A DNA stretch of 64,000 nt from Candidatus Nanosynbacter sp. TM7-074 (GTDB lineage Bacteria > Patescibacteriota > Saccharimonadia > Saccharimonadales > Saccharimonadaceae): assembly GCF_041006295.1 (NCBI RefSeq), contig NZ_CP158487.1:186001-250000 (forward strand). Reading direction: 5' to 3'. The position numbers and the translations under genes are program-made. This document shows, piece by piece, positions 1 through 64,000 of this stretch. Within the stretch, counting starts at the first letter, position 1. The number at the start of each line of letters is the position of its first letter. A model generated the notes under the pieces. The model had not been told where the DNA came from. It did no database searches and saw only the letters and a program-made list of their open reading frames with translations.

Positions 1-1043
1 AAAGTAGCGAGGTAAAGGATCGTTCTTCATTGCGTAGCAAGTATTCAATGGGCGATGAAGACCTCACAAAATTACGAAGTATTCCGCACGTAGAAAAAGT
101 GACACCATCCTACTCTACATCTGGAATCGTGTATGTTAAAAGTTCGGGGAATGGTAAGAAATTTACTCCAGACATAGCAGTTAAGGCGGACCGGACTCGG
201 GCGGAATTGGCGGCTGGTAGTTTGGACGATTTTATATTGAAGTCGGGTGAAGCTATTATTCCAGAGTCTTATGTAGGAAAAATGGGCTTCGCTAGCGCTA
301 AGTCGGCTATCGGTAAAACTATTACACTAGGTATCCGTGGCGGATCGTCATGGAGTGCTAGTGCTTCTAAAGAGATCTCTCTAAAAATTGTAGCTGTTGA
401 TAAACAGTCGGATACAACAATCTTCTATCAGCCTGCCGTGAGAATCTCATCAGACGACGCTAAGGATATTTACGAATATAGTCATTATAAGGGGTTATCT
501 AACGAATACTCATTGGTGATTGTGTCTGTTGATGACGTAAAGAATGTTGACGCTGTAAAGGATGAAATCAGTAAAAGCTATACTGCGTCGTCAATTCAAG
601 ATGCTCGCAAGGCGCTTCTGACAATGGTTAATGTAGCTCAGATGGCTTTGATAGGTTTTGGTGGACTGGCATTATTAGCAAGCGTGTTTGGAATCATTAA
701 TACTATGTATATTTCAGTTCTGGAGCGAACTAGTCAAATTGGTTTGATGAAGGCGTTGGGCACGAGTGGCCGCGATATCGGTAGGTTATTTAGATATGAA
801 GCAGCTTGGGTTGGTTTATTGGGCGGACTAATCGGTGTTGGTTTTGCGAGCTTGATAACACTGTTTAATCCGGTAATTGCTAGTGCGCTAAAACTGGGGG
901 CGGGTACTAATCTTCTGGTTATTAATCCAATACAAATTATTTTATTGATAGTCAGTCTAATGGTGATGGCGGTGCTGGCTGGTTGGTTGCCAAGCCGTAA
1001 AGCAACAAAGTTAGACCCAATTGAGGCGTTAAGGACAGAATAG
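1..1043 (+). CDS. ABC transporter permease, MacB/FtsX type (5' partial)
   Basis: Permease subunit of a MacB/LolCE-like ABC transporter. The reading frame is open to the left edge, so the true start lies outside the window; the first in-window start-like codon is a TTG at 30. The visible part has an extracytoplasmic MacB_PCD-like domain of about 200 residues, then the FtsX-like C-terminal membrane domain with three hydrophobic segments and the motif ERTSQIGLMKALG, ending in PSRKATKLDPIEALR, the usual tail of this family. The ATPase gene follows 10 bp downstream, so the two form one exporter. Substrate unknown; lipoprotein or peptide export is typical for the family. Confidence 0.9.
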   Translation, partial: SSEVKDRSSLRSKYSMGDEDLTKLRSIPHVEKVTPSYSTSGIVYVKSSGNGKKFTPDIAVKADRTRAELAAGSLDDFILKSGEAIIPESYVGKMGFASAKSAIGKTITLGIRGGSSWSASASKEISLKIVAVDKQSDTTIFYQPAVRISSDDAKDIYEYSHYKGLSNEYSLVIVSVDDVKNVDAVKDEISKSYTASSIQDARKALLTMVNVAQMALIGFGGLALLASVFGIINTMYISVLERTSQIGLMKALGTSGRDIGRLFRYEAAWVGLLGGLIGVGFASLITLFNPVIASALKLGAGTNLLVINPIQIILLIVSLMVMAVLAGWLPSRKATKLDPIEALRTE

Positions 1044-1053
1044 GAGAAATATC

Positions 1054-1755
1054 ATGATTGAACTTAAGAACGTAACGAAAATTTACGGCAAAAAGAAAAA
1101 TCAATTTGTAGCGTTAAATGATGTCAGTTTGAAAATTCCAACGGGCGTTAGTGTGGCGATTCTTGGTAAATCTGGCTCAGGAAAGTCGACATTGATGCAC
1201 GCGATTTCTGGACTTGACCGTCCGCAGCAGGGTCGAGTGATTATTGATGGTCAAGATATTTTGCAACTGAAGCAGAAGCAAGTTGATGAATTCCGGGCTA
1301 AAAAAATAGGTTTTATTTTCCAGAGCTTTTTCGTTCAAGGTAACGAAAGTGTTGAGGACAATGTTAGTTTGCCGCTAGAAATCGCACAGATGCCGCAAAA
1401 AATGCGTGAAGCGAAAATCAACGAGGCTCTGATGGCGGTGGATTTGTATGAGAAGCGTAAAAGCCGCGCAAAAGATTTATCTGGTGGTCAAAAGCAACGT
1501 TTGGCGATTGCCAGGGCGATTGTTGGTGATCCGCAGATTATCTTCGCTGATGAGCCAACGGGTAATCTAGACAGCGAAACTGGCGCTAAGATAGAAGAGC
1601 TACTGTTTAACTATAACAAACAAAAAGGCGCGACGTTGATAGTGGTGACTCATGATGATGATTTGGCTAAAAAATGCGATTACCAAATCCGTATAAAAGA
1701 CGGGCAAATTGAAGGTACTAATATTCCACAAGAGGAAAGGTATGAATCCCAGTGA
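1054..1755 (+). CDS. ABC transporter ATP-binding protein (MacB/LolD family)
   Basis: Cytoplasmic ATPase partner of the preceding permease. Walker A GKSGSGKST at about residues 38-46, signature LSGGQKQR near residue 142, Walker B IIFADEPTGNLDS following it, and the switch histidine in VVTHDDD. The length of 233 residues is normal for LolD/MacB-type ATPases. It starts at ATG after the spaced GGAGAAAT. Its last 14 bp overlap the start of the PadR gene, indicating one operon and translational coupling. Confidence 0.95.
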   Translation: MIELKNVTKIYGKKKNQFVALNDVSLKIPTGVSVAILGKSGSGKSTLMHAISGLDRPQQGRVIIDGQDILQLKQKQVDEFRAKKIGFIFQSFFVQGNESVEDNVSLPLEIAQMPQKMREAKINEALMAVDLYEKRKSRAKDLSGGQKQRLAIARAIVGDPQIIFADEPTGNLDSETGAKIEELLFNYNKQKGATLIVVTHDDDLAKKCDYQIRIKDGQIEGTNIPQEERYESQ

Positions 1756-2086
1756 TTATGCTGAAAGCCTAACCATTCAGCTGCGTAAAGGTTTTTTGGT
1801 GTACTGTGTGCTGCTTTCCTGTGCTAAGCAGGAGCAGTATGCCGGTGACATTGTTAGGCGATTAAGTGATTCAGAGTTAATGGTTGTTGAGGGCACAATT
1901 TATCCGCTACTAAACAGACTGCAGAAGTATGGGTATTTACTGCATGAATGGCGGGAAAGTGAGCAGGGGCCGCCCAGAAAATATTACTCACTAACAGATA
2001 GCGGGTTTCAGCTAGTTGATGAGTTGAAGCATCGCATAAAAATGTTGAATAGTTCGCTTAAGGATCTTGAGAAAGGTGTGAATTAA
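1742..2086 (+). CDS. PadR-family transcriptional regulator
   Basis: Winged-helix PadR regulator of 114 residues. The frame is open from 1709, but ATG 1742 is preceded at the right distance by GAGGAAAGG, so I take MNPSDYAES as the start. The family core is visible: VVEGTIYPLLNRLQKYGYL (recognition helix and wing) and GPPRKYYSLTDSG. PadR proteins commonly repress the transporter operon they lie in, so autoregulation of this ABC/PspC operon is a reasonable inference. The stop overlaps the next start (taATG). Confidence 0.9.
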   Translation: MNPSDYAESLTIQLRKGFLVYCVLLSCAKQEQYAGDIVRRLSDSELMVVEGTIYPLLNRLQKYGYLLHEWRESEQGPPRKYYSLTDSGFQLVDELKHRIKMLNSSLKDLEKGVN

Positions 2087-3372
2087 TGAAAGAGATAACT
2101 AGAATTCATCTAGCAAAAACGGCTTTTAGTATAGAAATTGAAGCTAAAAGTTCGCTAGAAAAATATCTTAATTCAATTCAAAAAAACATGCACGCTGAGC
2201 CGGAAGCTATGCGCGAAATCGAGGCACGGATGGTTGAGATTTTGGCAGAGCGCGGCGTAATGAAGGAAGGAGTCATTAGCGTTGACGATGTTTTAGCGAT
2301 TCAAAAGCAAATGGGTGAGTCGCGTGATTTTGCTGATGGCGATGGCCCAGTAGATGATGATCTGGATGGTGATGGTTCAGAGTCAAAGCCAGAAAGGCAA
2401 CTAATGCGTGATACTGATAATGCTATTATTGGTGGTGTTTGTGCGGGCGTGGCGGCATATTTTAACATCAATCCGCTATGGGTACGGCTAATTGCAATTG
2501 TCTCGTCGTTCGCAACTTTTGGTACGGCTGTATTAATTTACGTGGTGATGTGGCTATCGATGCCTCCGGCGAGTACGGCGTCAGATAAATTAAGAATGCG
2601 CGGCAAGCCAGTAACTCTGGCGGCCCTTAAAAAAGCAGCCGTTGAGGGTGGCTCAGTAATAGCTAATGAGAGTAGGGATTTGGCCTCTAAAATTCTTCGC
2701 TATTCTGCTGGAATTATAATTTTTCTGATGACTCTTGGGGTAGTGATTGGGCTGATTGTAGGTGGTGCGGTTGGTTTGTCGGTGATTGATCTGCTGAGTG
2801 GATTAAATGCACAAATATGGGCTTGGGGTCTATGGATTTCACTAGTGATTTGCGGCATTTCGGCGGCGGTTTTGGGTATGATGTTGTCGCGTAGCGTTTT
2901 TACTTGGACGATGAGTCGTGTGTCTGCATTCTCGATGATTATTGCTACGGTCGTTATATCTATGGGTATGGCCAGCTCAATTGTATTTGGCATGAAAGCT
3001 AGCTCAGAATTTATATATGAGTCGCAGTACCTGACAAAGAGAATGAATGTCGAAATTCCAGACGCAGATAATGTAAAAACAATTTCCATCAACGGCGCAA
3101 TGGGAAGTGTAAAACGAACCAACTCTGATAAGCTGAAAATCGAGGCTGAGTACATAGAATTACCGAACATGAAGAAGCCGGACGTCAATGTACGACGCGA
3201 GGGCGATCGATTGATGGTGTCTATTGCTGAAAAATGTCCGCGAACGATATTTTTCAGCGGTTGCCAAATGTTCTATACGCCAATTGGGCTTAAGATTTAT
3301 GCGCCTGCTGGCGTAAATGTGGATGGTCCAGCGTATTATGGCACTGATAGTGTAGATCACTCTGACGCCTAA
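2086..3372 (+). CDS. PspC-domain membrane protein
   Basis: 428 residues. Residues 1-85 are a charged cytoplasmic domain, then an acidic linker (DGDGPVDDDLDGDG). Residues about 105-160 are a PspC domain (IIGGVCAGVAAYFNINP followed by a membrane helix). Three further hydrophobic segments lie near 205-235, 245-268 and 278-302, and an outside beta-rich C-terminal domain has two cysteines (CPRTIFFSGC). PspC proteins belong to envelope-stress systems; position behind a PadR regulator and an ABC exporter matches the LiaI/PspC-with-PadR pattern of Gram-positives. Exact role unknown. Confidence 0.8.
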   Translation: MKEITRIHLAKTAFSIEIEAKSSLEKYLNSIQKNMHAEPEAMREIEARMVEILAERGVMKEGVISVDDVLAIQKQMGESRDFADGDGPVDDDLDGDGSESKPERQLMRDTDNAIIGGVCAGVAAYFNINPLWVRLIAIVSSFATFGTAVLIYVVMWLSMPPASTASDKLRMRGKPVTLAALKKAAVEGGSVIANESRDLASKILRYSAGIIIFLMTLGVVIGLIVGGAVGLSVIDLLSGLNAQIWAWGLWISLVICGISAAVLGMMLSRSVFTWTMSRVSAFSMIIATVVISMGMASSIVFGMKASSEFIYESQYLTKRMNVEIPDADNVKTISINGAMGSVKRTNSDKLKIEAEYIELPNMKKPDVNVRREGDRLMVSIAEKCPRTIFFSGCQMFYTPIGLKIYAPAGVNVDGPAYYGTDSVDHSDA

Positions 3373-3440
3373 GATAAGAATTAATTTGAATGATTTTACC
3401 GCTAATGCTACACTTGAAAGATGAAAGGTAATTTTTAAGC

Positions 3441-4280
3441 GTGGCTTGGTGGCAAGCAATTATTCTTGGTGTAATTGAAGGAATTACGGAATTCTTGCCG
3501 ATTTCTTCAACCGGACATTTGACGATTGCTGAGAAACTGATGGGGATGAAAATCGACGATCCTAGCGTGGTGGCGTTTACGGCGGTGATCCAAATTGGGG
3601 CAATTTTGGCGGCAGTAATTTATTTCTGGAGCGATATTTGGCGCATTCTGCAAGCTTGGTGGTGCGGCCTGTGGTGGAAGCGAGCGCGCCGGAAGTTTGA
3701 TTATAAATATGGCTGGGCGATCATCATTGGCTCAATTCCTATTGCCGTCGTTGGCCTTCTGTTCAAGCACGAAGTTGAAACGGTGCTAAGGAGTTTGTGG
3801 TTTGTGGCGATTGGGCTGGTCGGCTGGAGCTTGGTGATGTGGCTGGCGGATAATCGGGCGATAAAAAATAAGCGCAATGAAGCAGAGACCAGCTGGAAAG
3901 ATACGCTGATCATCGGCGTAGGGCAGTGTCTGTCGTTAATTCCAGGAATCAGCCGTTCTGGTGCAACAATCTCCATTGGTCTGTTCCGCGGCTTTGACCG
4001 TGTTTCGGTTACGAAGTTGAGCTTCTTCTTGGGCATTCCAGCTTTAATGGCGGCGGGACTACTGGAGGTTGTTACCAAATATAAACACATTTCCGGCGGC
4101 GTTGGTTGGACATCGACCATTATTGCTACCGTAGTTTCGTTTGGCGTGGGTTATGTGGCGGTATCATGGCTGCTGAAGTTTATCCAGAGTAATAATTTCC
4201 GTCCATTTATAATTTATCGATTTACGATGGGGCTATTTCTATTGATACTGCTTGGTGTCGGGCTTATCTCTCACGTTTAG
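3441..4280 (+). CDS. uppP: Undecaprenyl-diphosphatase
   Basis: Integral membrane phosphatase that converts undecaprenyl diphosphate to the monophosphate lipid carrier for peptidoglycan synthesis. The two family signatures are present: EGITEFLPISSTGH near the N-terminus and PGISRSGATIS near residue 170. Multiple hydrophobic helices and a length of 279 match BacA/UppP. The start is GTG at 3441 (MAWWQAIILGVIEGI) with only a weak ribosome binding site. Confidence 0.95.
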   Translation: MAWWQAIILGVIEGITEFLPISSTGHLTIAEKLMGMKIDDPSVVAFTAVIQIGAILAAVIYFWSDIWRILQAWWCGLWWKRARRKFDYKYGWAIIIGSIPIAVVGLLFKHEVETVLRSLWFVAIGLVGWSLVMWLADNRAIKNKRNEAETSWKDTLIIGVGQCLSLIPGISRSGATISIGLFRGFDRVSVTKLSFFLGIPALMAAGLLEVVTKYKHISGGVGWTSTIIATVVSFGVGYVAVSWLLKFIQSNNFRPFIIYRFTMGLFLLILLGVGLISHV

Positions 4281-4293
4281 GCAAAAATTGTTA

Positions 4294-4299
4294 TATAAT
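4294..4299 (+). promoter_or_regulatory. -10 box of leaderless serS
   Basis: TATAAT whose last base is exactly 7 nt before the serS ATG at 4306, placing the predicted +1 on the A of the start codon. No Shine-Dalgarno sequence precedes it. Confidence 0.7.
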
Positions 4300-4305
4300 G
4301 AAGGC

Positions 4306-5547
4306 ATGTTAGACATCAAGTTTATTCGAGATAATGTCGATCTTGTGCAAAGGTCGGCGAATGATAAGGGTTATAAGGTCGATATTGCGGCATTATTGCA
4401 GCTGGATGATGAGCGTCGCGATCTGCAAAAACAAGTTGACGCTTTGCGTGAGCGACGTAATGTGATTTCGACACAGATGAAGGGTGGTCGTCCAGATCAG
4501 GAATTGATTGATCGGGGGAAACAGCTGAAAATTGAGCTAGCAGAGCGTGAAGGCTACTTGAAAGCCACTGAAGAAAAAATAGCCGCAATTCTGAAAAATG
4601 TGCCAAATGTAACTTTTGATGACGTGCCGCTCGGTGGCGAGGAGGATAGCGTCGAGGTTAAGCGTTGGGGCGAGCAGAAAACTGGTGCCGTGGATCATCT
4701 GGATTATGCTGTTAAGCGTGGCTGGGTGGATTTTGAGCGTGGTGCAAAAGTGGCTGGTGCGAAGTTTTATTACCTTAAGGGCGACTTGGCGCTACTGGAA
4801 AATGCTGTGACGCAGTTCGCGCTGGACTATGTGACGAAACAAGGATTTACTTTCATGACCGTGCCTCATATGGTCAATTTACGTACCGCCGAAGGTGCAG
4901 GCTTTACTCCAAAAGGCGAGGGTAGTAATGAATACGTGGTTGAGGGCGAAGATTTGACCTTAATCGGGACGGCAGAAATGCCTCTGACGGGCTATCACGC
5001 TGATGAAATTTTGGACGATAAAGATTTACCGCTACTATATGCAGGGTATAGCCCATGCTACCGTAAAGAGGCGGGAACATACGGCAAGCATACGCGTGGG
5101 TTGTTCCGAGTGCACCAATTTAACAAATTGGAAATGTACGCGTTTTGTTTGCCAGAACAGTCCAAGGAGATCCATGAAAAAATCCTCAGCGTCGAGGAAG
5201 CGTTGTGGCAGCAAATCGGCATTTCGTACCATGTGGTGAATATTGCCGCAGGAGATTTGGGCGCACCAGCCGCTAAAAAATACGACATCGAATATTGGTC
5301 GCCAGTTGACGGCACTTTCCGTGAGTTGACCAGCTGTTCGAATTGTACGGACTATCAAGCGCGTGGCTTGAATATTCGCGTGCGGCGCGCGGATGGTAGT
5401 ATCGAGTCGGTTCATACTCTGAACGGTACGGCGGTTTCGCTGGCGCGGTCATTGGTGGTGATTTTGGAGAATTTCCAGAACGAAGATGGCAGCTTAACGG
5501 TGCCAGAGGTATTGCGACCGTATATGAATGGACGTGACGTGATATAA
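4306..5547 (+). CDS. serS: Seryl-tRNA synthetase
   Basis: Class II aminoacyl-tRNA synthetase charging tRNA-Ser, 413 residues. An N-terminal coiled-coil arm (about residues 30-100) is followed by the catalytic core with motif 2 (CYRKEAGTYGKHTRGLFRVH) and motif 3 (LNGTAVSLARSLVVILEN). The open frame reaches 4252, but MLDIKFIRDN at 4306 is the canonical SerRS N-terminus and fits the leaderless promoter. Confidence 0.97.
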   Translation: MLDIKFIRDNVDLVQRSANDKGYKVDIAALLQLDDERRDLQKQVDALRERRNVISTQMKGGRPDQELIDRGKQLKIELAEREGYLKATEEKIAAILKNVPNVTFDDVPLGGEEDSVEVKRWGEQKTGAVDHLDYAVKRGWVDFERGAKVAGAKFYYLKGDLALLENAVTQFALDYVTKQGFTFMTVPHMVNLRTAEGAGFTPKGEGSNEYVVEGEDLTLIGTAEMPLTGYHADEILDDKDLPLLYAGYSPCYRKEAGTYGKHTRGLFRVHQFNKLEMYAFCLPEQSKEIHEKILSVEEALWQQIGISYHVVNIAAGDLGAPAAKKYDIEYWSPVDGTFRELTSCSNCTDYQARGLNIRVRRADGSIESVHTLNGTAVSLARSLVVILENFQNEDGSLTVPEVLRPYMNGRDVI

Positions 5548-5548
5548 T
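5543..5548 (+). promoter_or_regulatory. hpf promoter -10 box
   Basis: Extended -10 TGATATAAT overlapping the end of serS. Predicted +1 near 5555 leaves a leader of about 23 nt containing TAGGAGG. This is a leadered, SD-bearing gene, in contrast to its leaderless neighbours. Confidence 0.65.
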
Positions 5549-5577
5549 GAAAGACATATTAGTTAGTAGGAGGAAAA

Positions 5578-5949
5578 ATGATTAAAAATATTACTATTAC
5601 TGGCGTTAAGTACGAGTTAAACGATACGACTAAGAAATATGTTGAGCGAAAAATTGGTGGTTTGGGCAAATATTTACCACGGCATGCCCGTAAGAGCGCG
5701 ACCGCTGATGTAAAGATTAAGCAAATCGATAATCCTGGTGGTAATAAATACGAAGTTGAAGTTATTATCAACGTGCCAGATAAGAAAATTACCGCTAAAG
5801 ATTCAACCATGAACGTTTTGGCGGCAGTGGACATCGTTGAGGCAAAGTTGAACGGTCAGGTGAGAAAGTATAAGGATGAAGTGTTGGCGCACGTTGGTAG
5901 TAGCCGCGGAATTTTGGCTAAGTTGAAGAGAGGCTTGGGTAGAAGATAA
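5578..5949 (+). CDS. hpf: Ribosome hibernation promoting factor (HPF/RaiA family)
   Basis: 123-residue ribosome-associated protein that silences ribosomes in slow growth. The S30AE/sigma-54 modulation fold is recognisable: ITGVKYELNDTTKKYVERKI at the N-terminus and VDIVEAKLNGQVRKYK near residue 85. It lacks the extra C-terminal dimerisation domain of long HPFs, ending in a basic tail (KLKRGLGRR). A strong AGGAGG lies 5 nt before the ATG. It has its own promoter and a terminator directly downstream. Confidence 0.9.
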   Translation: MIKNITITGVKYELNDTTKKYVERKIGGLGKYLPRHARKSATADVKIKQIDNPGGNKYEVEVIINVPDKKITAKDSTMNVLAAVDIVEAKLNGQVRKYKDEVLAHVGSSRGILAKLKRGLGRR

Positions 5950-5970
5950 TTATTAGCTGAAGTTGGCATG

Positions 5971-5999
5971 AAGCGCTCATATTCTGGGCGCTTTTTCTT
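5971..5999 (+). terminator. Rho-independent terminator after hpf
   Basis: Stem AAGCGC / GCGCTT (5971-5976 with 5988-5993) followed by a T-rich run. Confidence 0.75.
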
Positions 6000-6020
6000 T
6001 TCAAATTGACCTAAAAACGT

Positions 6021-6026
6021 TATAAT
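6021..6026 (+). promoter_or_regulatory. secA promoter -10 box
   Basis: TATAAT with predicted +1 near 6033, giving a leader of about 40 nt before the preferred secA start at 6075. Confidence 0.55.
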
Positions 6027-6074
6027 AAAAGAAGTTTTTTGAAAATGCCTGAAAGTGAGGGAGTTTTAAGTTTT

Positions 6075-8705
6075 ATGGCAATTACACAACAAAAGGCGCT
6101 GAGTAAGATTTTTGGCGATCCGCAGAAGAAGATTCTGAAACGACTGCGAAAACAAGTTGACGTTATCAATGGTCTAAATGACAAATATGAAAAAATGTCA
6201 GACAAAGAGCTTCGAGAGCAGACGGAGGCTCTGAAAAAGCGTTTGGATAAGAAAAACGTAACCTTGGATACGATTTTGCCGGATGCCTTTGCGGTGGCGC
6301 GTGAGGCAGCCAAGCGTGTCATCGGCGAGCGTCCGTATGACGTGCAGTTAATCGGTGGTATGGTGCTGCATGAGGGTAATGTGGCCGAGATGAAGACTGG
6401 TGAGGGTAAGACTCTGGTGGCGACACTGCCGACATATCTCAACGCGCTGGAAGGCAAGGGTGTTCACGTGGTGACTGTCAACGACTATCTGGCACAGCGT
6501 GACGCGGGCTGGATGGGCCAGGTGTATGATTTTTTGGGCTTGACGACTGGTGTGATCATTAACGAAGCATCATTTGTCTATGACAAAGAGTACGATAATG
6601 AGCACCACGACGATCCGCGCATGCGCAAGCTCCGCCCGGTTACGCGTAAAGAAGCCTATGCGGCGGATATTACCTACGGCACAAATAACGAGTTTGGCTT
6701 TGACTATCTGCGCGACAACATGGTTAACGACATGGATCTGCTCAGGCAGCGCGAGCTGAACTTTGCCATTGTTGACGAGGTGGACTCAATTTTGATCGAC
6801 GAAGCGAGGACGCCACTGATTATCTCGGCGCCAGCAGCGGAAAACCCAGATAATTACTATACTTTCGCCAAAGTTGCCAGTAAATTAGTGCCAGATGACT
6901 ATGTTCTGGACGAAAAGCGCCGCAGTGTGGCCTTGACCGACGAGGGCGTGGAGAAAGTCCAAAAACTGCTGGGTATAAAAAATTTTTACACGCCAGACCA
7001 CGTGCGCAGCGTTTACCATATGGACCAGGCGCTGCGAGCACAAACCTTGTTCAAGCGCGACAAAGACTATGTGGTGACTAATGATGGCGAAGTGATCATC
7101 GTCGATGAACACACCGGTCGTTTGATGCAAGGACGCCGTTACAACGAAGGTTTGCATCAGGCAATTGAGGCCAAAGAAGGCGTGCCAGTGCTGGAAGAAA
7201 GCATGACGCTGGCGACTATTTCGTTCCAGAATTATTTCCGTTTGTACAATAAACTTTCCGGTATGACTGGTACGGCGTTCACCGAGGCCGAAGAGTTCCA
7301 ACAAATTTATTCACTGGACGTCATCCAGATTCCACCGAACAAACCAGTGATTCGCGAAGACAAAGAAGACCTGATCTTCAAGACCGAAAAAGGCAAACTG
7401 AAGGCAGTGGCTGAAGCTATCAAGGATTATCACAAGCAAGGCCGGCCAGTGCTGGTTGGTTCTGGTTCAATCGCTAAGAACGAACAGATTGCCAAATATC
7501 TGGAAAAAGAAGGCATCAAGTTTGAGATTTTGAACGCCAAGAATAATGAGCGCGAGGCGGCTATCATCGAGAAGGCTGGTAAAAAGGGCGCGATTACCCT
7601 AGCGACAAACATTGCCGGACGCGGTACCGACATTAAGCTCGGCAAGGGCGTTAAGGAGTTAGGTGGTCTGGTGGTGATCGGTTCAGAGCGGCACGAATCA
7701 CGACGTATTGACAATCAGCTGCGCGGTCGTGGTGGTCGTCAGGGCGACCCAGGTGAAACGCAGTTTTATGTATCGACCGAAGATGATTTGATGCGAATTT
7801 TCCAGGGCGAGCGTATCGCGGCGTTGATGGATCGGCTGGGCGTCGATGAAGAAACGCCGATTCAAAATCGCGCCGTGTCTAAGACGCTGGAGGCAGCCCA
7901 AAAGCGTGTCGAAGGCTATAACTTTGATACGCGCAAAAATGTTGTTCAGTACGACAACGTCATCAACCGTCACCGCCGCGTGGTGTATGTCATGCGCCGC
8001 AAGATTTTGGAAGGTGACAACATTAAGCCAGAAATTGAGCGCTTGTTGAGAGCGAAAGTTAGTGAATTGACGACATTACCAATTAAAAATAATCCAAAGT
8101 TTGTTGAAGAATTTGTGGCGACTTTCCCGGTTGATGAGGGCAAACTTTCAAAAATTGGTAAGGAAAAGAAAGATAAGCTTCGCTACGAAAAGGCGTTGAA
8201 ACTAGCAGAAGAAGCTTACGCAGCTAAAGAATCTGAGATTAGTTCTGATGATTTGCGTGGTGTTGAGCGCGAGGTTTATATGGCTGTGCTGGATACATTG
8301 TGGATGCAACATTTGGAAAATATGCAACATTTGCGTGAAGGAATTCACTGGCGTAGTGTTGGTCAGCGCGATCCGTTGGTTGAATATCGCTCAGAATCTC
8401 AGAAGTTATTTGAGAGCTTGCAGGCTAATTTACGCAATGAAGTTCTGGCGACGATATTTAATATTCGTAAAGCTGATGCTGTGGTTCATCAATCACAGGA
8501 TGATGAGTATGACACAGAACTGACGCGCTTGGCGGAGAATGCTGTCGAGCGTGGCGTGAACGAAATTGGTTCTGGTGAAGAAAATCGTGATGATGACTTT
8601 TCGGTGAAAAAGGGGAAGACTAGCGCGGAATCTAATCGTGCTAAAAATCAAGCCCGCAAGAAGAAAAAAGCGCAGCGCCAAAACCGCAAAAAGAATCGTA
8701 AGTAG
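6075..8705 (+). CDS. secA: Preprotein translocase ATPase SecA
   Basis: Motor ATPase driving proteins through SecYEG. 876 residues from the preferred start MAITQQKALSKIFGDP, with GAGGGAG upstream; ATG 6045 in frame is the alternative. Walker A MKTGEGKT at about 106-113, DEVDSILIDEARTPL (Walker B), TNIAGRGTDIKLG and the arginine finger region QLRGRGGRQGDPG are all present. The C-terminus is a lysine/arginine-rich tail; the zinc-binding SEC-C motif is missing, so SecB-type contact by that route is unlikely. It probably shares a transcript with the M16 peptidase gene 15 bp downstream. Confidence 0.97.
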   Translation: MAITQQKALSKIFGDPQKKILKRLRKQVDVINGLNDKYEKMSDKELREQTEALKKRLDKKNVTLDTILPDAFAVAREAAKRVIGERPYDVQLIGGMVLHEGNVAEMKTGEGKTLVATLPTYLNALEGKGVHVVTVNDYLAQRDAGWMGQVYDFLGLTTGVIINEASFVYDKEYDNEHHDDPRMRKLRPVTRKEAYAADITYGTNNEFGFDYLRDNMVNDMDLLRQRELNFAIVDEVDSILIDEARTPLIISAPAAENPDNYYTFAKVASKLVPDDYVLDEKRRSVALTDEGVEKVQKLLGIKNFYTPDHVRSVYHMDQALRAQTLFKRDKDYVVTNDGEVIIVDEHTGRLMQGRRYNEGLHQAIEAKEGVPVLEESMTLATISFQNYFRLYNKLSGMTGTAFTEAEEFQQIYSLDVIQIPPNKPVIREDKEDLIFKTEKGKLKAVAEAIKDYHKQGRPVLVGSGSIAKNEQIAKYLEKEGIKFEILNAKNNEREAAIIEKAGKKGAITLATNIAGRGTDIKLGKGVKELGGLVVIGSERHESRRIDNQLRGRGGRQGDPGETQFYVSTEDDLMRIFQGERIAALMDRLGVDEETPIQNRAVSKTLEAAQKRVEGYNFDTRKNVVQYDNVINRHRRVVYVMRRKILEGDNIKPEIERLLRAKVSELTTLPIKNNPKFVEEFVATFPVDEGKLSKIGKEKKDKLRYEKALKLAEEAYAAKESEISSDDLRGVEREVYMAVLDTLWMQHLENMQHLREGIHWRSVGQRDPLVEYRSESQKLFESLQANLRNEVLATIFNIRKADAVVHQSQDDEYDTELTRLAENAVERGVNEIGSGEENRDDDFSVKKGKTSAESNRAKNQARKKKKAQRQNRKKNRK

Positions 8706-8720
8706 TCAGAAAGTTAGGCG

Positions 8721-9998
8721 ATGAAACATACAGTTGAAGAAGTTAGGCTGAAAAATGGTGCGCGTGGTCTGCTGATTGATGTCCCAGACGCTACAGTGAT
8801 GAGTTTTCAGGTGCAATTTAGGGCGGGCAATCGTTACGTCCTAGATAAAAATATCTATGAAACGGCGCATATCATGGAGCATATGGCGTTTGGTGCTAAT
8901 GAAAAATTCCGTTCAGAACATAATTATGAGCAAGAATTCACTAAAAATGGCGCTTATCATAATGCCTATACATCAGACTATTCGATGGTTTACGAGGCAA
9001 TCTGCGCTGATTTTGAATGGGATAGGATATTGGAACTCCAGCGGTTAGCAATTACAACGCCGCGCTTCAATACTGATGAGCTGGAGGCAGAAAAGGGCAA
9101 TGTTCGTTCTGAATTAACGGGCTATCTTAATAATCATAACCGTGTGATGTGGCCACGCATCCAGCAGGCACTGGGTGAGGATATATTGACCTATAATCAG
9201 CGATTAAAGACGATTGCTAATATTGAGCTTAAAGATATAAAAAATCACCATAAGCGTACGCACACTTTGAAGAACATGCGGTTTGTGGTGGCTGGAAAAT
9301 TGACAGGGCGAAAGTCTGCTATTAAGGAGCATTTGGAGGGGTGGCAATTGGAGACTGGTGAGAGGTTTGCGATTCCGCATGATGAGCCTCGTAGGGCAAA
9401 TCCGGTTCTGATTCGACGCAAAGAAGCAACAAATCTGACATTTGGCTGGTCAATGGTCGTGCCGCGTGAATTAACAGATGAAGAGGCTGACGCTATGAGT
9501 GCCTTAAATCATATACTTACCGGCACGATGAGTTCAAGGATTTTTGGTTCGGCGCGTAAAAAAGGCTTAGCTTATAGTATATTTAGCGACACTTCAGTCG
9601 GTTTTTATGATTCGGCCTGGGATTTTGGCGGGCAAGTGAATATTGATACGGCCGAAAAGCTATTTGATATCATCGTCAGAGAGTTAAAGAAAGTGCTATC
9701 TGGCTCTATTTCTGCTGAAGATTTAGAAAGTGTTAAATCATACTCGCTGGGCCGTTATCAGATGGGCGCTCAGACGGTTGGTCAGATTAGTAATTTTTAC
9801 GTAGGCCGGTATTTTGCTGATGATTTCGTTAGAGATTATGACGGGGTGCCAGCTTCGATTTTGGCAGTCACTTCAGAGCAGATGATTGAAACGGCTCGTC
9901 AATTCTTTGCGTCAAATACATGGACACTGGCAGCGGTAAGTTCAGAAGAAAAAGAGCTGCTGACGAAGCTACATGATAAGCTAAGTAGGCTTTTCTAA
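8721..9998 (+). CDS. M16-family zinc metallopeptidase
   Basis: 425 residues with the inverted zinc motif HxxEH (HIMEH, residues 50-54) and a downstream glutamate region EAEKGNVRSEL, as in mitochondrial processing peptidase/PqqL-type M16 enzymes. The second, inactive-type M16 domain covers roughly 200-410 (TFGWSMVVP onwards). No signal peptide is visible, so it is probably cytoplasmic. It lies 15 bp behind secA. The physiological substrate is unknown; peptide degradation is the family role. Confidence 0.88.
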   Translation: MKHTVEEVRLKNGARGLLIDVPDATVMSFQVQFRAGNRYVLDKNIYETAHIMEHMAFGANEKFRSEHNYEQEFTKNGAYHNAYTSDYSMVYEAICADFEWDRILELQRLAITTPRFNTDELEAEKGNVRSELTGYLNNHNRVMWPRIQQALGEDILTYNQRLKTIANIELKDIKNHHKRTHTLKNMRFVVAGKLTGRKSAIKEHLEGWQLETGERFAIPHDEPRRANPVLIRRKEATNLTFGWSMVVPRELTDEEADAMSALNHILTGTMSSRIFGSARKKGLAYSIFSDTSVGFYDSAWDFGGQVNIDTAEKLFDIIVRELKKVLSGSISAEDLESVKSYSLGRYQMGAQTVGQISNFYVGRYFADDFVRDYDGVPASILAVTSEQMIETARQFFASNTWTLAAVSSEEKELLTKLHDKLSRLF

Positions 9999-10022
9999 AG
10001 ATATTAGATAGATTGACCGTGA

Positions 10023-10028
10023 TATAAT
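10023..10028 (+). promoter_or_regulatory. Extended -10 of leaderless murD
   Basis: TGATATAAT; the last T is exactly 7 nt before the murD ATG at 10035, so +1 falls on the start codon. Confidence 0.75.
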
Positions 10029-10034
10029 TATTCT

Positions 10035-11279
10035 ATGAGAATTGTCATCGCTGGCTATGGTGTTGAAGGTCAATCTAATCTGCGTTATTTCCAGAAAAAG
10101 TTTCCGAGTGCCAGTTTTTTGGTGGCTGACGAGCGAGAGTCCGTCGATAATTTGCCAGATGGCGTTTCTCTTCAAACGGGATTTGCTGGTTTGGGCGACG
10201 CGGATTTGATCATAAGATCTCCCAGTCTTTCGCCAGAAAAAATAAAAACCAGCGGTCAAATTTGGTCGGCGACGAATGAGTTTTTTACAGAATGTCCAGC
10301 CACGATTATCGGTGTAACTGGGACGAAGGGTAAGGGAACGACGTGTAGTCTGGTTGCTAGTATTTTGCGGGCGGCTGGAAAAACGGTACATCTGGTGGGG
10401 AATATCGGCGTGCCAGCGTTGGATATTTTGCCCGAGATTGAGAAAAATGACATCGTCGTTTATGAACTGTCGAGTTTTCAGCTGTGGGATCTGGAAAAGT
10501 CGCCGCATGTAGCTGTGGTGCTGATGATTGAGCCAGATCATTTGAATGTTCACACTGATTTTGATGATTATTTGGCTGCGAAGTCGAATATCGCCAGATT
10601 CCAGACCTCAGATGACTATTTAATTTACAATTCTAAAAATGAGTTTAGCTTGTCAATTGCTGATGGCAGTTTGGCGCAGAAAAAAGAATATCCGTTTACT
10701 CTTTCGGGCGATATAATTTCGGCAATTCACCTGCCAGGAAAGCATAATATCGATAATGCCTGCGCCGCAATTTTGGCAGCAAGTGCGATTATCCCTGATA
10801 TTTCTGATGATGACATAAAAGCTGGGCTGAGCAATTTTACAGGTTTGCCGCATCGCTTAAAGTTTGTCGCCGAGAAAAATGGCGTGAAATATTATGACGA
10901 CAGCATTTCGACTACGCCTGGTAGTGCCGTTGCTGCGTTAAGAGCCTTCGCTGAGCCAAAGGTTTTGATTTTGGGTGGTTCTGATAAGGGGGCGGATTAT
11001 AGAGAATTGGCTAGTGAGATTGTAGTTCAGCAAATGCGAGCAGTGATTATTAACGGTGAAAATGCTAGTGAAATCGCCAAGGCTTTAAATGAGGAAAAAG
11101 TTTCTTGCCGAGTTGTAGGCTTAAAAATGGCAGTGATGTCAGAGGTGGTTGAGACAGCAAAAAATCAAGCCCAGCCTGGCGACGTGGTAATTCTCAGCCC
11201 AGCCGCCGCCAGTTTTGACATGTTTAAGAGTTATAATGACCGCGGCGAGCAGTTCGTGGCGGCAGTAGAAAAGCTTTAA
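10035..11279 (+). CDS. murD: UDP-N-acetylmuramoylalanine--D-glutamate ligase
   Basis: Cytoplasmic Mur ligase that adds D-Glu to UDP-MurNAc-L-Ala. 414 residues. ATP-binding loop [13 protein letters not shown] near residue 94, followed by [12 protein letters not shown]; the central region has [11 protein letters not shown] and EPDHLNVH; the C-terminal domain has [17 protein letters not shown] and the [11 protein letters not shown] signature. It lies apart from the dcw cluster found at 36-44 kb. Its 3' end overlaps the convergent hpt gene by 4 bp. Confidence 0.95.
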
Positions 11280-11815
11280 CTTTGGTGAACCTCTGGCTTT
11301 AATGCGCCAATGTATGGTAAGTTTCGGTATTGCTGGCGAAAATCCAGACCATAACCAACAACGAATTCATTCGGTGTATTGATACCGACGTAGTCCGCCT
11401 GTGCCTCAACCTCACGCCTCTCAGGCTTGTCTAGTAATGAGCATATTTTTACCGAGGTAGCATTCTTGGCAGCGAACAATTTCCTCAACGCTTGGGCGGT
11501 TCGACCACTGTCAATGATGTCCTCAACTATCAACACGTGCCGATCAGTAACGTCAGTGTCCAGATCCTTAATAATCTTCACCGTGCCAGAAGATTCCGTG
11601 TCGTCGCCGTAACTGGAAACTGCCATAAAATCAATTTCCATGTAGCAATCCATCGCTCGTATCAGATCAATCATAAACGGTGCCGCACCGCGTAAAATCC
11701 CTACAACGACTGGGTTTTTATCCTGGTAATCCGCGGTTAATTTTCGCCCAAGTTTTTGAACAGCTGCTTTAATGTCTTCGCTGGTAAATAAAATCTTTTC
11801 AATGTCGTTATCCAT
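11276..11815 (-). CDS. hpt: Hypoxanthine phosphoribosyltransferase
   Basis: Purine salvage enzyme forming IMP/GMP from base and PRPP. The PRPP loop [17 protein letters not shown] is intact, and the flexible loop [15 protein letters not shown] and the C-terminal [20 protein letters not shown] are typical of HPRT. The frame is open from ATG 11821, but the extended -10 TGCTAGAAT abuts that codon and its predicted +1 is the A of the second ATG at 11815, so MDNDIEKIL (179 residues) is the likely start. Confidence 0.94.
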
Positions 11816-11821
11816 TCTCAT

Positions 11822-11827
11822 ATTCTA
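11822..11827 (-). promoter_or_regulatory. Extended -10 of leaderless hpt
   Basis: On the reverse strand TGCTAGAAT ends at 11822; 7 nt further is 11815, the A of the inner ATG. The outer ATG (11821) would be upstream of the transcription start. Confidence 0.7.
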
Positions 11828-11862
11828 GCAGAGAAGAGAACAAAGTTGTTCGATATACATAC

Positions 11863-12437
11863 ATGGACTCTAGTCGAAGAGAGGAGCTAAGAATATTCTT
11901 AGGCGGTATGTGTTATTGCGCACCGAAATCGAAGGGGAGGTTAGGGTTTCGCGTTGTCGAGGGTGATACATTGAAATGGCACTTTCCTTCGCCAGAAAAA
12001 TTTGAAGCTGCTGTAGGTTTTGCCTTAAGGACAGGAGAGATAGGTGAAGCTGAAGCTGAAGCGAACCAAATTTAGAGGATTATAGAACGGCGGATATTGA
12101 ACGTCAGACGCCAACTGCTTATTTTGATGAAGACGGTGGGATTGATAGGGTAGAGTGTTTACAATATTACGGCGAGCGTGAAGTTAAACTCAATATAAGT
12201 CGACATGGTATTGCTAATAAAATTCAAGAAGGTGCAGTTAGGCTTAGGGGAGAAGGTATTGAAAGTCTTAGTCAATATGCTACAGATCGTATGATTGAGG
12301 CTGCGGTGAAAAATCTTAGCCCAGAGAAGACAGAATCTATTAGGTCATGGTATGAGCAGGTGCGACCGATTATCGTAGATGCGTGGTCGCAGCGAGATCG
12401 GGCGAGATCTCGTATGGGTTATCGTATCATTCGGTGA
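11863..12437 (+). pseudogene. Unknown 191-aa protein gene broken by a 1-nt deletion
   Basis: The first part runs from ATG 11863 and stops at 12075 after EAEAEANQI. A second open frame without its own good start continues to TGA 12437. The break lies in a GAAGCT hexamer repeat (about 12048-12065). Restoring one T (GAAGC[T]GAACCA) joins them as EAEAEAEPNLEDYRTADIE into one 191-residue protein, and the total length then becomes a multiple of three. I recognise no domain; the protein is charged and soluble. It is divergent from hpt. It could be a true pseudogene, a slippage-regulated gene or a sequencing error. Confidence 0.6.
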
Positions 12438-12450
12438 CCTTCCGTCGTGA

Positions 12451-12456
12451 TACAAT
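12451..12456 (+). promoter_or_regulatory. Extended -10 of leaderless prfB
   Basis: TGATACAAT, with the last base 8 nt before ATG 12464. No SD sequence. Confidence 0.65.
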
Positions 12457-12463
12457 AATATAT

Positions 12464-13555
12464 ATGCAACCGCTAAAAAAGAAAATTGGAGAGCTGGAAA
12501 AGGAAATTGAGCAGGCTAAGGAGGCACTGAAGTTTTCTGAGCTGGAGCAGAAGTTGGCAGAGTTGGATGAGCAGCTTAACCAGCCAGAGATTTGGAATAA
12601 TCCTGATCACGCTCAAGAACTGACCAAGCAGGCCGCCAATCTTCGCCAGACGGTTGAGCCGTGGCAGACGTTGACAGTGCAGGTGGGCGATATGGTTGAA
12701 TTGATGGAGCTGAGCGATGACGATCTGTTGCCAGAGTTTCAGGCGCAAGTGGAAGCAATTGAAAAGGCGTTTGAAATTCATAAAACGGATTTGTTGTTTT
12801 CTGGGGAATACGATAATCGCTCGGCAATTGTGCGGATTTCCGCTGGAGTGGGCGGTTTGGATGCTCAGGATTTTGCGGCGATGCTGGAGCGAATGTATTT
12901 ACGCTGGGTAGAAAAGTCGGGTATGAAAGCTGACACGCTGGAGCGTTCGACCAATGATGATGCCGGGATAAAGACGGTGGTGCTGGAAATTTCTGGGCCG
13001 TTTGCTTACGGAAAAATGCGTTCAGAGAACGGTGTGCATCGGTTGGTGCGGTTGAGTCCGTTTAATGCTGATAATTTGCGTCAGACCAGCTTCGCGTTGG
13101 TGGAGGTGTTGCCGAAGATCGATACGCCAGATGAAATTGCGATTGATCCGAATGACTTGAGGATTGATGTTTACCGCTCGGGGGGTAAGGGCGGTCAAGG
13201 GGTGAACACGACCGACTCGGCGGTACGAGTAACACATCAGCCGACGGGTATTACCGTGGCGATTCAGAATGAGCGTTCGCAGATCCAAAATAAAGAGACG
13301 GCATTAAAGATTTTGCATTCCAAATTGCTAGCCATGAAATTAGAGCAGCACGCTGAGGCTTTGTCTGATCTGAGGGCGGGCGAGTCAGCCAACTGGGGTA
13401 GCCAGATTAGAAATTATGTTTTGCATCCGTATACATTAGTCAAAGATACTCGCACTAAGCATAAAAACCGCAATGCCCAGGGAGTATTGGATGGTGATAT
13501 TGATGAATTTATCACGGCATATTTAGAGCAGAACGCTAATTCTAAAAATATTTAG
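12464..13555 (+). CDS. prfB: Peptide chain release factor 2
   Basis: Reads UGA and UAA stops. 363 residues from MQPLKKKIGELEKEIEQ. The RF2-specific tripeptide SPF is seen in VRLSPFNADNL and the catalytic GGQ loop in SGGKGGQGVNTTDSAVR. The N-terminus is a coiled coil. The gene is one uninterrupted frame, so the programmed +1 frameshift of E. coli prfB is absent. An intact RF2 agrees with UGA being a stop in this organism. The frame is open from 12383, but the promoter sits inside that extension. Confidence 0.95.
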   Translation: MQPLKKKIGELEKEIEQAKEALKFSELEQKLAELDEQLNQPEIWNNPDHAQELTKQAANLRQTVEPWQTLTVQVGDMVELMELSDDDLLPEFQAQVEAIEKAFEIHKTDLLFSGEYDNRSAIVRISAGVGGLDAQDFAAMLERMYLRWVEKSGMKADTLERSTNDDAGIKTVVLEISGPFAYGKMRSENGVHRLVRLSPFNADNLRQTSFALVEVLPKIDTPDEIAIDPNDLRIDVYRSGGKGGQGVNTTDSAVRVTHQPTGITVAIQNERSQIQNKETALKILHSKLLAMKLEQHAEALSDLRAGESANWGSQIRNYVLHPYTLVKDTRTKHKNRNAQGVLDGDIDEFITAYLEQNANSKNI

Positions 13556-13562
13556 CTTATGG

Positions 13563-13568
13563 TATAAT
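13563..13568 (+). promoter_or_regulatory. Extended -10 of leaderless ftsE
   Basis: TGGTATAAT, with the last base 8 nt before ATG 13576. It lies 8 bp behind the prfB stop. Confidence 0.7.
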
Positions 13569-13575
13569 ACTATTG

Positions 13576-14259
13576 ATGATTCTGTTAGATAGAGTAACGA
13601 AGAATTATGGTAAAAGTAATAAGCCGGCACTGAATCGAGCTAGCATTCATGTTGGTGCTGGCGAATTTGTGATTATTGTTGGTACGTCGGGTGCTGGTAA
13701 ATCAACACTATTGAAGCTTTTGACCAGGGAAGAAAAGCCGAGCTCTGGAAAAATTGTGGTTGGTGGAATTGATTATGATAATTTGAAGGATAAGCACATT
13801 CCGTTGTTGCGTCGTAAGATTGGTGTGGTGTTTCAGGATTTTAAGTTGCTTCCGAATCGGACAGTGTTTGAGAATATCGCGTTTGCGCTGGAGATTGCCG
13901 GGATGACTAATCGAGAGATTAAATCAACCGTGCCGAAGGTGATTGAGCTGGTTGGCCTTAAGGGTAAGGAGAAGCAATTTCCACATCAGCTTTCTGGCGG
14001 AGAGCGTCAGCGCGTGGCAATTGCCAGGGCGGTGGTGCGGCAGCCGAAGATTCTAATTGCCGATGAGCCGACTGGAAACTTGGACCCAAAGCACAGCTGG
14101 GATATCGTGCGCTTGTTGGAAAAAATTAATAAATATGGCACAACTGTTATTTTGACGACTCACAACGTGGAGATTGTTAACAAATTGAAGCGGCGCGTTA
14201 TTACAATTGATCATGGTAAAATCACCTCTGATCAGGCGAGGGGGAGTTACAAGCAATAA
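13576..14259 (+). CDS. ftsE: Cell division ATP-binding protein FtsE
   Basis: ATPase of the FtsEX complex at the division site. 227 residues from MILLDRVTKNYG. Walker A GTSGAGKST, Q-loop VFQDFKLLPNRTVFENIAF (typical of FtsE), signature LSGGERQRVAIARA, Walker B ILIADEPTGNLDP. The stop overlaps the ftsX start (taATG). With ftsX and the following CHAP hydrolase it reproduces the FtsEX-PcsB module of streptococci. Confidence 0.95.
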   Translation: MILLDRVTKNYGKSNKPALNRASIHVGAGEFVIIVGTSGAGKSTLLKLLTREEKPSSGKIVVGGIDYDNLKDKHIPLLRRKIGVVFQDFKLLPNRTVFENIAFALEIAGMTNREIKSTVPKVIELVGLKGKEKQFPHQLSGGERQRVAIARAVVRQPKILIADEPTGNLDPKHSWDIVRLLEKINKYGTTVILTTHNVEIVNKLKRRVITIDHGKITSDQARGSYKQ

Positions 14260-15242
14260 TGAAATCATCTAAATCCAGTAAAAGTAAGGATAATATTCGT
14301 ATACGTCAACGCCGACGGGGCTGGTTGACTTTTGTGCGGATGTGTCGGTATGGTATTAATAACTTTAGTCGTAATGCCTGGCTAACTATTGCCGCCACTG
14401 CGGTGATGAGTGTGACGCTAATAATTGTATTTATGACATTGTCGGCGCGACAGATTCTGGTTGATACCGTCTCAAATGTCTCTAAACGTGCTGATATGTC
14501 AATTTATCTCAAGGGAGATACACCAGAGAAGGTGATTAAAGATATAAAATCTCGTGTTGAAAGATTAGATAACGTAGATGGTGTAAAATATGTATCCGCC
14601 GCGGAGGCTAGAGAAAAGCAGGCTGAGCAAAATAAGGATGACCCAGATACATTAGAGGCAATTCGCGAATCTAGCAACGAAATGTCGGCGACGCTTCGTG
14701 TTTCTGTTAAAGAGTTGAATAATCAACAGTCATTAAATAATTTTGTTAAAACCGACGATTTGTATAAAAAATATAAAGATCCTCGCAGGGAGCCGTCATT
14801 CTCAGGTGAGCGTCAGCAGGCAATTAAGACAGTTGGCAATTGGGTGCGTCTGGCTAGCATCGGCGGTTCGATTGCTACAGTCGTGTTTGTGGTGATATCT
14901 TCACTGGTGGTCTTTAACACTATCCGCATGGCAATCTTCAACCGCAAAGATGAGATTGAAATGATGAAGTTAATTGGTGCTGAACGTAGTTTTATTAGGG
15001 GTCCGTTTATTGTTGAGGCAATAATGTATGGGTTCATTGCAGCAATTATCGCCACAGTGGCTGGCTATAGTTTACTGTTTTTTGCTCACGACCCAATGAC
15101 GAAGTACGGTATTCCAGTTGATAATCTTTTAGGGCATTTAACAGTTTATGGTGGGTTGGTTTTCTTAGGTATGATTTTGGTCGGAGCAACAATTGGCGTA
15201 GCCTCGTCTTGGGTGGCAACACGTAAATATCTTAAACTATAA
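14259..15242 (+). CDS. ftsX: Cell division permease FtsX
   Basis: Membrane partner of FtsE, 327 residues. Basic cytoplasmic N-terminus, first membrane helix near 40-62, an extracytoplasmic loop of about 150 residues, then three helices (about 195-220, 245-270, 290-315). NRKDEIEMMKLIGAERSFIRGPFIVEA is the expected FtsX coupling segment. The outer loop would bind and activate the downstream coiled-coil hydrolase. Confidence 0.93.
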   Translation: MKSSKSSKSKDNIRIRQRRRGWLTFVRMCRYGINNFSRNAWLTIAATAVMSVTLIIVFMTLSARQILVDTVSNVSKRADMSIYLKGDTPEKVIKDIKSRVERLDNVDGVKYVSAAEAREKQAEQNKDDPDTLEAIRESSNEMSATLRVSVKELNNQQSLNNFVKTDDLYKKYKDPRREPSFSGERQQAIKTVGNWVRLASIGGSIATVVFVVISSLVVFNTIRMAIFNRKDEIEMMKLIGAERSFIRGPFIVEAIMYGFIAAIIATVAGYSLLFFAHDPMTKYGIPVDNLLGHLTVYGGLVFLGMILVGATIGVASSWVATRKYLKL

Positions 15243-15249
15243 AATATCC

Positions 15250-15279
15250 TTGACAGTCGGATTACGCTTATGCTAATAT
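15250..15279 (+). promoter_or_regulatory. Promoter of leaderless PcsB-like gene
   Basis: TTGACA at 15250-15255, 18-bp spacer, extended -10 TGCTAATAT ending at 15279. The predicted +1 at 15286 is the A of the start codon. Confidence 0.75.
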
Positions 15280-15285
15280 AGGTGT

Positions 15286-16425
15286 ATGAAACTACGGTCC
15301 ACCACACCAGTTTCGGTATCACTAGTCAGCAGAGCGTCTCTGGTGGCGATGTCTGTATTGCTCGCTGGGTCGGGCGTTTTTGGCTTGGCATCGCACGTAT
15401 TGGCGCGTGATTATAATGCCGAAATCCAAGCAAAGCAAAAGGAAGCAGAAAGTTATAACTCCGAGGCTTCACGCCTGGGGCAGATGGCTGACAGTCTGCA
15501 GTCAGAATTAGACAAGATTAATGGTCAGATTGCGGCTATTCAGGCGCAAATTTCTGATAGCCAGACAAAGATTAATAATCTAAATGACCAGATAAAAAAG
15601 AACGAAGCGTCTATTAAACAAAATCGGAAGGCTATGGGTCGGATTTTAGCAGACCTATATGTTGATGATCAGATTTCTCCGCTGGAGATGTTAGCCAGCT
15701 CAAAGAATATTAGTGATTATATCGATAAGCAGGAGCAGCGAAGTTCATTAAAATCTTCTCTTAACGATAAAATTAAAGAGATTAAATCTTTGCAGAAAAA
15801 GTTGGAAGAAAATAAGAAATCTGTCGAGAATACGTTACGCGATCAAGAATTACAACGCAACGCTATGGCTTCTAAGCAATCCGAGAAAGCAAAGCTTATT
15901 GCTGATACTAAGAATGATCAGAATAATTATGCCGCATTAGCACAAAAGCGCAACGCTGAAGTCGCTAAATTACGTGAAGAGCAGGCGGCGGTCAACCTAA
16001 AGGCTCTTGGTAGAAGTGGTGTATCAATCCCGGGCGGCATTCCAGGCGGTGGCGGTTATCCAGGTGCTTGGGCGAGCGCCCCATTGGATGCGTACGTTGA
16101 CCCGTGGGGTCTGTACACCCGTGAGTGTGTGAGTTATGTGGCTTGGAAGATTCACAGCACTGGTCGGTATGTGCCTCACTTTGGTGGTGCAGGTGATGCT
16201 AACCAGTGGCCATCAACAGCAGCCCGTCATGGTATCTCCAACGGCTCGACGCCAAAAGCAGGTTCGGCAGCGGTGTTTATGGAGGGGGAATACGGTCATG
16301 TCATGTATGTCGAATCTGTCAATGGTGACGGCACGATTACTGTTAGCGACTATAATTTGAAGTGGGACGGCCTGTATCGATATTACACGCGTTCGGCTTC
16401 AGGATTGACTTACGTCTACTTCTAA
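15286..16425 (+). CDS. Secreted PcsB-like peptidoglycan hydrolase (coiled coil + CHAP)
   Basis: 379 residues. A signal peptide is followed by LASHVLARD near residue 33-40. Residues about 40-240 form a long two-part coiled coil, then a Gly/Pro linker. The C-terminal CHAP domain has catalytic Cys281 (TRECVSYVAW) and His338 (GHVMYVE). This is the architecture of PcsB/CwlO-type hydrolases whose coiled coil is held inactive until FtsEX opens it. It follows ftsEX directly but has its own promoter. Likely role: daughter-cell separation. Confidence 0.92.
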   Translation: MKLRSTTPVSVSLVSRASLVAMSVLLAGSGVFGLASHVLARDYNAEIQAKQKEAESYNSEASRLGQMADSLQSELDKINGQIAAIQAQISDSQTKINNLNDQIKKNEASIKQNRKAMGRILADLYVDDQISPLEMLASSKNISDYIDKQEQRSSLKSSLNDKIKEIKSLQKKLEENKKSVENTLRDQELQRNAMASKQSEKAKLIADTKNDQNNYAALAQKRNAEVAKLREEQAAVNLKALGRSGVSIPGGIPGGGGYPGAWASAPLDAYVDPWGLYTRECVSYVAWKIHSTGRYVPHFGGAGDANQWPSTAARHGISNGSTPKAGSAAVFMEGEYGHVMYVESVNGDGTITVSDYNLKWDGLYRYYTRSASGLTYVYF

Positions 16426-16441
16426 AATCTTATATATCCAT

Positions 16442-16468
16442 AAAACGCTCGTGCTAGGCGGGCGTTTT
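16442..16468 (+). terminator. Terminator after the CHAP hydrolase
   Basis: AAAACGC / GCGTTTT (16442-16448 with 16462-16468), 7-bp stem, in a short intergenic gap. Confidence 0.65.
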
Positions 16469-16472
16469 GTAG

Positions 16473-16478
16473 TATAAT
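16473..16478 (+). promoter_or_regulatory. -10 box of the S41 peptidase gene
   Basis: TATAAT directly after the terminator; +1 near 16485 leaves about 5 nt before ATG 16490. Confidence 0.6.
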
Positions 16479-16489
16479 AAAAGAAGTAT

Positions 16490-17665
16490 ATGGTTACGGG
16501 AGAAAATAAACAGCGCCTGGGTTGGTTTTTAACGCTAATGATTGTAGCAACTATTAGTTTTGTTGCTGGGACGCGCTTTGATCAATTTTCTGCTTCAGTA
16601 GCGCCATTGTTTGGCGTTAGAACGTCGAGAGAAAAGATTGACTTATCAAGTGTTCAGGAGACGTATCGGCAGCTACTCGCAAATTATGACGGTAAACTAG
16701 ACACCGAGAAGCTTATCCATGGCGCCAGTCGAGGACTAGTGGCGGCAGCTGGAGACCAACATACTGCATATATGGATCCGGATGAGGCAAAGGAGTTTCA
16801 AAAATCGCTCAGCGGTGCTATCGGTGGTGGTATCGGTGCGGAAATTGGTTCAAGGAACGGTAGGCCGACTATCATAAGACCTCTTGAGGACAGCCCAGCT
16901 CAAAAGTCTGGTATTAAGGCGGGTGAAGTTATTGTCAAAGTTAATGATGAAAACGTTTCTGACTGGGATGTTGATAAGGTTGTTAGTAAAATTCGTGGTG
17001 AAGTCGGTACCTCTGTAAAGCTAACTTTGTTAAGCAATGGCCAGACTCGTGAAGTGTCGGTTGTACGCCAAAACATAACTTCGCCTGCTGTCGAAGCAAA
17101 AATTGATGGGGAAATTGGCATATTGAAGGTGAGTCGGTTTGGTGATGATACAGCAAGCTTGGCTCGAAAATATACTTCTGAATTTATTGAAAAAGGCGTT
17201 AAGAAGGTTATTCTAGACCTGCGTAATAATCCGGGTGGTACAGTTAGTGCGGCACAAGGATTGTTGGGTCTTTGGCTAGATAAGCAAGTGGCGATGACTG
17301 AGCGGCGCGGTTCTGAAATTGTTAAGACTATTAATACAACTGGCTCGCCAATTCTGGGTAGCATGAATACCGTGGTGCTGATTAATGGCGGTAGTGCCAG
17401 TGCCAGTGAGATTGTTGCTGGGGCGCTCCGTGATTATGATAAAGCAAAGTTGGTCGGACAAAAGAGCTACGGTAAAGGTAGTGTTCAGATAGTAATAGGG
17501 CTGCCTGGCGGATCACAGATGAAAGTTACAGAGGCTCGTTGGTACACGCCAAAGGGTAGTAACATAGATAAGACAGGTATAGAGCCTGATGTGAAGGTTG
17601 ATTTATCGGCGGATGACATTAATAATAATCGTGATCCACAGATGGATAGGGCAAAATTGCTATAG
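16490..17665 (+). CDS. S41 carboxyl-terminal processing protease (CtpA-like)
   Basis: 391 residues anchored by an N-terminal membrane helix (about 11-27), active site outside. An N-terminal helical region contains HGASRGLVAAAGDQHTAYMD, then a PDZ domain at about 105-190 (GGGIGAEIG to VVRQNI), then the peptidase with catalytic Ser in INGGSASASEIVAGAL and Lys in GQKSYGKGSVQ. CtpA-type proteases often trim envelope enzymes, so the adjacent CHAP hydrolase is a possible substrate (inference from position only). Confidence 0.93.
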   Translation: MVTGENKQRLGWFLTLMIVATISFVAGTRFDQFSASVAPLFGVRTSREKIDLSSVQETYRQLLANYDGKLDTEKLIHGASRGLVAAAGDQHTAYMDPDEAKEFQKSLSGAIGGGIGAEIGSRNGRPTIIRPLEDSPAQKSGIKAGEVIVKVNDENVSDWDVDKVVSKIRGEVGTSVKLTLLSNGQTREVSVVRQNITSPAVEAKIDGEIGILKVSRFGDDTASLARKYTSEFIEKGVKKVILDLRNNPGGTVSAAQGLLGLWLDKQVAMTERRGSEIVKTINTTGSPILGSMNTVVLINGGSASASEIVAGALRDYDKAKLVGQKSYGKGSVQIVIGLPGGSQMKVTEARWYTPKGSNIDKTGIEPDVKVDLSADDINNNRDPQMDRAKLL

Positions 17666-17706
17666 AGCTTGTGTTTTTATGAGATACGACATAAAATGGA
17701 GGTAGG

Positions 17707-18090
17707 ATGAACGAGCAGAAAAAGAAGATTTTACTAGTTGAGGATGACATTGCACTATCTGCGGTATATAGGTCTCGGCTAGAAATTGAAGGTTTTGATG
17801 TTAGGGAGGCGAATAACGGTGAGGATGCACTGTCTGCAACTGTAGAATATCGCCCGGACTTAATTTTATTGGATGTGATGATGCCAAAGATTAGTGGATT
17901 TGACGTTCTGGATATCCTACGTAATACTCCAGAAACCGCCAATGTAAGGATAATTATGCTAACGGCACTTAGTCAGCCGAAGGATAAGGAACGGGCTGAG
18001 AGTTTGGGCGTTGATGACTATTTAGTGAAGTCTCAGGTTGTTATTGGTGACGTGGTAGCGCGCGTAAAGCACCATTTAGGTGTTAAATAG
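17707..18090 (+). CDS. Single-domain response regulator
   Basis: CheY-like receiver of 127 residues without output domain. Phosphoacceptor Asp56 (LILLDVMMP), acidic pair in LLVEDD, conserved Thr/Ala in MLTALSQ and Lys in DDYLVKS. A strong GGAGG precedes the ATG, so this gene is leadered. No kinase is adjacent; a kinase/receiver pair lies at 24.2-25.3 kb. Confidence 0.92.
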   Translation: MNEQKKKILLVEDDIALSAVYRSRLEIEGFDVREANNGEDALSATVEYRPDLILLDVMMPKISGFDVLDILRNTPETANVRIIMLTALSQPKDKERAESLGVDDYLVKSQVVIGDVVARVKHHLGVK

Positions 18091-18109
18091 AAATTATTTC
18101 AGTAAAAGC

Positions 18110-18142
18110 AAGTCAACCTCTGTTGGGGGGTTGACTTTTTGT
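18110..18142 (+). terminator. Terminator after the response regulator
   Basis: AAGTCAACC / GGTTGACTT (18110-18118 with 18129-18137), 9-bp perfect stem followed by TTT. Confidence 0.85.
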
Positions 18143-18169
18143 TAGTTTTTTGATATAAAATAAACATAT

Positions 18170-19540
18170 ATGGAAAACTTAAAACCAACACAAAACCACG
18201 AACAAGAACGACCAAAAACATTGGAAGACTATGCAGTTAAGACTTTTCCTGCTGACTTAGACGTTACGATACGTCCGTTAACTGTTATTCGTAGTGGCAA
18301 AGACGGAGGAGGTATCAGGCATGATGGAGGGTGGACTCCTGGTGATATGCTATGTCTATGTGACACTGATTCTAGGAAAGGTGTCGGTGTACCTAAATTA
18401 TTTGTTGAGGTTCATAAGATAATTAAAATTAATGGAGAGTATAATCCTATAACTGGGTTTGTGGCACTAGATAGCCTTCAGTCCTTAAATGTGAATGGAG
18501 GTTTTTCGGAATCCCATATTCAGGCGCGTTACGGAAAATCTACTAAGGAAATGCTTAAAGAAGGAGTTGAGGCTGCTGGGCGGATTTGGCAACAGAGGCA
18601 TCCGGATAGTGGGAGGATTGAGCCTTTAGTCGCAAAGAAGCATCCGGAAAATTCCAGTAATAGTTCGGTCGTGAAAAAGGACGATTCTGATCACGAGAGA
18701 CCTTCAATTAGTGAAGTCAGCCCTAAGACAGGAAGCACTGCGGTTAAGGCTGCTGGAATTGAAAAGCCAGCGGAGACGAGTAAGGTAAGTACTGATTCAC
18801 CAGTCTTGGTCATGACTAAAGAGGCCATGGAGTCGATTGGGGCGATTAAAGTCAATGACTCAGTAGGTTTGCCAGCGGTTAAGCCAGCTAAAAAGCCAGC
18901 GGAGATAGATAAGGCAGGTGCTAACCCAGCGGATTTGGTGGCAGCCGGACCAGTTAAAAAGCCGGTAGAGGCGGATAAAGCAAGCGCTGATTTAGTAGAT
19001 TTGCCAGCGGTTGAGTCGGCTAAAAACCCAGTGGAGACGAATGAAGCCAATGCCGACATATTACCCGAGGGCTTTAAGGATGCGATTAATAGTTTTAAAC
19101 GTAATAATAATCAGTTTGGTGGTGTGGCTAGGAGTTTAACGGGCAGCCTTAGCGAGCTTAGGGAGTTAATTAAAAGGAACCCTGCGGCGCTAAAGGACTC
19201 TAGAATTACAGAATTCGTAACAACTGCATCATCTATAATTGTTAATCTTGAAGCTTCTAGGGTTGAGATTTTGAATAGTCTCATTGATGAAGGTTTTAGT
19301 AAAGAGATGTTTGTCGATAGTGAAAAAGATCCAGCTGAGGCGACCGGCATTTTAGTGAGCAAGCTTGCGGGTTTAGGCAAAATACTGGGAGGCGTGTATG
19401 CGGGGCATTCTGATAGGGACAGTTTAGTGCAAGCGATTGATGAAATTATTGTGGATTTATCTACAGTCAGTGGAGATCGTTGGGATATTTTGGACGCTGT
19501 CAATAAGATCAAGTCTGTTTGGGGAGATGATAAAAGTTAG
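18170..19540 (+). CDS. Unknown protein with Pro/Ala/Lys-rich repeats
   Basis: 456 residues, not recognised. Residues 1-150 look folded (SGKDGGGIRHDGGWTPGDM). Residues about 190-300 are low-complexity and carry three to four imperfect repeats of roughly 20-25 residues around K(N)P(A/V)E(I/A/T)-(D/N)(K/E)A-ADLV. Residues about 305-455 are helical (SFKRNNNQFGGVARSLTGS). No signal peptide or membrane helix. TGATATAAA ends about 4-11 nt before the ATG, so it is probably near-leaderless. Likely lineage-specific. Confidence 0.7.
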   Translation: MENLKPTQNHEQERPKTLEDYAVKTFPADLDVTIRPLTVIRSGKDGGGIRHDGGWTPGDMLCLCDTDSRKGVGVPKLFVEVHKIIKINGEYNPITGFVALDSLQSLNVNGGFSESHIQARYGKSTKEMLKEGVEAAGRIWQQRHPDSGRIEPLVAKKHPENSSNSSVVKKDDSDHERPSISEVSPKTGSTAVKAAGIEKPAETSKVSTDSPVLVMTKEAMESIGAIKVNDSVGLPAVKPAKKPAEIDKAGANPADLVAAGPVKKPVEADKASADLVDLPAVESAKNPVETNEANADILPEGFKDAINSFKRNNNQFGGVARSLTGSLSELRELIKRNPAALKDSRITEFVTTASSIIVNLEASRVEILNSLIDEGFSKEMFVDSEKDPAEATGILVSKLAGLGKILGGVYAGHSDRDSLVQAIDEIIVDLSTVSGDRWDILDAVNKIKSVWGDDKS

Positions 19541-19548
19541 ATGTAATT

Positions 19549-19578
19549 AAAATAACTCCGCGCAAACGGAGTTATTTT
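19549..19578. terminator. Bidirectional terminator between convergent genes
   Basis: AAAATAACTCCG / CGGAGTTATTTT with a 6-nt loop, a perfect 12-bp stem bounded by A and T runs; it serves both the unknown gene (+) and rpmA (-). Confidence 0.9.
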
Positions 19579-19596
19579 AAGCAAAATTTTTACCGA

Positions 19597-19869
19597 TTAG
19601 AGAACAACAACTTGTGTTCGGCGCTCTGTTTTACCAGTAAACTTGGTTTTTTTAACCTGCTTAAAGCCAACCACACCGTCTTTTGCAGCGTGAATGGTAA
19701 AATTGCGGCTAATGTATGTACCGTCACCAGCAATCTTTGTAGCGCCAGTTTGGCGGACTAAGACCTGTCCAGCAGTAACTTTTTGGCCACCAAATCGCTT
19801 CACGCCAAGACGTTGACCAGCATTGTTGTGGATGTTCTTACTAGAGCCGCCAGCTTTAACCTTTGACAT
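19597..19869 (-). CDS. rpmA: 50S ribosomal protein L27
   Basis: 90 residues. The conserved L27 core is present: AGGSSKNIHNNAGQRLGVK and FGGQKVTAGQVLVRQTG. It starts MSKVKAGGSS without the N-terminal prepeptide of Firmicutes L27. The SD AAGGAGT stands 5 nt before the ATG, so it is translated from a leader. L21, its usual partner, is not next to it. Confidence 0.95.
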   Translation of the reverse strand: MSKVKAGGSSKNIHNNAGQRLGVKRFGGQKVTAGQVLVRQTGATKIAGDGTYISRNFTIHAAKDGVVGFKQVKKTKFTGKTERRTQVVVL

Positions 19870-19932
19870 TCTTTACTCCTTATAGTTTTCTAAAAACAAT
19901 CTGTTCTAGTTTATCGAAAATAAAGCCAGTTG

Positions 19933-21126
19933 TCAAGCGGTTTTAGTCATGTCTATGGGCTTTAATACCATAATTTCTCTGGCAACTACCTGATCTGGAC
20001 GATGATATAGGAGCTTTTTACCAGTAATTGGCTGATATCCAAGTTTGCTTAGGCTTTTTATCAGGGGCAAATGTGTAAATTGTCCATGTTGATTTTGCCA
20101 GGCAGGAACGGCTATACACAGTGTCGATTCTGGGCGAATTTGATCATGTATGTTCTTCAAAAACTCACTAATAATATGATTACAATTTCCAACCACCTCT
20201 TTAAGCTTTGCGGGGCTGGGTGGGGCGGAGAAGGGTTGACCTAGGTATGTTTCGCAGACAATATGGGTAATTTGCTGTTTTTGCTCGGAGGTTAGTTTGA
20301 CAGGGGTGGCATCAGCTTGAAAAACTTGCCAGGCGGTGTTTGTGGAAAAAGTTTTTTCCAGCCAGCGCATGTTTTCTGATGTATAATCGACCATTTTATC
20401 GCTGAGGTCGCTCCCGTAGGCGTTGATGCTGAGTAGAGTGGCTTCTTGGAGAACGGTTCCCGTACCACAAAACGGATCCCAAAGGTAGCTTCTAGATTGA
20501 GCGCCGGATAAATTGATCATAATTTGCGCTAGCTTAGGCGGGAGCATTCCGACAAAGGCATCACGCTTTGGGCGCTCGCGATCGCGTTGGGTGTATGAAT
20601 TGATATTTTGAGTGCCACGACTTTCGGCTATCAAAAAATCTCCATTTATAGCCCTGACTATGATAATCTCAATCTTTGTTTCAGACCTGCCAAGTTTATT
20701 ATTATGAGAGGTGGCTGTGGAGAGGGCGGCGGTTTTATTGGGAATTAGACGTAGGCTAACGCCAGATTTTTTTAGGGAATTTTTCAAAATAATTCCGATT
20801 TTTTGAATATTTCGGGGATCTACTTTATTGCCGTAAAAGCTAATTCCAAAAGTTATTTTTTTCTGGCTATGTGAAAGATTTTTTGCGTACTTTTCAGTGA
20901 TAATTTTAGATGCCTGGAGTAGGGTGTGATGGTCGGATTTTTGTGATCTTACGCGACTTACTATGTAGCCACATTTGATTGTTCCGCCCAGGTTATCAAT
21001 AGAAAAGTTATCGGAGTCGATTGTAGCAGCTTGACTAGAGATTTTTTTAACTCTTTCAGCGCCATAAACCGCCTCTAACTCGGCGATAGAGATTTCTGGT
21101 TGTCGGCCAAGGATAGCTATGAACAT
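19933..21126 (-). CDS. Trm11/UPF0020-like RNA methyltransferase
   Basis: 397 residues. The N-terminal half (about 1-165) resembles the THUMP-bearing region of Trm11/TrmG10 enzymes. The C-terminal Rossmann methylase has the SAM loop DPFCGTGTVLQEA and the preceding RPKRDAFVGMLPPKLAQIM, characteristic of tRNA guanine-N2 methylases. The catalytic motif IV, normally (N/D)PPY, is replaced by CETYLGQPF. tRNA guanine methylation is the likely role but the substrate is not proven. Leaderless: ATG 21126 is +1 of its -10. Confidence 0.75.
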   Translation of the reverse strand: MFIAILGRQPEISIAELEAVYGAERVKKISSQAATIDSDNFSIDNLGGTIKCGYIVSRVRSQKSDHHTLLQASKIITEKYAKNLSHSQKKITFGISFYGNKVDPRNIQKIGIILKNSLKKSGVSLRLIPNKTAALSTATSHNNKLGRSETKIEIIIVRAINGDFLIAESRGTQNINSYTQRDRERPKRDAFVGMLPPKLAQIMINLSGAQSRSYLWDPFCGTGTVLQEATLLSINAYGSDLSDKMVDYTSENMRWLEKTFSTNTAWQVFQADATPVKLTSEQKQQITHIVCETYLGQPFSAPPSPAKLKEVVGNCNHIISEFLKNIHDQIRPESTLCIAVPAWQNQHGQFTHLPLIKSLSKLGYQPITGKKLLYHRPDQVVAREIMVLKPIDMTKTA

Positions 21127-21132
21127 ATCGTA

Positions 21133-21157
21133 ATTATACCATTTATCGTGGTATAAT
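21133..21157. promoter_or_regulatory. Compact divergent promoter (two facing-out extended -10 boxes)
   Basis: ATTATACC and GGTATAAT form an 8-bp inverted repeat. The left half is TGGTATAAT on the reverse strand (last base 21133, +1 = ATG 21126). The right half is TGGTATAAT on the forward strand (last base 21157, ATG 21165 at +8 nt). Both genes start leaderless within 40 bp. Confidence 0.75.
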
Positions 21158-21164
21158 GAAGGTT

Positions 21165-22232
21165 ATGCTACCTAAGGTCTTGCAATTATTTAAGTCGCCG
21201 CGAACTATTATGAGCGTTTTGACGTTGGTAGTTTTAGCAATTGTCATTTTCCTGTCGCGACATGAGCTGGTAAAGGCGTGGGGACTATTTTTAAATGCAG
21301 ATTTATGGCTACTATTCTTATTGCTACCATTTCAGATTATCGTGTATTTTGCTGGCGGCGAAATGATCTTCTCTTATCTTAGGGATAAGAATCTGATCCA
21401 CCATATTTCCAGATTAGAACAGACAAGGATTGCGCTGGAGCTTAATTTGGTCAATCACATTTTTCCGTCAGGCGGAGTTAGTGGAATTTCGTATACGACG
21501 TGGCGAATGCACAAGCTTGGTGTGAGTTCGGCGCGTTCGACATTTGCCCAGGTGATTCGTTATGTGACAGGATTTTTATCTCTCTTGATCCTATTGGTGA
21601 TTGCCGTGCTGGCTCTGGCTATTGATGGTAAAGTCAATAGATATATTGTAGCGGCGAGCTTTTTGTTAATCATAGTGGTGTTGGCGCTGACTTTTGGATT
21701 GATATTTATATTTTCATCCAAGCGGCGTATGCAGACGACGGCTGCAGGTGTCTCGAAGTTTATTAATACACTAGTAAAATATGTGACTTTCGGTAAAAAA
21801 CGACGGATTATGAATGCTCAGAAGGTGGAGGATTTCTTTGTTGACATGCAAGATGATTTTCAGGATTTGGCGAATCATCCAAAGCTGCTAAAGAAGCCCA
21901 TGATTTGGGGAATTGTCTATACAGCCTTTGACGTGGCAATGTTTACGGTAGCGTTTATGTCGTTGGGGGTTTTTGTTAATCCAGCAATCTTGATGGTGGG
22001 CTATGGAGTTGCAGGATTAGCGGCACTTTTTGTATTTACGCCCGGTGGTACGGGGGTTTATGAGACAATCATGATCATATTCTTAAGTATGGCAGGCACG
22101 CCACCGGACTTAGCAATTGCTGGAATTATCTTAACGAGGGCAATTTTACTAACCGGCACCATTGTCTTTGGCTATATTTTTTACCAGCACGCATTGATTA
22201 AATATGGCAAGCCAAATGACTCCCAGGTTTAG
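21165..22232 (+). CDS. Flippase-like / LPG synthase TM-domain membrane protein (UPF0104)
   Basis: 355-residue polytopic membrane protein with about eight hydrophobic helices, of the lysylphosphatidylglycerol-synthase transmembrane family (AglD/UPF0104). Characteristic features are NHIFPSGGVSGISYTTWRM and FTPGGTGVYETIMI. There is no C-terminal aminoacyl-transferase domain, so lipid aminoacylation is unlikely; lipid or glycolipid transport is the better guess. ATG 21156 overlaps the -10 box, so the inner ATG 21165 (MLPKVLQLF) is chosen. Confidence 0.8.
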   Translation: MLPKVLQLFKSPRTIMSVLTLVVLAIVIFLSRHELVKAWGLFLNADLWLLFLLLPFQIIVYFAGGEMIFSYLRDKNLIHHISRLEQTRIALELNLVNHIFPSGGVSGISYTTWRMHKLGVSSARSTFAQVIRYVTGFLSLLILLVIAVLALAIDGKVNRYIVAASFLLIIVVLALTFGLIFIFSSKRRMQTTAAGVSKFINTLVKYVTFGKKRRIMNAQKVEDFFVDMQDDFQDLANHPKLLKKPMIWGIVYTAFDVAMFTVAFMSLGVFVNPAILMVGYGVAGLAALFVFTPGGTGVYETIMIIFLSMAGTPPDLAIAGIILTRAILLTGTIVFGYIFYQHALIKYGKPNDSQV

Positions 22233-23316
22233 CGTTAGTAATTTTATAGCGGTCGTTAATCAGACTTTTGATGTGGCTTTTGCTGGTGCGATTGAGGTGG
22301 AGGGTGAGGTTGTCAGCTTTAAGTCGTATCCGCCAAAATATGCCTTTTTTACTCTGAAGGATGAGGATGGATCGGTTAATTGTTTTGTGGGCTTTAGTAA
22401 TTTGCGAACGCCAATCGAGGATGGTATGAAAGTGGTGGTCCGGGCGGCACCAAGCCTGAGGGACGACGGTAAGTTTAATTTGCAAGTTCAGAAAGTTTTT
22501 CCGCTAGGCGAGGGTAATCTAAAACGGAGTTTCGACATTCTGAAGCAGAAATTGGCTACCGAAGGGCTATTTGACGTTGATCGTAAACGGTCATTACCGC
22601 GGTATCCACAGCGGGTGGCTGTTATTTCTAGTACAAAGGCGGCAGGTTACGCCGACTTTATGAAAATCTCTAGAGATCGTTGGGGTGGTGCGAAATTTAT
22701 TGTTGCTAATGTTAATGTTCAGGGTGACGGCGCGGCAGATCAGATTATACGGGCAATTTCATATTTCAATCAAATGGCAGAACCGCCAGAGGTGATTGCT
22801 TTAATTCGTGGTGGCGGTAGTGCTGAGGATTTGGCAAGCTTTAATGACGAACAGCTGATTCGGGCGGTGGCAGGTAGTCGCGTGCCCATAATAACCGGCA
22901 TTGGGCACGAGGTTGATGAGAGTCTATGTGATCTGGCGGCGGATGTGCGAGCTGCAACACCTAGTAATGTTGCTCAGCTGCTATTTCCAGATAAACATGA
23001 ATTAGTCAGGCATCTACATTTTCGGTTAATTGGTGTAAAAGATGAAATTCAGAGAGCTATTGATGAGCAGATACTTAGAGCAACAATGTTGCAAAAAGAC
23101 GCGCTTGAGCAGTGGTCAAGTCAGGCCAGAGATGCTATAAATGCAACATTGTCGCAACAAAAGATTATTGCTGAGTACGATCCAGAAATGGCGTTACGGC
23201 GTGGCTACGCTATGATTAGCGGTGATTTACAGGTTGGTAGTATTGTTAAGATTACAACAAAGGATATAATTATGAAAGCGAGGATTGAAAGCAGTGAACG
23301 ACGAAATAACAATTGA
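22204..23316 (+). CDS. xseA: Exodeoxyribonuclease VII large subunit
   Basis: 370 residues. N-terminal OB-fold (about 8-100: VSNFIAVVNQTFDVAF, VEGEVVSFK), then the catalytic domain with RVAVISSTKAAGYADF, IALIRGGGSAEDLASFNDE and ITGIGHEVDESLCDLAADVRA. The coiled-coil C-terminal region is shorter than in E. coli (total about 456). It overlaps the upstream membrane protein gene by 29 bp; ATG 22216 is an alternative start. Confidence 0.95.
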   Translation: MASQMTPRFSVSNFIAVVNQTFDVAFAGAIEVEGEVVSFKSYPPKYAFFTLKDEDGSVNCFVGFSNLRTPIEDGMKVVVRAAPSLRDDGKFNLQVQKVFPLGEGNLKRSFDILKQKLATEGLFDVDRKRSLPRYPQRVAVISSTKAAGYADFMKISRDRWGGAKFIVANVNVQGDGAADQIIRAISYFNQMAEPPEVIALIRGGGSAEDLASFNDEQLIRAVAGSRVPIITGIGHEVDESLCDLAADVRAATPSNVAQLLFPDKHELVRHLHFRLIGVKDEIQRAIDEQILRATMLQKDALEQWSSQARDAINATLSQQKIIAEYDPEMALRRGYAMISGDLQVGSIVKITTKDIIMKARIESSERRNNN

Positions 23317-23494
23317 GCAGATGATGACAGAGTTAAACGAGCGAATTGCGTGGTTTCAAGGCGATGATTTTAATTTGGATGAGGCTAAGCGGAAGTTTAT
23401 CGAAGCACGAGAGCTGTCAAAGAAAATTACGTCTACGTTAGAAGATATGCGACATGATATTGAAGTGCTTGGGGAAGACTTTAGTGTAGAATAG
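23294..23494 (+). CDS. xseB: Exodeoxyribonuclease VII small subunit
   Basis: 66 residues from GTG 23294; TTG 23285 in frame is the other option. The small helical subunit is recognised by WFQGDDFNLDEAKRKFIEA, which matches the XseB consensus (F-x-L-x-x-A-x-x-x-F/Y-x-x-G/A). It overlaps the end of xseA by about 23 bp, as expected for a coupled pair of the nuclease complex. Confidence 0.88.
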   Translation: MNDEITIEQMMTELNERIAWFQGDDFNLDEAKRKFIEARELSKKITSTLEDMRHDIEVLGEDFSVE

Positions 23495-23522
23495 AGTGCT
23501 TTACATCACTTAAAGCATAAGC

Positions 23523-23528
23523 TATACT
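23523..23528 (+). promoter_or_regulatory. -10 box of the 23536 gene
   Basis: TATACT, last base 8 nt before ATG 23536; leaderless geometry without TG extension. Confidence 0.55.
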
Positions 23529-23535
23529 CTAAAAT

Positions 23536-24195
23536 ATGATGAAAAGAGATAAAAAAGAGCGCGGCTCAGTTAACGGCTGGATGGTCGGTACAATCGGCTG
23601 TTTGATATTATTTTTAATTGCTGGCTCACTGGCTATTTGGGCGTATATGCAATATTCCCATGAAAAAAGTAATGTTGATAGTAAGGTAGCGATTGAGGTT
23701 GCCAAGGGTAAGAGCGAGCAGGCTGAATCAGACCAGAAGAAATTTTCAGAAGAAGCGAAGAATCCGCGGATTGAGTTTGTTGGTCCTAGCGAATATGGAC
23801 GCGTATCATTTATGTATCCAAAAACTTGGAGTGTCTATATAGAAAATGACGGCAGTAACAGGGGTGATTATAAAGCATATCTTAATCCAGTAGCCGTTCC
23901 GTCAGCATCTAATAAAGCGAGTCGATTTGCCTTGAGGCTAGAGATTATAAATAAAAATCTAGATACAGTGCTTAATGACTATCAGTCTCGCCTGAAGAAG
24001 GGTGAATTGACCTCAAGTAGCACTGAGTTTAACGGAATCTCTGCTACGCGCATTGATGGTACGTTCGAGAAGGAGCTACGTGGATCTGTCGTGTTGATGA
24101 AGGTTCGTGATAAGACCATTCGCTTCTCAACTGATGCAGACACATTCAAGCCAGATTTCCAGACGATATTAGGCACTGTAAAAATTGCTGAATAG
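23536..24195 (+). CDS. Membrane-anchored protein of unknown function
   Basis: 219 residues: short basic N-terminus, one membrane helix at about 14-38 (GWMVGTIGCLILFLIAG), a charged stalk (40-75), then an outside domain beginning ISVPSEYGR-like GPSEYGRVSFMYPKTWSVY, which resembles the PsbP-like fold often seen in surface proteins of Gram-positives. A cysteine (Cys22) lies in the helix but no lipobox is apparent. Function unknown. Confidence 0.7.
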   Translation: MMKRDKKERGSVNGWMVGTIGCLILFLIAGSLAIWAYMQYSHEKSNVDSKVAIEVAKGKSEQAESDQKKFSEEAKNPRIEFVGPSEYGRVSFMYPKTWSVYIENDGSNRGDYKAYLNPVAVPSASNKASRFALRLEIINKNLDTVLNDYQSRLKKGELTSSSTEFNGISATRIDGTFEKELRGSVVLMKVRDKTIRFSTDADTFKPDFQTILGTVKIAE

Positions 24196-24230
24196 AAAAA
24201 CCGGCTCAAGTTTTGCTATACTAGAAATGT

Positions 24231-24947
24231 ATGGCAGGTAGAGAGTGGAGTGATGCTGATTTTGGAGGGTTGCCGAGCGTCTTGGTGGCGGCACATGAAC
24301 TAAAAACGCCGCTGTCTTTAATACGGCAATTGACGTTAATGCTCGGCGATGATTTGACGAGTGAAGCTGATAAAAAGCAGATTCAGCAGCGTATCGTCCA
24401 GACGTCCGAACAGGCGCTGCAGTTAACAGTCGACTTAGCGAATTCGGCAAATTTGACGCCGTCATTATTTCCTCTGGAGCCAGTTAATCCGTTGGCAATA
24501 TGTCAGCAAATGGCCGCGGAAACGCGATTTAATGCAGTGCTTTATGGGCGGAAAATTAGCTGGCCTCGGAGCGGGCGAAATAGTCGATTGATTTTGGCAA
24601 ATCGGACGTTGCTGGGGCGGATTTTGGCAAATTTCTTAAACAATGCTTTGAAATATACTGAGGATGGCTCAGAGATAAAAGTGTCGGTTACGGCTGTTGG
24701 TGGCGCAGTGAGGTTAAGCGTTCGCGATTTTGGGCCGATGATGGGTTTGAAGGAGTATCGGCGGCTGCTTGATGAGATGGACGCACGAAAAACGGTGCGG
24801 ACGCGGCCGGAAAGCAGTGGTTTGGGGATTTATGTGGCTAGTCAATTTGCCCAGGCGATGAATGGTCAAATCGGGCTAATCAGGCATCGGGACGGTTTAA
24901 CATTTTATGTGGATATGCCGATTAGCCGGCAGCTGAGTTTGCTATGA
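24231..24947 (+). CDS. Soluble sensor histidine kinase
   Basis: 238 residues with only the kinase core: HisKA with phospho-His22 in VAAHELKTPLSLI and HATPase with N-box FLNNALKYTEDG, G1 DFGPMM and G2 SSGLGIYVASQFAQAM. There is no membrane helix and no sensor domain, so it must be cytoplasmic and take its signal from a partner. TATACT stands 2 nt short of leaderless geometry. The receiver gene overlaps its stop by 4 bp (ATGA). Confidence 0.9.
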   Translation: MAGREWSDADFGGLPSVLVAAHELKTPLSLIRQLTLMLGDDLTSEADKKQIQQRIVQTSEQALQLTVDLANSANLTPSLFPLEPVNPLAICQQMAAETRFNAVLYGRKISWPRSGRNSRLILANRTLLGRILANFLNNALKYTEDGSEIKVSVTAVGGAVRLSVRDFGPMMGLKEYRRLLDEMDARKTVRTRPESSGLGIYVASQFAQAMNGQIGLIRHRDGLTFYVDMPISRQLSLL

Positions 24948-25312
24948 AAAAGTTGCTGATTGTTGAGGATGATAAAAATTGGGCGGATATTTTATGCAGC
25001 TATGCGGCAGCGGTTGGTGCGGATACGCGGGTGGTAATTTCTGGCGGCCAGGCGATGGAAATGATTGACGATTGGCAGCCGGACGCGATTGTCCTGGACA
25101 TGCTGCTGGCGGGCGAAACGGCGGTGGCGCTGCTGAATGAACTGAGGTCGCATGCGGATTTGGCGAGGTTGCCGGTCGCGGTTTGTAGTAATTCTGATAT
25201 TAATCTGGAGGATTTGCGACCGTTTGGTGTGACGGCGCTGTTAGATAAGGCATCAATGCGACCAGATGAAGCGCGGGCAGTTTTTAGCGAGGTTTTGGAT
25301 GGGGCAGAGTGA
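24944..25312 (+). CDS. Single-domain response regulator, partner of the upstream kinase
   Basis: 122-residue receiver: LLIVEDD, phosphoacceptor Asp52 (AIVLDMLL), VAVCSNSDI in place of the usual Thr-Ala segment, Lys in ALLDKAS. No DNA-binding domain. It is translationally coupled to the kinase (4-bp overlap), so they form a two-component pair. The output must be by protein contact. recO starts within its end. Confidence 0.9.
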   Translation: MKKLLIVEDDKNWADILCSYAAAVGADTRVVISGGQAMEMIDDWQPDAIVLDMLLAGETAVALLNELRSHADLARLPVAVCSNSDINLEDLRPFGVTALLDKASMRPDEARAVFSEVLDGAE

Positions 25313-25976
25313 GCGGTTAAAAGCGATTGTACTGAGGCGGACGAATTACGCCGAGGCGGATCGGGTATTGCAACTACTGACACCGAAAGGTCGGCGCAGC
25401 GTTATCGCTAAGGGTGTGCGTCGCGAGCGGTCGAAATTGGCGGGCGGCATTGAATTATTTGCAATTTGTGACGTGGTGATTCGTTCCGGTCGCGGCGATT
25501 TGGGGCTATTGACCTCGGCGCGACTGGCGGCGTTTTATCGGCATATTTTGGAAGATTACGAGCGAATGCAATTCGCTTACTCAGCGATGAAGCTGGTATC
25601 AACGGCGAGCGAAAACATTGACGAGCCGGAATGGTATTTTGTGCTAAGTCAGGTGCTAGAGCAATTAAATAATCCAGAGGTTGACCAAAAGCTGATTGAA
25701 ACGTGGTTTTATATGCAATACGCTAGCTTGCTGGGTGATGAGCTGAATTTGCGCACCGATGTGGCAGCTCAGATGTTGGCGCCCGATAAAAAATATATGT
25801 ACGATAGCGCGGAAAAGGGTCTGCGGCTGGCGGAGCAGGGCGATTTGTCGGCGGACGCCATTAAGCTGCTTCGACTTATTCAAGCGAAGCCGCTGGCGAA
25901 TGTGGCACAAATTGGCGGGATAACTGAGGTGATCAATGATTGCTGGCTGGCAGTGCGGCAGCACGCGGCGGTGTAA
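25299..25976 (+). CDS. recO: DNA repair protein RecO
   Basis: 225 residues from ATG 25299 (MGQSERLKAIVLRRTNYAEADRVL). N-terminal OB-fold with LQLLTPKGRRSVIAKGVRRERSKLAG, then the helical C-terminal domain. The zinc cysteines of many RecO proteins are absent. It mediates RecA loading with RecR in gap repair. It overlaps the receiver gene by 14 bp and has GCGAGG upstream. Confidence 0.9.
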   Translation: MGQSERLKAIVLRRTNYAEADRVLQLLTPKGRRSVIAKGVRRERSKLAGGIELFAICDVVIRSGRGDLGLLTSARLAAFYRHILEDYERMQFAYSAMKLVSTASENIDEPEWYFVLSQVLEQLNNPEVDQKLIETWFYMQYASLLGDELNLRTDVAAQMLAPDKKYMYDSAEKGLRLAEQGDLSADAIKLLRLIQAKPLANVAQIGGITEVINDCWLAVRQHAAV

Positions 25977-25994
25977 AATTACCCATAAAAATGG

Positions 25995-26000
25995 TATACT
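25995..26000 (+). promoter_or_regulatory. glyS promoter -10 box
   Basis: Extended -10 TGGTATACT; +1 near 26007, which leaves 46 nt before the preferred glyS start at 26053. Confidence 0.6.
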
Positions 26001-26022
26001 TTAATTAATAATTATGAATCGC

Positions 26023-26039
26023 CATGTTGCCAACATGGA
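26023..26039 (+). other. Hairpin in the glyS leader
   Basis: CCATGTT GCC AACATGG, a perfect 7-bp stem with a 3-nt loop, directly before the SD-like GAGAAAGG. It could modulate glyS translation. An in-frame ATG at 26014 runs through it into glyS. Confidence 0.5.
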
Positions 26040-26052
26040 GAAAGGTTGTGTG

Positions 26053-27396
26053 ATGGGTCAATCAAAAATGGAAGCAATTATCAGCCTGTGTAAGCGCCGC
26101 GGCTTTATTTATCAGGGTTCGGATGTGTATGGCGGTCTTTCTGGCACGTGGGATTACGGCCCGCTGGGCGTGCAGCTGAAGCGTAATATCATAAATTTGT
26201 GGTGGCGCAGGTTTGTTGACGAGCGCGATGATATGTACGGCGTCGATGCGGCGATTTTGATGAATCAGAAGGTCTGGCAGGCGAGCGGGCATGTGGATAC
26301 CTTTGTCGATCCGCTGTGCGAAGACACGGTCAATCACCGCCGTTACCGCACCGATCATATTCTCAAAGATAATGGTGTCGACGCGGACGGTATGACCATG
26401 GCGCAGATGGATGCGGCGATTGTAGAACAGGGCATCAAAAGCCCGGATGGTAATCCACTGAGCAAATCACGAACGTTTAACATGATGTTCAAAACGCACG
26501 TTGGCGCGACTGAGAGCGAGGATAGCATTTCTTACCTCCGCCCAGAAACCGCCCAGGGCATCTTCACTAATTTTAAGAACGTTGTTGATAGTTTTTATCC
26601 TAATCTGCCATTTGGTATCGCTCAACAGGGTAAGGCCTTTCGTAATGAAATTGCGCCGCGCGACTTTGTCTTTCGCTCTCGGGAATTTGAGCAGATGGAG
26701 ATTGAATATTTCGTCGACCCTGAGCATTGGCAGGAGGCGTTTGACGAGCTGCTGGCGGCGACACATGATTTTTTGGCAGAACTGGGCTTGAAACCAGAGC
26801 ATATCCACGAGCTGGACGTGCCAGCGGAGGATCGAGCGCACTACAGCAAAAAGACGATCGACATTGAGTACGATTATCCAATTGGCCGCGAAGAGTTGAT
26901 GGGTATCGCGTATCGCACTGATTTTGACCTAATGAACATCCAGCGCGCCAGTGGCAAGAGCATGGAATACACCGTCAAGGGGACGAACACAAAATTTGTT
27001 CCGCACGTTATTGAGCCGTCGTTTGGTGTCGAGCGGGCACTGATGGCGGTGCTGTCGGGCGCGTACCGCGAGGACGAGCAAAACGGTGAAAAGCGGGTGT
27101 ATTTGGCGCTGCCAGAGCATTTGGCGCCGGTCAAATTTGCCGTTTCGCCACTGCTGAAAAATAAGTCAGAATTGGTAGAAAAAGCCCGCGACGTCTACGC
27201 CGCACTTGCCAAAGCCAACCCCGGACGGGTGATGTGGGATGACAACGGCAATATCGGTAAACGCTACCGCCGCCAAGACGAAATCGGCACGCCGCACTGC
27301 GTGGTGATCGATTTCCAGACGCTGGAGGACGACACCGTCACCGTGCGCGAGCGGGATACGACGGAGCAGCGGCGGGTGAGGGTCGGAGAGCTGTAG
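26053..27396 (+). CDS. glyS: Glycyl-tRNA synthetase (dimeric, single-chain type)
   Basis: Class II enzyme of the alpha-2 type (Thermus/archaeal/eukaryal-like), not the alpha2-beta2 form. 447 residues from MGQSKMEAIISLCKRRG, the canonical N-terminus. Key blocks: YGGLSGTWDYGPLGVQLKRN, LRPETAQGIFTNFKN (motif 2 region), FRNEIAPRDFVFRSREFEQME, and PHVIEPSFGVERALMAVL (motif 3), then the anticodon-binding domain. SD GAGAAAGG lies 7 nt upstream. ATG 26014, 13 codons earlier, is an alternative start. Confidence 0.96.
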   Translation: MGQSKMEAIISLCKRRGFIYQGSDVYGGLSGTWDYGPLGVQLKRNIINLWWRRFVDERDDMYGVDAAILMNQKVWQASGHVDTFVDPLCEDTVNHRRYRTDHILKDNGVDADGMTMAQMDAAIVEQGIKSPDGNPLSKSRTFNMMFKTHVGATESEDSISYLRPETAQGIFTNFKNVVDSFYPNLPFGIAQQGKAFRNEIAPRDFVFRSREFEQMEIEYFVDPEHWQEAFDELLAATHDFLAELGLKPEHIHELDVPAEDRAHYSKKTIDIEYDYPIGREELMGIAYRTDFDLMNIQRASGKSMEYTVKGTNTKFVPHVIEPSFGVERALMAVLSGAYREDEQNGEKRVYLALPEHLAPVKFAVSPLLKNKSELVEKARDVYAALAKANPGRVMWDDNGNIGKRYRRQDEIGTPHCVVIDFQTLEDDTVTVRERDTTEQRRVRVGEL

Positions 27397-27440
27397 ATAC
27401 TAGACATGAAAAAATAAATTAGTTTTGAGGAGCTAAAATA

Positions 27441-28058
27441 TTGATAGAAAGTAGACCTGAGTTTGATAAAATTACATCGTTTGACGAGTTTAATAAATAT
27501 TATTGGTATCGTGAAGAACTTTCACAGATTTGCAAGTCATTAGGATTAGAATATAGAGGTACAAAACAAGAACTCAATCACATTATTGAGCAGTACTTTA
27601 AGGGTAATCTGATTAAAAAATCACTAATAAAAAATGAAAAGAAGCAAGTTGAAAATATTACTTTAGATACGCCATTACTTGAATGTGAGTTTTCCTTTAA
27701 CGCAAAATTTAGAGAATATTTTTCTGCTTTAACAGGTATCTCACCATTTAAATTTACTGCTGATATGGCTGCCGCTTGGAGAAAAGTAAAGAGAGAAAAT
27801 GATTTGAGTTTTACCATTCAAGATATGCTAAAAGTTTATTATGGGAAATCAGATTATGCCAAGTATGATAATTCGGTTTGTCAATGGAATCAATTTTTAA
27901 AGGATTTCTGTGCAGACGAAAATAGTCGCAACTATTTAAACAAATTAAAAATAGCTTCCATTCTTTGGAAAGAAGTTAGAAATTCAAGAAATGAAAAGAT
28001 TTATTCAAAGAGTCTTTTGACTGAATATGCCGGTAAAATAAAAGAGTATCACAATTAG
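27441..28058 (+). CDS. SAP-domain protein (DUF6434-like)
   Basis: 205 residues from TTG 27441, with GAGGAG 10 nt upstream. The N-terminal half has a SAP-like helix-extended-helix (ELSQICKSLGLEYRGTKQEL); the C-terminal half (about 85-190) contains FREYFSALTGISPFKFTADM and a WRKVKRENDLSFTIQDML block, as in the SAP/DUF6434 proteins of Firmicutes. Nucleic-acid binding is inferred. It is clearly more A+T-rich than glyS and recO beside it, and uses AT-ending codons, a sign of acquisition. Confidence 0.65.
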   Translation: MIESRPEFDKITSFDEFNKYYWYREELSQICKSLGLEYRGTKQELNHIIEQYFKGNLIKKSLIKNEKKQVENITLDTPLLECEFSFNAKFREYFSALTGISPFKFTADMAAAWRKVKRENDLSFTIQDMLKVYYGKSDYAKYDNSVCQWNQFLKDFCADENSRNYLNKLKIASILWKEVRNSRNEKIYSKSLLTEYAGKIKEYHN

Positions 28059-28164
28059 ATAATCCCCAACGTGTTAACACCCAATGAGTAGTTAATCATG
28101 GATATTGGAAAGACAGAATATACTGTAGGTGAAATGGTATCAGCTATCTGGCGTTCGGGTGTAG

Positions 28165-28170
28165 TATAAT
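28165..28170 (+). promoter_or_regulatory. -10 box of leaderless Nudix gene
   Basis: TATAAT, last base 8 nt before ATG 28178. Confidence 0.6.
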
Positions 28171-28177
28171 AACTCTC

Positions 28178-28660
28178 ATGACAAAAATCACCAAAGGACA
28201 TATCATTACGCAGAATCTAGATGGAACGGACCATCTGGATTGTTTGTATCGCATTTCGCTCAAAGCCTTGATTTATAACGATGCTGGGCAGATTTTGGTC
28301 GTCAAGGAAATTGATCGGACGTATTGGGATTTGCCGGGTGGTGGTATGGATTTTGGCGAGACGATTGAGTCGTCGCTGAAACGTGAGTTGTACGAAGAGG
28401 TTGGCTACAAGGGCGGTTTGCGTTATCAGCTTTTTGACGCGTCGGATGAGATGTATATTGAGCGGATTGATGCTAATCAAATCTGTTTTTATTGCCGTGT
28501 CTGGCCGGAGAATTTTGACTTTGCGCCAGGTGAAGAGGGTGATGAAGTAATGTTTATTAACCCTGAGGAGTTATTGCTTCAGAAAAGCGAAGTGGATGCG
28601 CCAGCTCGAGCCTATGGGGCGCATATGAAATGGCAGGAGCTGTGCAGCTTAAAGAGTTAG
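28178..28660 (+). CDS. Nudix hydrolase
   Basis: 160 residues with a complete Nudix box GGGMDFGETIESSLKRELYE followed by EVGY (GX5EX7REUXEEXGU), at about residues 50-73. Cleaves nucleoside diphosphates linked to another moiety; the specific substrate cannot be read from the sequence. Stands alone with its own promoter. Confidence 0.92.
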   Translation: MTKITKGHIITQNLDGTDHLDCLYRISLKALIYNDAGQILVVKEIDRTYWDLPGGGMDFGETIESSLKRELYEEVGYKGGLRYQLFDASDEMYIERIDANQICFYCRVWPENFDFAPGEEGDEVMFINPEELLLQKSEVDAPARAYGAHMKWQELCSLKS

Positions 28661-28674
28661 CCAGTAGAGTAGCA

Positions 28675-28703
28675 TTGACTTTTATACTATAATAGTATAG
28701 AAT
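28675..28703 (+). promoter_or_regulatory. Promoter of the 28711 gene
   Basis: TTGACT, 17-bp spacer, TAGAAT ending at 28703; +1 at 28710 with ATG at 28711, so leaderless. Confidence 0.65.
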
Positions 28704-28710
28704 ATAAATC

Positions 28711-29304
28711 ATGGAAAGTCTTAAAGGCGGTGTATCTTTTAAGGTTAATTTTATTAATTCTGGCGATAATCCGGGAAATTCTTCTGGCGAAAGTCAGCGC
28801 CTGATAGGAATTTATGATGGCGATTGGTCTTTGGGGGATGACGGTACTGTAAATGCGTCTATGACGTTTGCCAGGAGGGCGGGTGGTGTCCGTAGTCACA
28901 GCAATTTGATAGAGAAGGTCCGTGGAGTTGGTGAGACTGAGGCGCGAGTATCTATTTCAGAATGTCTGGATATCGAAGACGAGAGTGTGGAGTTGAGTGG
29001 TTGGCTGTTAGTTGATCCTATTATACTATGCGGCAGAATTTCTTTCTTGCATAGAGTGATGCCAACCAAGCTTTTTGTTCCTGATTCTCTTGAAAATGAT
29101 CAGAAGTTGGAGGTTGTTAGAGTCGCTCTGCGTGTTGGGGCTGTAGCTTTGCATTGTTCGGGATTATCATTAGAAGAACTCAGGAAGTCTCCCGCTAAGC
29201 ATTTTCCCTCGGGTGAAGTAGACGAATTGGTTTCTCGTTTTAATGGCAATGTGGATTTTGGCAGAGAATGGGGAGATATTAAGAGGGTAGTTACAGGACC
29301 GTAG
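28711..29304 (+). CDS. Unknown lineage-specific protein
   Basis: 197 residues, no known domain recognised and no membrane helix. Beta-rich first half (GGVSFKVNFINSG, RLIGIYDGDWSLGDDG) and a helical C-terminal third (ALHCSGLSLEELRKSP). Some blocks look similar in order to the frameshifted gene 22 bp downstream (DG-x(5)-Met...S-x-EEL...), suggesting tandem paralogues. Function unknown. Confidence 0.65.
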   Translation: MESLKGGVSFKVNFINSGDNPGNSSGESQRLIGIYDGDWSLGDDGTVNASMTFARRAGGVRSHSNLIEKVRGVGETEARVSISECLDIEDESVELSGWLLVDPIILCGRISFLHRVMPTKLFVPDSLENDQKLEVVRVALRVGAVALHCSGLSLEELRKSPAKHFPSGEVDELVSRFNGNVDFGREWGDIKRVVTGP

Positions 29305-29325
29305 CATATCTCTAAGGTTTAATGT

Positions 29326-29737
29326 ATGAAAAAATCTAAGAATTACGGTGCCAGAGTTGAAATTGATAGTCTTATTAATGGTGAGGTTGATAATAATTCA
29401 CTTTTTACTCTATTGACGGATTTAAAAATCAGGGATGGTGTTTTTGATATGCGTATATTATTGGCTAGTCGTAGTAGTAAATGTACAGGACACGAGGCGT
29501 TGGCTGAGAAGCATCTTGCTAGTCGATCCACGTCTATAGAATCACCATATGAATTCCCTTACGATAGGACTCTGAGTTGCGCAGTTGGCGAGATGAGCTT
29601 GGTATATCTTCTGCTGGGGGGTTGCTGTCGGACTTTGCTTGGAAATTCCCTTGCCAAAACTTGATTCTGCTATGGAATTTTCAGCCGAAGAATTGGAAGA
29701 AGCCTGGCCAAGATTCAAAGGCTCAATTTACATTTAA
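29326..29737 (+). pseudogene. Frameshifted gene (G6 tract), possible paralogue of 28711
   Basis: Starts at ATG 29326 and reads to a G6 run at 29616-29621. In the given frame it soon ends (stop near 29664). Removing one G restores LLLGVAVGLCLEIPLPKLDS, SAMEFSAEELEEAWPRF and a stop at 29735-29737, about 136 residues. The downstream frame has protein-like composition, while the unshifted frame does not (GGCCRTLLG). Either a mutation, a phase-variable homopolymer or a base-calling error. Confidence 0.6.
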
Positions 29738-29749
29738 TATTGTCGTTGT

Positions 29750-29755
29750 TATAAT
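29750..29755 (+). promoter_or_regulatory. Extended -10 of leaderless SDR gene
   Basis: TGTTATAAT, last base exactly 7 nt before ATG 29762. Confidence 0.7.
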
Positions 29756-29761
29756 AACCAT

Positions 29762-30430
29762 ATGCATATTATTCTTGGTGGGACGAGCGGGCTTGGTCTG
29801 GAGATGGCCAAGCAATTGCGTAAACGTGGCGAGCGAGTATTGGTGTTAGGCAAAACTCACGACTCGCAAAAACATGGTGAAGGTTTTCCTCTGGACGTTT
29901 ATTATGCAGATCAAGTGGAGGCGTCTTTTTTGCGAATTGAGCAGATTTTAAATGGTGATGATATTGAGCAATTTGTCTGGGCGGCAGGTTATGGCTGGCG
30001 CGGAAATTTTGAAGATCAGCCAGACGCTCGCTCCATGGCAGAGGTGAATTTTTCAGGGGCTTTGCCACTAGTACAGTGGGCTTGGCGTAAGATGTTGACT
30101 CAGAACCGCAAATCAGTCTTAACGGTCATTGGGTCGACTAGTAGTGTCAAGGCTCGATCTGATGAGGCTGTATATGTGGCCACCAAACATGCTCAGGCGG
30201 GGCTGGCGCGCAGTTTGGGAATGCAGGCGGATGAGCAGAAATTGCCAGTAAAAGTTGCGCTATTTCTGCCAGGCGCTATGAAAACACCGTTTTGGAATGG
30301 TCGGGATTTGCCGAATGATTATGTATTTTTCAATGACCCAGCTAAAATTGCTACACATATAATTAATGCTGTCAATTGTCAGCAGCAACCATTTTTAGAA
30401 TGGGCATTACCAAAAGGTACATTGGTGTAA
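29762..30430 (+). CDS. Short-chain dehydrogenase/reductase
   Basis: 222 residues. Cofactor loop GGTSGLGLEMA at the N-terminus, NAAG-equivalent WAAGYGWRG, catalytic Ser in IGSTSSVKAR and YxxxK in YVATKHAQAG; then LPGAMKTPFW. A classical SDR, somewhat short. NAD(P)-dependent oxidoreduction of an unknown substrate. Confidence 0.9.
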   Translation: MHIILGGTSGLGLEMAKQLRKRGERVLVLGKTHDSQKHGEGFPLDVYYADQVEASFLRIEQILNGDDIEQFVWAAGYGWRGNFEDQPDARSMAEVNFSGALPLVQWAWRKMLTQNRKSVLTVIGSTSSVKARSDEAVYVATKHAQAGLARSLGMQADEQKLPVKVALFLPGAMKTPFWNGRDLPNDYVFFNDPAKIATHIINAVNCQQQPFLEWALPKGTLV

Positions 30431-30444
30431 TTGCATCAAGGTGT

Positions 30445-30450
30445 TATAAT
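30445..30450 (+). promoter_or_regulatory. Extended -10 of leaderless yvcK
   Basis: TGTTATAAT, last base 8 nt before ATG 30458. Confidence 0.65.
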
Positions 30451-30457
30451 TCAAGTC

Positions 30458-31477
30458 ATGATGACTGATGATGTGAATAGTGAACACTTTGGGGTAAAAG
30501 TTGTGGTTATTGGTGGCGGAACCGGGAGTTTTACACTGCTGTCGGGTTTGAAAAAGTACACGCATAGTATTACGGCGTTGGTTAATATGGTTGACGACGG
30601 CGGCTCGACTGGGCAGCTGCGCGACGAACTGGGCGTGCTGCCAGCGGGTGATGTCCGGCAGTGCTTGGTGGCGCTGAGTACTTCGCCAAAGGTGCGCGAC
30701 TTGTTTAATTATCGATTTGACGAAGGCAGTATGAAGGGACATGCATTTGGCAACTTGTTCATGGCAGCCCTGGAGAAGATGACGGGGAGCTTTGCCGAGG
30801 CAGTGGAACTGGCGAGTGAAGTTTTGGGTGTTAACGGGCGAGTATATCCGATTACTCTAGATGACACAACTATGTCGATTAAGCTAAAAGACGGTACAAT
30901 TGTTAACGGACAGCACGCAGCTGAGTCATTGCAAATCCCGCGCGGTGAGCGTCCGTGGCTGGAATTGAAACCGCCAGCCGGCATCAACCCAAGGGCGCGT
31001 CAGGCGATTTTAGACGCAGATTTGGTGGTGATTGCACCGGGTTTGCTGTATGGCAGTTTGGCGCCAGCGTTGTTGGTGCGCGGCGTAACTAGGGCGCTGG
31101 CGGAGACGAAGGCGAAGAAGGTCTATGTTTGTAATTTAGTGACTAAGCCAACACAGACTGATGGTTTTACGGTGGCGGATTTTGCGGATGAAATTGAGCG
31201 ATTTTCAGGAGTGAATATGGACTATGTTTTATATAACGATCATCGTCCGCCAGAAGATTTGATTAAAAAATATGCTCATGATGGCGAATATTTAGTGGAG
31301 TGGGATAAGGATTTGTTGAAAAAGAAGCATTATTATGCCTCGGGCAAGCGGCTAATTGCTGACACTGTTTGGGTTAATAAAAACTCTGGCAGCGACCCAT
31401 TGGAGGCTCAGCGTAGCCTCATTCGCCATGATGCCGACAGAGTGGCGCGTGAATTGATGCGGATTTATTTTGCGTAA
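30458..31477 (+). CDS. yvcK: YvcK/CofD-like gluconeogenesis factor
   Basis: 339 residues from MMTDDVNSEHFG; the open frame starts upstream at 30431 but the promoter lies inside that part. VVVIGGGTGSFTLLSGLKKY and VNMVDDGGSTGQLRDELG are diagnostic of the CofD/YvcK family, with GHAFGNLFMAALE and ADLVVIAPGLLYGSLAPALL further on. In Bacillus YvcK binds UDP-sugars and is needed for cell-wall control on gluconeogenic carbon. The RapZ and WhiA neighbours found in Gram-positives are not here. Confidence 0.92.
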   Translation: MMTDDVNSEHFGVKVVVIGGGTGSFTLLSGLKKYTHSITALVNMVDDGGSTGQLRDELGVLPAGDVRQCLVALSTSPKVRDLFNYRFDEGSMKGHAFGNLFMAALEKMTGSFAEAVELASEVLGVNGRVYPITLDDTTMSIKLKDGTIVNGQHAAESLQIPRGERPWLELKPPAGINPRARQAILDADLVVIAPGLLYGSLAPALLVRGVTRALAETKAKKVYVCNLVTKPTQTDGFTVADFADEIERFSGVNMDYVLYNDHRPPEDLIKKYAHDGEYLVEWDKDLLKKKHYYASGKRLIADTVWVNKNSGSDPLEAQRSLIRHDADRVARELMRIYFA

Positions 31478-31489
31478 ACTGATTGACAC

Positions 31490-31518
31490 TTGCAAATTAC
31501 CATAGTATATGGTATAAT
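31490..31518 (+). promoter_or_regulatory. Promoter of the RSH-like gene
   Basis: TTGCAA, 17-bp spacer, extended -10 TGGTATAAT ending at 31518. +1 near 31525, 3 nt before GTG 31528. Confidence 0.65.
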
Positions 31519-31527
31519 GTGAAAGTT

Positions 31528-33186
31528 GTGTCAAGTAAAGAATGTATCCTAACGGACGAAAAAGAAATAATACCCGCAGAAGAGATGTTTGAATACTCTT
31601 GCCAAAGAGCTTTAGTTGAATATGTTGGTAGTGTAGAGGGTGAACGCGAAGATTTCGTAGAGCATGCATATAGAGTGCGAGACCTCGTGAAGAAATATAC
31701 TGGTGATGATTTACCCTCAGAGGCTGTTTCATTGTCACTACTTCATGACGTAGCGGACAGGTTGTTTAATAAGAAGAGTATGAAATATAATAACGATTGG
31801 GCTAGAGTATCTGCGAAGGTATTGTATGATTTATTTGACAATGATAATACTACTAGCCATGATCAGCTTAACTATACGGGGTGTTTATTGGCTGATGTAG
31901 CCAAAATTGAACAAAGTGCGGCTCATCATCGCAGGCTGATGGCTAAAATTGCCGAAGAAGAGTCTAATGAAGATTGTCGAGAAATATACCCCTTGGTTGC
32001 CGAGCGACATATGGGCAAGGTTTCTCCTGAGCAGTGGGCGATTGCTCAGCCACTTCTGGACCTTGATCATATGAGGTTGGAGATGGATAAGATTAATATT
32101 GAGGCATTCATAATAAAATGTGCTGAAATAATGGATAACTTACAGCATCCATCATCAAAGAGAGAGTCTGCGATTCTACAAGATGTTTTGGAGGCGGAGT
32201 CGTTTTATGCTCCAATTCTTGAGGCGATGGGATATGAGGCGTTTGCTGCAGAATTGCGCAGCGTAGCTAAGATTAGACGTTTAATAGGTCAAGGCAAGGA
32301 AGATCTTGTCAAAAACGCTAAAGAAACGCAAGACAGAGTTCTCCAAGTTGGCATGGAGAAAATTGCAGACAAGATATTTGGCGTGAATGACGGTACTATC
32401 AGTTATGCTATTCTTAAAGATAAAGGTTCTGGCGAATATTCTACCCATATGGGGGAATTTGCGGCTGATACCGAATATGGCAATATGGTTGCTGGAAACT
32501 GGCGTATTAAAACTGTAGGATCGCTTGCGGATAAACTTAAGGGCGGTGACGGAATTATGGATATTGTCGGTATGATGGTGATATCTAGAGATCGTGAAAC
32601 GACAACTTGTGATTTTGCGCATTTTATTGCTGATAGGTTGAAGGAGTTTAGACCAGTATGTGCTCGGAGTAAAAACAGACCTGTATATATCCAGGGAACT
32701 AAAGAATATGTTGATGCCGTGGAGCAGAATCTTCGTGAACTGGGTGTTGGTTCGGATGAGTATTTGGTAAAAATTGATACCGATGAAAAGTGCGAACAAC
32801 GAGGATATTCTATCTATGAAGTATCTAAAGTAACATTTGCTGTGGATATTGACGATGTTGAGATTCCAGTTGAAATACAGTTTATCACAAAAGACGAACG
32901 GCGTCGTGCGCGTACAGAAGAAGTGTCTCATCTTGTCTATAAATATCTACAGTCTCTGGGTTTTAGCGAAGACAACCTAGGGAAAGAGACGACTCGTCAA
33001 CGTGTCGAGAGAATGAAAATAGTCAGTCTTGCGAAAGAGGTCTTAGGCGCGCTACACAAGCGACGCTACGATATGATAAATAGTAAGATTACGGGTAAAC
33101 TTGGTATTAATCCGAAGTCTCTGTCTAATGAAGACAAATTTATCGAGAGTCTTATTGAGCTTTGCCCTGATAAATTAACGACCTGA
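31528..33186 (+). CDS. RelA/SpoT-like protein (HD + synthetase-like domain, no TGS/ACT)
   Basis: 552 residues from GTG 31528. The N-terminal HD domain keeps the metal ligands in family order: His46 (EHAYRV), His73-Asp74 (LLHDVADR), Asp203-Asn204 (EIMDNLQ). A synthetase-like domain follows: RIK at 326-328 (equivalent to RxK of the G-loop), Asp345 (IMDIVGMMVI), GYSIYEV in place of GYQSLH, and Glu449 (VEIQFIT, equivalent to VEIQIRT). TGS and ACT regulatory domains are missing. I infer (p)ppGpp turnover, though sequence divergence is high and it could act on another nucleotide. Confidence 0.7.
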   Translation: MSSKECILTDEKEIIPAEEMFEYSCQRALVEYVGSVEGEREDFVEHAYRVRDLVKKYTGDDLPSEAVSLSLLHDVADRLFNKKSMKYNNDWARVSAKVLYDLFDNDNTTSHDQLNYTGCLLADVAKIEQSAAHHRRLMAKIAEEESNEDCREIYPLVAERHMGKVSPEQWAIAQPLLDLDHMRLEMDKINIEAFIIKCAEIMDNLQHPSSKRESAILQDVLEAESFYAPILEAMGYEAFAAELRSVAKIRRLIGQGKEDLVKNAKETQDRVLQVGMEKIADKIFGVNDGTISYAILKDKGSGEYSTHMGEFAADTEYGNMVAGNWRIKTVGSLADKLKGGDGIMDIVGMMVISRDRETTTCDFAHFIADRLKEFRPVCARSKNRPVYIQGTKEYVDAVEQNLRELGVGSDEYLVKIDTDEKCEQRGYSIYEVSKVTFAVDIDDVEIPVEIQFITKDERRRARTEEVSHLVYKYLQSLGFSEDNLGKETTRQRVERMKIVSLAKEVLGALHKRRYDMINSKITGKLGINPKSLSNEDKFIESLIELCPDKLTT

Positions 33187-33192
33187 GCGTGA

Positions 33193-33198
33193 TATAAT
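33193..33198 (+). promoter_or_regulatory. Extended -10 of leaderless RNase H gene
   Basis: TGATATAAT, last base 8 nt before ATG 33206. Confidence 0.7.
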
Positions 33199-33205
33199 CA
33201 TACTA

Positions 33206-33631
33206 ATGACAACTTACTATACTGACGGTTCTGCTTCACCAAATCCTGGTCCGGGGGGTTTTGCGGTTATTCGTGATCTCCAGCCGTGGATTTTGGGTTC
33301 GGAGGATGGCGAGACGACGAATATTCGCATGGAGGGTAAGGCGCTGATTGCGGCGCTGCAGGACGCGGACGGTGCACCGTGTGTGATTTATACTGACAGC
33401 GAGTTTTGGATCAATGTGGTGACCAAGTGGGCACCCGGCTGGCAGCAGCGTGGCTGGACAAAGAAGGGCGGTGAGATCAAAAATCTGGACATCGTCCAAG
33501 AATTATATGAGCTGTATTCAAATTCGCAGGCGGAACTGCGTTGGGTGCGCGGTCACGAGGGCGATGAAGGGAATGAGCTGGCGGATGAGTGGGCTAATCG
33601 AGCGCGTGAAGGCAAAAGATTGACGAAATAA
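33206..33631 (+). CDS. rnhA: RNase H (RNase HI-like)
   Basis: 141 residues. The DEDD-type active site is visible: Asp in YYTDGSASPNPG, Glu in IRMEGKALIAAL, Asp in IYTDSEFWIN, and Asp in GNELADEWANRA. WVRGHEGDEGNELAD matches the HGH-type loop region of RNase HI. Degrades RNA in RNA-DNA hybrids. Confidence 0.9.
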   Translation: MTTYYTDGSASPNPGPGGFAVIRDLQPWILGSEDGETTNIRMEGKALIAALQDADGAPCVIYTDSEFWINVVTKWAPGWQQRGWTKKGGEIKNLDIVQELYELYSNSQAELRWVRGHEGDEGNELADEWANRAREGKRLTK

Positions 33632-33658
33632 CAGCTGGCGACATCTGATAAAAATTGC

Positions 33659-33664
33659 TATACT
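33659..33664 (+). promoter_or_regulatory. Extended -10 of leaderless DUF4868 gene
   Basis: TGCTATACT, last base exactly 7 nt before ATG 33671. Confidence 0.65.
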
Positions 33665-33670
33665 AGGAAA

Positions 33671-34648
33671 ATGGAAGAAGTGAGGGAAACGACTGATATT
33701 TTTTTGTGGGCGAATCAAACTGATGCGAAAAAGAATGATCTACAGATTGAGCTGTTTTTATTTAATAAAAATTACACGCCGTATTTCATGCCCTTGAAGG
33801 GCGACGTTGAGCAGCAGCTGCGGCCGTTATTTTTGTTTGGCTATATCAATCAAGTTAATTTGGGCGCGGGCACTGGTCTTAGTGTGCGGGATTATGAACT
33901 GAGCGAAGCGGAAGACAATGTGCTACTGCGGACGGATCTCGGTCAGGTTGGCCGAGCGGAAACCTTAATTCATTTGATTGAGCACGAGCGTGACAACATC
34001 GTAGAATTTTCGGAAACCGAGCACGAGTTCAAGCGGATGAAAGGGCTGATAGCGCGGTTCACCGATCCGAACGATCCAGAAAAAGTCTTTTACACGGTGA
34101 AGCTAATTCAGCAGGGACAGACGCTGAAAAGCGCGCTGGCGTGGGAGTTTTCTGACGGCAAGTTCGGTGCGTTTAAGGCGGAAGTCGGGTTTAAGGTGCC
34201 AGATGATAACCAGGTACTGATCATCGGTCAGGATATTTTTGCCTTTAATCCTTCGAAATTTGAGCGGATGTTTGGCTATGAGTACAAGAAGCAGGTGATT
34301 GCCGATAAGAAAGTGTCGGAAATTGAAAAGCAATATAAGCTGAGTTTTCCTGAAGGTCTGGATCTCAATGCGCTGGTCAAGGAGCGCAAAAGGACCATCA
34401 ATAAATTGCAGAAATTGGAGATCGGCGAGGTTAAACAAGAGCAGGTGCTGGACTATGCTGACGAGATGCAGTTGGAGCTGATGAGTGATGATAACGGTGC
34501 GATTATCATCATGGACGGCAACGATCTGGATATGTTCGTGAACTTGATTAACGAGGATTACATTGAGAGTAAAATTACCGGCAAGCGCTACGAAATTAAA
34601 TCGAAAAAACTGCTGGGCGAGCCTGAGGGCGAACCGCCGCGATGTTAA
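33671..34648 (+). CDS. DUF4868 (KwaB-like) protein
   Basis: 325 residues, soluble. An N-terminal beta-rich part (IELFLFNKNYTPYFMPL) is followed by the region resembling DUF4868, seen in VLIIGQDIFAFNPSKFERMF and the coiled segment VIADKKVSEIEKQYKL. DUF4868 is the domain of KwaB in the Kiwa anti-phage system. No KwaA-type membrane protein is adjacent; instead a PIF1-like helicase gene overlaps the last 7 bp, so the pair is co-translated. The family call is from memory of the motif and should be treated as probable. Confidence 0.6.
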   Translation: MEEVRETTDIFLWANQTDAKKNDLQIELFLFNKNYTPYFMPLKGDVEQQLRPLFLFGYINQVNLGAGTGLSVRDYELSEAEDNVLLRTDLGQVGRAETLIHLIEHERDNIVEFSETEHEFKRMKGLIARFTDPNDPEKVFYTVKLIQQGQTLKSALAWEFSDGKFGAFKAEVGFKVPDDNQVLIIGQDIFAFNPSKFERMFGYEYKKQVIADKKVSEIEKQYKLSFPEGLDLNALVKERKRTINKLQKLEIGEVKQEQVLDYADEMQLELMSDDNGAIIIMDGNDLDMFVNLINEDYIESKITGKRYEIKSKKLLGEPEGEPPRC

Positions 34649-36162
34649 GTATGGATCAAGAATTGGCGCTGGCGATTTTGATGAGCGGTCGGTCGGCGCT
34701 GCTGACGGGTGCGGCTGGTACTGGTAAGACGCACTTGTTGAACACGTTTATTGCACAGGCGCGTGACCAGGGTAAAAAGGTGTCAGTAACGGCGACGACG
34801 GGCTTGGCGGCGACGCATTTAGGCGGCAATACCATTCATAGCTGGAGCGGCATTGGCGTCAGTGATTATTTGGCGAACAACTTTTTTGATCGGCTGTCAA
34901 AAACGCGGCGTGAGGTGATTACGAAGACTGATGTGCTGGTGATTGACGAGATTTCCATGTTGCATGATTTTCGACTGGACATGGTCGATCGGGTGCTGCG
35001 TGGTGTCAGGGAAAATGACCAGCCGTTTGGCGGTATTCAGCTAGTGATGAGCGGCGACTTTTTTCAATTACCGCCGATCAATCGTCCGGGCGAGCAGGGC
35101 GGTGGCTTCGTGGTGTATTCGGAAGCGTGGCAGGAGTTACAGCCGGCGGTGCTGTATCTGGAGCGGCAATATCGGCAAAATGACGAGCAGCTCCTCGAGA
35201 TTTTGACGGCGCTGAGACATGACGATATTAGGCGGCATCACGCTGAGATGTTGCTGGCGCGAACGGAAGTTCAGGTGCCGGATGGTGACATCACCGAACT
35301 ACACACCGTCAATGTTGATGTTGATGCCATCAATAGCCAGAAGCTGGCGGAGTTGGCGGGCGAGGAGCGGACGTATCAGCAGACGACGACTGGTTCAAAG
35401 GTGTACGTCGAGAGTCTGCAGCGGTCGGTGCTGGCGCCGAGTGAACTCGTGTTAAAATTGGGCGCGTTGGTCATGGCCGTGAAAAATTCGCCGCAGAAAT
35501 TGTACGCCAATGGTAGCATCGGCACGGTGGTGGATTTTGAGCCGCTGACGGATTATCCGATCGTGGAGTTTCGCAGTGGTCAGCAGGTAACCATGGTGCC
35601 AGATGTCTGGGAACTACGTGACGGTGAGCGCAAGCGCGCCAGTATCTCGCAGGTGCCACTGCGGCTGGCGTGGGCTATTACTGTGCATAAAAGCCAAGGC
35701 ATGACACTGGACGCGGCAAAAATTGACCTGAGAAAGGCCTTTGTTGAAGGTATGGGCTATGTGGCCCTGAGTCGTGTGCGGGATTTGGATAATTTGTATC
35801 TATATGGAATTAACCGTAAGGCGTTGGAAATTTCGCCGGATGCGCTGGCAATTGACGAGGTGTTGCAGCGAGCAAGTAGTGAAGCGGCCAACCACTATCG
35901 TCCGATGTTGGAGAAAATGAAGCGAAAGCAGTCAGCGTCGAAAAAATCTGCCAAATCCGGCAGCTGGCAGCAAAAAATTGCCAAAATGCGCGAAACCCAC
36001 CCGAAAGCATACATGCCGTGGGAAAAAGCCGACGATAACATTCTCAAGCAAGACTTTATACAAGGTGCAACTATTGAGCAGCTTAGTAAAAAACTTGGAC
36101 GTCACGAAGGCTCGATTAGGATACGGTTACAGAAACATTTTGGGGAAGATACCGTAGCGTAG
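34642..36162 (+). CDS. PIF1/RecD2-like superfamily 1 helicase
   Basis: 506 residues. Walker A TGAAGTGKTHLL at about 22-33, Ia-type ATTGLAATHLGG, Walker B VLVIDEISML, motif III MSGDFFQLPPI, ERQYRQ, motif V/VI ITVHKSQGMTLD and YVALSRVRDLDNLYLYG: a PIF1-type SF1B DNA helicase. The C-terminus adds a basic linker (KRKQSASKKSAK) and a helix-turn-helix-like tail (TIEQLSKKLGRHEGSIRIRL). It overlaps the DUF4868 gene, so a joint role, possibly defence, is inferred. Confidence 0.85.
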   Translation: MLSMDQELALAILMSGRSALLTGAAGTGKTHLLNTFIAQARDQGKKVSVTATTGLAATHLGGNTIHSWSGIGVSDYLANNFFDRLSKTRREVITKTDVLVIDEISMLHDFRLDMVDRVLRGVRENDQPFGGIQLVMSGDFFQLPPINRPGEQGGGFVVYSEAWQELQPAVLYLERQYRQNDEQLLEILTALRHDDIRRHHAEMLLARTEVQVPDGDITELHTVNVDVDAINSQKLAELAGEERTYQQTTTGSKVYVESLQRSVLAPSELVLKLGALVMAVKNSPQKLYANGSIGTVVDFEPLTDYPIVEFRSGQQVTMVPDVWELRDGERKRASISQVPLRLAWAITVHKSQGMTLDAAKIDLRKAFVEGMGYVALSRVRDLDNLYLYGINRKALEISPDALAIDEVLQRASSEAANHYRPMLEKMKRKQSASKKSAKSGSWQQKIAKMRETHPKAYMPWEKADDNILKQDFIQGATIEQLSKKLGRHEGSIRIRLQKHFGEDTVA

Positions 36163-36184
36163 CTTCAACTTGTATCAACACTAG

Positions 36185-36214
36185 ACTTTTCCACAAAAAT
36201 GTGGAAAAGTTTTT
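36185..36214 (+). terminator. Terminator after the helicase gene
   Basis: ACTTTTCCAC / GTGGAAAAGT, 10-bp perfect stem with a 6-nt loop followed by TTTT. Confidence 0.9.
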
Positions 36215-36252
36215 AGTTGACGCAAAAATGGGTAAAAAGTCATAAAAAGGGC

Positions 36253-36282
36253 TTGCAAGTGGGTAGTTGTGGGTAGTATAGT
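36253..36282 (+). promoter_or_regulatory. dcw promoter with MraZ boxes
   Basis: -35 TTGCAA (36253-36258), 18-bp spacer, -10 TATAGT (36277-36282). Inside the spacer lie two TGGGT direct repeats at 36260 and 36270, exactly 10 bp apart, the known MraZ-binding pattern; another TGGGT stands upstream near 36229. MraZ bound here would block RNA polymerase. Confidence 0.7.
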
Positions 36283-36373
36283 GGAGTCAGTGGAACGAAA
36301 GTTGATGGCAATCACCAACGAAAAACAAACATCCACTATAAAAACAACTAATCTACCACGGAGGAAGGACGAC

Positions 36374-36742
36374 GTGCAGACAGATTACTTTGAGCGAAAG
36401 TTGGATGACAAGCGGCGCTTGACGATTCCAGCCGAACTCAGAGCAGAGTTTGCATCAGGAGTCGTACTAACTCGCGGGTTCGGCAGATATCTTCACTTAT
36501 ATCCACAGCAAATTTGGGATCGGGAAGTGGAGAGCGCTTTAACTGGAAGTATCCTGGACGAACGCGTGGCTGACCTAAACGTTAAATTCCGCCGTGGCAA
36601 AACCGCATCGGCGCTCGATCAAAAACAAGGACGAGTGACGATTGAGCAGCATTTGCTCGACTACGCTGGAATTGACAGAGAAGTCGTTGCTGTGCGAGCA
36701 GGGGAATATTTTCGGTTAATAGCGGCTGAAAATGCGGAATAG
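36374..36742 (+). CDS. mraZ: Transcriptional regulator MraZ
   Basis: First gene of the dcw cluster; a double SpoVT-AbrB DNA-binding protein. I choose GTG 36374 (MQTDYFERKLDDKRRLTIPA, 122 residues) because GGAGGAAGG stands 5 nt upstream and the start matches the family. The open frame extends to 36269, and ATG 36305 is an alternative that would add a non-conserved N-terminus. The first repeat is LDDKRRLTIPAELR, the second QGRVTIEQHLLDYAGI. TGGGT boxes in its own promoter point to autorepression. Confidence 0.9.
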   Translation: MQTDYFERKLDDKRRLTIPAELRAEFASGVVLTRGFGRYLHLYPQQIWDREVESALTGSILDERVADLNVKFRRGKTASALDQKQGRVTIEQHLLDYAGIDREVVAVRAGEYFRLIAAENAE

Positions 36743-37021
36743 TAGATTAGCTAAGTACCTTAACAATTAAAACCTCTCGAGATCAACTATCTGGGTATTT
36801 GAAGATGGTGTGTGGCAATTTGCTCCACATTAAAAACGGCAACGCACATTCCTTAAAACACCTCCCAAAAAACTCCACCTCACACATAAGTCTCTTTGGA
36901 AAACATGGTTGTTACTGACAATCAATAAATTTCCACTCTAAGACAACAAAAACAAACAAAACACAAATACAAAAAAGCCAGAATTAAATATCCAGTTAGG
37001 TGATCTCGAGCGTTATTTCTG
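36743..37021. other. AT-rich gap between mraZ and rsmH
   Basis: No coding sequence seen. It contains an inverted pair CTCGAGATCA (36776-36785) and TGATCTCGAG (37001-37010) enclosing about 215 bp, and a purine-poor, CA-rich stretch near 36940-36980. The rsmH promoter sits at its right edge. No terminator is apparent. Confidence 0.5.
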
Positions 37022-37027
37022 TATAAT
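37022..37027 (+). promoter_or_regulatory. -10 box of leaderless rsmH
   Basis: TATAAT (preceded by TG without the spacer base), last base exactly 7 nt before ATG 37034. Confidence 0.65.
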
Positions 37028-37033
37028 GGAATA

Positions 37034-37954
37034 ATGATGAGTATTAAAGAACATCCACCACAGTCGGAAGAGCCTCAGACAGGCGAACCGATTCATGTTC
37101 CCGTACTTCTTGAGGTAACCTTGGACAGGTTGCAGCCAGCCAGAGGCGAGAGCTATCTTGACCTGACAGCTGGCTACGGCGGCCACGCCAGGGCTTTTTT
37201 GAGAAGGACGGATAATTACTTGGACTCAGTGTTGGTTGATCGCGATGAAAACGCGATTAAAACGCTGGGTGATTTGGCCGAGAAAGGCGCGACGTTGATT
37301 CATAAGGATTTTGTGAGCGCAGCGCAGGATTTGGTCAAGCAGGGGCGTACATTTGACGTGATTTTGGCTGATTTGGGGGTGTCGTCACCACAGCTTGACA
37401 GAGCAGAGAGAGGTTTTTCGTTTCGGTTTGATGGGCCGCTGGATATGCGGATGGACAATCGGATGGAAACTACGGCAGCGGATATCGTCAATTCGTATTC
37501 GGTTGATGAGCTGACGCGGCTGATTACTCGTTACGGTGAGGAGAACCTGGGGCGGGCCAGGCGGATTGCTCAGGCAATTGTTAGCGCCAGACCAATTCAG
37601 GGGACGACCGAGCTGGCTGATTTGATCAAGCAAACCGTTGGTCGCGGCGGGATGAAGCATCATCCGGCGACTCGTACTTTTCAGGCATTGCGCATTGAGG
37701 TCAATCGCGAGCTTCGGCTAATTGAGGAATTATTGCCACTTTTGCCACGTTTACTTAATAAGGGTGGGCGAGTAGGAATAATTAGCTTTCATAGCTTGGA
37801 GGATCGATTGATTAAGCGTTACTTTTCGGAGCAGGCGACGGCTGGATATGAAGCTGAGCTAATTGTCCGAGAGAAAAAACCAGTGTCTGGAACTGAAGAT
37901 GTTCACAATCCGCGTAGTCGAAGTGCCAAGTTTCGATACGCCGTGAAAAAATAA
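37034..37954 (+). CDS. rsmH: 16S rRNA m4C1402 methyltransferase RsmH
   Basis: 306 residues. SAM-binding YLDLTAGYGGHARAF, then ILADLGVSSPQLDRAERGFS, FSFRFDGPLDMRMD, TRTFQALRIEVNRELRLIEE and IISFHSLEDRLIKRYF, all MraW/RsmH hallmarks. Methylates N4 of C1402 in the ribosomal P site. Second gene of the dcw cluster, with its own leaderless promoter instead of read-through from mraZ. Confidence 0.96.
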   Translation: MMSIKEHPPQSEEPQTGEPIHVPVLLEVTLDRLQPARGESYLDLTAGYGGHARAFLRRTDNYLDSVLVDRDENAIKTLGDLAEKGATLIHKDFVSAAQDLVKQGRTFDVILADLGVSSPQLDRAERGFSFRFDGPLDMRMDNRMETTAADIVNSYSVDELTRLITRYGEENLGRARRIAQAIVSARPIQGTTELADLIKQTVGRGGMKHHPATRTFQALRIEVNRELRLIEELLPLLPRLLNKGGRVGIISFHSLEDRLIKRYFSEQATAGYEAELIVREKKPVSGTEDVHNPRSRSAKFRYAVKK

Positions 37955-37974
37955 AACAAAAAGAAGGAGGCAAT

Positions 37975-38046
37975 ATGCCAATCCACATCAAAGTAGAATT
38001 CCAGAATACAGACAAGGCAGAGACTGTTTCAGTACGCCGCGGCTAA
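37975..38046 (+). CDS. 23-aa small ORF between rsmH and ftsL
   Basis: ATG 37975 to TAA 38046 encodes MPIHIKVEFQNTDKAETVSV plus three residues (RRG). A textbook AAGGAGG lies 6 nt upstream, stronger than that of most genes here. It is followed by a hairpin at 38077-38109. No homologue is known to me. It could be a true micropeptide or a leader peptide for ftsL. Confidence 0.5.
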   Translation: MPIHIKVEFQNTDKAETVSVRRG

Positions 38047-38076
38047 ACTAAAGCGTATTCCGGAATATACCTTAGA

Positions 38077-38109
38077 AAACCAGCCTGTCTGTAGCGGGCG
38101 GGCTGGTTT
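38077..38109 (+). terminator. Hairpin before ftsL (possible attenuator)
   Basis: AAACCAGCC / GGCTGGTTT, 9-bp stem, 15-nt loop, weak T-tract. It lies between the small ORF and ftsL, where it could partly end transcription. Confidence 0.55.
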
Positions 38110-38153
38110 ATTATGTTAATATAAAACAGATAAAAATAAAAAGATAGAGACAA

Positions 38154-38495
38154 ATGACAAACACCACCACATTTACTTCACGACGCTCACACGGTCAAAT
38201 GCGCCGCAATCAGAATTCGACACGCTTTCAGTCTCAGGTCAAACTTGGTCCTGTCGCTCATACAGTGTTAGTGGCATTGATGATTACAGTACTGGGCTTG
38301 ATTTATTTAACCCAGGCAACACGATTAACAGCCTATGGCTATGAAGCTCAAAATTTAGATTCAAAGATTACTGAACTTAGCGCAAAAAAATCAGAACTGG
38401 AAGTTCAGAATGCGCGCTTGACAGCGTTAGAAAAGGTGAAGAGCAGCAATGTTGCTTCAGCCATGACTACAACCGAAACGCGTTATGCTCAATAA
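38154..38495 (+). CDS. ftsL: FtsL-like division protein
   Basis: 113 residues, recognised mainly by position and architecture: basic cytoplasmic N-terminus (1-38), one membrane helix (about 39-60, VALMITVLGLIYLTQATRL), then an outside coiled coil with heptads (LDSKITELSAKKSELEVQNA). In the divisome FtsL pairs with FtsB/DivIC and FtsQ. Sits between rsmH and the PBP gene, the standard dcw place. Confidence 0.8.
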   Translation: MTNTTTFTSRRSHGQMRRNQNSTRFQSQVKLGPVAHTVLVALMITVLGLIYLTQATRLTAYGYEAQNLDSKITELSAKKSELEVQNARLTALEKVKSSNVASAMTTTETRYAQ

Positions 38496-38517
38496 GTGAT
38501 ATAATAAAATAAGCAGT

Positions 38518-40266
38518 ATGCAGCGGCTTATTATTCGTTCAAGAACTGGTTATTTGGCCATCGTTTTACTTGTAGCGATGGCGGCTTTTGTGTTGCGATT
38601 ATTCCAATTGCAGATTCTCCAATATGGTAAATACACAGAGCTGGCTCGTGCTAGTCAGCAGCGTCAGTTTGTTATTCCTGCAGAGCGTGGAAAAATCTAT
38701 ATGATGGACGGAAAAACTCCAGTGCCAGTAGTTCTAAACCAAGCGACTTACACGGTGATTGCGGATCCTCAGGCAGTTGACGATAAGGAGCGGAATCAGA
38801 TTATTACGAGCCTGAGGGAGATTGCTGGCGGGGAGATGACTGATGGGGCGGCTGAACGTTTGGCTAATAAAAAATCACGATATGAGGTTTTGGCAAAAAA
38901 TATCACCAGAACTCAGGCGGAAAAATTAAAAGAGAAAAATTTTGCTGGGGTGCTATATCAGCAGGGTTCCGTCAGGAGCTATCCTGAGGGTGGACTAGGC
39001 GCGCACGTTTTGGGTTTCGTAAATGTAGCGGGCGAAGGTCAATATGGCGTGGAAGGCTCGCTTAATAACCGACTGAAGGGACGCGATGGTCTATTGCAGT
39101 CTGTGACTGACGTGAGAAATGTGCCGCTCACTGTTGGAAAAAATAATATGCGAATTGAGGCAAAGTCTGGCGATAATTTAGCGTTGACGGTTGATCGAAA
39201 TGTTCAAAGTCAGGCGGAGTTGGCGCTTAAAAAGGGGATTGAAGCGGCAAATGCCACTGAAGGTAGTGCGGTTATTATGAATCCCAAAAATGGTCAAATA
39301 TTATCATTGGCAAACTACCCGACATATAATCCAGCGGAGTTTAATAAGCAAAAGAATGCGGCGGTGTTTATGAATAGTGCTTCAATGGTGCCATTTGAGC
39401 CGGGTTCAATTATCAAGTCATTTAGCTTTGCTACAGCTATAGATAAAGGGGCTGTTACTCCGTCTAGTACATATAATAACACGGACTGTATTAAGGTTGC
39501 TGATCGGACGATGTGTAACGCTTTAAGGGGTCTAAATGGTACCACTACGGTTCAAGGAGCGTTTAATAATTCTCTTAACGTTGGTACGATTACAGCAATC
39601 CGTAGGCTGGGGAATGGTTCGCAGATTAATCTTGCTGCTCGTCAAGTTTTATATGAATATTATCATGATAAATTTGGGTTCGGTCAGAAGACAGGAATTG
39701 AACTGGGTGAGGCGTCAGGGTATATTTATCCGCCAGATAGCGTTGAAGGTAACGAAGTACGCTATTCAGCAATGACTTACGGTCAGAGTATGAACCTGAC
39801 GATGGTGCAAGTAGCGGCTGGATTTTCGTCGCTGGTAAATGGCGGCCAGTATTATAAGCCAACTGTCCTTAGAGGGGTAATTGATGGTTATGGTAATCTA
39901 AAATCGTCAGAAAGTAAGTCGATTCGTCAGACGGTAAGCGGCGATACCTCGTCGCAAATGAGGACGATGTTAGCGACTGCTCGCCAATCTTCTTTCTTGT
40001 CAAAAAGTGACAAGCCTGGCTATGAAATCGGTGGAAAAACTGGTACGTCCGAGGCGGTGGTTAACGGTTCTTACACTCAGAGGGAAACGATTGCTACTTA
40101 TATTGGTTATGGCGGTGGTAAAAATGGTGCCGAATATGTCATAATGGTACGTGTAGCGGCGCCAGGTAAGGGGATTAACCTACAAGGAAATTTCCATGCC
40201 GGGCCAATTTTTACGGATATATCCAATTGGATGATTGATTATATGAAAATAGCACCGAAGGAATAG
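38518..40266 (+). CDS. ftsI: Division penicillin-binding protein (FtsI/PBP2-like transpeptidase)
   Basis: Class B PBP of 582 residues: membrane helix at about 10-32, dimerisation domain with PAERGKIYMMDG, then the transpeptidase with the active-site SxxK in EPGSIIKSF, SxN in NNSLNVGT and KTG in IGGKTGTSEA. Cross-links septal peptidoglycan with FtsW. TATAAT at 38500-38505 leaves only about 6 nt before the ATG. mraY follows after 2 bp. Confidence 0.94.
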   Translation: MQRLIIRSRTGYLAIVLLVAMAAFVLRLFQLQILQYGKYTELARASQQRQFVIPAERGKIYMMDGKTPVPVVLNQATYTVIADPQAVDDKERNQIITSLREIAGGEMTDGAAERLANKKSRYEVLAKNITRTQAEKLKEKNFAGVLYQQGSVRSYPEGGLGAHVLGFVNVAGEGQYGVEGSLNNRLKGRDGLLQSVTDVRNVPLTVGKNNMRIEAKSGDNLALTVDRNVQSQAELALKKGIEAANATEGSAVIMNPKNGQILSLANYPTYNPAEFNKQKNAAVFMNSASMVPFEPGSIIKSFSFATAIDKGAVTPSSTYNNTDCIKVADRTMCNALRGLNGTTTVQGAFNNSLNVGTITAIRRLGNGSQINLAARQVLYEYYHDKFGFGQKTGIELGEASGYIYPPDSVEGNEVRYSAMTYGQSMNLTMVQVAAGFSSLVNGGQYYKPTVLRGVIDGYGNLKSSESKSIRQTVSGDTSSQMRTMLATARQSSFLSKSDKPGYEIGGKTGTSEAVVNGSYTQRETIATYIGYGGGKNGAEYVIMVRVAAPGKGINLQGNFHAGPIFTDISNWMIDYMKIAPKE

Positions 40267-40268
40267 AT

Positions 40269-41306
40269 ATGGGAGTAGCCTTACAGACAGTCACTAATGA
40301 ATTAACTCATGTGTTTTTACTGAGCGTTGGGGCGTTTTTATTGGCGATGTTTTTGACGCCAGTTTATACGTTTTTTGCTTATAGGTATCGGTTCTGGAAG
40401 AAGCAAAGATCAGAGAGTACTGATGGCAAAAAATTAAAGGTTTTTGCTAAGTTTCAAGCGGCAAAACTACGGCGAAATATTCCAACAATGGCGGGTGTGA
40501 TTGGTGTGATTTCTATTTTTATTGTGACGTTTTTATTTAACTTGGACCGAGCTCAGACATGGCTACCATTGGCGGCGCTGGTCGGTGGCGGGGCGGTTGG
40601 GCTGATTGACGATGTTATTAATCTACGTGGGCTAGGCGGCGGGGCGGCGGGTTTACGTAGTCCGGTAAAGTTTGCGCTAATTACGCTTATCGGCGTGGTT
40701 CTTGGCTGGTTCTTCTTCGCCAAATTAGGCGTGATGAGTTTTCATGTGCCGTTTATGGGTGATGTAAATATTGGCTGGTTGATTATTCCGCTGTTTGCAT
40801 TTGCGGTAGTGGCAACAGGTAACGCGGTGAATATTTCTGACGGCATGGATGGATTGGCTGGTGGTCTGCTGGGTACTAGCTTTGGTGCTTTTGGGGTGAT
40901 TGCTTTGTTGCAGCAACAGGTACTGTTGGCAGGGTTCTGTTTTACGGTAGTTGGCGCACTTCTTAGCTATTTGTGGTTTAATATTTATCCAGCGCGTTTT
41001 TTCATGGGCGATGTTGGTAGTTTCGCCTATGGAGTGAGTTTGGGGGTAGTAGCTATGCTGACGGATTCGCTGCTATTGTTGCCTGTAATTGGATTGTTAT
41101 TTGTAGTAGAGGCAGGCTCGAGTTTGACGCAAATTGCTAGTAAAAAGATTTTTAAGCGAAAAATTTTCTTATCTGCACCAATTCATCATCATCTGGAAGC
41201 AATTGGCTGGCCGGAAACTAAAGTAACGATGCGGTTTTGGGTGATTGGCTGTGTGATGGCGTTTGTTGGGGTTATGCTGGCGCTAGCGGGGGGGCACATT
41301 GCGTAA
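40269..41306 (+). CDS. mraY: Phospho-MurNAc-pentapeptide transferase
   Basis: Integral membrane enzyme making lipid I. 345 residues, about ten helices. Signatures LIDDVINLRGLGGG, NAVNISDGMDGLAGG, FFMGDVGSFAYG and PIHHHLEAIGWPETKV contain the catalytic aspartates and the HHH motif. AAGGAATAG upstream serves as a weak SD. It overlaps ftsW by 8 bp. Confidence 0.96.
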   Translation: MGVALQTVTNELTHVFLLSVGAFLLAMFLTPVYTFFAYRYRFWKKQRSESTDGKKLKVFAKFQAAKLRRNIPTMAGVIGVISIFIVTFLFNLDRAQTWLPLAALVGGGAVGLIDDVINLRGLGGGAAGLRSPVKFALITLIGVVLGWFFFAKLGVMSFHVPFMGDVNIGWLIIPLFAFAVVATGNAVNISDGMDGLAGGLLGTSFGAFGVIALLQQQVLLAGFCFTVVGALLSYLWFNIYPARFFMGDVGSFAYGVSLGVVAMLTDSLLLLPVIGLLFVVEAGSSLTQIASKKIFKRKIFLSAPIHHHLEAIGWPETKVTMRFWVIGCVMAFVGVMLALAGGHIA

Positions 41307-42591
41307 TTCAGTCGCTAGAAAACACCAGACTTCCACGCAATCGGTTCGCAGTCACCGACCGATGTACCAGATTGTGCTGTATATGGGTCTTTTATTGCTG
41401 CTCGGACTAATCGTTATGTATGCACTGGGGCCACAACGCGCCAATGTGATGAATTACGCTTATGGCACGAATTATAGTGATACTTATTTTTTTGGTAAGC
41501 AGTTAACTAGTGTTGTTATAGCTGTTGTGGCGTTTTCGGTATTTTATTTTGTACCATATAAGTGGTTTACGGGTGAGCGTTCAAAATATGTTCTTTGGGC
41601 GGGATTCTTGTCGTGCGTCTTGCTGTTTTTGCTGGGCTCGCTGCTGCATTTGTCATTGGCCAAAGAAACTAATGGCGCTTATAGATGGTTTTATTTGGGT
41701 GGACTGGGTAGTTTTCAGCCGTCAGAATTATTGAAATATGGCATTCTATTATTCTTGGCGGGCTTTTTGGGGCGGCGTGCTTCTCAAGGGAAGATAAATA
41801 ATATTCATGAAACACTCGTTCCGGTTGGGATTATTTCTGCACTTTCACTGCTGATGATTGTGGTTTTGCAGAAAGACTTGGGTACTGGCGTGTCTTTAAT
41901 AGCCATAGTGCTGTCAATGATAATAGTATCTGGTGTGGATTGGAAGATAATTGGTAAGATTTTAGGAGTGGTGGCATTCTGCGGAATAGTGTTGATATTT
42001 ACCTCACCACACCGAATTGAACGGGTCATGACATTTATTCAGGGCGATAGTCATAAAAACGCGAGTGGCCAAGAGGACAAAAATTATCACATCCAGCAGG
42101 CTAGAATTGCAATTGGTTCGGGGGGTCTTCTGGGGCTTGGTATTGGCAAAAGTGTTCAGGCGACCGGATATCTACCAGAAGCGATTAATGACTCAATCTT
42201 CGCTGTTATGGGAGAGACATTTGGCTTTGTTGGTCTGATGGCTATATTGGCGTTATTTACTGCGCTGCTATTATCGATTTTACACGTAGCGGCACGGCTG
42301 CCAGATACGACTTTGAGGTTGATTGTGGCTGGGATCTTTGGCTGGATTGCTTCACATGTAGTTTTAAATATTGCTGCAATGACAGGACTAATGCCGCTAA
42401 CAGGAATTCCGTTGCCATTATTAAGTTATGGTGGTACAAGTATGCTGTTCATTGCTGCGGCGCTCGGTTTAGTTTTTCAAATTTCCAAGTATACGTCACA
42501 TAAAGTATTAGAGGAGGGTGAAGGTGGCCAAGATCTTAGCGGTCGGCGGCGGCTCAGGCGGACACGTTACGCCAGTGGTAGCCGTATTTAG
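41299..42591 (+). CDS. ftsW: Lipid II polymerase FtsW (SEDS family)
   Basis: 430 residues from TTG 41299. About ten membrane helices; family blocks include GAYRWFYLGGLGSFQPSELL, LQKDLGTGVSL, ARIAIGSGGLLGLGIGKSVQ and GMTGLMPLTGIPLPLLSYGG-like MTGLMPLTGIPLPLLSYGGT. Glycosyltransferase partner of the PBP two genes upstream. FtsW is chosen over RodA by dcw position. The 3' end overlaps murG by 68 bp. Confidence 0.93.
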   Translation: MRNSVARKHQTSTQSVRSHRPMYQIVLYMGLLLLLGLIVMYALGPQRANVMNYAYGTNYSDTYFFGKQLTSVVIAVVAFSVFYFVPYKWFTGERSKYVLWAGFLSCVLLFLLGSLLHLSLAKETNGAYRWFYLGGLGSFQPSELLKYGILLFLAGFLGRRASQGKINNIHETLVPVGIISALSLLMIVVLQKDLGTGVSLIAIVLSMIIVSGVDWKIIGKILGVVAFCGIVLIFTSPHRIERVMTFIQGDSHKNASGQEDKNYHIQQARIAIGSGGLLGLGIGKSVQATGYLPEAINDSIFAVMGETFGFVGLMAILALFTALLLSILHVAARLPDTTLRLIVAGIFGWIASHVVLNIAAMTGLMPLTGIPLPLLSYGGTSMLFIAAALGLVFQISKYTSHKVLEEGEGGQDLSGRRRLRRTRYASGSRI

Positions 42592-43687
42592 GGAATTACA
42601 AAAGACTGGTGATCACGAGCTCCGTTTTTGGTGCGACAAAAAGTTTGGCGCCAGCGCACGTGGGATTTTTGCTAAATTTGATGACACTATTCCAGTTGAG
42701 CTGATTACTGCTGGAAAACTGCGGCGATATCATGGTAAGAGTCTGTCGTTCCATTTACACCCATCAATATTACTACCAAATCTTCGTGACGGCTTTAAGG
42801 TAGTTGTCGGATTTTTCCAGAGCTTATTTAAGCTAATAGCCTGGCGGCCGGATGTTATTTTCATAAAAGGTGGTTACGTTTGTTTGCCTGTAGGGTATGC
42901 CGCGAGATTATTGCGAATCCCGTTAGTCTTGCACGATTCTGATGCTCATCCGGGGTTAACTAATCGCCTACTTAGTCCATTTGCAAAAGCTATTGGTACT
43001 GGTGCGCCCCTCGAATATTACAATTATCCTCCTGAAAAAGCGTCGTATGTTGGTATACCAGTGGCGCCAGAATTTCGTCCTTATTCTGAGGCCGAGCGGC
43101 AAAAATTGAAGGCGAAATTAGGCTTTGATTCCAATAAGCCACTGGTTGTCGTCACCGGTGGTGGGCTGGGTGCTAGGCGTATTAATTCTGCAATTTTAGC
43201 GATCAGAGAAGATCTCTTGGCTGAGACTTCGGTGTTTTTAATATCTGGCAATCAGCAATACGAAGAAATTCTTAAGCAGACTGATGAGCGCAGTGGATGG
43301 CACCTTCAAGCCTTTGTTCATAATGGTATGGCTGAAGTTTTCGCAGCAGCAGATATAGTTGTAACTAGGGCGGGGGCGACTACTCTTCTGGAGTTGGCCG
43401 CGCTTCATAAACCTACTGTGATTATCCCTAACGGCCGTCTGACAGGTGGTCATCAGCTAAAGAATGCCAAGGTGTATCAGGATGCGTTGGCTGCCTTGAT
43501 AGTCTCAGAGGACGAGCTAGATAAGGATAATCGAATTTTGGCGCGGAAGATTATTGGCGTGTTGAAATCGCAGAAGATCCTTAAGGGTTTAGGTGATAAT
43601 TTTGGCAAGTTTGCTAAGCCTGATGCGGCCAAAGATATGGTGAAGATTATTCTGACTACTATACGAAGACAGGGTAGGCGAAGGTGA
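42524..43687 (+). CDS. murG: Lipid II synthase MurG
   Basis: Adds GlcNAc to lipid I at the inner membrane face. 387 residues from GTG 42524 (MAKILAVGGGSGGHVTPV), which has GAGGAGG 7 nt upstream; GTG 42518 is the other option. Donor-site region VTRAGATTLLELAALHKPTVII and GGHQLKNAKVY are as in the family. Slightly longer than E. coli MurG (355), with an insertion near 75-100. It overlaps ftsW by 68 bp and ftsQ by 4 bp. Confidence 0.95.
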   Translation: MAKILAVGGGSGGHVTPVVAVFRELQKTGDHELRFWCDKKFGASARGIFAKFDDTIPVELITAGKLRRYHGKSLSFHLHPSILLPNLRDGFKVVVGFFQSLFKLIAWRPDVIFIKGGYVCLPVGYAARLLRIPLVLHDSDAHPGLTNRLLSPFAKAIGTGAPLEYYNYPPEKASYVGIPVAPEFRPYSEAERQKLKAKLGFDSNKPLVVVTGGGLGARRINSAILAIREDLLAETSVFLISGNQQYEEILKQTDERSGWHLQAFVHNGMAEVFAAADIVVTRAGATTLLELAALHKPTVIIPNGRLTGGHQLKNAKVYQDALAALIVSEDELDKDNRILARKIIGVLKSQKILKGLGDNFGKFAKPDAAKDMVKIILTTIRRQGRRR

Positions 43688-44598
43688 AATTATCTTTTTC
43701 TCGAAAAAAATCTGATAAAAATTTAAGCCGTCGAGAGATTGCTGCTCGTCGGCAGGCTGAGAATTACGATAATCTACCGACGCAGTCATACCGCCGAAAC
43801 AGAACTCTTAATAGTCGCCAGACTATCTCACCGTTAGAGGCCTCTGAACGTCTTGAGGCGCATAATCTAGTAAAAAAACGTCGTCATATGATGCAGAAAT
43901 TATTTATAACTGCGGTATGTCTGTCCGTCGTGGTATTTTTATTGTTCCAGCTGACGATTAGTGTATCTGTCCAGACTCCTGACACTAAAAGTTCTAGCAA
44001 TTCTGGTAAATACGCCAGCGTTCTTAACGAATATTATAATGCCCATCCAGCTGAGCGGTTTAGGTTTTTTCTGAACAATAATGATTTGAGGCAGTTTTTC
44101 TTACAGAAAGCTCCTGAAGTAAAAACTATTCGTGTAGAGGGCGATTTCTTGGCGCGTTCAGCCGCTAAGTTAACTTTTCGTCAGCCAGTAGCTCAGTGGT
44201 CTTCTGGAAATAAAGTTTATTTTGTTGATGATAGTGGTGTTACGTTTGAGCAGAATTATTTTAACCCGCCTACGGTTGCGGTTCGCGACGAAAGTGGATT
44301 ACCTACTCGGGGTGGACAGGAGGTCATAAATCGGCAATTTTTAAGTTTTCTAGGGCAAGCCGTTTCTGAATTCTCGCAACATAAGCTTAAGGTGTCGGAA
44401 GCTATTTTGCCAGCAAATACCGTACGCCAAGTTTGGTTTAAGGTTGAGGGTAGGGAATCCCAGATAAGAATGACTGTTGATAGATCTGCCCGCTCTCAGG
44501 TAAGGCAGGCAATAGTAACTCTGGGATATTTAGATAAGAATGGTCAATCGTCAGGCTATATAGATGTTAGGGTAGACCAGCGGTCTTTCTATAAATAG
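43684..44598 (+). CDS. ftsQ: FtsQ/DivIB division protein
   Basis: 304 residues from GTG 43684, overlapping the murG stop by 4 bp. A basic cytoplasmic N-terminus of about 75 residues, one membrane helix (about 76-98), then a POTRA-like region (VKTIRVEGDFLARSAAKLTF) and the beta domain (PVAQWSSGNKVYFVDDSGV). Regulates septal synthesis through FtsL and the FtsW/PBP pair. ftsA and ftsZ do not follow; the CRISPR region does. Confidence 0.85.
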   Translation: MKLSFSRKKSDKNLSRREIAARRQAENYDNLPTQSYRRNRTLNSRQTISPLEASERLEAHNLVKKRRHMMQKLFITAVCLSVVVFLLFQLTISVSVQTPDTKSSSNSGKYASVLNEYYNAHPAERFRFFLNNNDLRQFFLQKAPEVKTIRVEGDFLARSAAKLTFRQPVAQWSSGNKVYFVDDSGVTFEQNYFNPPTVAVRDESGLPTRGGQEVINRQFLSFLGQAVSEFSQHKLKVSEAILPANTVRQVWFKVEGRESQIRMTVDRSARSQVRQAIVTLGYLDKNGQSSGYIDVRVDQRSFYK

Positions 44599-44605
44599 AG
44601 TAGTC

Positions 44606-44640
44606 AACTTCTCTTTTAGATAGAGTAAGTTCTCTTTTTG
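44606..44640 (+). terminator. Terminator of the dcw cluster
   Basis: AACTTCTCT and AGAGTAAGTT pair with one bulged T (44606-44614 with 44622-44631), followed by CTCTTTTTG. Confidence 0.65.
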
Positions 44641-45451
44641 TTCTATTATGGTTATCTAAAAATTATATATAATAATATAAAAATATGCAAAAGTCAAATA
44701 ATTAAGTCATGACAAACTAGGGGAGCGGGGAAATAAAAATAGGAAAATGTCAAATAATCAAAATCATATGTGTGGAAAACTTATAAGCGAATTGTATGTG
44801 ATACTTGTTGGATATAATGATGTAAAAATATCAATGTGGCATTTGTGGCGGGTGCTTTTAGATAAATGAATATTTTAAGTTCGTGTTTATCGGTGAGTTT
44901 TATTTAGCTTGTTGTGTAGCATGGCCTATGTTGAATGGATAGTGAAGTCCCCTGACTATTTTGGGTAAATAATTGTAATATTTATAGAGTGTGGCTACAT
45001 CAACGGACACATGTATACTCATATTAGGCGTATATTTATTATTACGTAAAATGTGCATTGTGCGACATTAGGACTATATCTAAAACATGATTACTCCCAT
45101 CGTCTTTTTTGGCGTAAATTTATTCTATTTTTATAAATTTAAGATCTCTTTTCTGATTTAGCTTCCTATCCACTGATGGTCCCTGTTTGGATTATCTGAT
45201 ATGCTGTTCTTTTGTGATGGCTTTATAAAACGTTTTTATGATTAGTTATTCTAGATGCTTAGATTTTTTGTTTTTAGGTACCCTTAAGATGTAAATATTT
45301 AGTTCGTATTTTGTTCTGTTTTATTAAGTCTGTTTTTTAAGGAGAGGGCTTGAAAGATAGAACAAACAAAAAAGGCGAATATATTCCTTAGGCTCAGGTA
45401 GTAAAATTTGTTTAAGAACAGTCGAATATATGCAACTATTTGTTGCGGTTT
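44641..45451. other. AT-rich gene-free region upstream of the CRISPR array
   Basis: About 810 bp without a credible gene on either strand; stops are frequent in all frames and composition is more A+T-rich than the dcw genes. Next to the array is a small hairpin GCAAC TATTT GTTGC (45432-45446). The right end is the expected leader position, since the first repeat follows. The rest may be decayed sequence. Confidence 0.5.
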
Positions 45452-46674
45452 GTTATAGTTCCCTAACAATTTAGATATTGGTATAATCATTCCGCAGAGC
45501 GTTATCGTTGCCGCTGAGTTATAGTTCCCTAACAATTTAGATATTGGTATAATCATTCCGCAGAGCGTTATCGTTGCCGCTGAGTTATAGTTCCCTAACA
45601 ATTTAGATATTGGTATAATAAACACTGACAACTTGGATTAACGTTTATAGTTATAGTTCCCTAACAATTTAGATATTGGTATAATCTATCCTCCGGTGTC
45701 CAGTCCGGCTTCAGCGTTATAGTTCCCTAACAATTTAGATATTGGTATAATGAGACTCTAGAAAAACTGAAAAAACAGAGGGTTATAGTTCCCTAACAAT
45801 TTAGATATTGGTATAATCAGATACAGATAAAAGCTAAATGTACCCTAGTTATAGTTCCCTAACAATTTAGATATTGGTATAATTCGCGGCGCTTCTGTTC
45901 AACCACTGCAATAGTTATAGTTCCCTAACAATTTAGATATTGGTATAATTAGTTAATAGGTAGAGCTTATGATTAACACGTTATAGTTCCCTAACAATTT
46001 AGATATTGGTATAATCATTTTTTGTGCCTCCTAATCAAATCAACGGTTATAGTTCCCTAACAATTTAGATATTGGTATAATGCACATAATAATCAGAATG
46101 CTGCTGAGGTGGTTATAGTTCCCTAACAATTTAGATATTGGTATAATGCACATAATAATCAGAATGCTGCTGAGGTGGTTATAGTTCCCTAACAATTTAG
46201 ATATTGGTATAATCGCGCTTTGACTGGTAAGTCTCCTCAATCTGTTATAGTTCCCTAACAATTTAGATATTGGTATAATCCGCGTCTTTCGCGCTCGCAA
46301 CTCCCCTGAGTTATAGTTCCCTAACAATTTAGATATTGGTATAATTCCAATGGTTGCCAAAATCGACATGGTTGAGTTATAGTTCCCTAACAATTTAGAT
46401 ATTGGTATAATCGGCCTTGTGCTTCAATCCCTTTTTCGTCGGTTATAGTTCCCTAACAATTTAGATATTGGTATAATGCAAAGGAGTAGGAGATGCCGCG
46501 AATTAGGTTATAGTTCCCTAACAATTTAGATATTGGTATAATAATCGAGTAGTACAGCCGATAGCCACCTCTGTTATAGTTCCCTAACAATTTAGATATT
46601 GGTATAATGGAGGCTTAGCTCGATGGCACAGCTCCAGAGTTATAGTTCCCTAACAATTTAGATATTGGTATAAT
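45452..46674 (+). CRISPR. CRISPR array, 19 repeats of 36 bp, 18 spacers
   Basis: Perfectly identical 36-bp repeats starting GTTATAGTTCCC and ending TTGGTATAAT. Spacers are 30 nt (spacer 16 is 29). Spacers 1 and 2 are identical, as are 10 and 11, leaving 16 distinct sequences. The repeat end is an extended -10 promoter (TGGTATAAT). Orientation on the + strand is set by the GTT start, by the anti-repeat of the tracrRNA at 51.5 kb, and by the terminator at the 3' side. The array is convergent with cas2-cas1-cas9. No degenerate terminal repeat is seen. Confidence 0.97.
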
Positions 46675-46683
46675 ACTTCCTCA

Positions 46684-46712
46684 AATCTCCCTCTGTTACG
46701 AGGGGGATTTTT
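46684..46712 (+). terminator. Terminator of the CRISPR array
   Basis: AATCTCCCTC / GAGGGGGATT (one G-U pair), 6-nt loop, then TTTTT, 10 nt after the last repeat and 3 nt before the end of cas2. Confidence 0.85.
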
Positions 46713-46714
46713 GG

Positions 46715-47038
46715 TTAGAAAAATGCTAATTGACCAGCGGGTACGTTCTTTTCTTGGACAGTTTTTTCGCCAACGATAACGTACATATGCGTGAATTGAT
46801 GTTCGGTCAAGTATAGTAATCGCACTGATCCGCTATCTGGTGCGTGGCGCTTAACGCGCATCATGTGCTTTTCAGCAACGTCACGATTTGGACATAACCG
46901 CGTATAAACGCTGTATTGCAGCATATCAAAGCCGTCATCCAGCAAGAACTTACGAAATTGTGTGGCGGCTCTACGCTCAGCTTTAGTATTGGTCGGCAAA
47001 TCGAAAAATACCGCGACCCTCATGATTTTATATGACAT
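46715..47038 (-). CDS. cas2: CRISPR-associated endoribonuclease Cas2
   Basis: 107 residues. Ferredoxin-like Cas2 with the metal Asp in VAVFFDLPT and the typical QYSVYTRLCPNRDVAEKHM. With Cas1 it forms the spacer-integration complex. ATG 47038 has GGGAAGGG just upstream; the inner ATG (MRVAVFFDLP) is the family-typical start and an alternative. It ends 10 bp after cas1. In this family Cas2 is structural in acquisition. Confidence 0.95.
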   Translation of the reverse strand: MSYKIMRVAVFFDLPTNTKAERRAATQFRKFLLDDGFDMLQYSVYTRLCPNRDVAEKHMMRVKRHAPDSGSVRLLYLTEHQFTHMYVIVGEKTVQEKNVPAGQLAFF

Positions 47039-47048
47039 CCCTTCCCTG

Positions 47049-47939
47049 TTAGGAGGCGATTTTTGGCAAAAGAAGCTTACGCGCCTCCTTTACCTCGATG
47101 CATTCGATAAAGCTTTCAACTGTTCGCTCGATCGCATGCTTTACAGTAAACTTCTTACCGTCAATTATAACATAATAATTTAATATGTCAATAATAAGCT
47201 GGCGATCGTGCTTGGTGAGGCTGGCGTCGCGGTCGCCGACGTGAAGCGGGGCGACTTTTTCTAGGATATATAAATCAACGGCGGCGCGATAGGGTTCTAT
47301 CAAGTCGTCAGCTAAATTAAAACTATTGAGCTCATTGTGATGGAAAATTCCTTGCGAAGCGACTAGCCCGCGGGCAGCAATGTGCCGAGCGATATGGCTG
47401 CGGACCATCGCGTAGCCATAGTTTAGCGCGGCATTATGCCAAATCGGCTTACGGCGTGTGGCGTCGTCGAGTAGCTGGTCAAAATATATGCGAGCAGCTA
47501 GCGACTCGCGATTACTAGTATCGCCTGATTTGACATCGCTAATATGGGTACGCAAGGCGGTGTCATCTAACCCGATAGATTGTAAGACATCGGCTTGGTT
47601 GGTGATTTTGCTGATGATAATTTGTTGCCACAATTGCTTTTTGAGCGGTTGACTCATGGCAAGTTGTTGGCGTGAAACTTTGGCCTGCCGTGAGTGCTGT
47701 GAATACGGCAGAAGTACGCTAGCTGGTAGATGCTTTTCGTCACAAATAACAGTTGTGGTGCCTTTGGTCGCCAACGCTGTGAGTAGATTTGTGGTCGCAG
47801 TCATGCCATAACCGTCCAGGATGAGCGCATCGATATCTTCAATCGGCAAAGTTGCCTCAGTTTCCTGCGCAATTACCAGCTGGTTGTCGCGCAAACTCAG
47901 TCTGGCAGGATTTTCGATAGCTACGACGCGCCAGGCCAT
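47049..47939 (-). CDS. cas1: CRISPR-associated integrase Cas1 (type II)
   Basis: 296 residues, the size of type II Cas1. The integrase triad can be placed: Glu145 (NRESLAARIYF), His200 (IFHHNEL) and Glu215 (DDLIEPYR), matching the E-H-E arrangement of S. pyogenes Cas1. The ATG follows the cas9 stop without a gap, and ACAGGTGG inside the cas9 end acts as SD. No cas4 or csn2 accompanies it, so the operon is type II-C. Confidence 0.96.
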   Translation of the reverse strand: MAWRVVAIENPARLSLRDNQLVIAQETEATLPIEDIDALILDGYGMTATTNLLTALATKGTTTVICDEKHLPASVLLPYSQHSRQAKVSRQQLAMSQPLKKQLWQQIIISKITNQADVLQSIGLDDTALRTHISDVKSGDTSNRESLAARIYFDQLLDDATRRKPIWHNAALNYGYAMVRSHIARHIAARGLVASQGIFHHNELNSFNLADDLIEPYRAAVDLYILEKVAPLHVGDRDASLTKHDRQLIIDILNYYVIIDGKKFTVKHAIERTVESFIECIEVKEARKLLLPKIAS

Positions 47940-50900
47940 TTATAACCACCTGTAGTTATCGCCGAGAACGGAGATGTCGTAACGTTCGATGAGAGTGGCT
48001 GTTTTGGCTGATTTGCTGATTAAGTCGTTATCGTTTTTACTTGTTTCGCTGTGCTTTATAAGTTTTAAACTACCGTTGTTAGTGTTATATTTTACGTAGT
48101 ATCCTTCAACGATCTCGTTATCAAAATATATTCGCACGTAGTCATTTGGATATATAGAGAATTGTTTTATAAATCCATTTTCTAGTGTTGCATATATTTT
48201 ATCATCCTTTGTTCGGATAGTGTCAAAATCTGCCTTTTCATTCTTACTTCGACCAGTCGGCGTCGGCAAAACTTCAATCTTTTGGGCGTTTATCAAATGA
48301 GTATAGACTGGAGCAAAATAATATTCGTATATGTCTTTATAGTTTTTGCGTTTATAAACATCAAGGCGAATAGTCTTGCCATTATTCACAAAAGCTCTTT
48401 GCTCGTTAACTAAGAATCCACTCCTTGAATCTCGTGTGTTATATATTTTTATACTGCGTACAATATTACCGCGTTTACTATCTTTTGTTGGTTTGTAAAC
48501 GTTCTCGGAGAATGCTTTTGCTGGATTGTCATTAGAATCCTTGAGCCGCTGTTCCAAAATTTTGTACAATTTAGGATCCGTTTCACGAATTGGTGAATCG
48601 TATAATTTTTTAAGATCTACAGAATGAAGCGGCATTCGTTGTTTGCGTGCAATGGCGGGCTTCCCTTTTTCGTCAATGTAGCCTGCTACGATTTTAGGTG
48701 ATCGGAAAGTTTCGCTATTTGTTGAGCCTTTTCCAGATCGTTTAGGCATGCGTGAAACAAATATAGGTAGTGTACTCAAACGAAATTCTTCATCGTAGTT
48801 TTTTAAACCAGTTAGTTCATTATGGAGCTCGCTTGGTGTATTGTATAGTTTACCGCGTTTTCGCACCTCCTTACCAAAATCATCCCAGGGCTCAAGATCT
48901 GCTATATGCTGTTCAAATTGATTACGATCAAGAACCTCGCCTGTTAGTTTGTCGACAATCTCGTTTTTATCAGTATATTTGAATAATTCGTAGTATTTAT
49001 TAAGACTGGATACTTTTTGAATAATGCCTGGGTCTGTCGCGGCAATAATGCAGGCATCAGTTGCATGATGCAAATTATTATCATCGCGATTTTTATTGCC
49101 AACACGCCACACTCTTCTTAAATATGAAGTGATTGGTCCGCTTGGCGAGAAGACTCTCTGCGTGCCAGTCTTGCCTTCAATTTTAGGAAAATCTAAATTA
49201 TCACGAATATATTGACGTAAAAAACGTGAAATATATCGAGTGTCGTTGAGCGCGCGTACATTCCAATCTTCAACTGGCTTACTTTTTGACAGAAGGCGAT
49301 CTCTTTTAGCGGCTGGCAATCCAGTGGTCGCTCTTACACGTGCTTCAAATTGTGTCCATTTTTTATTATCTCCACCCCACGCCTCATATGGTGTCAGATT
49401 TCCTTTCTCTTGATTCTCGTCTGCAAAAACCAAAACTTTATTGTTTAATCCATCGTTGCCGCAGCGTGAAAATGGTATAATGTGATCTATCTCGCCATAA
49501 TGTTCATCTGTGAAAAGATTTTCAAGATTTATTTCTGTGCCTGAGTAAAGACTAACACCGTTTTGCTGTTCACGTAATTTAAACTTAGTAATTTGTAGTC
49601 CTGTTGGTGTCGGTATATTAAATTCATTAATAAGCTTCTGTTTAATTTTTTCGTTATATTCAGCATTCTCGTCTTGAATCTTTTTTATCTTATCGCGTTC
49701 TTGCGCATTTTTTGCTAGTTCACTCGCCGCTTCTAACTTTACACTGTACGGCAAGCCGTACTTTCTGATTACAGCATTAACTACTTTAATAGTTTGAGAT
49801 ACCGCACGTTTGACGACGGGATTAGTGATTTGGTTTGCCTGTTTTTTTGATAGTGGTGGTAATTTCTTCTTGTTGCCAGAAAGACTTTGAGAAAAACTGT
49901 AGCCAGCTTTTTCGACCGCCTCGCTATAATTTAACCCTCTTAATAGCCATGGGGTTATTCTATGGAGAGAGTTAAATGACAAATGGACAAAGCCACTAAC
50001 GTTGATTGGTAAAAGTGCCTCGATGGCATCAGTGCTTATGTTTAACTTTGATAGCTCTGCGCGTAGACTTGAGTCGTCTTTATTTACTGTTAGTATCAAC
50101 CCTGCATTATCTAATAGTTCAAAATTGTTGGCAGCTAGTATATTCCAATCTTTTGGATATTGTTCAAGGTTCTTTTTGACAGTATGGTAAAATATCATTG
50201 AGTCAAATTTATTGCCTTCGCCGTTCTTTTTGTCGTCATTTTTAATTTTGCCGCGTATCATGCCTTGAGCAAAACTAAAGCTTTGATTACCCTTATATCC
50301 AAGTGTATCGCGAATGTGCTCATACTTTAACTCTTTAACGTTCTTTGCTTTTTTGATTATTTTTGCGATCTCGTTTTCAGATAACTGTCGAGTTTCTTGA
50401 TCGACTACAATGCGAAGATGAGATAGATTTTGGGCGAGACGAAATAACTCAAAACTATAGCTAGCCTTTGGTGCGCGAGGCTTTTCTAGTTCAAATTCAC
50501 AATAACCACGCATCTTTTTAATCAGTTCACTTGTCATGAATGGTCGCTGTGAAAATATACCATTGTAGTTGCCATTTTTTACATCACCATACAGCAAGGT
50601 CTGTATTTTTTCATATGGTAGTTTAAGGCCAAATTTTTCCTGAGACTCAAGAAGCAGCATAACTTCATCTTCAAAATTCTTACGAACAAATGAATTTTTA
50701 TATGTGCTTGTTTTATTACGTTTATTGTTCTTAAATTTTTCATCAAGCGTAAGTACTTTAGCGACTGATTTTGTCTTATACTTTTCCAAAAGCAGTTTGT
50801 TCTCAGAAACAGCAGATAACACTTGAGATCCTTCAGTATCCTGCTTTTCTACAGACATACGGTTACTTTTGTATCCACGTCTTTTCGCTATATGATAAAG

Positions 50901-51296
50901 AGCCACGAACAGTTCTTCTGGTGAGAGTTTTTCTTTTAAACCCTTGATACGTAGGGCGTAGGGGTCATAGGTTGGCTGCCATTTCTTAGGGTGAATTGGA
51001 CTAAGCATATCGTTTATGCGACTCTCTGATATCAGATTGTTATCAATAAAGAACCGCTTTAGATAATTAAGCCTTTGTCGGCGTCTCCTTAGTCGGTGTC
51101 TAGCGGATCTGGCAATCCTGCGTGGTTCAGCAAGACTCTTGCCGGTTTTTGGTACTTCTGGCCGCTCAAAAATCCTCACTCCCAAATCGTGAATACGTTC
51201 TTTATCCAAGTCTAGCACTGCCCAGCCGATTGAGCTCGTACCGACGTCTAGCCCTAGCGAATATTTTTTCGGTGAATATGAAGATTTCTGCGCCAT
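47940..51296 (-). CDS. cas9: RNA-guided endonuclease Cas9 (type II-C)
   Basis: 1118 residues, compact II-C size. RuvC-I LGLDVGTSSIGWAV with Asp17; arginine-rich bridge helix at about 57-83 (PRRIARSARHRLRRRRQRL); RuvC-II Glu522 (SVKLEAASELAKN); HNH Asp604-His605 and Asn628 (DHIIPFSRCG, ADENQEKGN); RuvC-III His744 and Asp747 (LHHATDACII). The HNH block is close to Neisseria Cas9 (DHALPFSRTW, SENQNKGN). All nuclease residues are intact. The C-terminal 250 residues should hold the wedge and PAM-interacting domains; the PAM cannot be read from sequence. SD AAAGGA is 9 nt upstream. More A+T-rich than the flanking dcw genes. Confidence 0.97.
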   Translation of the reverse strand: MAQKSSYSPKKYSLGLDVGTSSIGWAVLDLDKERIHDLGVRIFERPEVPKTGKSLAEPRRIARSARHRLRRRRQRLNYLKRFFIDNNLISESRINDMLSPIHPKKWQPTYDPYALRIKGLKEKLSPEELFVALYHIAKRRGYKSNRMSVEKQDTEGSQVLSAVSENKLLLEKYKTKSVAKVLTLDEKFKNNKRNKTSTYKNSFVRKNFEDEVMLLLESQEKFGLKLPYEKIQTLLYGDVKNGNYNGIFSQRPFMTSELIKKMRGYCEFELEKPRAPKASYSFELFRLAQNLSHLRIVVDQETRQLSENEIAKIIKKAKNVKELKYEHIRDTLGYKGNQSFSFAQGMIRGKIKNDDKKNGEGNKFDSMIFYHTVKKNLEQYPKDWNILAANNFELLDNAGLILTVNKDDSSLRAELSKLNISTDAIEALLPINVSGFVHLSFNSLHRITPWLLRGLNYSEAVEKAGYSFSQSLSGNKKKLPPLSKKQANQITNPVVKRAVSQTIKVVNAVIRKYGLPYSVKLEAASELAKNAQERDKIKKIQDENAEYNEKIKQKLINEFNIPTPTGLQITKFKLREQQNGVSLYSGTEINLENLFTDEHYGEIDHIIPFSRCGNDGLNNKVLVFADENQEKGNLTPYEAWGGDNKKWTQFEARVRATTGLPAAKRDRLLSKSKPVEDWNVRALNDTRYISRFLRQYIRDNLDFPKIEGKTGTQRVFSPSGPITSYLRRVWRVGNKNRDDNNLHHATDACIIAATDPGIIQKVSSLNKYYELFKYTDKNEIVDKLTGEVLDRNQFEQHIADLEPWDDFGKEVRKRGKLYNTPSELHNELTGLKNYDEEFRLSTLPIFVSRMPKRSGKGSTNSETFRSPKIVAGYIDEKGKPAIARKQRMPLHSVDLKKLYDSPIRETDPKLYKILEQRLKDSNDNPAKAFSENVYKPTKDSKRGNIVRSIKIYNTRDSRSGFLVNEQRAFVNNGKTIRLDVYKRKNYKDIYEYYFAPVYTHLINAQKIEVLPTPTGRSKNEKADFDTIRTKDDKIYATLENGFIKQFSIYPNDYVRIYFDNEIVEGYYVKYNTNNGSLKLIKHSETSKNDNDLISKSAKTATLIERYDISVLGDNYRWL

Positions 51297-51329
51297 GAAG
51301 AAGTCCTTTGTTATGCTATGTTTGAGATA

Positions 51330-51335
51330 ATTATA
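51330..51335 (-). promoter_or_regulatory. cas9-cas1-cas2 promoter -10 box
   Basis: TATAAT on the reverse strand; +1 near 51323 gives a 27-nt leader with AAAGGA. A weak -35 (TTTCAA) lies 17 nt upstream. Confidence 0.6.
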
Positions 51336-51380
51336 TAATCAAAAGTTTATAATTGAAAGCGTAAGTGTATTTATGTAAAT

Positions 51381-51518
51381 AAAAAGATAATCCGCCCAAC
51401 AAGTGAGCGGATTAGTGCTTTGCTCCAGTATTTCATATACTTTACAGCGGATTTTTACCGCCAGATTATTATAGAAACCTAGAACAATTTAGATATTGGT
51501 ACAATCCTTACTTAAGGG
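51381..51518 (-). ncRNA. Predicted tracrRNA
   Basis: On the reverse strand a 38-nt anti-repeat (51505-51468) pairs with the whole CRISPR repeat: a 3x3 internal loop near the repeat 5' end, a 2-nt bulge, and a compensating G-U pair where the repeat TATAAT faces ATTGTA. Downstream are hairpins GCGG-UAAAAAU-CCGC and AGUAU-AUGAA-AUACU, then an 8-bp stem UAAUCCGC/GCGGAUUA (51414-51388) and UCUUUUU. A TACAAT -10 at 51530-51525 predicts a start near 51518, about 138 nt in total. Stands just upstream of cas9 on the same strand. Confidence 0.85.
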
Positions 51519-51524
51519 ACTGTA

Positions 51525-51530
51525 ATTGTA
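51525..51530 (-). promoter_or_regulatory. tracrRNA -10 box
   Basis: TACAAT on the reverse strand, 7 nt before the inferred tracrRNA start at 51518; no good -35 at 17 bp. Confidence 0.5.
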
Positions 51531-51577
51531 GTTTAGCGCACTTATTATGATTGCGCAAGTGTCTGGTTAAATAGTGC

Positions 51578-51583
51578 TATAAT
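51578..51583 (+). promoter_or_regulatory. Extended -10 of leaderless speD
   Basis: TGCTATAAT, last base 8 nt before ATG 51591. Divergent from the tracrRNA promoter. Confidence 0.7.
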
Positions 51584-51590
51584 TACTAAT

Positions 51591-51938
51591 ATGAACACAT
51601 CTGGGATACAATCTATCGCCATTAAGGTGAGCGGATCTAACTCTGCCCTGCTTGATGATGCAGATGGGTTGCAGAAACTAATGCGCGACATTGCCGAGGC
51701 GGCTAGCTTACATCCCTTAGAGTCGGTAACTCATCAGTTCTCGCCGCAGGGAGTTAGCTCTGCCCTGCTTTTGTCTGAATCACATATCGCAGTTCACACA
51801 TGGCCGGAAAATGGTACTGCCTATATATCAATGACTACTTGTAAGATTTTAGAAGATGTCACCGTTCAGCAAATACAAGAATTGATTTGTCGAGAATTGG
51901 CGGTTGAATGCGTAACTATGAAAAAGGTAGATTTATAA
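51591..51938 (+). CDS. speD: S-adenosylmethionine decarboxylase proenzyme
   Basis: 115 residues, the short bacterial class 1B form. The self-cleavage site is Glu63-Ser64 in LSESHIAVHTWPE, where the serine becomes the pyruvoyl cofactor; the catalytic Cys84 lies in SMTTCK. Makes decarboxylated AdoMet, the aminopropyl donor. Its stop overlaps the next start, and an aminopropyltransferase is two genes on, so this is a polyamine-type operon. Confidence 0.95.
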   Translation: MNTSGIQSIAIKVSGSNSALLDDADGLQKLMRDIAEAASLHPLESVTHQFSPQGVSSALLLSESHIAVHTWPENGTAYISMTTCKILEDVTVQQIQELICRELAVECVTMKKVDL

Positions 51939-52615
51939 TGATGAAACGTACTAAAGCACGTCTGAAGATTAACCAGATTTTGACTGGAAAGAAGACAAAT
52001 CTGCGAGTGGTTGGCTGCTTGCTGTTTCGTGAGTGGAGCGAGAAAGATAAACGCTTTTACTACTGGGAAGAATGGGAAATCACTGGCCTAGCTGATTATG
52101 ATACTTGGGTTGAGTATGACCACAGTGACGAGGTTGTATCTTTATATGAGCCAATTCGGTTTACTAGGTCAATTGATCCGCAGCAGCTAAAAAAAGGCCA
52201 ATCTTTTACTCTTTCCGAGCAGGATGGAACGGATCATGTTGTAGTTGTTGATGAAGTTGGCGTGGGCGAAATCGTGAATATTAAAGGTAAAAATACCTAT
52301 CAAGTTTTTCCAAAAGAAATGATGGCCTACGCTACGCTGCGGGACAGTAAAGCGCCGAAGGGGCGCCAGCTAATTACTATTGAGAAGTATAATAATCGTG
52401 AGTATGATGCTTATCGTAAAGTGAAGCTAGACTCTAAAGAGCAAAAGCGAATATTCGGCAGGACAATTACGCCGATTAATTGGTGGATGATTATATTTAT
52501 AGTGTTTATTGCCGCTGCTGTTATATTTACATTTTTGGATAATAGTTCTAGTGATGGGCATAGTGGCGGAGCGCGCGGTGTTTATGGCGGCAGTAGTGGC
52601 GGATTTGGAAAGTAG
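51938..52615 (+). CDS. DUF4178-like membrane-anchored protein
   Basis: 225 residues from ATG 51938, overlapping the speD stop (taATG). Residues about 15-175 are a beta-rich DUF4178-like domain (KTNLRVVGCLLFREWSEKDK, FYYWEEWEI), followed by a membrane helix (about 188-208, NWWMIIFIVFIAAAVIF) and a Gly/Ser-rich tail (GGARGVYGGSSGGFGK). DUF4178 proteins commonly neighbour speD and spermidine-synthase-like genes. Biochemical role unknown. Confidence 0.75.
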   Translation: MMKRTKARLKINQILTGKKTNLRVVGCLLFREWSEKDKRFYYWEEWEITGLADYDTWVEYDHSDEVVSLYEPIRFTRSIDPQQLKKGQSFTLSEQDGTDHVVVVDEVGVGEIVNIKGKNTYQVFPKEMMAYATLRDSKAPKGRQLITIEKYNNREYDAYRKVKLDSKEQKRIFGRTITPINWWMIIFIVFIAAAVIFTFLDNSSSDGHSGGARGVYGGSSGGFGK

Positions 52616-52624
52616 GATATTTTA

Positions 52625-54154
52625 GTGCCACGATTTGAAATGCATAAACGTGAGCAGGTGGCTTTATTTGCGGCGGCTATATTAGTGGCGATTGGCGGCA
52701 TTATATATGAATTGATTTTGGGTGCGGCTGCATCTTACTTGGTCGGAGATTCAATCTTAAGCTTTAGTTTGGCGACTGGCGTAACTTTATTTGGAATGGG
52801 CATTGGTTCGCTGCTGGTTAATTACATTAAAATACATCCAGCGACCAGTTTTGCGACTAATGAGATTGTCCTAGGACTAATTGGTGGTAATTCGGTACTT
52901 TTGATGTATACGGGATTTGTTTTTACGCGACTGCACTGGGTTATTTTTGCAATTATCAGCCTAGCGATAGGCATTTGTATCGGTCTGGAAATTCCACTTC
53001 TAGTGAAGATGTTTCAGAAATTTGGTCGCAAATCATCAGTTAGGTTATTTAGTAAGATTTTGGCGCTTGATTATTTTGGTGCGTTAGTGGCGTCCTTATT
53101 ATTCCCTCTGATTATGTTGCCCCACCTTGGTTTGATGCGTAGTGCTTATTTGGTGGCGGCGTTGAATATCGCTGTGGCCGTATTGATTTTAAGGCAGATG
53201 AAAGCTTCTAGGGTTGTGATGATAGTTAGTATTGTAGCAACAATAGTTTTGTCTGGACTGTTTGTTTATGCGACAGAGATTGAAAACGCAATTGATAAGC
53301 GGACTTATAAAGATCCGGTAATGTTTCAGCAACAAACGCCATATCAGAAGATTGTACTAACAAGGTATAAGAAAGACACCAGGCTATTTTTAAACCACAA
53401 TCTGCAATTTTCTAGTCTGGATGAGGCGCGCTATCATGAAACCCTGTCTGCCTCTGCCCTGTCCTCGGTCGCCAGTCCAAAGCGAGTGCTGATTATGGGC
53501 GGCGGTGATGGTCTGTTGACGCGTGACGTGTTAAAATACCCGAGCGTCGAGCATGTTACTCTGGTTGATATTGACGAGTCAATGACTAATTTAGCAAAGA
53601 CTAATCACCTGCTAACCGACATTAATCAGCGGTCACTTCATGATTCTCGCGTTAATATTGTTAATCAAGATGCTTTTCAATTTGCTTTTTCGACGCAGGA
53701 TAAATATGATGTTGTGTTGATTGATTTGGTTGACCCTTCGAATGAGCGGCTAGCTAAGCTCTATTCCGAGCAACTGTACCGTCAAGTCGGCAATATTTTA
53801 ACAGAGCATGGCGTAATGGTAACGCAAGCAACTTCTTCGTTTTTTTCTCCGCAGGCTTTTTATATGGTGGCAAATACCATGAAATCCGCTCATCCGGGGC
53901 GACATATAGCGGCGTTTTCAGTTAATGTACCGTCATTTGGCGAGTGGGGTTTTGTATTATCAGCGCCAAATGCTGACGCTGTGATGAGTCAGCCTTTACC
54001 AAAAGGATTGCGTTATCAGAATCAGAAGCTACTTACTTTTTTGACTAAAAATAATGCGGTTTCAGTTCCGTCGGGTCCCGTCTCTACGCTGATTTCTCCG
54101 CGGATAACTGATGTTTATAATGCTGATATGCGCCAGTGGCGTTATTATAACTAG
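52625..54154 (+). CDS. Membrane-bound aminopropyltransferase (spermidine synthase-like)
   Basis: 509 residues from GTG 52625. The first 220 residues carry about seven membrane helices; the C-terminal cytoplasmic domain is a spermidine synthase-type Rossmann fold with VLIMGGGDGLLTRDVLKYP, VTLVDIDESM, DAFQFAF and VVLIDLVDPSN. The position-specific aspartates for dcAdoMet binding are present. With speD it should transfer aminopropyl groups to an unknown acceptor at the membrane. Confidence 0.88.
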   Translation: MPRFEMHKREQVALFAAAILVAIGGIIYELILGAAASYLVGDSILSFSLATGVTLFGMGIGSLLVNYIKIHPATSFATNEIVLGLIGGNSVLLMYTGFVFTRLHWVIFAIISLAIGICIGLEIPLLVKMFQKFGRKSSVRLFSKILALDYFGALVASLLFPLIMLPHLGLMRSAYLVAALNIAVAVLILRQMKASRVVMIVSIVATIVLSGLFVYATEIENAIDKRTYKDPVMFQQQTPYQKIVLTRYKKDTRLFLNHNLQFSSLDEARYHETLSASALSSVASPKRVLIMGGGDGLLTRDVLKYPSVEHVTLVDIDESMTNLAKTNHLLTDINQRSLHDSRVNIVNQDAFQFAFSTQDKYDVVLIDLVDPSNERLAKLYSEQLYRQVGNILTEHGVMVTQATSSFFSPQAFYMVANTMKSAHPGRHIAAFSVNVPSFGEWGFVLSAPNADAVMSQPLPKGLRYQNQKLLTFLTKNNAVSVPSGPVSTLISPRITDVYNADMRQWRYYN

Positions 54155-54165
54155 AATTCAATGAT

Positions 54166-56805
54166 TTATTGAGTGGCATTCTTTTTCCGTCGTCGGCGTC
54201 GTCTTTTTGGTGTGGTGGTCACGGTTGATTCGGGTGTGGTTGCAACTTCTGGCGAGGAATTAGGTTTGTCTAATTCACTATTGCCACGAATTTGCAAGAC
54301 AACCTCTCCGCTATCTGTAGAAGGTTGTGTTTTATTTGGTTGACTATTGGTCTGCGGATTAGGCTGTGGGGCGGCCTGCTTTTTCTGATTTCTGTTTGGC
54401 ATGATAATGTCGCTAATTTCTCTCTCAACGTCCTCCCTGCTCTTTGAGTACATACGTCTTGAATGTTCGATGATATGTGGCGTATTGTCCGCCTGAGACG
54501 GTGGAAGCTCCAGGCTGCGCGCTGAAAATGCGGGAGTTTTTTCGCCGCCGATCACCATATTGATAACAAAATTACGATTGTGCATCTGTAGTAGGTCAAT
54601 CGATTCAAAGTTCGGCTCAAACTGTTTAGCTAGGATCGGTGCGTCATCGGCAGAAACTCGGAAAGAAATCATGGTACCAACGTTACCAAAAACGGCGTCA
54701 CGAACGGTTTCACTCATTTGGGAAATATACTGATTGGCGACAGTCAGATTAAGACCGTATTTGCGAGCTTCGGATAAGATGGTGGCAAATGAATCAGTGG
54801 CGAAATTCTGGAACTCGTCGACATAAAGATAAAACGGACGACGATCGCGAACGTCAGGAATATCTGAGCGCGACATGGCAGCGAGCTGAATTTTTGTGAC
54901 TAAGAAGGATCCCAGAATGGCGGCGTTGTCTTCACCAATTAAGCCCTTCGATAAATTGACGATAAGGATTTTGCCTTCGTCCATGATTTGACGAATATTG
55001 AACGTAGATTTAGGCTGGCCAATGATGTTGCGGATGATTGGGTTGGCGGTAAAGGCGCCGACTTTATTTAGTACCGGTGCGATTGCTTCAGCGACAAATT
55101 TATCGTTCCAGCTGGCAAATTCGACATTCCAGAACTGCAGGACCACGGTGTCGCGACAATAGCCCAGCGTCTCTTTGCGAAATTCCTTATCTGTTAGCAT
55201 GCGAGTAATGTCGAGCATGGTGGTTTCTGGTCGGTCAAGTAGCGCCAGAATAGTGTAGCGTAAAATGTATTCCAGCCGCGGCCCCCACGAATCGCCGAAC
55301 ATGCGCTTCAGAACGCCAATCACTTCTGATGAAATATTGGTTTTTTGGTTGGGATTAGTGACCTCTAGCGGATTAAACCCTAAGGGGTAAGCGGTGTCGG
55401 CTGGGTTAAAATAGATGACGTCATTCAGTCTTGAGCCCGGTATGAACTTCATGTTATTTATAGCGAAATCGCCGTGTGGGTCAATGATGGCGTAACCTTG
55501 ATTATGGAAGATATCGCTGAGGGCGAATAATTCCAGCAGTCCGCTTTTTCCGGCGCCAGTTTGCCCGATAATGTAAACGTGGCGTGAGCGGTCGTAGCGT
55601 AGCATGCCGAATTGATGACTAATGCCGCGGAAGTTAGTGACTCCAAAGGCGGAGATTTGGTCGTCGTTGGCGTCATTGCCAGTTAAGACTGGTAGTTTGG
55701 ACGGTGGTTCGGCGGTTTTGGCACTAGCCCAGACAATATTCGGTGTCTCAACATTGGTGTGTGGTAGGTGAAAGACAGAAGCTAGTTCTTCAATGTTTAA
55801 GATAAAGCCGTCGCCATAAAATGCTCGCTTACGATATTTCTCCAGGAATTCTTTGCCGAATGCGCCCTTGACTGCGCGAAAGCCGTTGAGATTGGTTGAG
55901 TTGAATTGCTTAAATGTACCGACCAGAGCTTGCATGCGCAGCTTTGCGTTGGTGTTACTTTCGCCCATGTAAACTAGTCGTATCTTTACCTCGTAGCCGA
56001 GCTTTGTCGCTTTTTTTTCCGCCTCAGAAATACGAGTTTTGTCGCGGTCTGACAACTCAACGGTTGTCGACTGACCGACTCCCTGCTCCGGTGGCTGCCA
56101 GAGAGCACCAAGTATCCCAACTATCCACTGTATACTACCACCGAGCCCTGGCAGTGATAAGCCTCGTCCGCTTTTTATGTTATTTATATATCTGTCCGCA
56201 GCATGTTGCCAATCATCAGGAATTGGTCGAGCTAGCACCTGGATCCATAGCTCTTCTCCGGTAGTTTCTAGTTTGGCAAGGGTGCCGGTAACGCCAGCTA
56301 GCGGGTCAACTTCAAAATTCTGAAAGGTGCGAATTGGTAAAAATTCATCCGTAGTTAAAGTTAGTTCGGTTGAATACGCAACTTCGTGATCACGTTCGTG
56401 CTCGGTATAATCTTCGTTGGCTTGATGAATTTGGACGGTTGGATATTGCGAGTAAATTTGACCTTCAACGAAGCTTTGTAGAGTTTTTGGTACCCAAACA
56501 TAGAAGCGAATTTGACCATTAACCGAGGCAATCTCAAAACTAATATGCTCCTGCTGTCCACCAGATAGGCGCAGTTCTTTATTGTCACGTAAGATGCCGT
56601 GGAGTGAGGCAAACAGCTGCTCGGCGGCTAACTCTTGTTTATCATTGGTCCGTGGGATTTCCAAAACTAATAGTACGCTCTCAACAGGAGTAAATTCTTC
56701 GATTCTTCGATAATTTCGCCATGTCAGAAATACCAGAACTGCTACAATTGGCATCCAAACATACCATTGTAATAACGTGCCAATAATCCAAGAAATAATC
56801 TGCAT
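54166..56805 (-). CDS. VirD4/TraG-like membrane ATPase
   Basis: 879 residues. N-terminal membrane helix (about 5-25), a region of about 340 residues that is conserved mainly in CPR bacteria, then the ATPase with Walker A IIGQTGAGKSGLLE, IIDPHGDF, Walker B PFYLYVDEFQNF and VANQYISQMSETVRDAVFGN, as in type IV coupling proteins. The C-terminus is disordered and basic (PKRRRRRRKK). No other T4SS or pilus gene is adjacent. A role in DNA or protein transfer is inferred from the family. Confidence 0.85.
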   Translation of the reverse strand: MQIISWIIGTLLQWYVWMPIVAVLVFLTWRNYRRIEEFTPVESVLLVLEIPRTNDKQELAAEQLFASLHGILRDNKELRLSGGQQEHISFEIASVNGQIRFYVWVPKTLQSFVEGQIYSQYPTVQIHQANEDYTEHERDHEVAYSTELTLTTDEFLPIRTFQNFEVDPLAGVTGTLAKLETTGEELWIQVLARPIPDDWQHAADRYINNIKSGRGLSLPGLGGSIQWIVGILGALWQPPEQGVGQSTTVELSDRDKTRISEAEKKATKLGYEVKIRLVYMGESNTNAKLRMQALVGTFKQFNSTNLNGFRAVKGAFGKEFLEKYRKRAFYGDGFILNIEELASVFHLPHTNVETPNIVWASAKTAEPPSKLPVLTGNDANDDQISAFGVTNFRGISHQFGMLRYDRSRHVYIIGQTGAGKSGLLELFALSDIFHNQGYAIIDPHGDFAINNMKFIPGSRLNDVIYFNPADTAYPLGFNPLEVTNPNQKTNISSEVIGVLKRMFGDSWGPRLEYILRYTILALLDRPETTMLDITRMLTDKEFRKETLGYCRDTVVLQFWNVEFASWNDKFVAEAIAPVLNKVGAFTANPIIRNIIGQPKSTFNIRQIMDEGKILIVNLSKGLIGEDNAAILGSFLVTKIQLAAMSRSDIPDVRDRRPFYLYVDEFQNFATDSFATILSEARKYGLNLTVANQYISQMSETVRDAVFGNVGTMISFRVSADDAPILAKQFEPNFESIDLLQMHNRNFVINMVIGGEKTPAFSARSLELPPSQADNTPHIIEHSRRMYSKSREDVEREISDIIMPNRNQKKQAAPQPNPQTNSQPNKTQPSTDSGEVVLQIRGNSELDKPNSSPEVATTPESTVTTTPKRRRRRRKKNATQ

Positions 56806-56849
56806 GATATGTAAATTATCTCACCTCTGAAGGAAGTTTGCAACTTAGC

Positions 56850-57902
56850 TTAAACGGCTTCGTCAAAAACGTAAGTAGCTTTCGCGACACGCTTGAACTG
56901 CGGTTTTGATTGAAGGTTGAGTAGAATAGTAGTTTCTTTAACCTGCCGCTTATCAAGGACTTGACGAACAATTTCATCACGGTGCAAAGGAGACTCAGAA
57001 TTTTTCAAGATGTCAGTAATGATATCAGAGACAGTGCCGCGACTATATCCCCAGCTAGCCAGCGCATAAATGCCGCGCCCAATCAGCACAAATCGATTAT
57101 CTTTAATAAGTTCATTGTGAATCGCCTGAGTAGTAACACTTCGTCGGTTAAACTCGCTGTCACGAATACCTTTGGCAATGTCAGAAAAGTGCATTGGTGA
57201 GCCGTTGGTGTCAAGAACGACATAGATTTTATCGCGGATATTCTTTGGGTTGACGGATGGCCATTTAGCTAGTCCCCATTGATTGTGCAGATTAGCTAAT
57301 TTTTTACTAACAGTAGCTAATGCTGCAATATTTGATGGATGCTCGTAGTCTAATTTTTTATGTAGATCTTCCGCAGTGATTGGCTCACCGTGTTTTTTAA
57401 TTGTCTTAACAACTTCTTCAACTCTTACTTTAACTTGCTTTTCGTTGCCCAGAGTGTCAATGGCTGCCGCTTGATAGTAGTCGTCATTTTCTGTGATGAT
57501 GGTGATATTTTCCGCCAACTCTCCGATAAACGCTACACGAGAGCGGTCAATTGATGAGGCCTCCTTGCCCAGGAAATGTGATGCTAAATCTTGTATACGG
57601 GCTACTCGACCCATTTCTGATAGGCTTGAGGTTATTTCCTTTTCTATAGCAGTAACTGACGGTAGGGTTCCTTCGCTAACAGCAACTCTAAGTCGTGTTA
57701 GGATAGACTTTTCCAGCTGACGAACTCGCTCGCGGGTGATGCCGAACATATCACCAATCATTTCTAGCGTTTCCTTCCTGTCAGACAAGCCGAATCGTCG
57801 AGAGATGATTTCCCTTTCGCGCTCTTGCGGTATTTTGGAAATAATAGTATCAATGGCAGAATTTAAGTTGTCGATTCTTTCGGTTTTTACTGTCTCGTTC
57901 AT
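56850..57902 (-). CDS. Sigma-70 region 4 / HARE-HTH fusion protein
   Basis: 350 residues. Residues about 25-75 are a sigma-70 region 4 helix-turn-helix (TLEMIGDMFGITRERVRQLE) without region 2, so it is not a complete sigma factor. The C-terminal half has two HARE-HTH modules (PITAEDLHKKLDYEHPS and SPMHFSDIAKGIRD; a third, SPLHRDEIVRQVLD, near the end), as in RNA polymerase delta. It probably binds the polymerase or -35 DNA. SD AGAGGA is upstream. Confidence 0.8.
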   Translation of the reverse strand: MNETVKTERIDNLNSAIDTIISKIPQEREREIISRRFGLSDRKETLEMIGDMFGITRERVRQLEKSILTRLRVAVSEGTLPSVTAIEKEITSSLSEMGRVARIQDLASHFLGKEASSIDRSRVAFIGELAENITIITENDDYYQAAAIDTLGNEKQVKVRVEEVVKTIKKHGEPITAEDLHKKLDYEHPSNIAALATVSKKLANLHNQWGLAKWPSVNPKNIRDKIYVVLDTNGSPMHFSDIAKGIRDSEFNRRSVTTQAIHNELIKDNRFVLIGRGIYALASWGYSRGTVSDIITDILKNSESPLHRDEIVRQVLDKRQVKETTILLNLQSKPQFKRVAKATYVFDEAV

Positions 57903-57997
57903 GCTATTAGGAAAATCCTCTCTGCCTCACCACAGGTTACATTGATTAAAATATGTTTTTAATTATACAATTGCATTTGATAAATGTCAATAGGTAA

Positions 57998-58028
57998 ATG
58001 CTATAATTGTTCATATAAATTATAGCAT
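57998..58028. repeat. Inverted repeat of two facing-in extended -10 boxes
   Basis: ATGCTATAAT (57998-58007) and ATTATAGCAT (58019-58028) form a perfect 10-bp inverted repeat with an 11-nt centre. Each half is a TGCTATAAT pointing into the repeat. The reverse-strand copy could drive the sigma4-HARE gene with a leader of about 110 nt. Confidence 0.55.
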
Positions 58029-58104
58029 GTATTTTACTATTTTTGCAATAGATGATGTGAGAGTTTTTATTATCCAAAATTGTTGGATAGTATAGAAAAT
58101 ATCG

Positions 58105-60408
58105 CTATTTTTTCTTAGTTGTTCGCTTACGGGTTGGTTTTGTAGCTGTTTTACTTAACAATTCCAGTGCCTTTTCATGGGTGATGGTTTTTGGATCGGT
58201 GCCCTTAGGAATTTTGGCATTTTTACTGCCGTCGGTGATATATGGGCCAAAGCGACCGTTGAGGATTTTGACGCCATCACCAAAGTCAGCGATGTTTTTC
58301 TCGGCTTCGGCCTGGAGTTTGGCGGCGTAGAGTTCGCGGGCTTTTTCCAGAGTGATGGTGTGCGGGTCTTCGGGTTTGATGGAGACGAAGAGCTTACCGA
58401 CTTGAATATAGGGACCGAACCGTCCGATGTTGGCTTTGATGTCTTGCCCGTCTTCGGTTTGACCGATGACGCGCGGTAGCTTAAACATTTCCAGCGCTTG
58501 CTCCAAAGTGACGGTTTCAATTTTCGCACCTTTTGGTAGCGGCGCAAAGCGTGGTTTGTCCTCGTCGTCAGTGGCGCCCAGTTGCAACATTGGGCCAAAG
58601 CGGCCAAAGCGCGCCAGGATTGGTTTGCCGGATTTTGGATCGATGCCAACTTCGCGATTGGCGCCGACTTTACTGCGGTCGATACCGCCTGATTGTTCAA
58701 TCAATTTGTGAAATGGCGTGTAAAATCCGTTGAGCATGGCACTTTTAGCCAGCTCGGCGGCGGCAATTTTATCAAATTCAGTCTCGACGTTGGCGGTAAA
58801 ATCATAATCAACGATTTGCGCGAAATGGTCGGTTAAAAAGTCGGCGATTAGTTCCCCGCTTGGTGTTGGAATAAGCTTGCCGCGAGTGGAACCGGTTTTT
58901 TCCTGGACGACGTCGCGGCTGACTTCTTCGCCGTTGTAACTGAGGACGATGATGTCGCGCGTCTGGCCTTCACTATCGCCTTTTTCGACGTAGCCGCGGG
59001 TCTGCACGGTGTCGATGATGGTGGCGTAAGTGCTTGGCCGGCCGATGCCGAGGTCTTCGAGCTTCTTGACCAGGGAGCCTTCGGTGTAGCGGGCCGGTGG
59101 CCGAGCGAAGGTTTGGCGGGCAGTGACTTCGTGGGTTTCAAGCGTGTCGCCAGAGTGGAGTTTTGGTAAGATTTCGTCTTTGCCGCCGCCATAGACGCGC
59201 AAGAAGCCGTCAAAGGTGATGACTTCGCCTTTGGCTTCAAAGCGTAACGTGTCATTTCCTTGAATATCTATGGAAATTGTCGTCTTCTCTAATTTCGCTG
59301 GTGACATTTGTGATGCCAGGGTGCGGCGGCGGATGAGGTCGTAGAGTTTTTGGTCGCGTTCATCTGAGGTGACGGTTTCGCGGGTGATGTCGGTTGGACG
59401 GATGGCCTCGTGGGCTTCCTGGGCGGAGGCGGATTTGGTTTTGAATTTGCGCACAGTTGAATAATCTGGGCCGTACAGTCGCTTGATAAAATCGGTGGCA
59501 CTAGCGATTGCCTGCCCGCTCAAATTGACCGAGTCAGTACGCATGTAGGTTATCTTACCGTCTTGGTAGAGTCGTTGCGCCGAGGCCATGGTAGCTTTAG
59601 AGCTGAAGCCGAGCTTGGCGTTAGCTTCCTGCTGCAAGGTTGACGTCGTAAACGGCGCGGCTGGGTTGCGCGTGCCAGGCGTTTTCGAGATATCGCTGAC
59701 GGTGAATGTGGCTGGCTTGAGGCTGTTCAAGAATTCGTGAGCGGCTGCTTCAGAGTCAAATTTTTGGTTGAGCTCGGCTTTGAATTCTTGATTGTCGTGG
59801 ATAAATATGGCGGTCACCTTGAACTGTGAGCTGCCTGCAAATTTCATAATTTCTCGTTCACGTTCAACCAGCAGCCGCACTGCCGGGCTCTGGACGCGAC
59901 CAGCCGACTTACCGCCTGGCACTTTTTGCCAGACCACTGGGCTGAGCTCAAAACCAACCAGCCGGTCGAGGATTTGCCGGGCTTGCTGCGCCTGTACTAG
60001 GTTCATGTCAACGGTGCGCGGGTTCTTGATAGCATTGGTGATGGCATCCTTAGTGATCTCATGAAAGACGATGCGCTTGGTCGTCTCAATCGGCAGGTCC
60101 AACACTTTACAGAGATGCCAGGCAATGGCCTCTCCTTCGCGGTCTTCATCGGTGGCCAGCCAGACGTTGTCTTTACCGACAGCCTTGACGTTTTTCTTTA
60201 GCTCGGTGATGACTTTCTTTTTTTCGGGATCAACTTCGTAGACGGCAAAAAAATCATTCGCCACATCAATTGGCGGTGTGCCGTCCTTGGTTTTTTTGAC
60301 AATTGAGCGGATGTGCCCCACGCTTGACAAGACGTGAAAATCCTTTCCCAAGTATTTCTCAATGGTTTTCGCTTTGGCTGGTGACTCGACGATAACGAGA
60401 TTTTTCAT
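58105..60408 (-). CDS. topA: DNA topoisomerase I
   Basis: Type IA topoisomerase, 767 residues. Toprim domain at the N-terminus (VIVESPAKAKTIEKYLG and ATDEDREGEAIAW), catalytic Tyr288 in ITYMRTDSVNLS, IGRPSTYATII, then C-terminal repeats containing GRFGP (four copies between about 600 and 735) in place of zinc fingers, and a basic tail. Relaxes negative supercoils. TATAAT lies 2 nt short of leaderless geometry before the ATG. Confidence 0.96.
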   Translation of the reverse strand: MKNLVIVESPAKAKTIEKYLGKDFHVLSSVGHIRSIVKKTKDGTPPIDVANDFFAVYEVDPEKKKVITELKKNVKAVGKDNVWLATDEDREGEAIAWHLCKVLDLPIETTKRIVFHEITKDAITNAIKNPRTVDMNLVQAQQARQILDRLVGFELSPVVWQKVPGGKSAGRVQSPAVRLLVEREREIMKFAGSSQFKVTAIFIHDNQEFKAELNQKFDSEAAAHEFLNSLKPATFTVSDISKTPGTRNPAAPFTTSTLQQEANAKLGFSSKATMASAQRLYQDGKITYMRTDSVNLSGQAIASATDFIKRLYGPDYSTVRKFKTKSASAQEAHEAIRPTDITRETVTSDERDQKLYDLIRRRTLASQMSPAKLEKTTISIDIQGNDTLRFEAKGEVITFDGFLRVYGGGKDEILPKLHSGDTLETHEVTARQTFARPPARYTEGSLVKKLEDLGIGRPSTYATIIDTVQTRGYVEKGDSEGQTRDIIVLSYNGEEVSRDVVQEKTGSTRGKLIPTPSGELIADFLTDHFAQIVDYDFTANVETEFDKIAAAELAKSAMLNGFYTPFHKLIEQSGGIDRSKVGANREVGIDPKSGKPILARFGRFGPMLQLGATDDEDKPRFAPLPKGAKIETVTLEQALEMFKLPRVIGQTEDGQDIKANIGRFGPYIQVGKLFVSIKPEDPHTITLEKARELYAAKLQAEAEKNIADFGDGVKILNGRFGPYITDGSKNAKIPKGTDPKTITHEKALELLSKTATKPTRKRTTKKK

Positions 60409-60460
60409 AACTTTATATTATAACAAATCTCTATGTAGCTACAACCGCAGCTTAAATTAT

Positions 60461-61141
60461 TTAGCCACATTTGTTAAATTTGTTAAGCGCTCCCATTAGT
60501 CTTAGGCTACGTTCGGCGCCCGTCGGCGGTATTCTTTCTGGTACAGTATTCTTGCCGAGTGCTTGCTTTGCGTATGTATATAAGGAATGGGCAGCGGGCG
60601 GTAGTGATGCTATAAACGCTGTGGCTCCTAGCCCACGTAGAAACTTAGCAAGTTTAGGATTGTTAGCATGTTCGGCGACATGGGCACCGGCATAAGCTAT
60701 TAAGGTAAATGTTTCGCCAGCCATGGCCAACTTGCCTGATTTGGTTGGTCGCGTTTTACCTTTTTCTTCACTGCGTAGATTAGCAATTCCCGTGGCTATA
60801 GAATTCGAGCCGTTTAATAGTGCAATAGTGCCAATGACTAATTCCGGAGCTACCTTTTGCTCCTTCATTTCGTAGAGGATTTTTGCAGTAACTATTTTAT
60901 CGGTTATAGCATCAAGGGCTGCCCCAACGTCACTCGTCTGCCCTGTGAAGCGAGATACTGGACCGTCAATTGTGTCAAGTAATCTTCCTAGGGCGGCTTT
61001 TGACAAACCGCAAGGATTGTTAAGTTCTTTTGATCCGCGCCATGCTAGTATCCCACCTGCTAGTGTTATGGCGTTAGGTATGGTAAATATATCTTTAGCT
61101 ATTTTATTAACACGATTACCTGACTCTCGGCTTGTCTTCAT
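60461..61141 (-). CDS. CDP-alcohol phosphatidyltransferase
   Basis: 226 residues with the family signature in the order D-G-x-x-(S)-R-x8-G-x3-D-x3-D (DTIDGPVSRFTG, GAALDAITD); the usual Ala is Ser here. Several hydrophobic segments support a membrane enzyme such as PgsA. Makes phospholipid headgroups from CDP-diacylglycerol; the acceptor alcohol cannot be told. Confidence 0.83.
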   Translation of the reverse strand: MKTSRESGNRVNKIAKDIFTIPNAITLAGGILAWRGSKELNNPCGLSKAALGRLLDTIDGPVSRFTGQTSDVGAALDAITDKIVTAKILYEMKEQKVAPELVIGTIALLNGSNSIATGIANLRSEEKGKTRPTKSGKLAMAGETFTLIAYAGAHVAEHANNPKLAKFLRGLGATAFIASLPPAAHSLYTYAKQALGKNTVPERIPPTGAERSLRLMGALNKFNKCG

Positions 61142-61179
61142 AATCTGTAGCTTAACATTAATTTGTCAAATTGACAATA

Positions 61180-62049
61180 TTATCGTAATGTCCAATTGTT
61201 TGCTCCGAGCGGCTTAATTACGCCGTTGATTTCTAGCATAGTTAGCGCTGTGGCGAAGTCTGATGCCGATAAGCCGGAATTTTGCTGGAGCTCATCTCCG
61301 TCTCGAATTCCACTAGAGATCAGTTTGATAATAATTGCTTCTTCTGGAGTTGAGCTTAGTGGCGTCTCAGGGCTGCTGGACTTTTGTAATTTTTCCGGGG
61401 CAATTATATTCAAAATATCATTTGCGTCTGTCACTAGATAAGCGCCCTGCTTCAGTAAGTTATTACACCCCGCTGAGAGCGGACTGGTTATGTTGCCAGG
61501 GACAACGAATAAATCTCTGCCCTGGTTTAAGGCGTGAGAGGCAGTATTTAAGGTGCCACTTCGTTCGGCGGCTTCAGTGATGATAATGCCATCTGCCAGC
61601 CCACTGACTAATCGATTGCGTTCTAGAAAACTCCATCGATTTACTATTTTATTATCACCTTTCATCCACTCAGAAATTACTGCCCCGCCTTTCTTAATTA
61701 TATCCATGGCTAGTTTATAATTAGTGCGCGGTGAGATATCAGGTAGTTCATTGGGGACGACTGCTACTACTGTGCCACCAGCCTCTAAAGCTGCTTTTTG
61801 AGCAATTCCATCTACCCCCAGGGCCAGTCCACTGACGATTATACAACCGGCACTTGCTAGCTCTGTGGCTAATCTCTCGGTTACTTCTTTTCCGTAGGCT
61901 GAAGGTTTGCGCGAACCAACTATCGATACGACGGGTGCGTTAGCTTCTGGCAATTTTCCCATATAACATAAGCTTTTTGGAGGATTGGCAATATGTGCTA
62001 ATCTCTGGGAGAAAATATGCTCATCTGGTAAAATTCTCTTGATTTCCAT
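61180..62049 (-). CDS. dprA: DNA processing protein DprA
   Basis: 289 residues from ATG 62049 (MEIKRILPDEHIFSQRL); a start at 62076 would overlap the -35 region. The Rossmann-like core has VSIVGSRKPSAYG, IVSGLALGVDGIAQKAAL, FLERNRLVSGLADGIIITEA and a C-terminal winged helix. DprA protects incoming single-stranded DNA and loads RecA, so it indicates natural transformation capacity. Confidence 0.93.
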   Translation of the reverse strand: MEIKRILPDEHIFSQRLAHIANPPKSLCYMGKLPEANAPVVSIVGSRKPSAYGKEVTERLATELASAGCIIVSGLALGVDGIAQKAALEAGGTVVAVVPNELPDISPRTNYKLAMDIIKKGGAVISEWMKGDNKIVNRWSFLERNRLVSGLADGIIITEAAERSGTLNTASHALNQGRDLFVVPGNITSPLSAGCNNLLKQGAYLVTDANDILNIIAPEKLQKSSSPETPLSSTPEEAIIIKLISSGIRDGDELQQNSGLSASDFATALTMLEINGVIKPLGANNWTLR

Positions 62050-62069
62050 ACAAAATGTTGTGAAAAGTA

Positions 62070-62098
62070 TTGACACTTTGTCAAATGTTTGCTATAAT
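62070..62098 (+). promoter_or_regulatory. Consensus promoter of the 62105 RNA
   Basis: TTGACA, 17-bp spacer, extended -10 TGCTATAAT; predicted +1 at 62105. The -35 is half of the palindrome TTGACActttGTCAA, whose other half is a reverse-strand -35 for dprA. Confidence 0.85.
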
Positions 62099-62104
62099 CA
62101 AGGA

Positions 62105-62414
62105 CGATTGGTTAAGTAATCATTAACCAAACGCACCTTATACCCCCTATTCTAACTATATGTTAGGTTGCGCGCAATGGCATTAAGTATTCTTACCCTC
62201 CACTTTTTGCGGTTCAACGTTACGCGCATACTAACCCCTTTAACTGCCCTTTTTCAAAGGCGACCTCTGTTAAGGTGAGCACTAAGTGGTGTTGATAATA
62301 ATCAGGCGCGGACTTTTGGAGTTTTAGTCACGACGCTTCGCTGAGACGGTAGCTCGGGTGGGTTGAAGGGTAAAAAAGCACCAGGTGATGCCCACCCTTA
62401 CCTGGTGCTTTTTT
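62105..62414 (+). ncRNA. Unassigned structured RNA of about 310 nt
   Basis: Has its own consensus promoter and terminator and no credible protein frame. Hairpins: TTGGTTAA/TTAACCAA (62108-62130), CTAAC/GTTAG (62152-62166), a longer-range TGCGCG/CGCGCA pairing (62169-62174 with 62223-62228) and the terminal stem. GGGTGGG (62356-62362) can pair with CCCACCC (62391-62397) in the terminator loop, a pseudoknot. I searched by eye for RNase P, tmRNA, SRP and 6S hallmarks and found none. Lies between dprA and fur, both on the other strand. Confidence 0.7.
62372..62414 (+). terminator. Terminator of the 62105 RNA
   Basis: AAAAAAGCACCAGGT / ACCTGGTGCTTTTTT, 15 bp including the A/T part, with a 13-14-nt loop containing CCCACCC. 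Confidence 0.95.
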
Positions 62415-62425
62415 GTTGGCTGATT

Positions 62426-62842
62426 TTATTTGTCTATTAGGAGTTGCTGGCATTTTTTACAAACGCCCTCAAGGTCAAAATAATGCTTGGTAATTATAAA
62501 GCTATGTTTTTGGCCGATATGACCTATAAGCTGTTCTAGCTCCTGTGACTGTATTGGCTCGGCATTTTGGCAATTGATACAGTATAAGTGATGATGATGT
62601 GGTATGAATGGCTCGGCTAATTCGTAATAGTTTTTCCAGCCAATGTATATGGTGCTAATTATTTTTAGTCTATCAAATATGACAAGGGTGCGATAAATGC
62701 TAGTGCGGTTAATATTTTTGTAGTTTTTTGCAATGTCTCCAACAGTAAGAGGTATTTCTGAATTTTTTAGTATGTCGAAAATCTGCTGGCGAGGCTTTGT
62801 CAGACGCAAACCGTGCTGCTCGAATATTTCGCTTAGTGTCAT
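62426..62842 (-). CDS. Fur-family metal-responsive repressor
   Basis: 138 residues. N-terminal winged helix (LRLTKPRQQIFDIL, NRTSIYRTLVIFDRL), then the dimerisation domain with PHHHHLYCINC and CKKC, the two CxxC zinc pairs. The pattern fits Zur or Fur; the metal cannot be assigned. A perfect 8-bp inverted repeat sits in its promoter region, and a putative metal-permease pair lies upstream, so it may control both. Confidence 0.88.
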   Translation of the reverse strand: MTLSEIFEQHGLRLTKPRQQIFDILKNSEIPLTVGDIAKNYKNINRTSIYRTLVIFDRLKIISTIYIGWKNYYELAEPFIPHHHHLYCINCQNAEPIQSQELEQLIGHIGQKHSFIITKHYFDLEGVCKKCQQLLIDK

Positions 62843-62862
62843 AATGATAAGTATTTTACAAC

Positions 62863-62885
62863 TTATTGCAACAAATATGCAATAA
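62863..62885. promoter_or_regulatory. Putative Fur-family operator
   Basis: TTATTGCA and TGCAATAA, a perfect 8-bp inverted repeat with a 7-nt centre (8-7-8, 23 bp), 21 bp upstream of the regulator start. Confidence 0.6.
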
Positions 62886-62887
62886 CA

Positions 62888-63622
62888 CTATATTCCCATT
62901 AGTTCGTATGGGTATTTAGGCTGGCTTATCTTAGTTATGTTCGGCTGAGTAATCACGTATTCGGCTTGGCCATTGATGACTTTCTGAGATAGTTTGCCCT
63001 TGACTATCAGCCAGGTGCCGTCTGGGTAATCTACAGAGAAGTTCTTCTCGACGACGATTTTTACTGGAACGCTATCGACGGCACAGCAACTTATAACATA
63101 GCGCGCAATGTAAAAGTAATCGTATCCGTAGTTTTTTAGTAGGTCATTTGAAACGAAGCCAGTGATAGTAATATCTTTATTATCGAAGTAAGAGGCTTGT
63201 TTGCAGGAATTCATGGCAGTTTTCCAGCGGTTTATTGAGATTGTGGAGCTATTTTCTGTTGGTTTTGGAATTTCGCAGCGACTCTCAGCTTCAATAATTG
63301 CAGGATTCTCTCTTTGGGTGAGGCTGCTTGGCGATAGCGTCTTTGGCGGTAGTGTATAGCCGATTGTTAGGATAATAATCGCCAAGTAGGAGCTGACCTT
63401 TATTCTCCTTAAATTAAAGACAGATCCGTTAAGGGGCTGTCTGCTTTTAAATTGCAACATTATATCAATAAGAAAAAGTGCAACTCCAACTATACTGATT
63501 ATAACGGCAAATTGATGATAACGTGGATGAGTGTAAAAACCCAGCTGATCGCGGCTGGCTAATAGGAGGATATAGCCACAGACCAAAATCCCACCCATCG
63601 ACCTTAGTAAGTTAGCGAACAT
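62888..63622 (-). CDS. TIGR03943-family permease subunit (YcgQ-like)
   Basis: 244 residues: three to four N-terminal membrane helices (about 8-22, 37-56, 75-92), then an outside domain with YVISCCAVDSVPVKI, the signature of the TIGR03943/DUF1980 family, and a KGKLSQ strand. These proteins pair with DUF318 permeases, whose gene overlaps upstream by 11 bp. Transport role, perhaps metal-linked, is inferred from pairing and from the Fur regulator. Confidence 0.82.
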   Translation of the reverse strand: MFANLLRSMGGILVCGYILLLASRDQLGFYTHPRYHQFAVIISIVGVALFLIDIMLQFKSRQPLNGSVFNLRRIKVSSYLAIIILTIGYTLPPKTLSPSSLTQRENPAIIEAESRCEIPKPTENSSTISINRWKTAMNSCKQASYFDNKDITITGFVSNDLLKNYGYDYFYIARYVISCCAVDSVPVKIVVEKNFSVDYPDGTWLIVKGKLSQKVINGQAEYVITQPNITKISQPKYPYELMGI

Positions 63623-64000
63623 ATAAGTTAACTCCCACGCCCGCCATGAAAGACAGCGCGAATATTATTAGTACAATTGTTGCTATAAAGTGCCAACGGA
63701 AAGTAGTCTTCATAAGTATAATCATTTTTATGTCTACCATCGGTCCGGATAATAAGAATGACAAGATTGAGCCGGCAGTAAAACTACGTGCATAAGCTAA
63801 GGCAAAAAACGCATCTATGCTTGAGCATATTGAAACAACAAAGCTTAGGACAATCATGGCGATAACTGACAGAAAAATGTCACCACCGACGGTGTTAATG
63901 ATGAAACGCGGTACAAATACTTGGGTGGCTGCGGCGATGCTAGCGCCTATGACCAGCATGGTGAATAATTGCCAGAATTCGTTGCGCGAGTTGTCAAATA
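63612..64000 (-). CDS. DUF318/YraQ-like permease (5' partial)
   Basis: The reading frame is open to the right edge (FDNSRNEFWQLFTMLVIGAS upstream of the first in-window ATG at 63959), so this is the C-terminal part only. Membrane helices and SGPMVDIKMIILMKTTF are typical of the predicted permease family DUF318/YcgR. It overlaps the TIGR03943 gene by 11 bp, forming a two-subunit permease. Confidence 0.82.
   Translation of the reverse strand, partial: FDNSRNEFWQLFTMLVIGASIAAATQVFVPRFIINTVGGDIFLSVIAMIVLSFVVSICSSIDAFFALAYARSFTAGSILSFLLSGPMVDIKMIILMKTTFRWHFIATIVLIIFALSFMAGVGVNLYVR

Follow-up and report, generated by a model that had tools for sequence, protein, structure and literature searches.

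The window, i.e., the complete analysed stretch of 64,000 nt, carries a type II-C CRISPR-Cas9 locus of a Nanosynbacter-like Saccharibacterium, comprising cas9, cas1, cas2, a tracrRNA gene, and a CRISPR array. The host assignment is based on SecA of the window, which shares 98–100% identity with three proteins named Candidatus Nanosynbacter lyticus among the 120 matches listed. The array adjoins cas2, cas1, and cas9, which are situated on the opposite strand. The features considered here are located as follows.

45431–45447, plus strand: weak 6-bp hairpin shortly 5′ of repeat 1, within what would be the extraneous guide
45452–46674, plus strand: CRISPR array of 19 identical 36-nt repeats and 18 spacers, all of 30 nt except for one of 29 nt
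45479–45487, plus strand: extended -10 motif TGGTATAAT closing repeat 1, the same element closing all 19 repeats
46675–46714, plus strand: 40-nt leader, from the last (acquisition-side) repeat to the cas2 stop codon
46684–46712, plus strand: terminator-like hairpin with T run, facing array transcripts and located before cas2 (z -3.3; 2 of 200 shuffles as good)
46715–47038, minus strand: cas2 (TIGR01573; PADLOC Cas2_II)
47049–47939, minus strand: cas1 of the type II (NMENI) family (TIGR03639, 279.7 bits)
47940–51296, minus strand: cas9, 1118 aa (TIGR01865, 707.7 bits; Pfam HNH_4, RuvC_III, and Cas9_RuvC; PDB Cas9 matches)
51381–51523, minus strand: predicted tracrRNA upstream of cas9, with a putative 5′ end and a terminal hairpin plus T run
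51469–51505, minus strand: tracrRNA antirepeat, able to pair with repeat nt 2–7 and 11–36, 2 nt of the tracrRNA being bulged
51530–51535, minus strand: candidate tracrRNA -10 TAAACT, with a TTGCGC -35 (51553–51558) at a distance of 17 nt, chosen by eye with relatives
51575–51593, plus strand: example of a putative host leaderless-type promoter, TGCTATAAT, followed by 7 nt and the ATG of a gene which we take to be speD-like

As in type II-C systems, the Cas9 effector carries HNH and RuvC domains, the repeats measure 36 nt and the spacers about 30 nt, and a tracrRNA with antirepeat is present. Neither csn2 nor cas4 was found in the operon, since only three ORFs occur between the array and position 51296 (ORFs of at least 90 aa, positions 38000–52000). 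All 19 copies of the repeat, GTTATAGTTCCCTAACAATTTAGATATTGGTATAAT, are perfectly identical. Tandem duplicates are given by spacers 1 and 2 (45488–45583) and by spacers 10 and 11 (46082–46177). In L007, a relative with the same repeat, spacers 1 and 2 are likewise identical to each other, their sequence being unlike that of the window. Two reverse-strand ORFs overlap the array (45299–45631 and 46040–46393, minus strand), contain repeated IIPISKLLGNYN, and could be misannotated as genes. Between the array and a gene that is presumably ftsQ-like, approximately 850 nt (44599–45451) are devoid of an own ORF of 80 aa. A plasmid record of Subdoligranulum variabile (OY725839.1, positions 42210–42510) matches the array region with 70% in four pieces and perhaps contains a related II-C array. 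In the protospacer search of phages and plasmids, weak (82%, E 0.4) or repeat-spanning matches were the only ones obtained; in viral_contigs, seven of the 16 unique spacers, sought as 20–22-nt parts, gave no match, and the exact repeat was not found either.

The last nine bases of each repeat, TGGTATAAT, constitute an extended -10 motif, present in 19 of 19 copies (the last at 46666–46674), in agreement with what the sequence-only reading of this DNA had stated. From base composition, TGNTATAAT is expected at one fixed place with a chance of about 3e-5. Outside the array, it occurs 18 times, whereas 60 order-1 Markov simulations gave 3.5 copies on average, and TATAAT is over-represented in the window anyway (80 copies outside the array versus 52.5 expected). 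Exact TGGTATAAT is found in five copies outside the array, three of which are located 6–7 nt 5′ of an ATG (13560 plus, 21149 plus, and 21133 minus).

For comparison, 78 loci were collected by Cas9 alignment from a species genome collection, 49 of them with and 29 without an array. From 48 arrays and the window, 39 distinct repeats were derived; the array of L046, whose consensus is cut at 32 nt, and a second, unlike array of L074 were left out. TANNNT is present at the 3′ end of 38 of the 39 distinct II-C repeats and at none of the mirrored ends, although P values overstate independence here, the arrays being akin to one another. At the position of the extended -10, TG occurs in 32 of 39 repeat 3′ ends versus 3 of 39 mirrored ends, and the single base that separates TG from the -10 is free (A15, C13, G11). 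The 11 distinct repeats of Saccharibacteria and other CPR contain TATAAT without exception and TG in nine cases. In II-C, the -10-like element closing the repeat is hence both strand-specific and conserved, and the analogy to type II-C repeat promoters that had been drawn earlier is borne out at the level of sequence.

A repeat end of this kind could be merely promoter-like if the terminal inverted repeats (GTTATA...TATAAT) were a matter of Cas1-Cas2 and the crRNAs derived from one long precursor. Indeed, the 5′ end GTTATA mirrors TATAAT save one base, and 33 of the 39 mirrored ends read TATAAC. However, the TG is confined almost entirely to the 3′ end, and the final T, present in 38 of 39 repeats, breaks the symmetry, because a perfect inverted repeat needs a C opposite the first base, which is G in 39 of 39. 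Since these asymmetries of the 3′ end are needed by a promoter and left unexplained by integrase symmetry, the promoter reading is favoured; neither chance nor the symmetry required by Cas1-Cas2 accounts for them equally well. A precursor starting upstream is also at odds with a flank that lacks similarity to four relatives (see below), and we regard this alternative as very improbable. The sole exception at the last base is L022, whose repeats end with TATAAC and whose array is located on the cas9 strand. Upstream of this array (12531–12895), TGTTATAAT is found; L022 has possibly switched to a leader promoter.

The element at the repeat end recurs in the host in front of start codons. In the window, TGNTATAAT followed by 6–8 nt and ATG was observed nine times, compared to a mean of 0.23 and a maximum of 2 in 60 order-1 Markov simulations. 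Counting each TATAAT that precedes an ATG by 0–29 nt where this ATG opens an ORF of 100 aa or more, a spacing of 6–7 nt was found in 57 of 155 cases of the Saccharibacteria set, whereas Clostridia and Campylobacterota together gave 7 of 91. The 57 cases comprise 12 in the window, 36 in 360 kb of a relative with the same repeat, and 9 in ten further loci, nine of which are titled Saccharibacteria and one, L003, “bacterium” only. Besides the main peak, a smaller one at 10 nt is visible in the 360 kb of this relative (L112–L129 of G001) and in other Saccharibacteria. A -10 situated 6–8 nt before the start codon is the placement of leaderless-type mRNAs, and the earlier suggestion that repeats and host leaderless-type starts share one element agrees with these counts.

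If those genes are leaderless, their -10 spacing of 6–7 nt would place the +1 at spacer nt 7–8 and give guides of 23–24 nt. The first crRNA start is predicted at about 45494 (spacer nt 7), give or take 2 nt, and a guide of about 22–25 nt would remain. The +1 at spacer nt 7 proposed by the sequence-only reading thus survives as a position near nt 7–8, while a guide of “exactly 24 nt” is too precise. Among the 19 positions, one per spacer plus one in the leader, nt 7 is T in seven, G in five, C in four, and A in three cases, i.e., a purine in 8 of 19. Selection for a purine at this position was considered and rejected, the purine share being 0.51 over 582 unique 30-nt spacers. Due to the eight purines and the lack of a general purine bias, the start sites probably scatter or slide.

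The scarcity of purines at the predicted +1 sites is also in line with a mixed mode, in which the repeats act as weak promoters and upstream read-through or a few strong repeats supply the bulk of crRNA, whose 5′ ends are then trimmed. An extra strong promoter within a spacer is reported for C. jejuni PT14 (PMC4283603), and a promoter may be located in the 850 nt that precede the array, although the number of sigma-70-like matches in 44600–46720 is at chance level (11 versus 11.4). On the other side, TGnTATAAT is present in every repeat, and the upstream flank shows no similarity to four relatives, so that we judge the mixed mode unlikely. In detail, for the 100 nt upstream of repeat 1, similarity to L002, L007, L009, and L010 is not above the shuffle mean; six relatives were compared, of which L014 (truncated) and L012 (with a repeat remnant) were not counted. 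L007 has a repeat identical to that of the window, yet its upstream flank shows no similarity beyond shuffles. The weak hairpin directly before repeat 1 was rejected as a strong insulator, since the fold of 45418–45460 is not significant (z -1.2).

On the cas2 side, the picture is different: the 40-nt leader is more similar to that of L002, L007, L009, L010, L012, and L014 than all 200 shuffles, i.e., in six of nine relatives, while for L011, L015, and L020 the similarity is no greater than that of shuffles. The leader hairpin of the window reaches -14.6 kcal/mol in the array direction versus -1.6 kcal/mol in the cas direction. A terminator-like hairpin was scored when a stem plus T run with an energy of at most -8 kcal/mol was located no further than 80 nt past the last repeat. 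This applied to 30 of 49 arrays, whereas random windows gave 7 of 392 and clean upstream flanks 2 of 34. For the latter, 10 of the 49 arrays, which start within 80 nt of a sequence end, and 5 with a repeat remnant were set aside; in a wider set including unclean starts the count is 2 of 40. Among Saccharibacteria and other CPR, 11 of 12 arrays possess the hairpin, except for L060. The 19 arrays below the threshold belong mostly to Clostridia and Campylobacterota: besides L060, these are L017, L019, L021, L023–L026, L030, and L051 of Clostridia and kin, the seven Campylobacterota L035, L038, L049, L053, L058, L059, and L063, and the two Alphaproteobacteria L073 and L074. In ten Saccharibacteria, loop-side CTGTT or CTGTA is constant and the stem letters vary.

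We consider the hairpin likely to be the stop signal for transcripts of all 19 repeat promoters. Alternatively, it could end transcripts of the cas operon instead of those of the array, or be a leader signal for Cas1-Cas2 only: two convergent units flank it, the cas direction scores too in 16 of the 49 arrays, and a leader so close to the site of integration should be conserved in any case. By a hand count, however, 15 of 16 one-directional hairpins face the array transcripts (including L022 with its array on the cas strand), and the difference in energy between both directions in the window points the same way. A role apart from the array is therefore somewhat unlikely.

Degenerate first repeats occur in 16 of 49 arrays, including 14 of the 34 whose start is clean, and degenerate last repeats in none of 49. 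As degeneracy affects the first and never the last repeat, new spacers are added on the cas2 side, at the last, transcription-distal repeat. This is the pattern across arrays; the 19 identical repeats of the window give no signal. The direction of spacer acquisition, the post-array hairpin, and the tracrRNA gene were all points on which the sequence-only reading was silent.

For the tracrRNA, 25 of the 49 loci were tabulated (11 CPR, 14 Clostridia and kin). In 18 loci (16 Campylobacterota-type, 2 Alphaproteobacteria), no antirepeat was located in the 900 nt upstream of cas9, and six loci were left out owing to a repeat counted before or to insufficient upstream DNA. In the 25 loci, each of repeat nt 20–35 can be paired in at least 24, nt 36 in 20, nt 8 in 16, and nt 9–10 in none. 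Repeat nt 33 can be paired in 25 of 25, by identity in 18 and otherwise by G-U. In the window, the plus strand of the antirepeat ends with TGGTACAAT, a weakened -10. TATAAT on the complementary strand of the tracrRNA gene is intact in 1 of 11 CPR loci versus 11 of 14 Clostridia-type loci. Since the complement loses TATAAT in CPR and 11 of 11 CPR repeats keep it, pairing alone does not preserve this motif; due to its retention in the Clostridia-type complements, this control is valid in CPR only. As an alternative to the candidate -10 of the tracrRNA gene, TACAAT overlaps TAAACT. Just before the antirepeat, a palindrome of the CCTTAAGTAAGG type is located at 51506–51518, which also occurs in L007, L010, L012, and L020 and as variants in L002, L011, and L015, and is absent in L014.

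The antirepeat can pair with most of the repeat, its promoter half included, and an RNase III gene was found in 10 of 11 relatives, the completeness of the one miss not being given. Absence of RNase III from the host lineage was thus rejected as a reason for this design, and the independence of RNase III that had been proposed for the array does not follow. Based on the gene and the pairing, RNase III probably makes the crRNA 3′ end, as in C. jejuni.

Taken together, we hold with considerable confidence that this is a II-C array in which every repeat serves as a promoter with starts at about spacer nt 7–8, combined with a leader terminator, tracrRNA pairing, and trimming of 3′ ends by RNase III. 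The host RNA polymerase would recognise TGGTATAAT without a good -35, and each repeat would start a transcript about 7–8 nt into the following spacer; as transcription would start inside the spacer, the crRNA 5′ end would be set by initiation. These transcripts would run toward cas2 and halt at the leader hairpin before turning antisense to the cas genes. The tracrRNA would pair with most of the downstream repeat, RNase III would probably trim the 3′ end, and the products would presumably serve interference, with new spacers joining at the cas2-side repeat.

It is tempting to speculate further that the II-C array of Saccharibacteria is a ladder of promoters, 19 in this case, tuned to the -10 of leaderless genes, with a leader terminator that protects cas2 and an opposite-strand -10 of the tracrRNA gene that has been weakened. 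The weakening would affect nt 33, where G-U keeps the pairing, and nt 36, where the last pair is lost, and would avoid a promoter pointing away from the tracrRNA gene. This wider proposal is tentative, and we rate its chance a little short of even. At the level of sequence, the repeat-promoter mode of crRNA production is extended to a lineage of ultrasmall episymbionts and tied to the promoter grammar of the host. A concrete prediction is offered for guide lengths and 5′ ends, and attention is drawn to a putative leader of the terminator type.

In the N. meningitidis II-C system, the guide reportedly comprises 24 nt and the repeat reportedly ends with TACAAT. For this species, whose system was studied by Zhang et al. 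(2013), a promoter within each repeat and the dispensability of RNase III for interference are described (PMC5052741); belonging to a different phylum than the host of the window, it gives no ground to assume the same independence of RNase III here. Per-repeat promoters are stated as a general trait of II-C in PMC12080349 and likewise in PMC13187072. Exceptions are reported for Riemerella, in whose repeats no promoter was found (PMC5006608), and for Flavobacterium columnare with a TTG motif only (PMC8092290). Type II-C1 has already been catalogued in Saccharibacteria (PMC10746230), the same subtype and lineage as in the window; in the main text of this source, the word “promoter” does not occur. 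The study of extraneous crRNAs in II-C reports acquisition at the last repeat as well as terminators and hairpins upstream of the array (PMC12080349). Its analysis concerns the upstream side, whereas the putative terminator of the window is located downstream, on the acquisition side, and is not described in the part of that source available. In the open-licence literature searched, as far as its text was accessible, neither a downstream terminator in II-C arrays nor leaderless genes in Saccharibacteria or CPR were found described, which is not to claim that they are unpublished.

The closest parallel is given by C. jejuni (Dugar et al. 2013, PMC3656092), which shares with the window the extended -10-like repeat end and the arrangement of cas9-cas1-cas2 plus tracrRNA. 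In C. jejuni, starts inside each spacer were seen as transcripts, whereas in the window they are predicted; its repeats end with GGTAAAAT and its primary transcripts begin at spacer position five, compared to TGGTATAAT and nt 7–8 by the host rule in the window, and RNase III is needed once, for the 3′ end (PMC3656092). Repeat-embedded promoters are thus a known II-C trait, in print since 2013, to which the window adds another member; the putative terminator-leader and the match to leaderless-type promoters would be modest additions to it.
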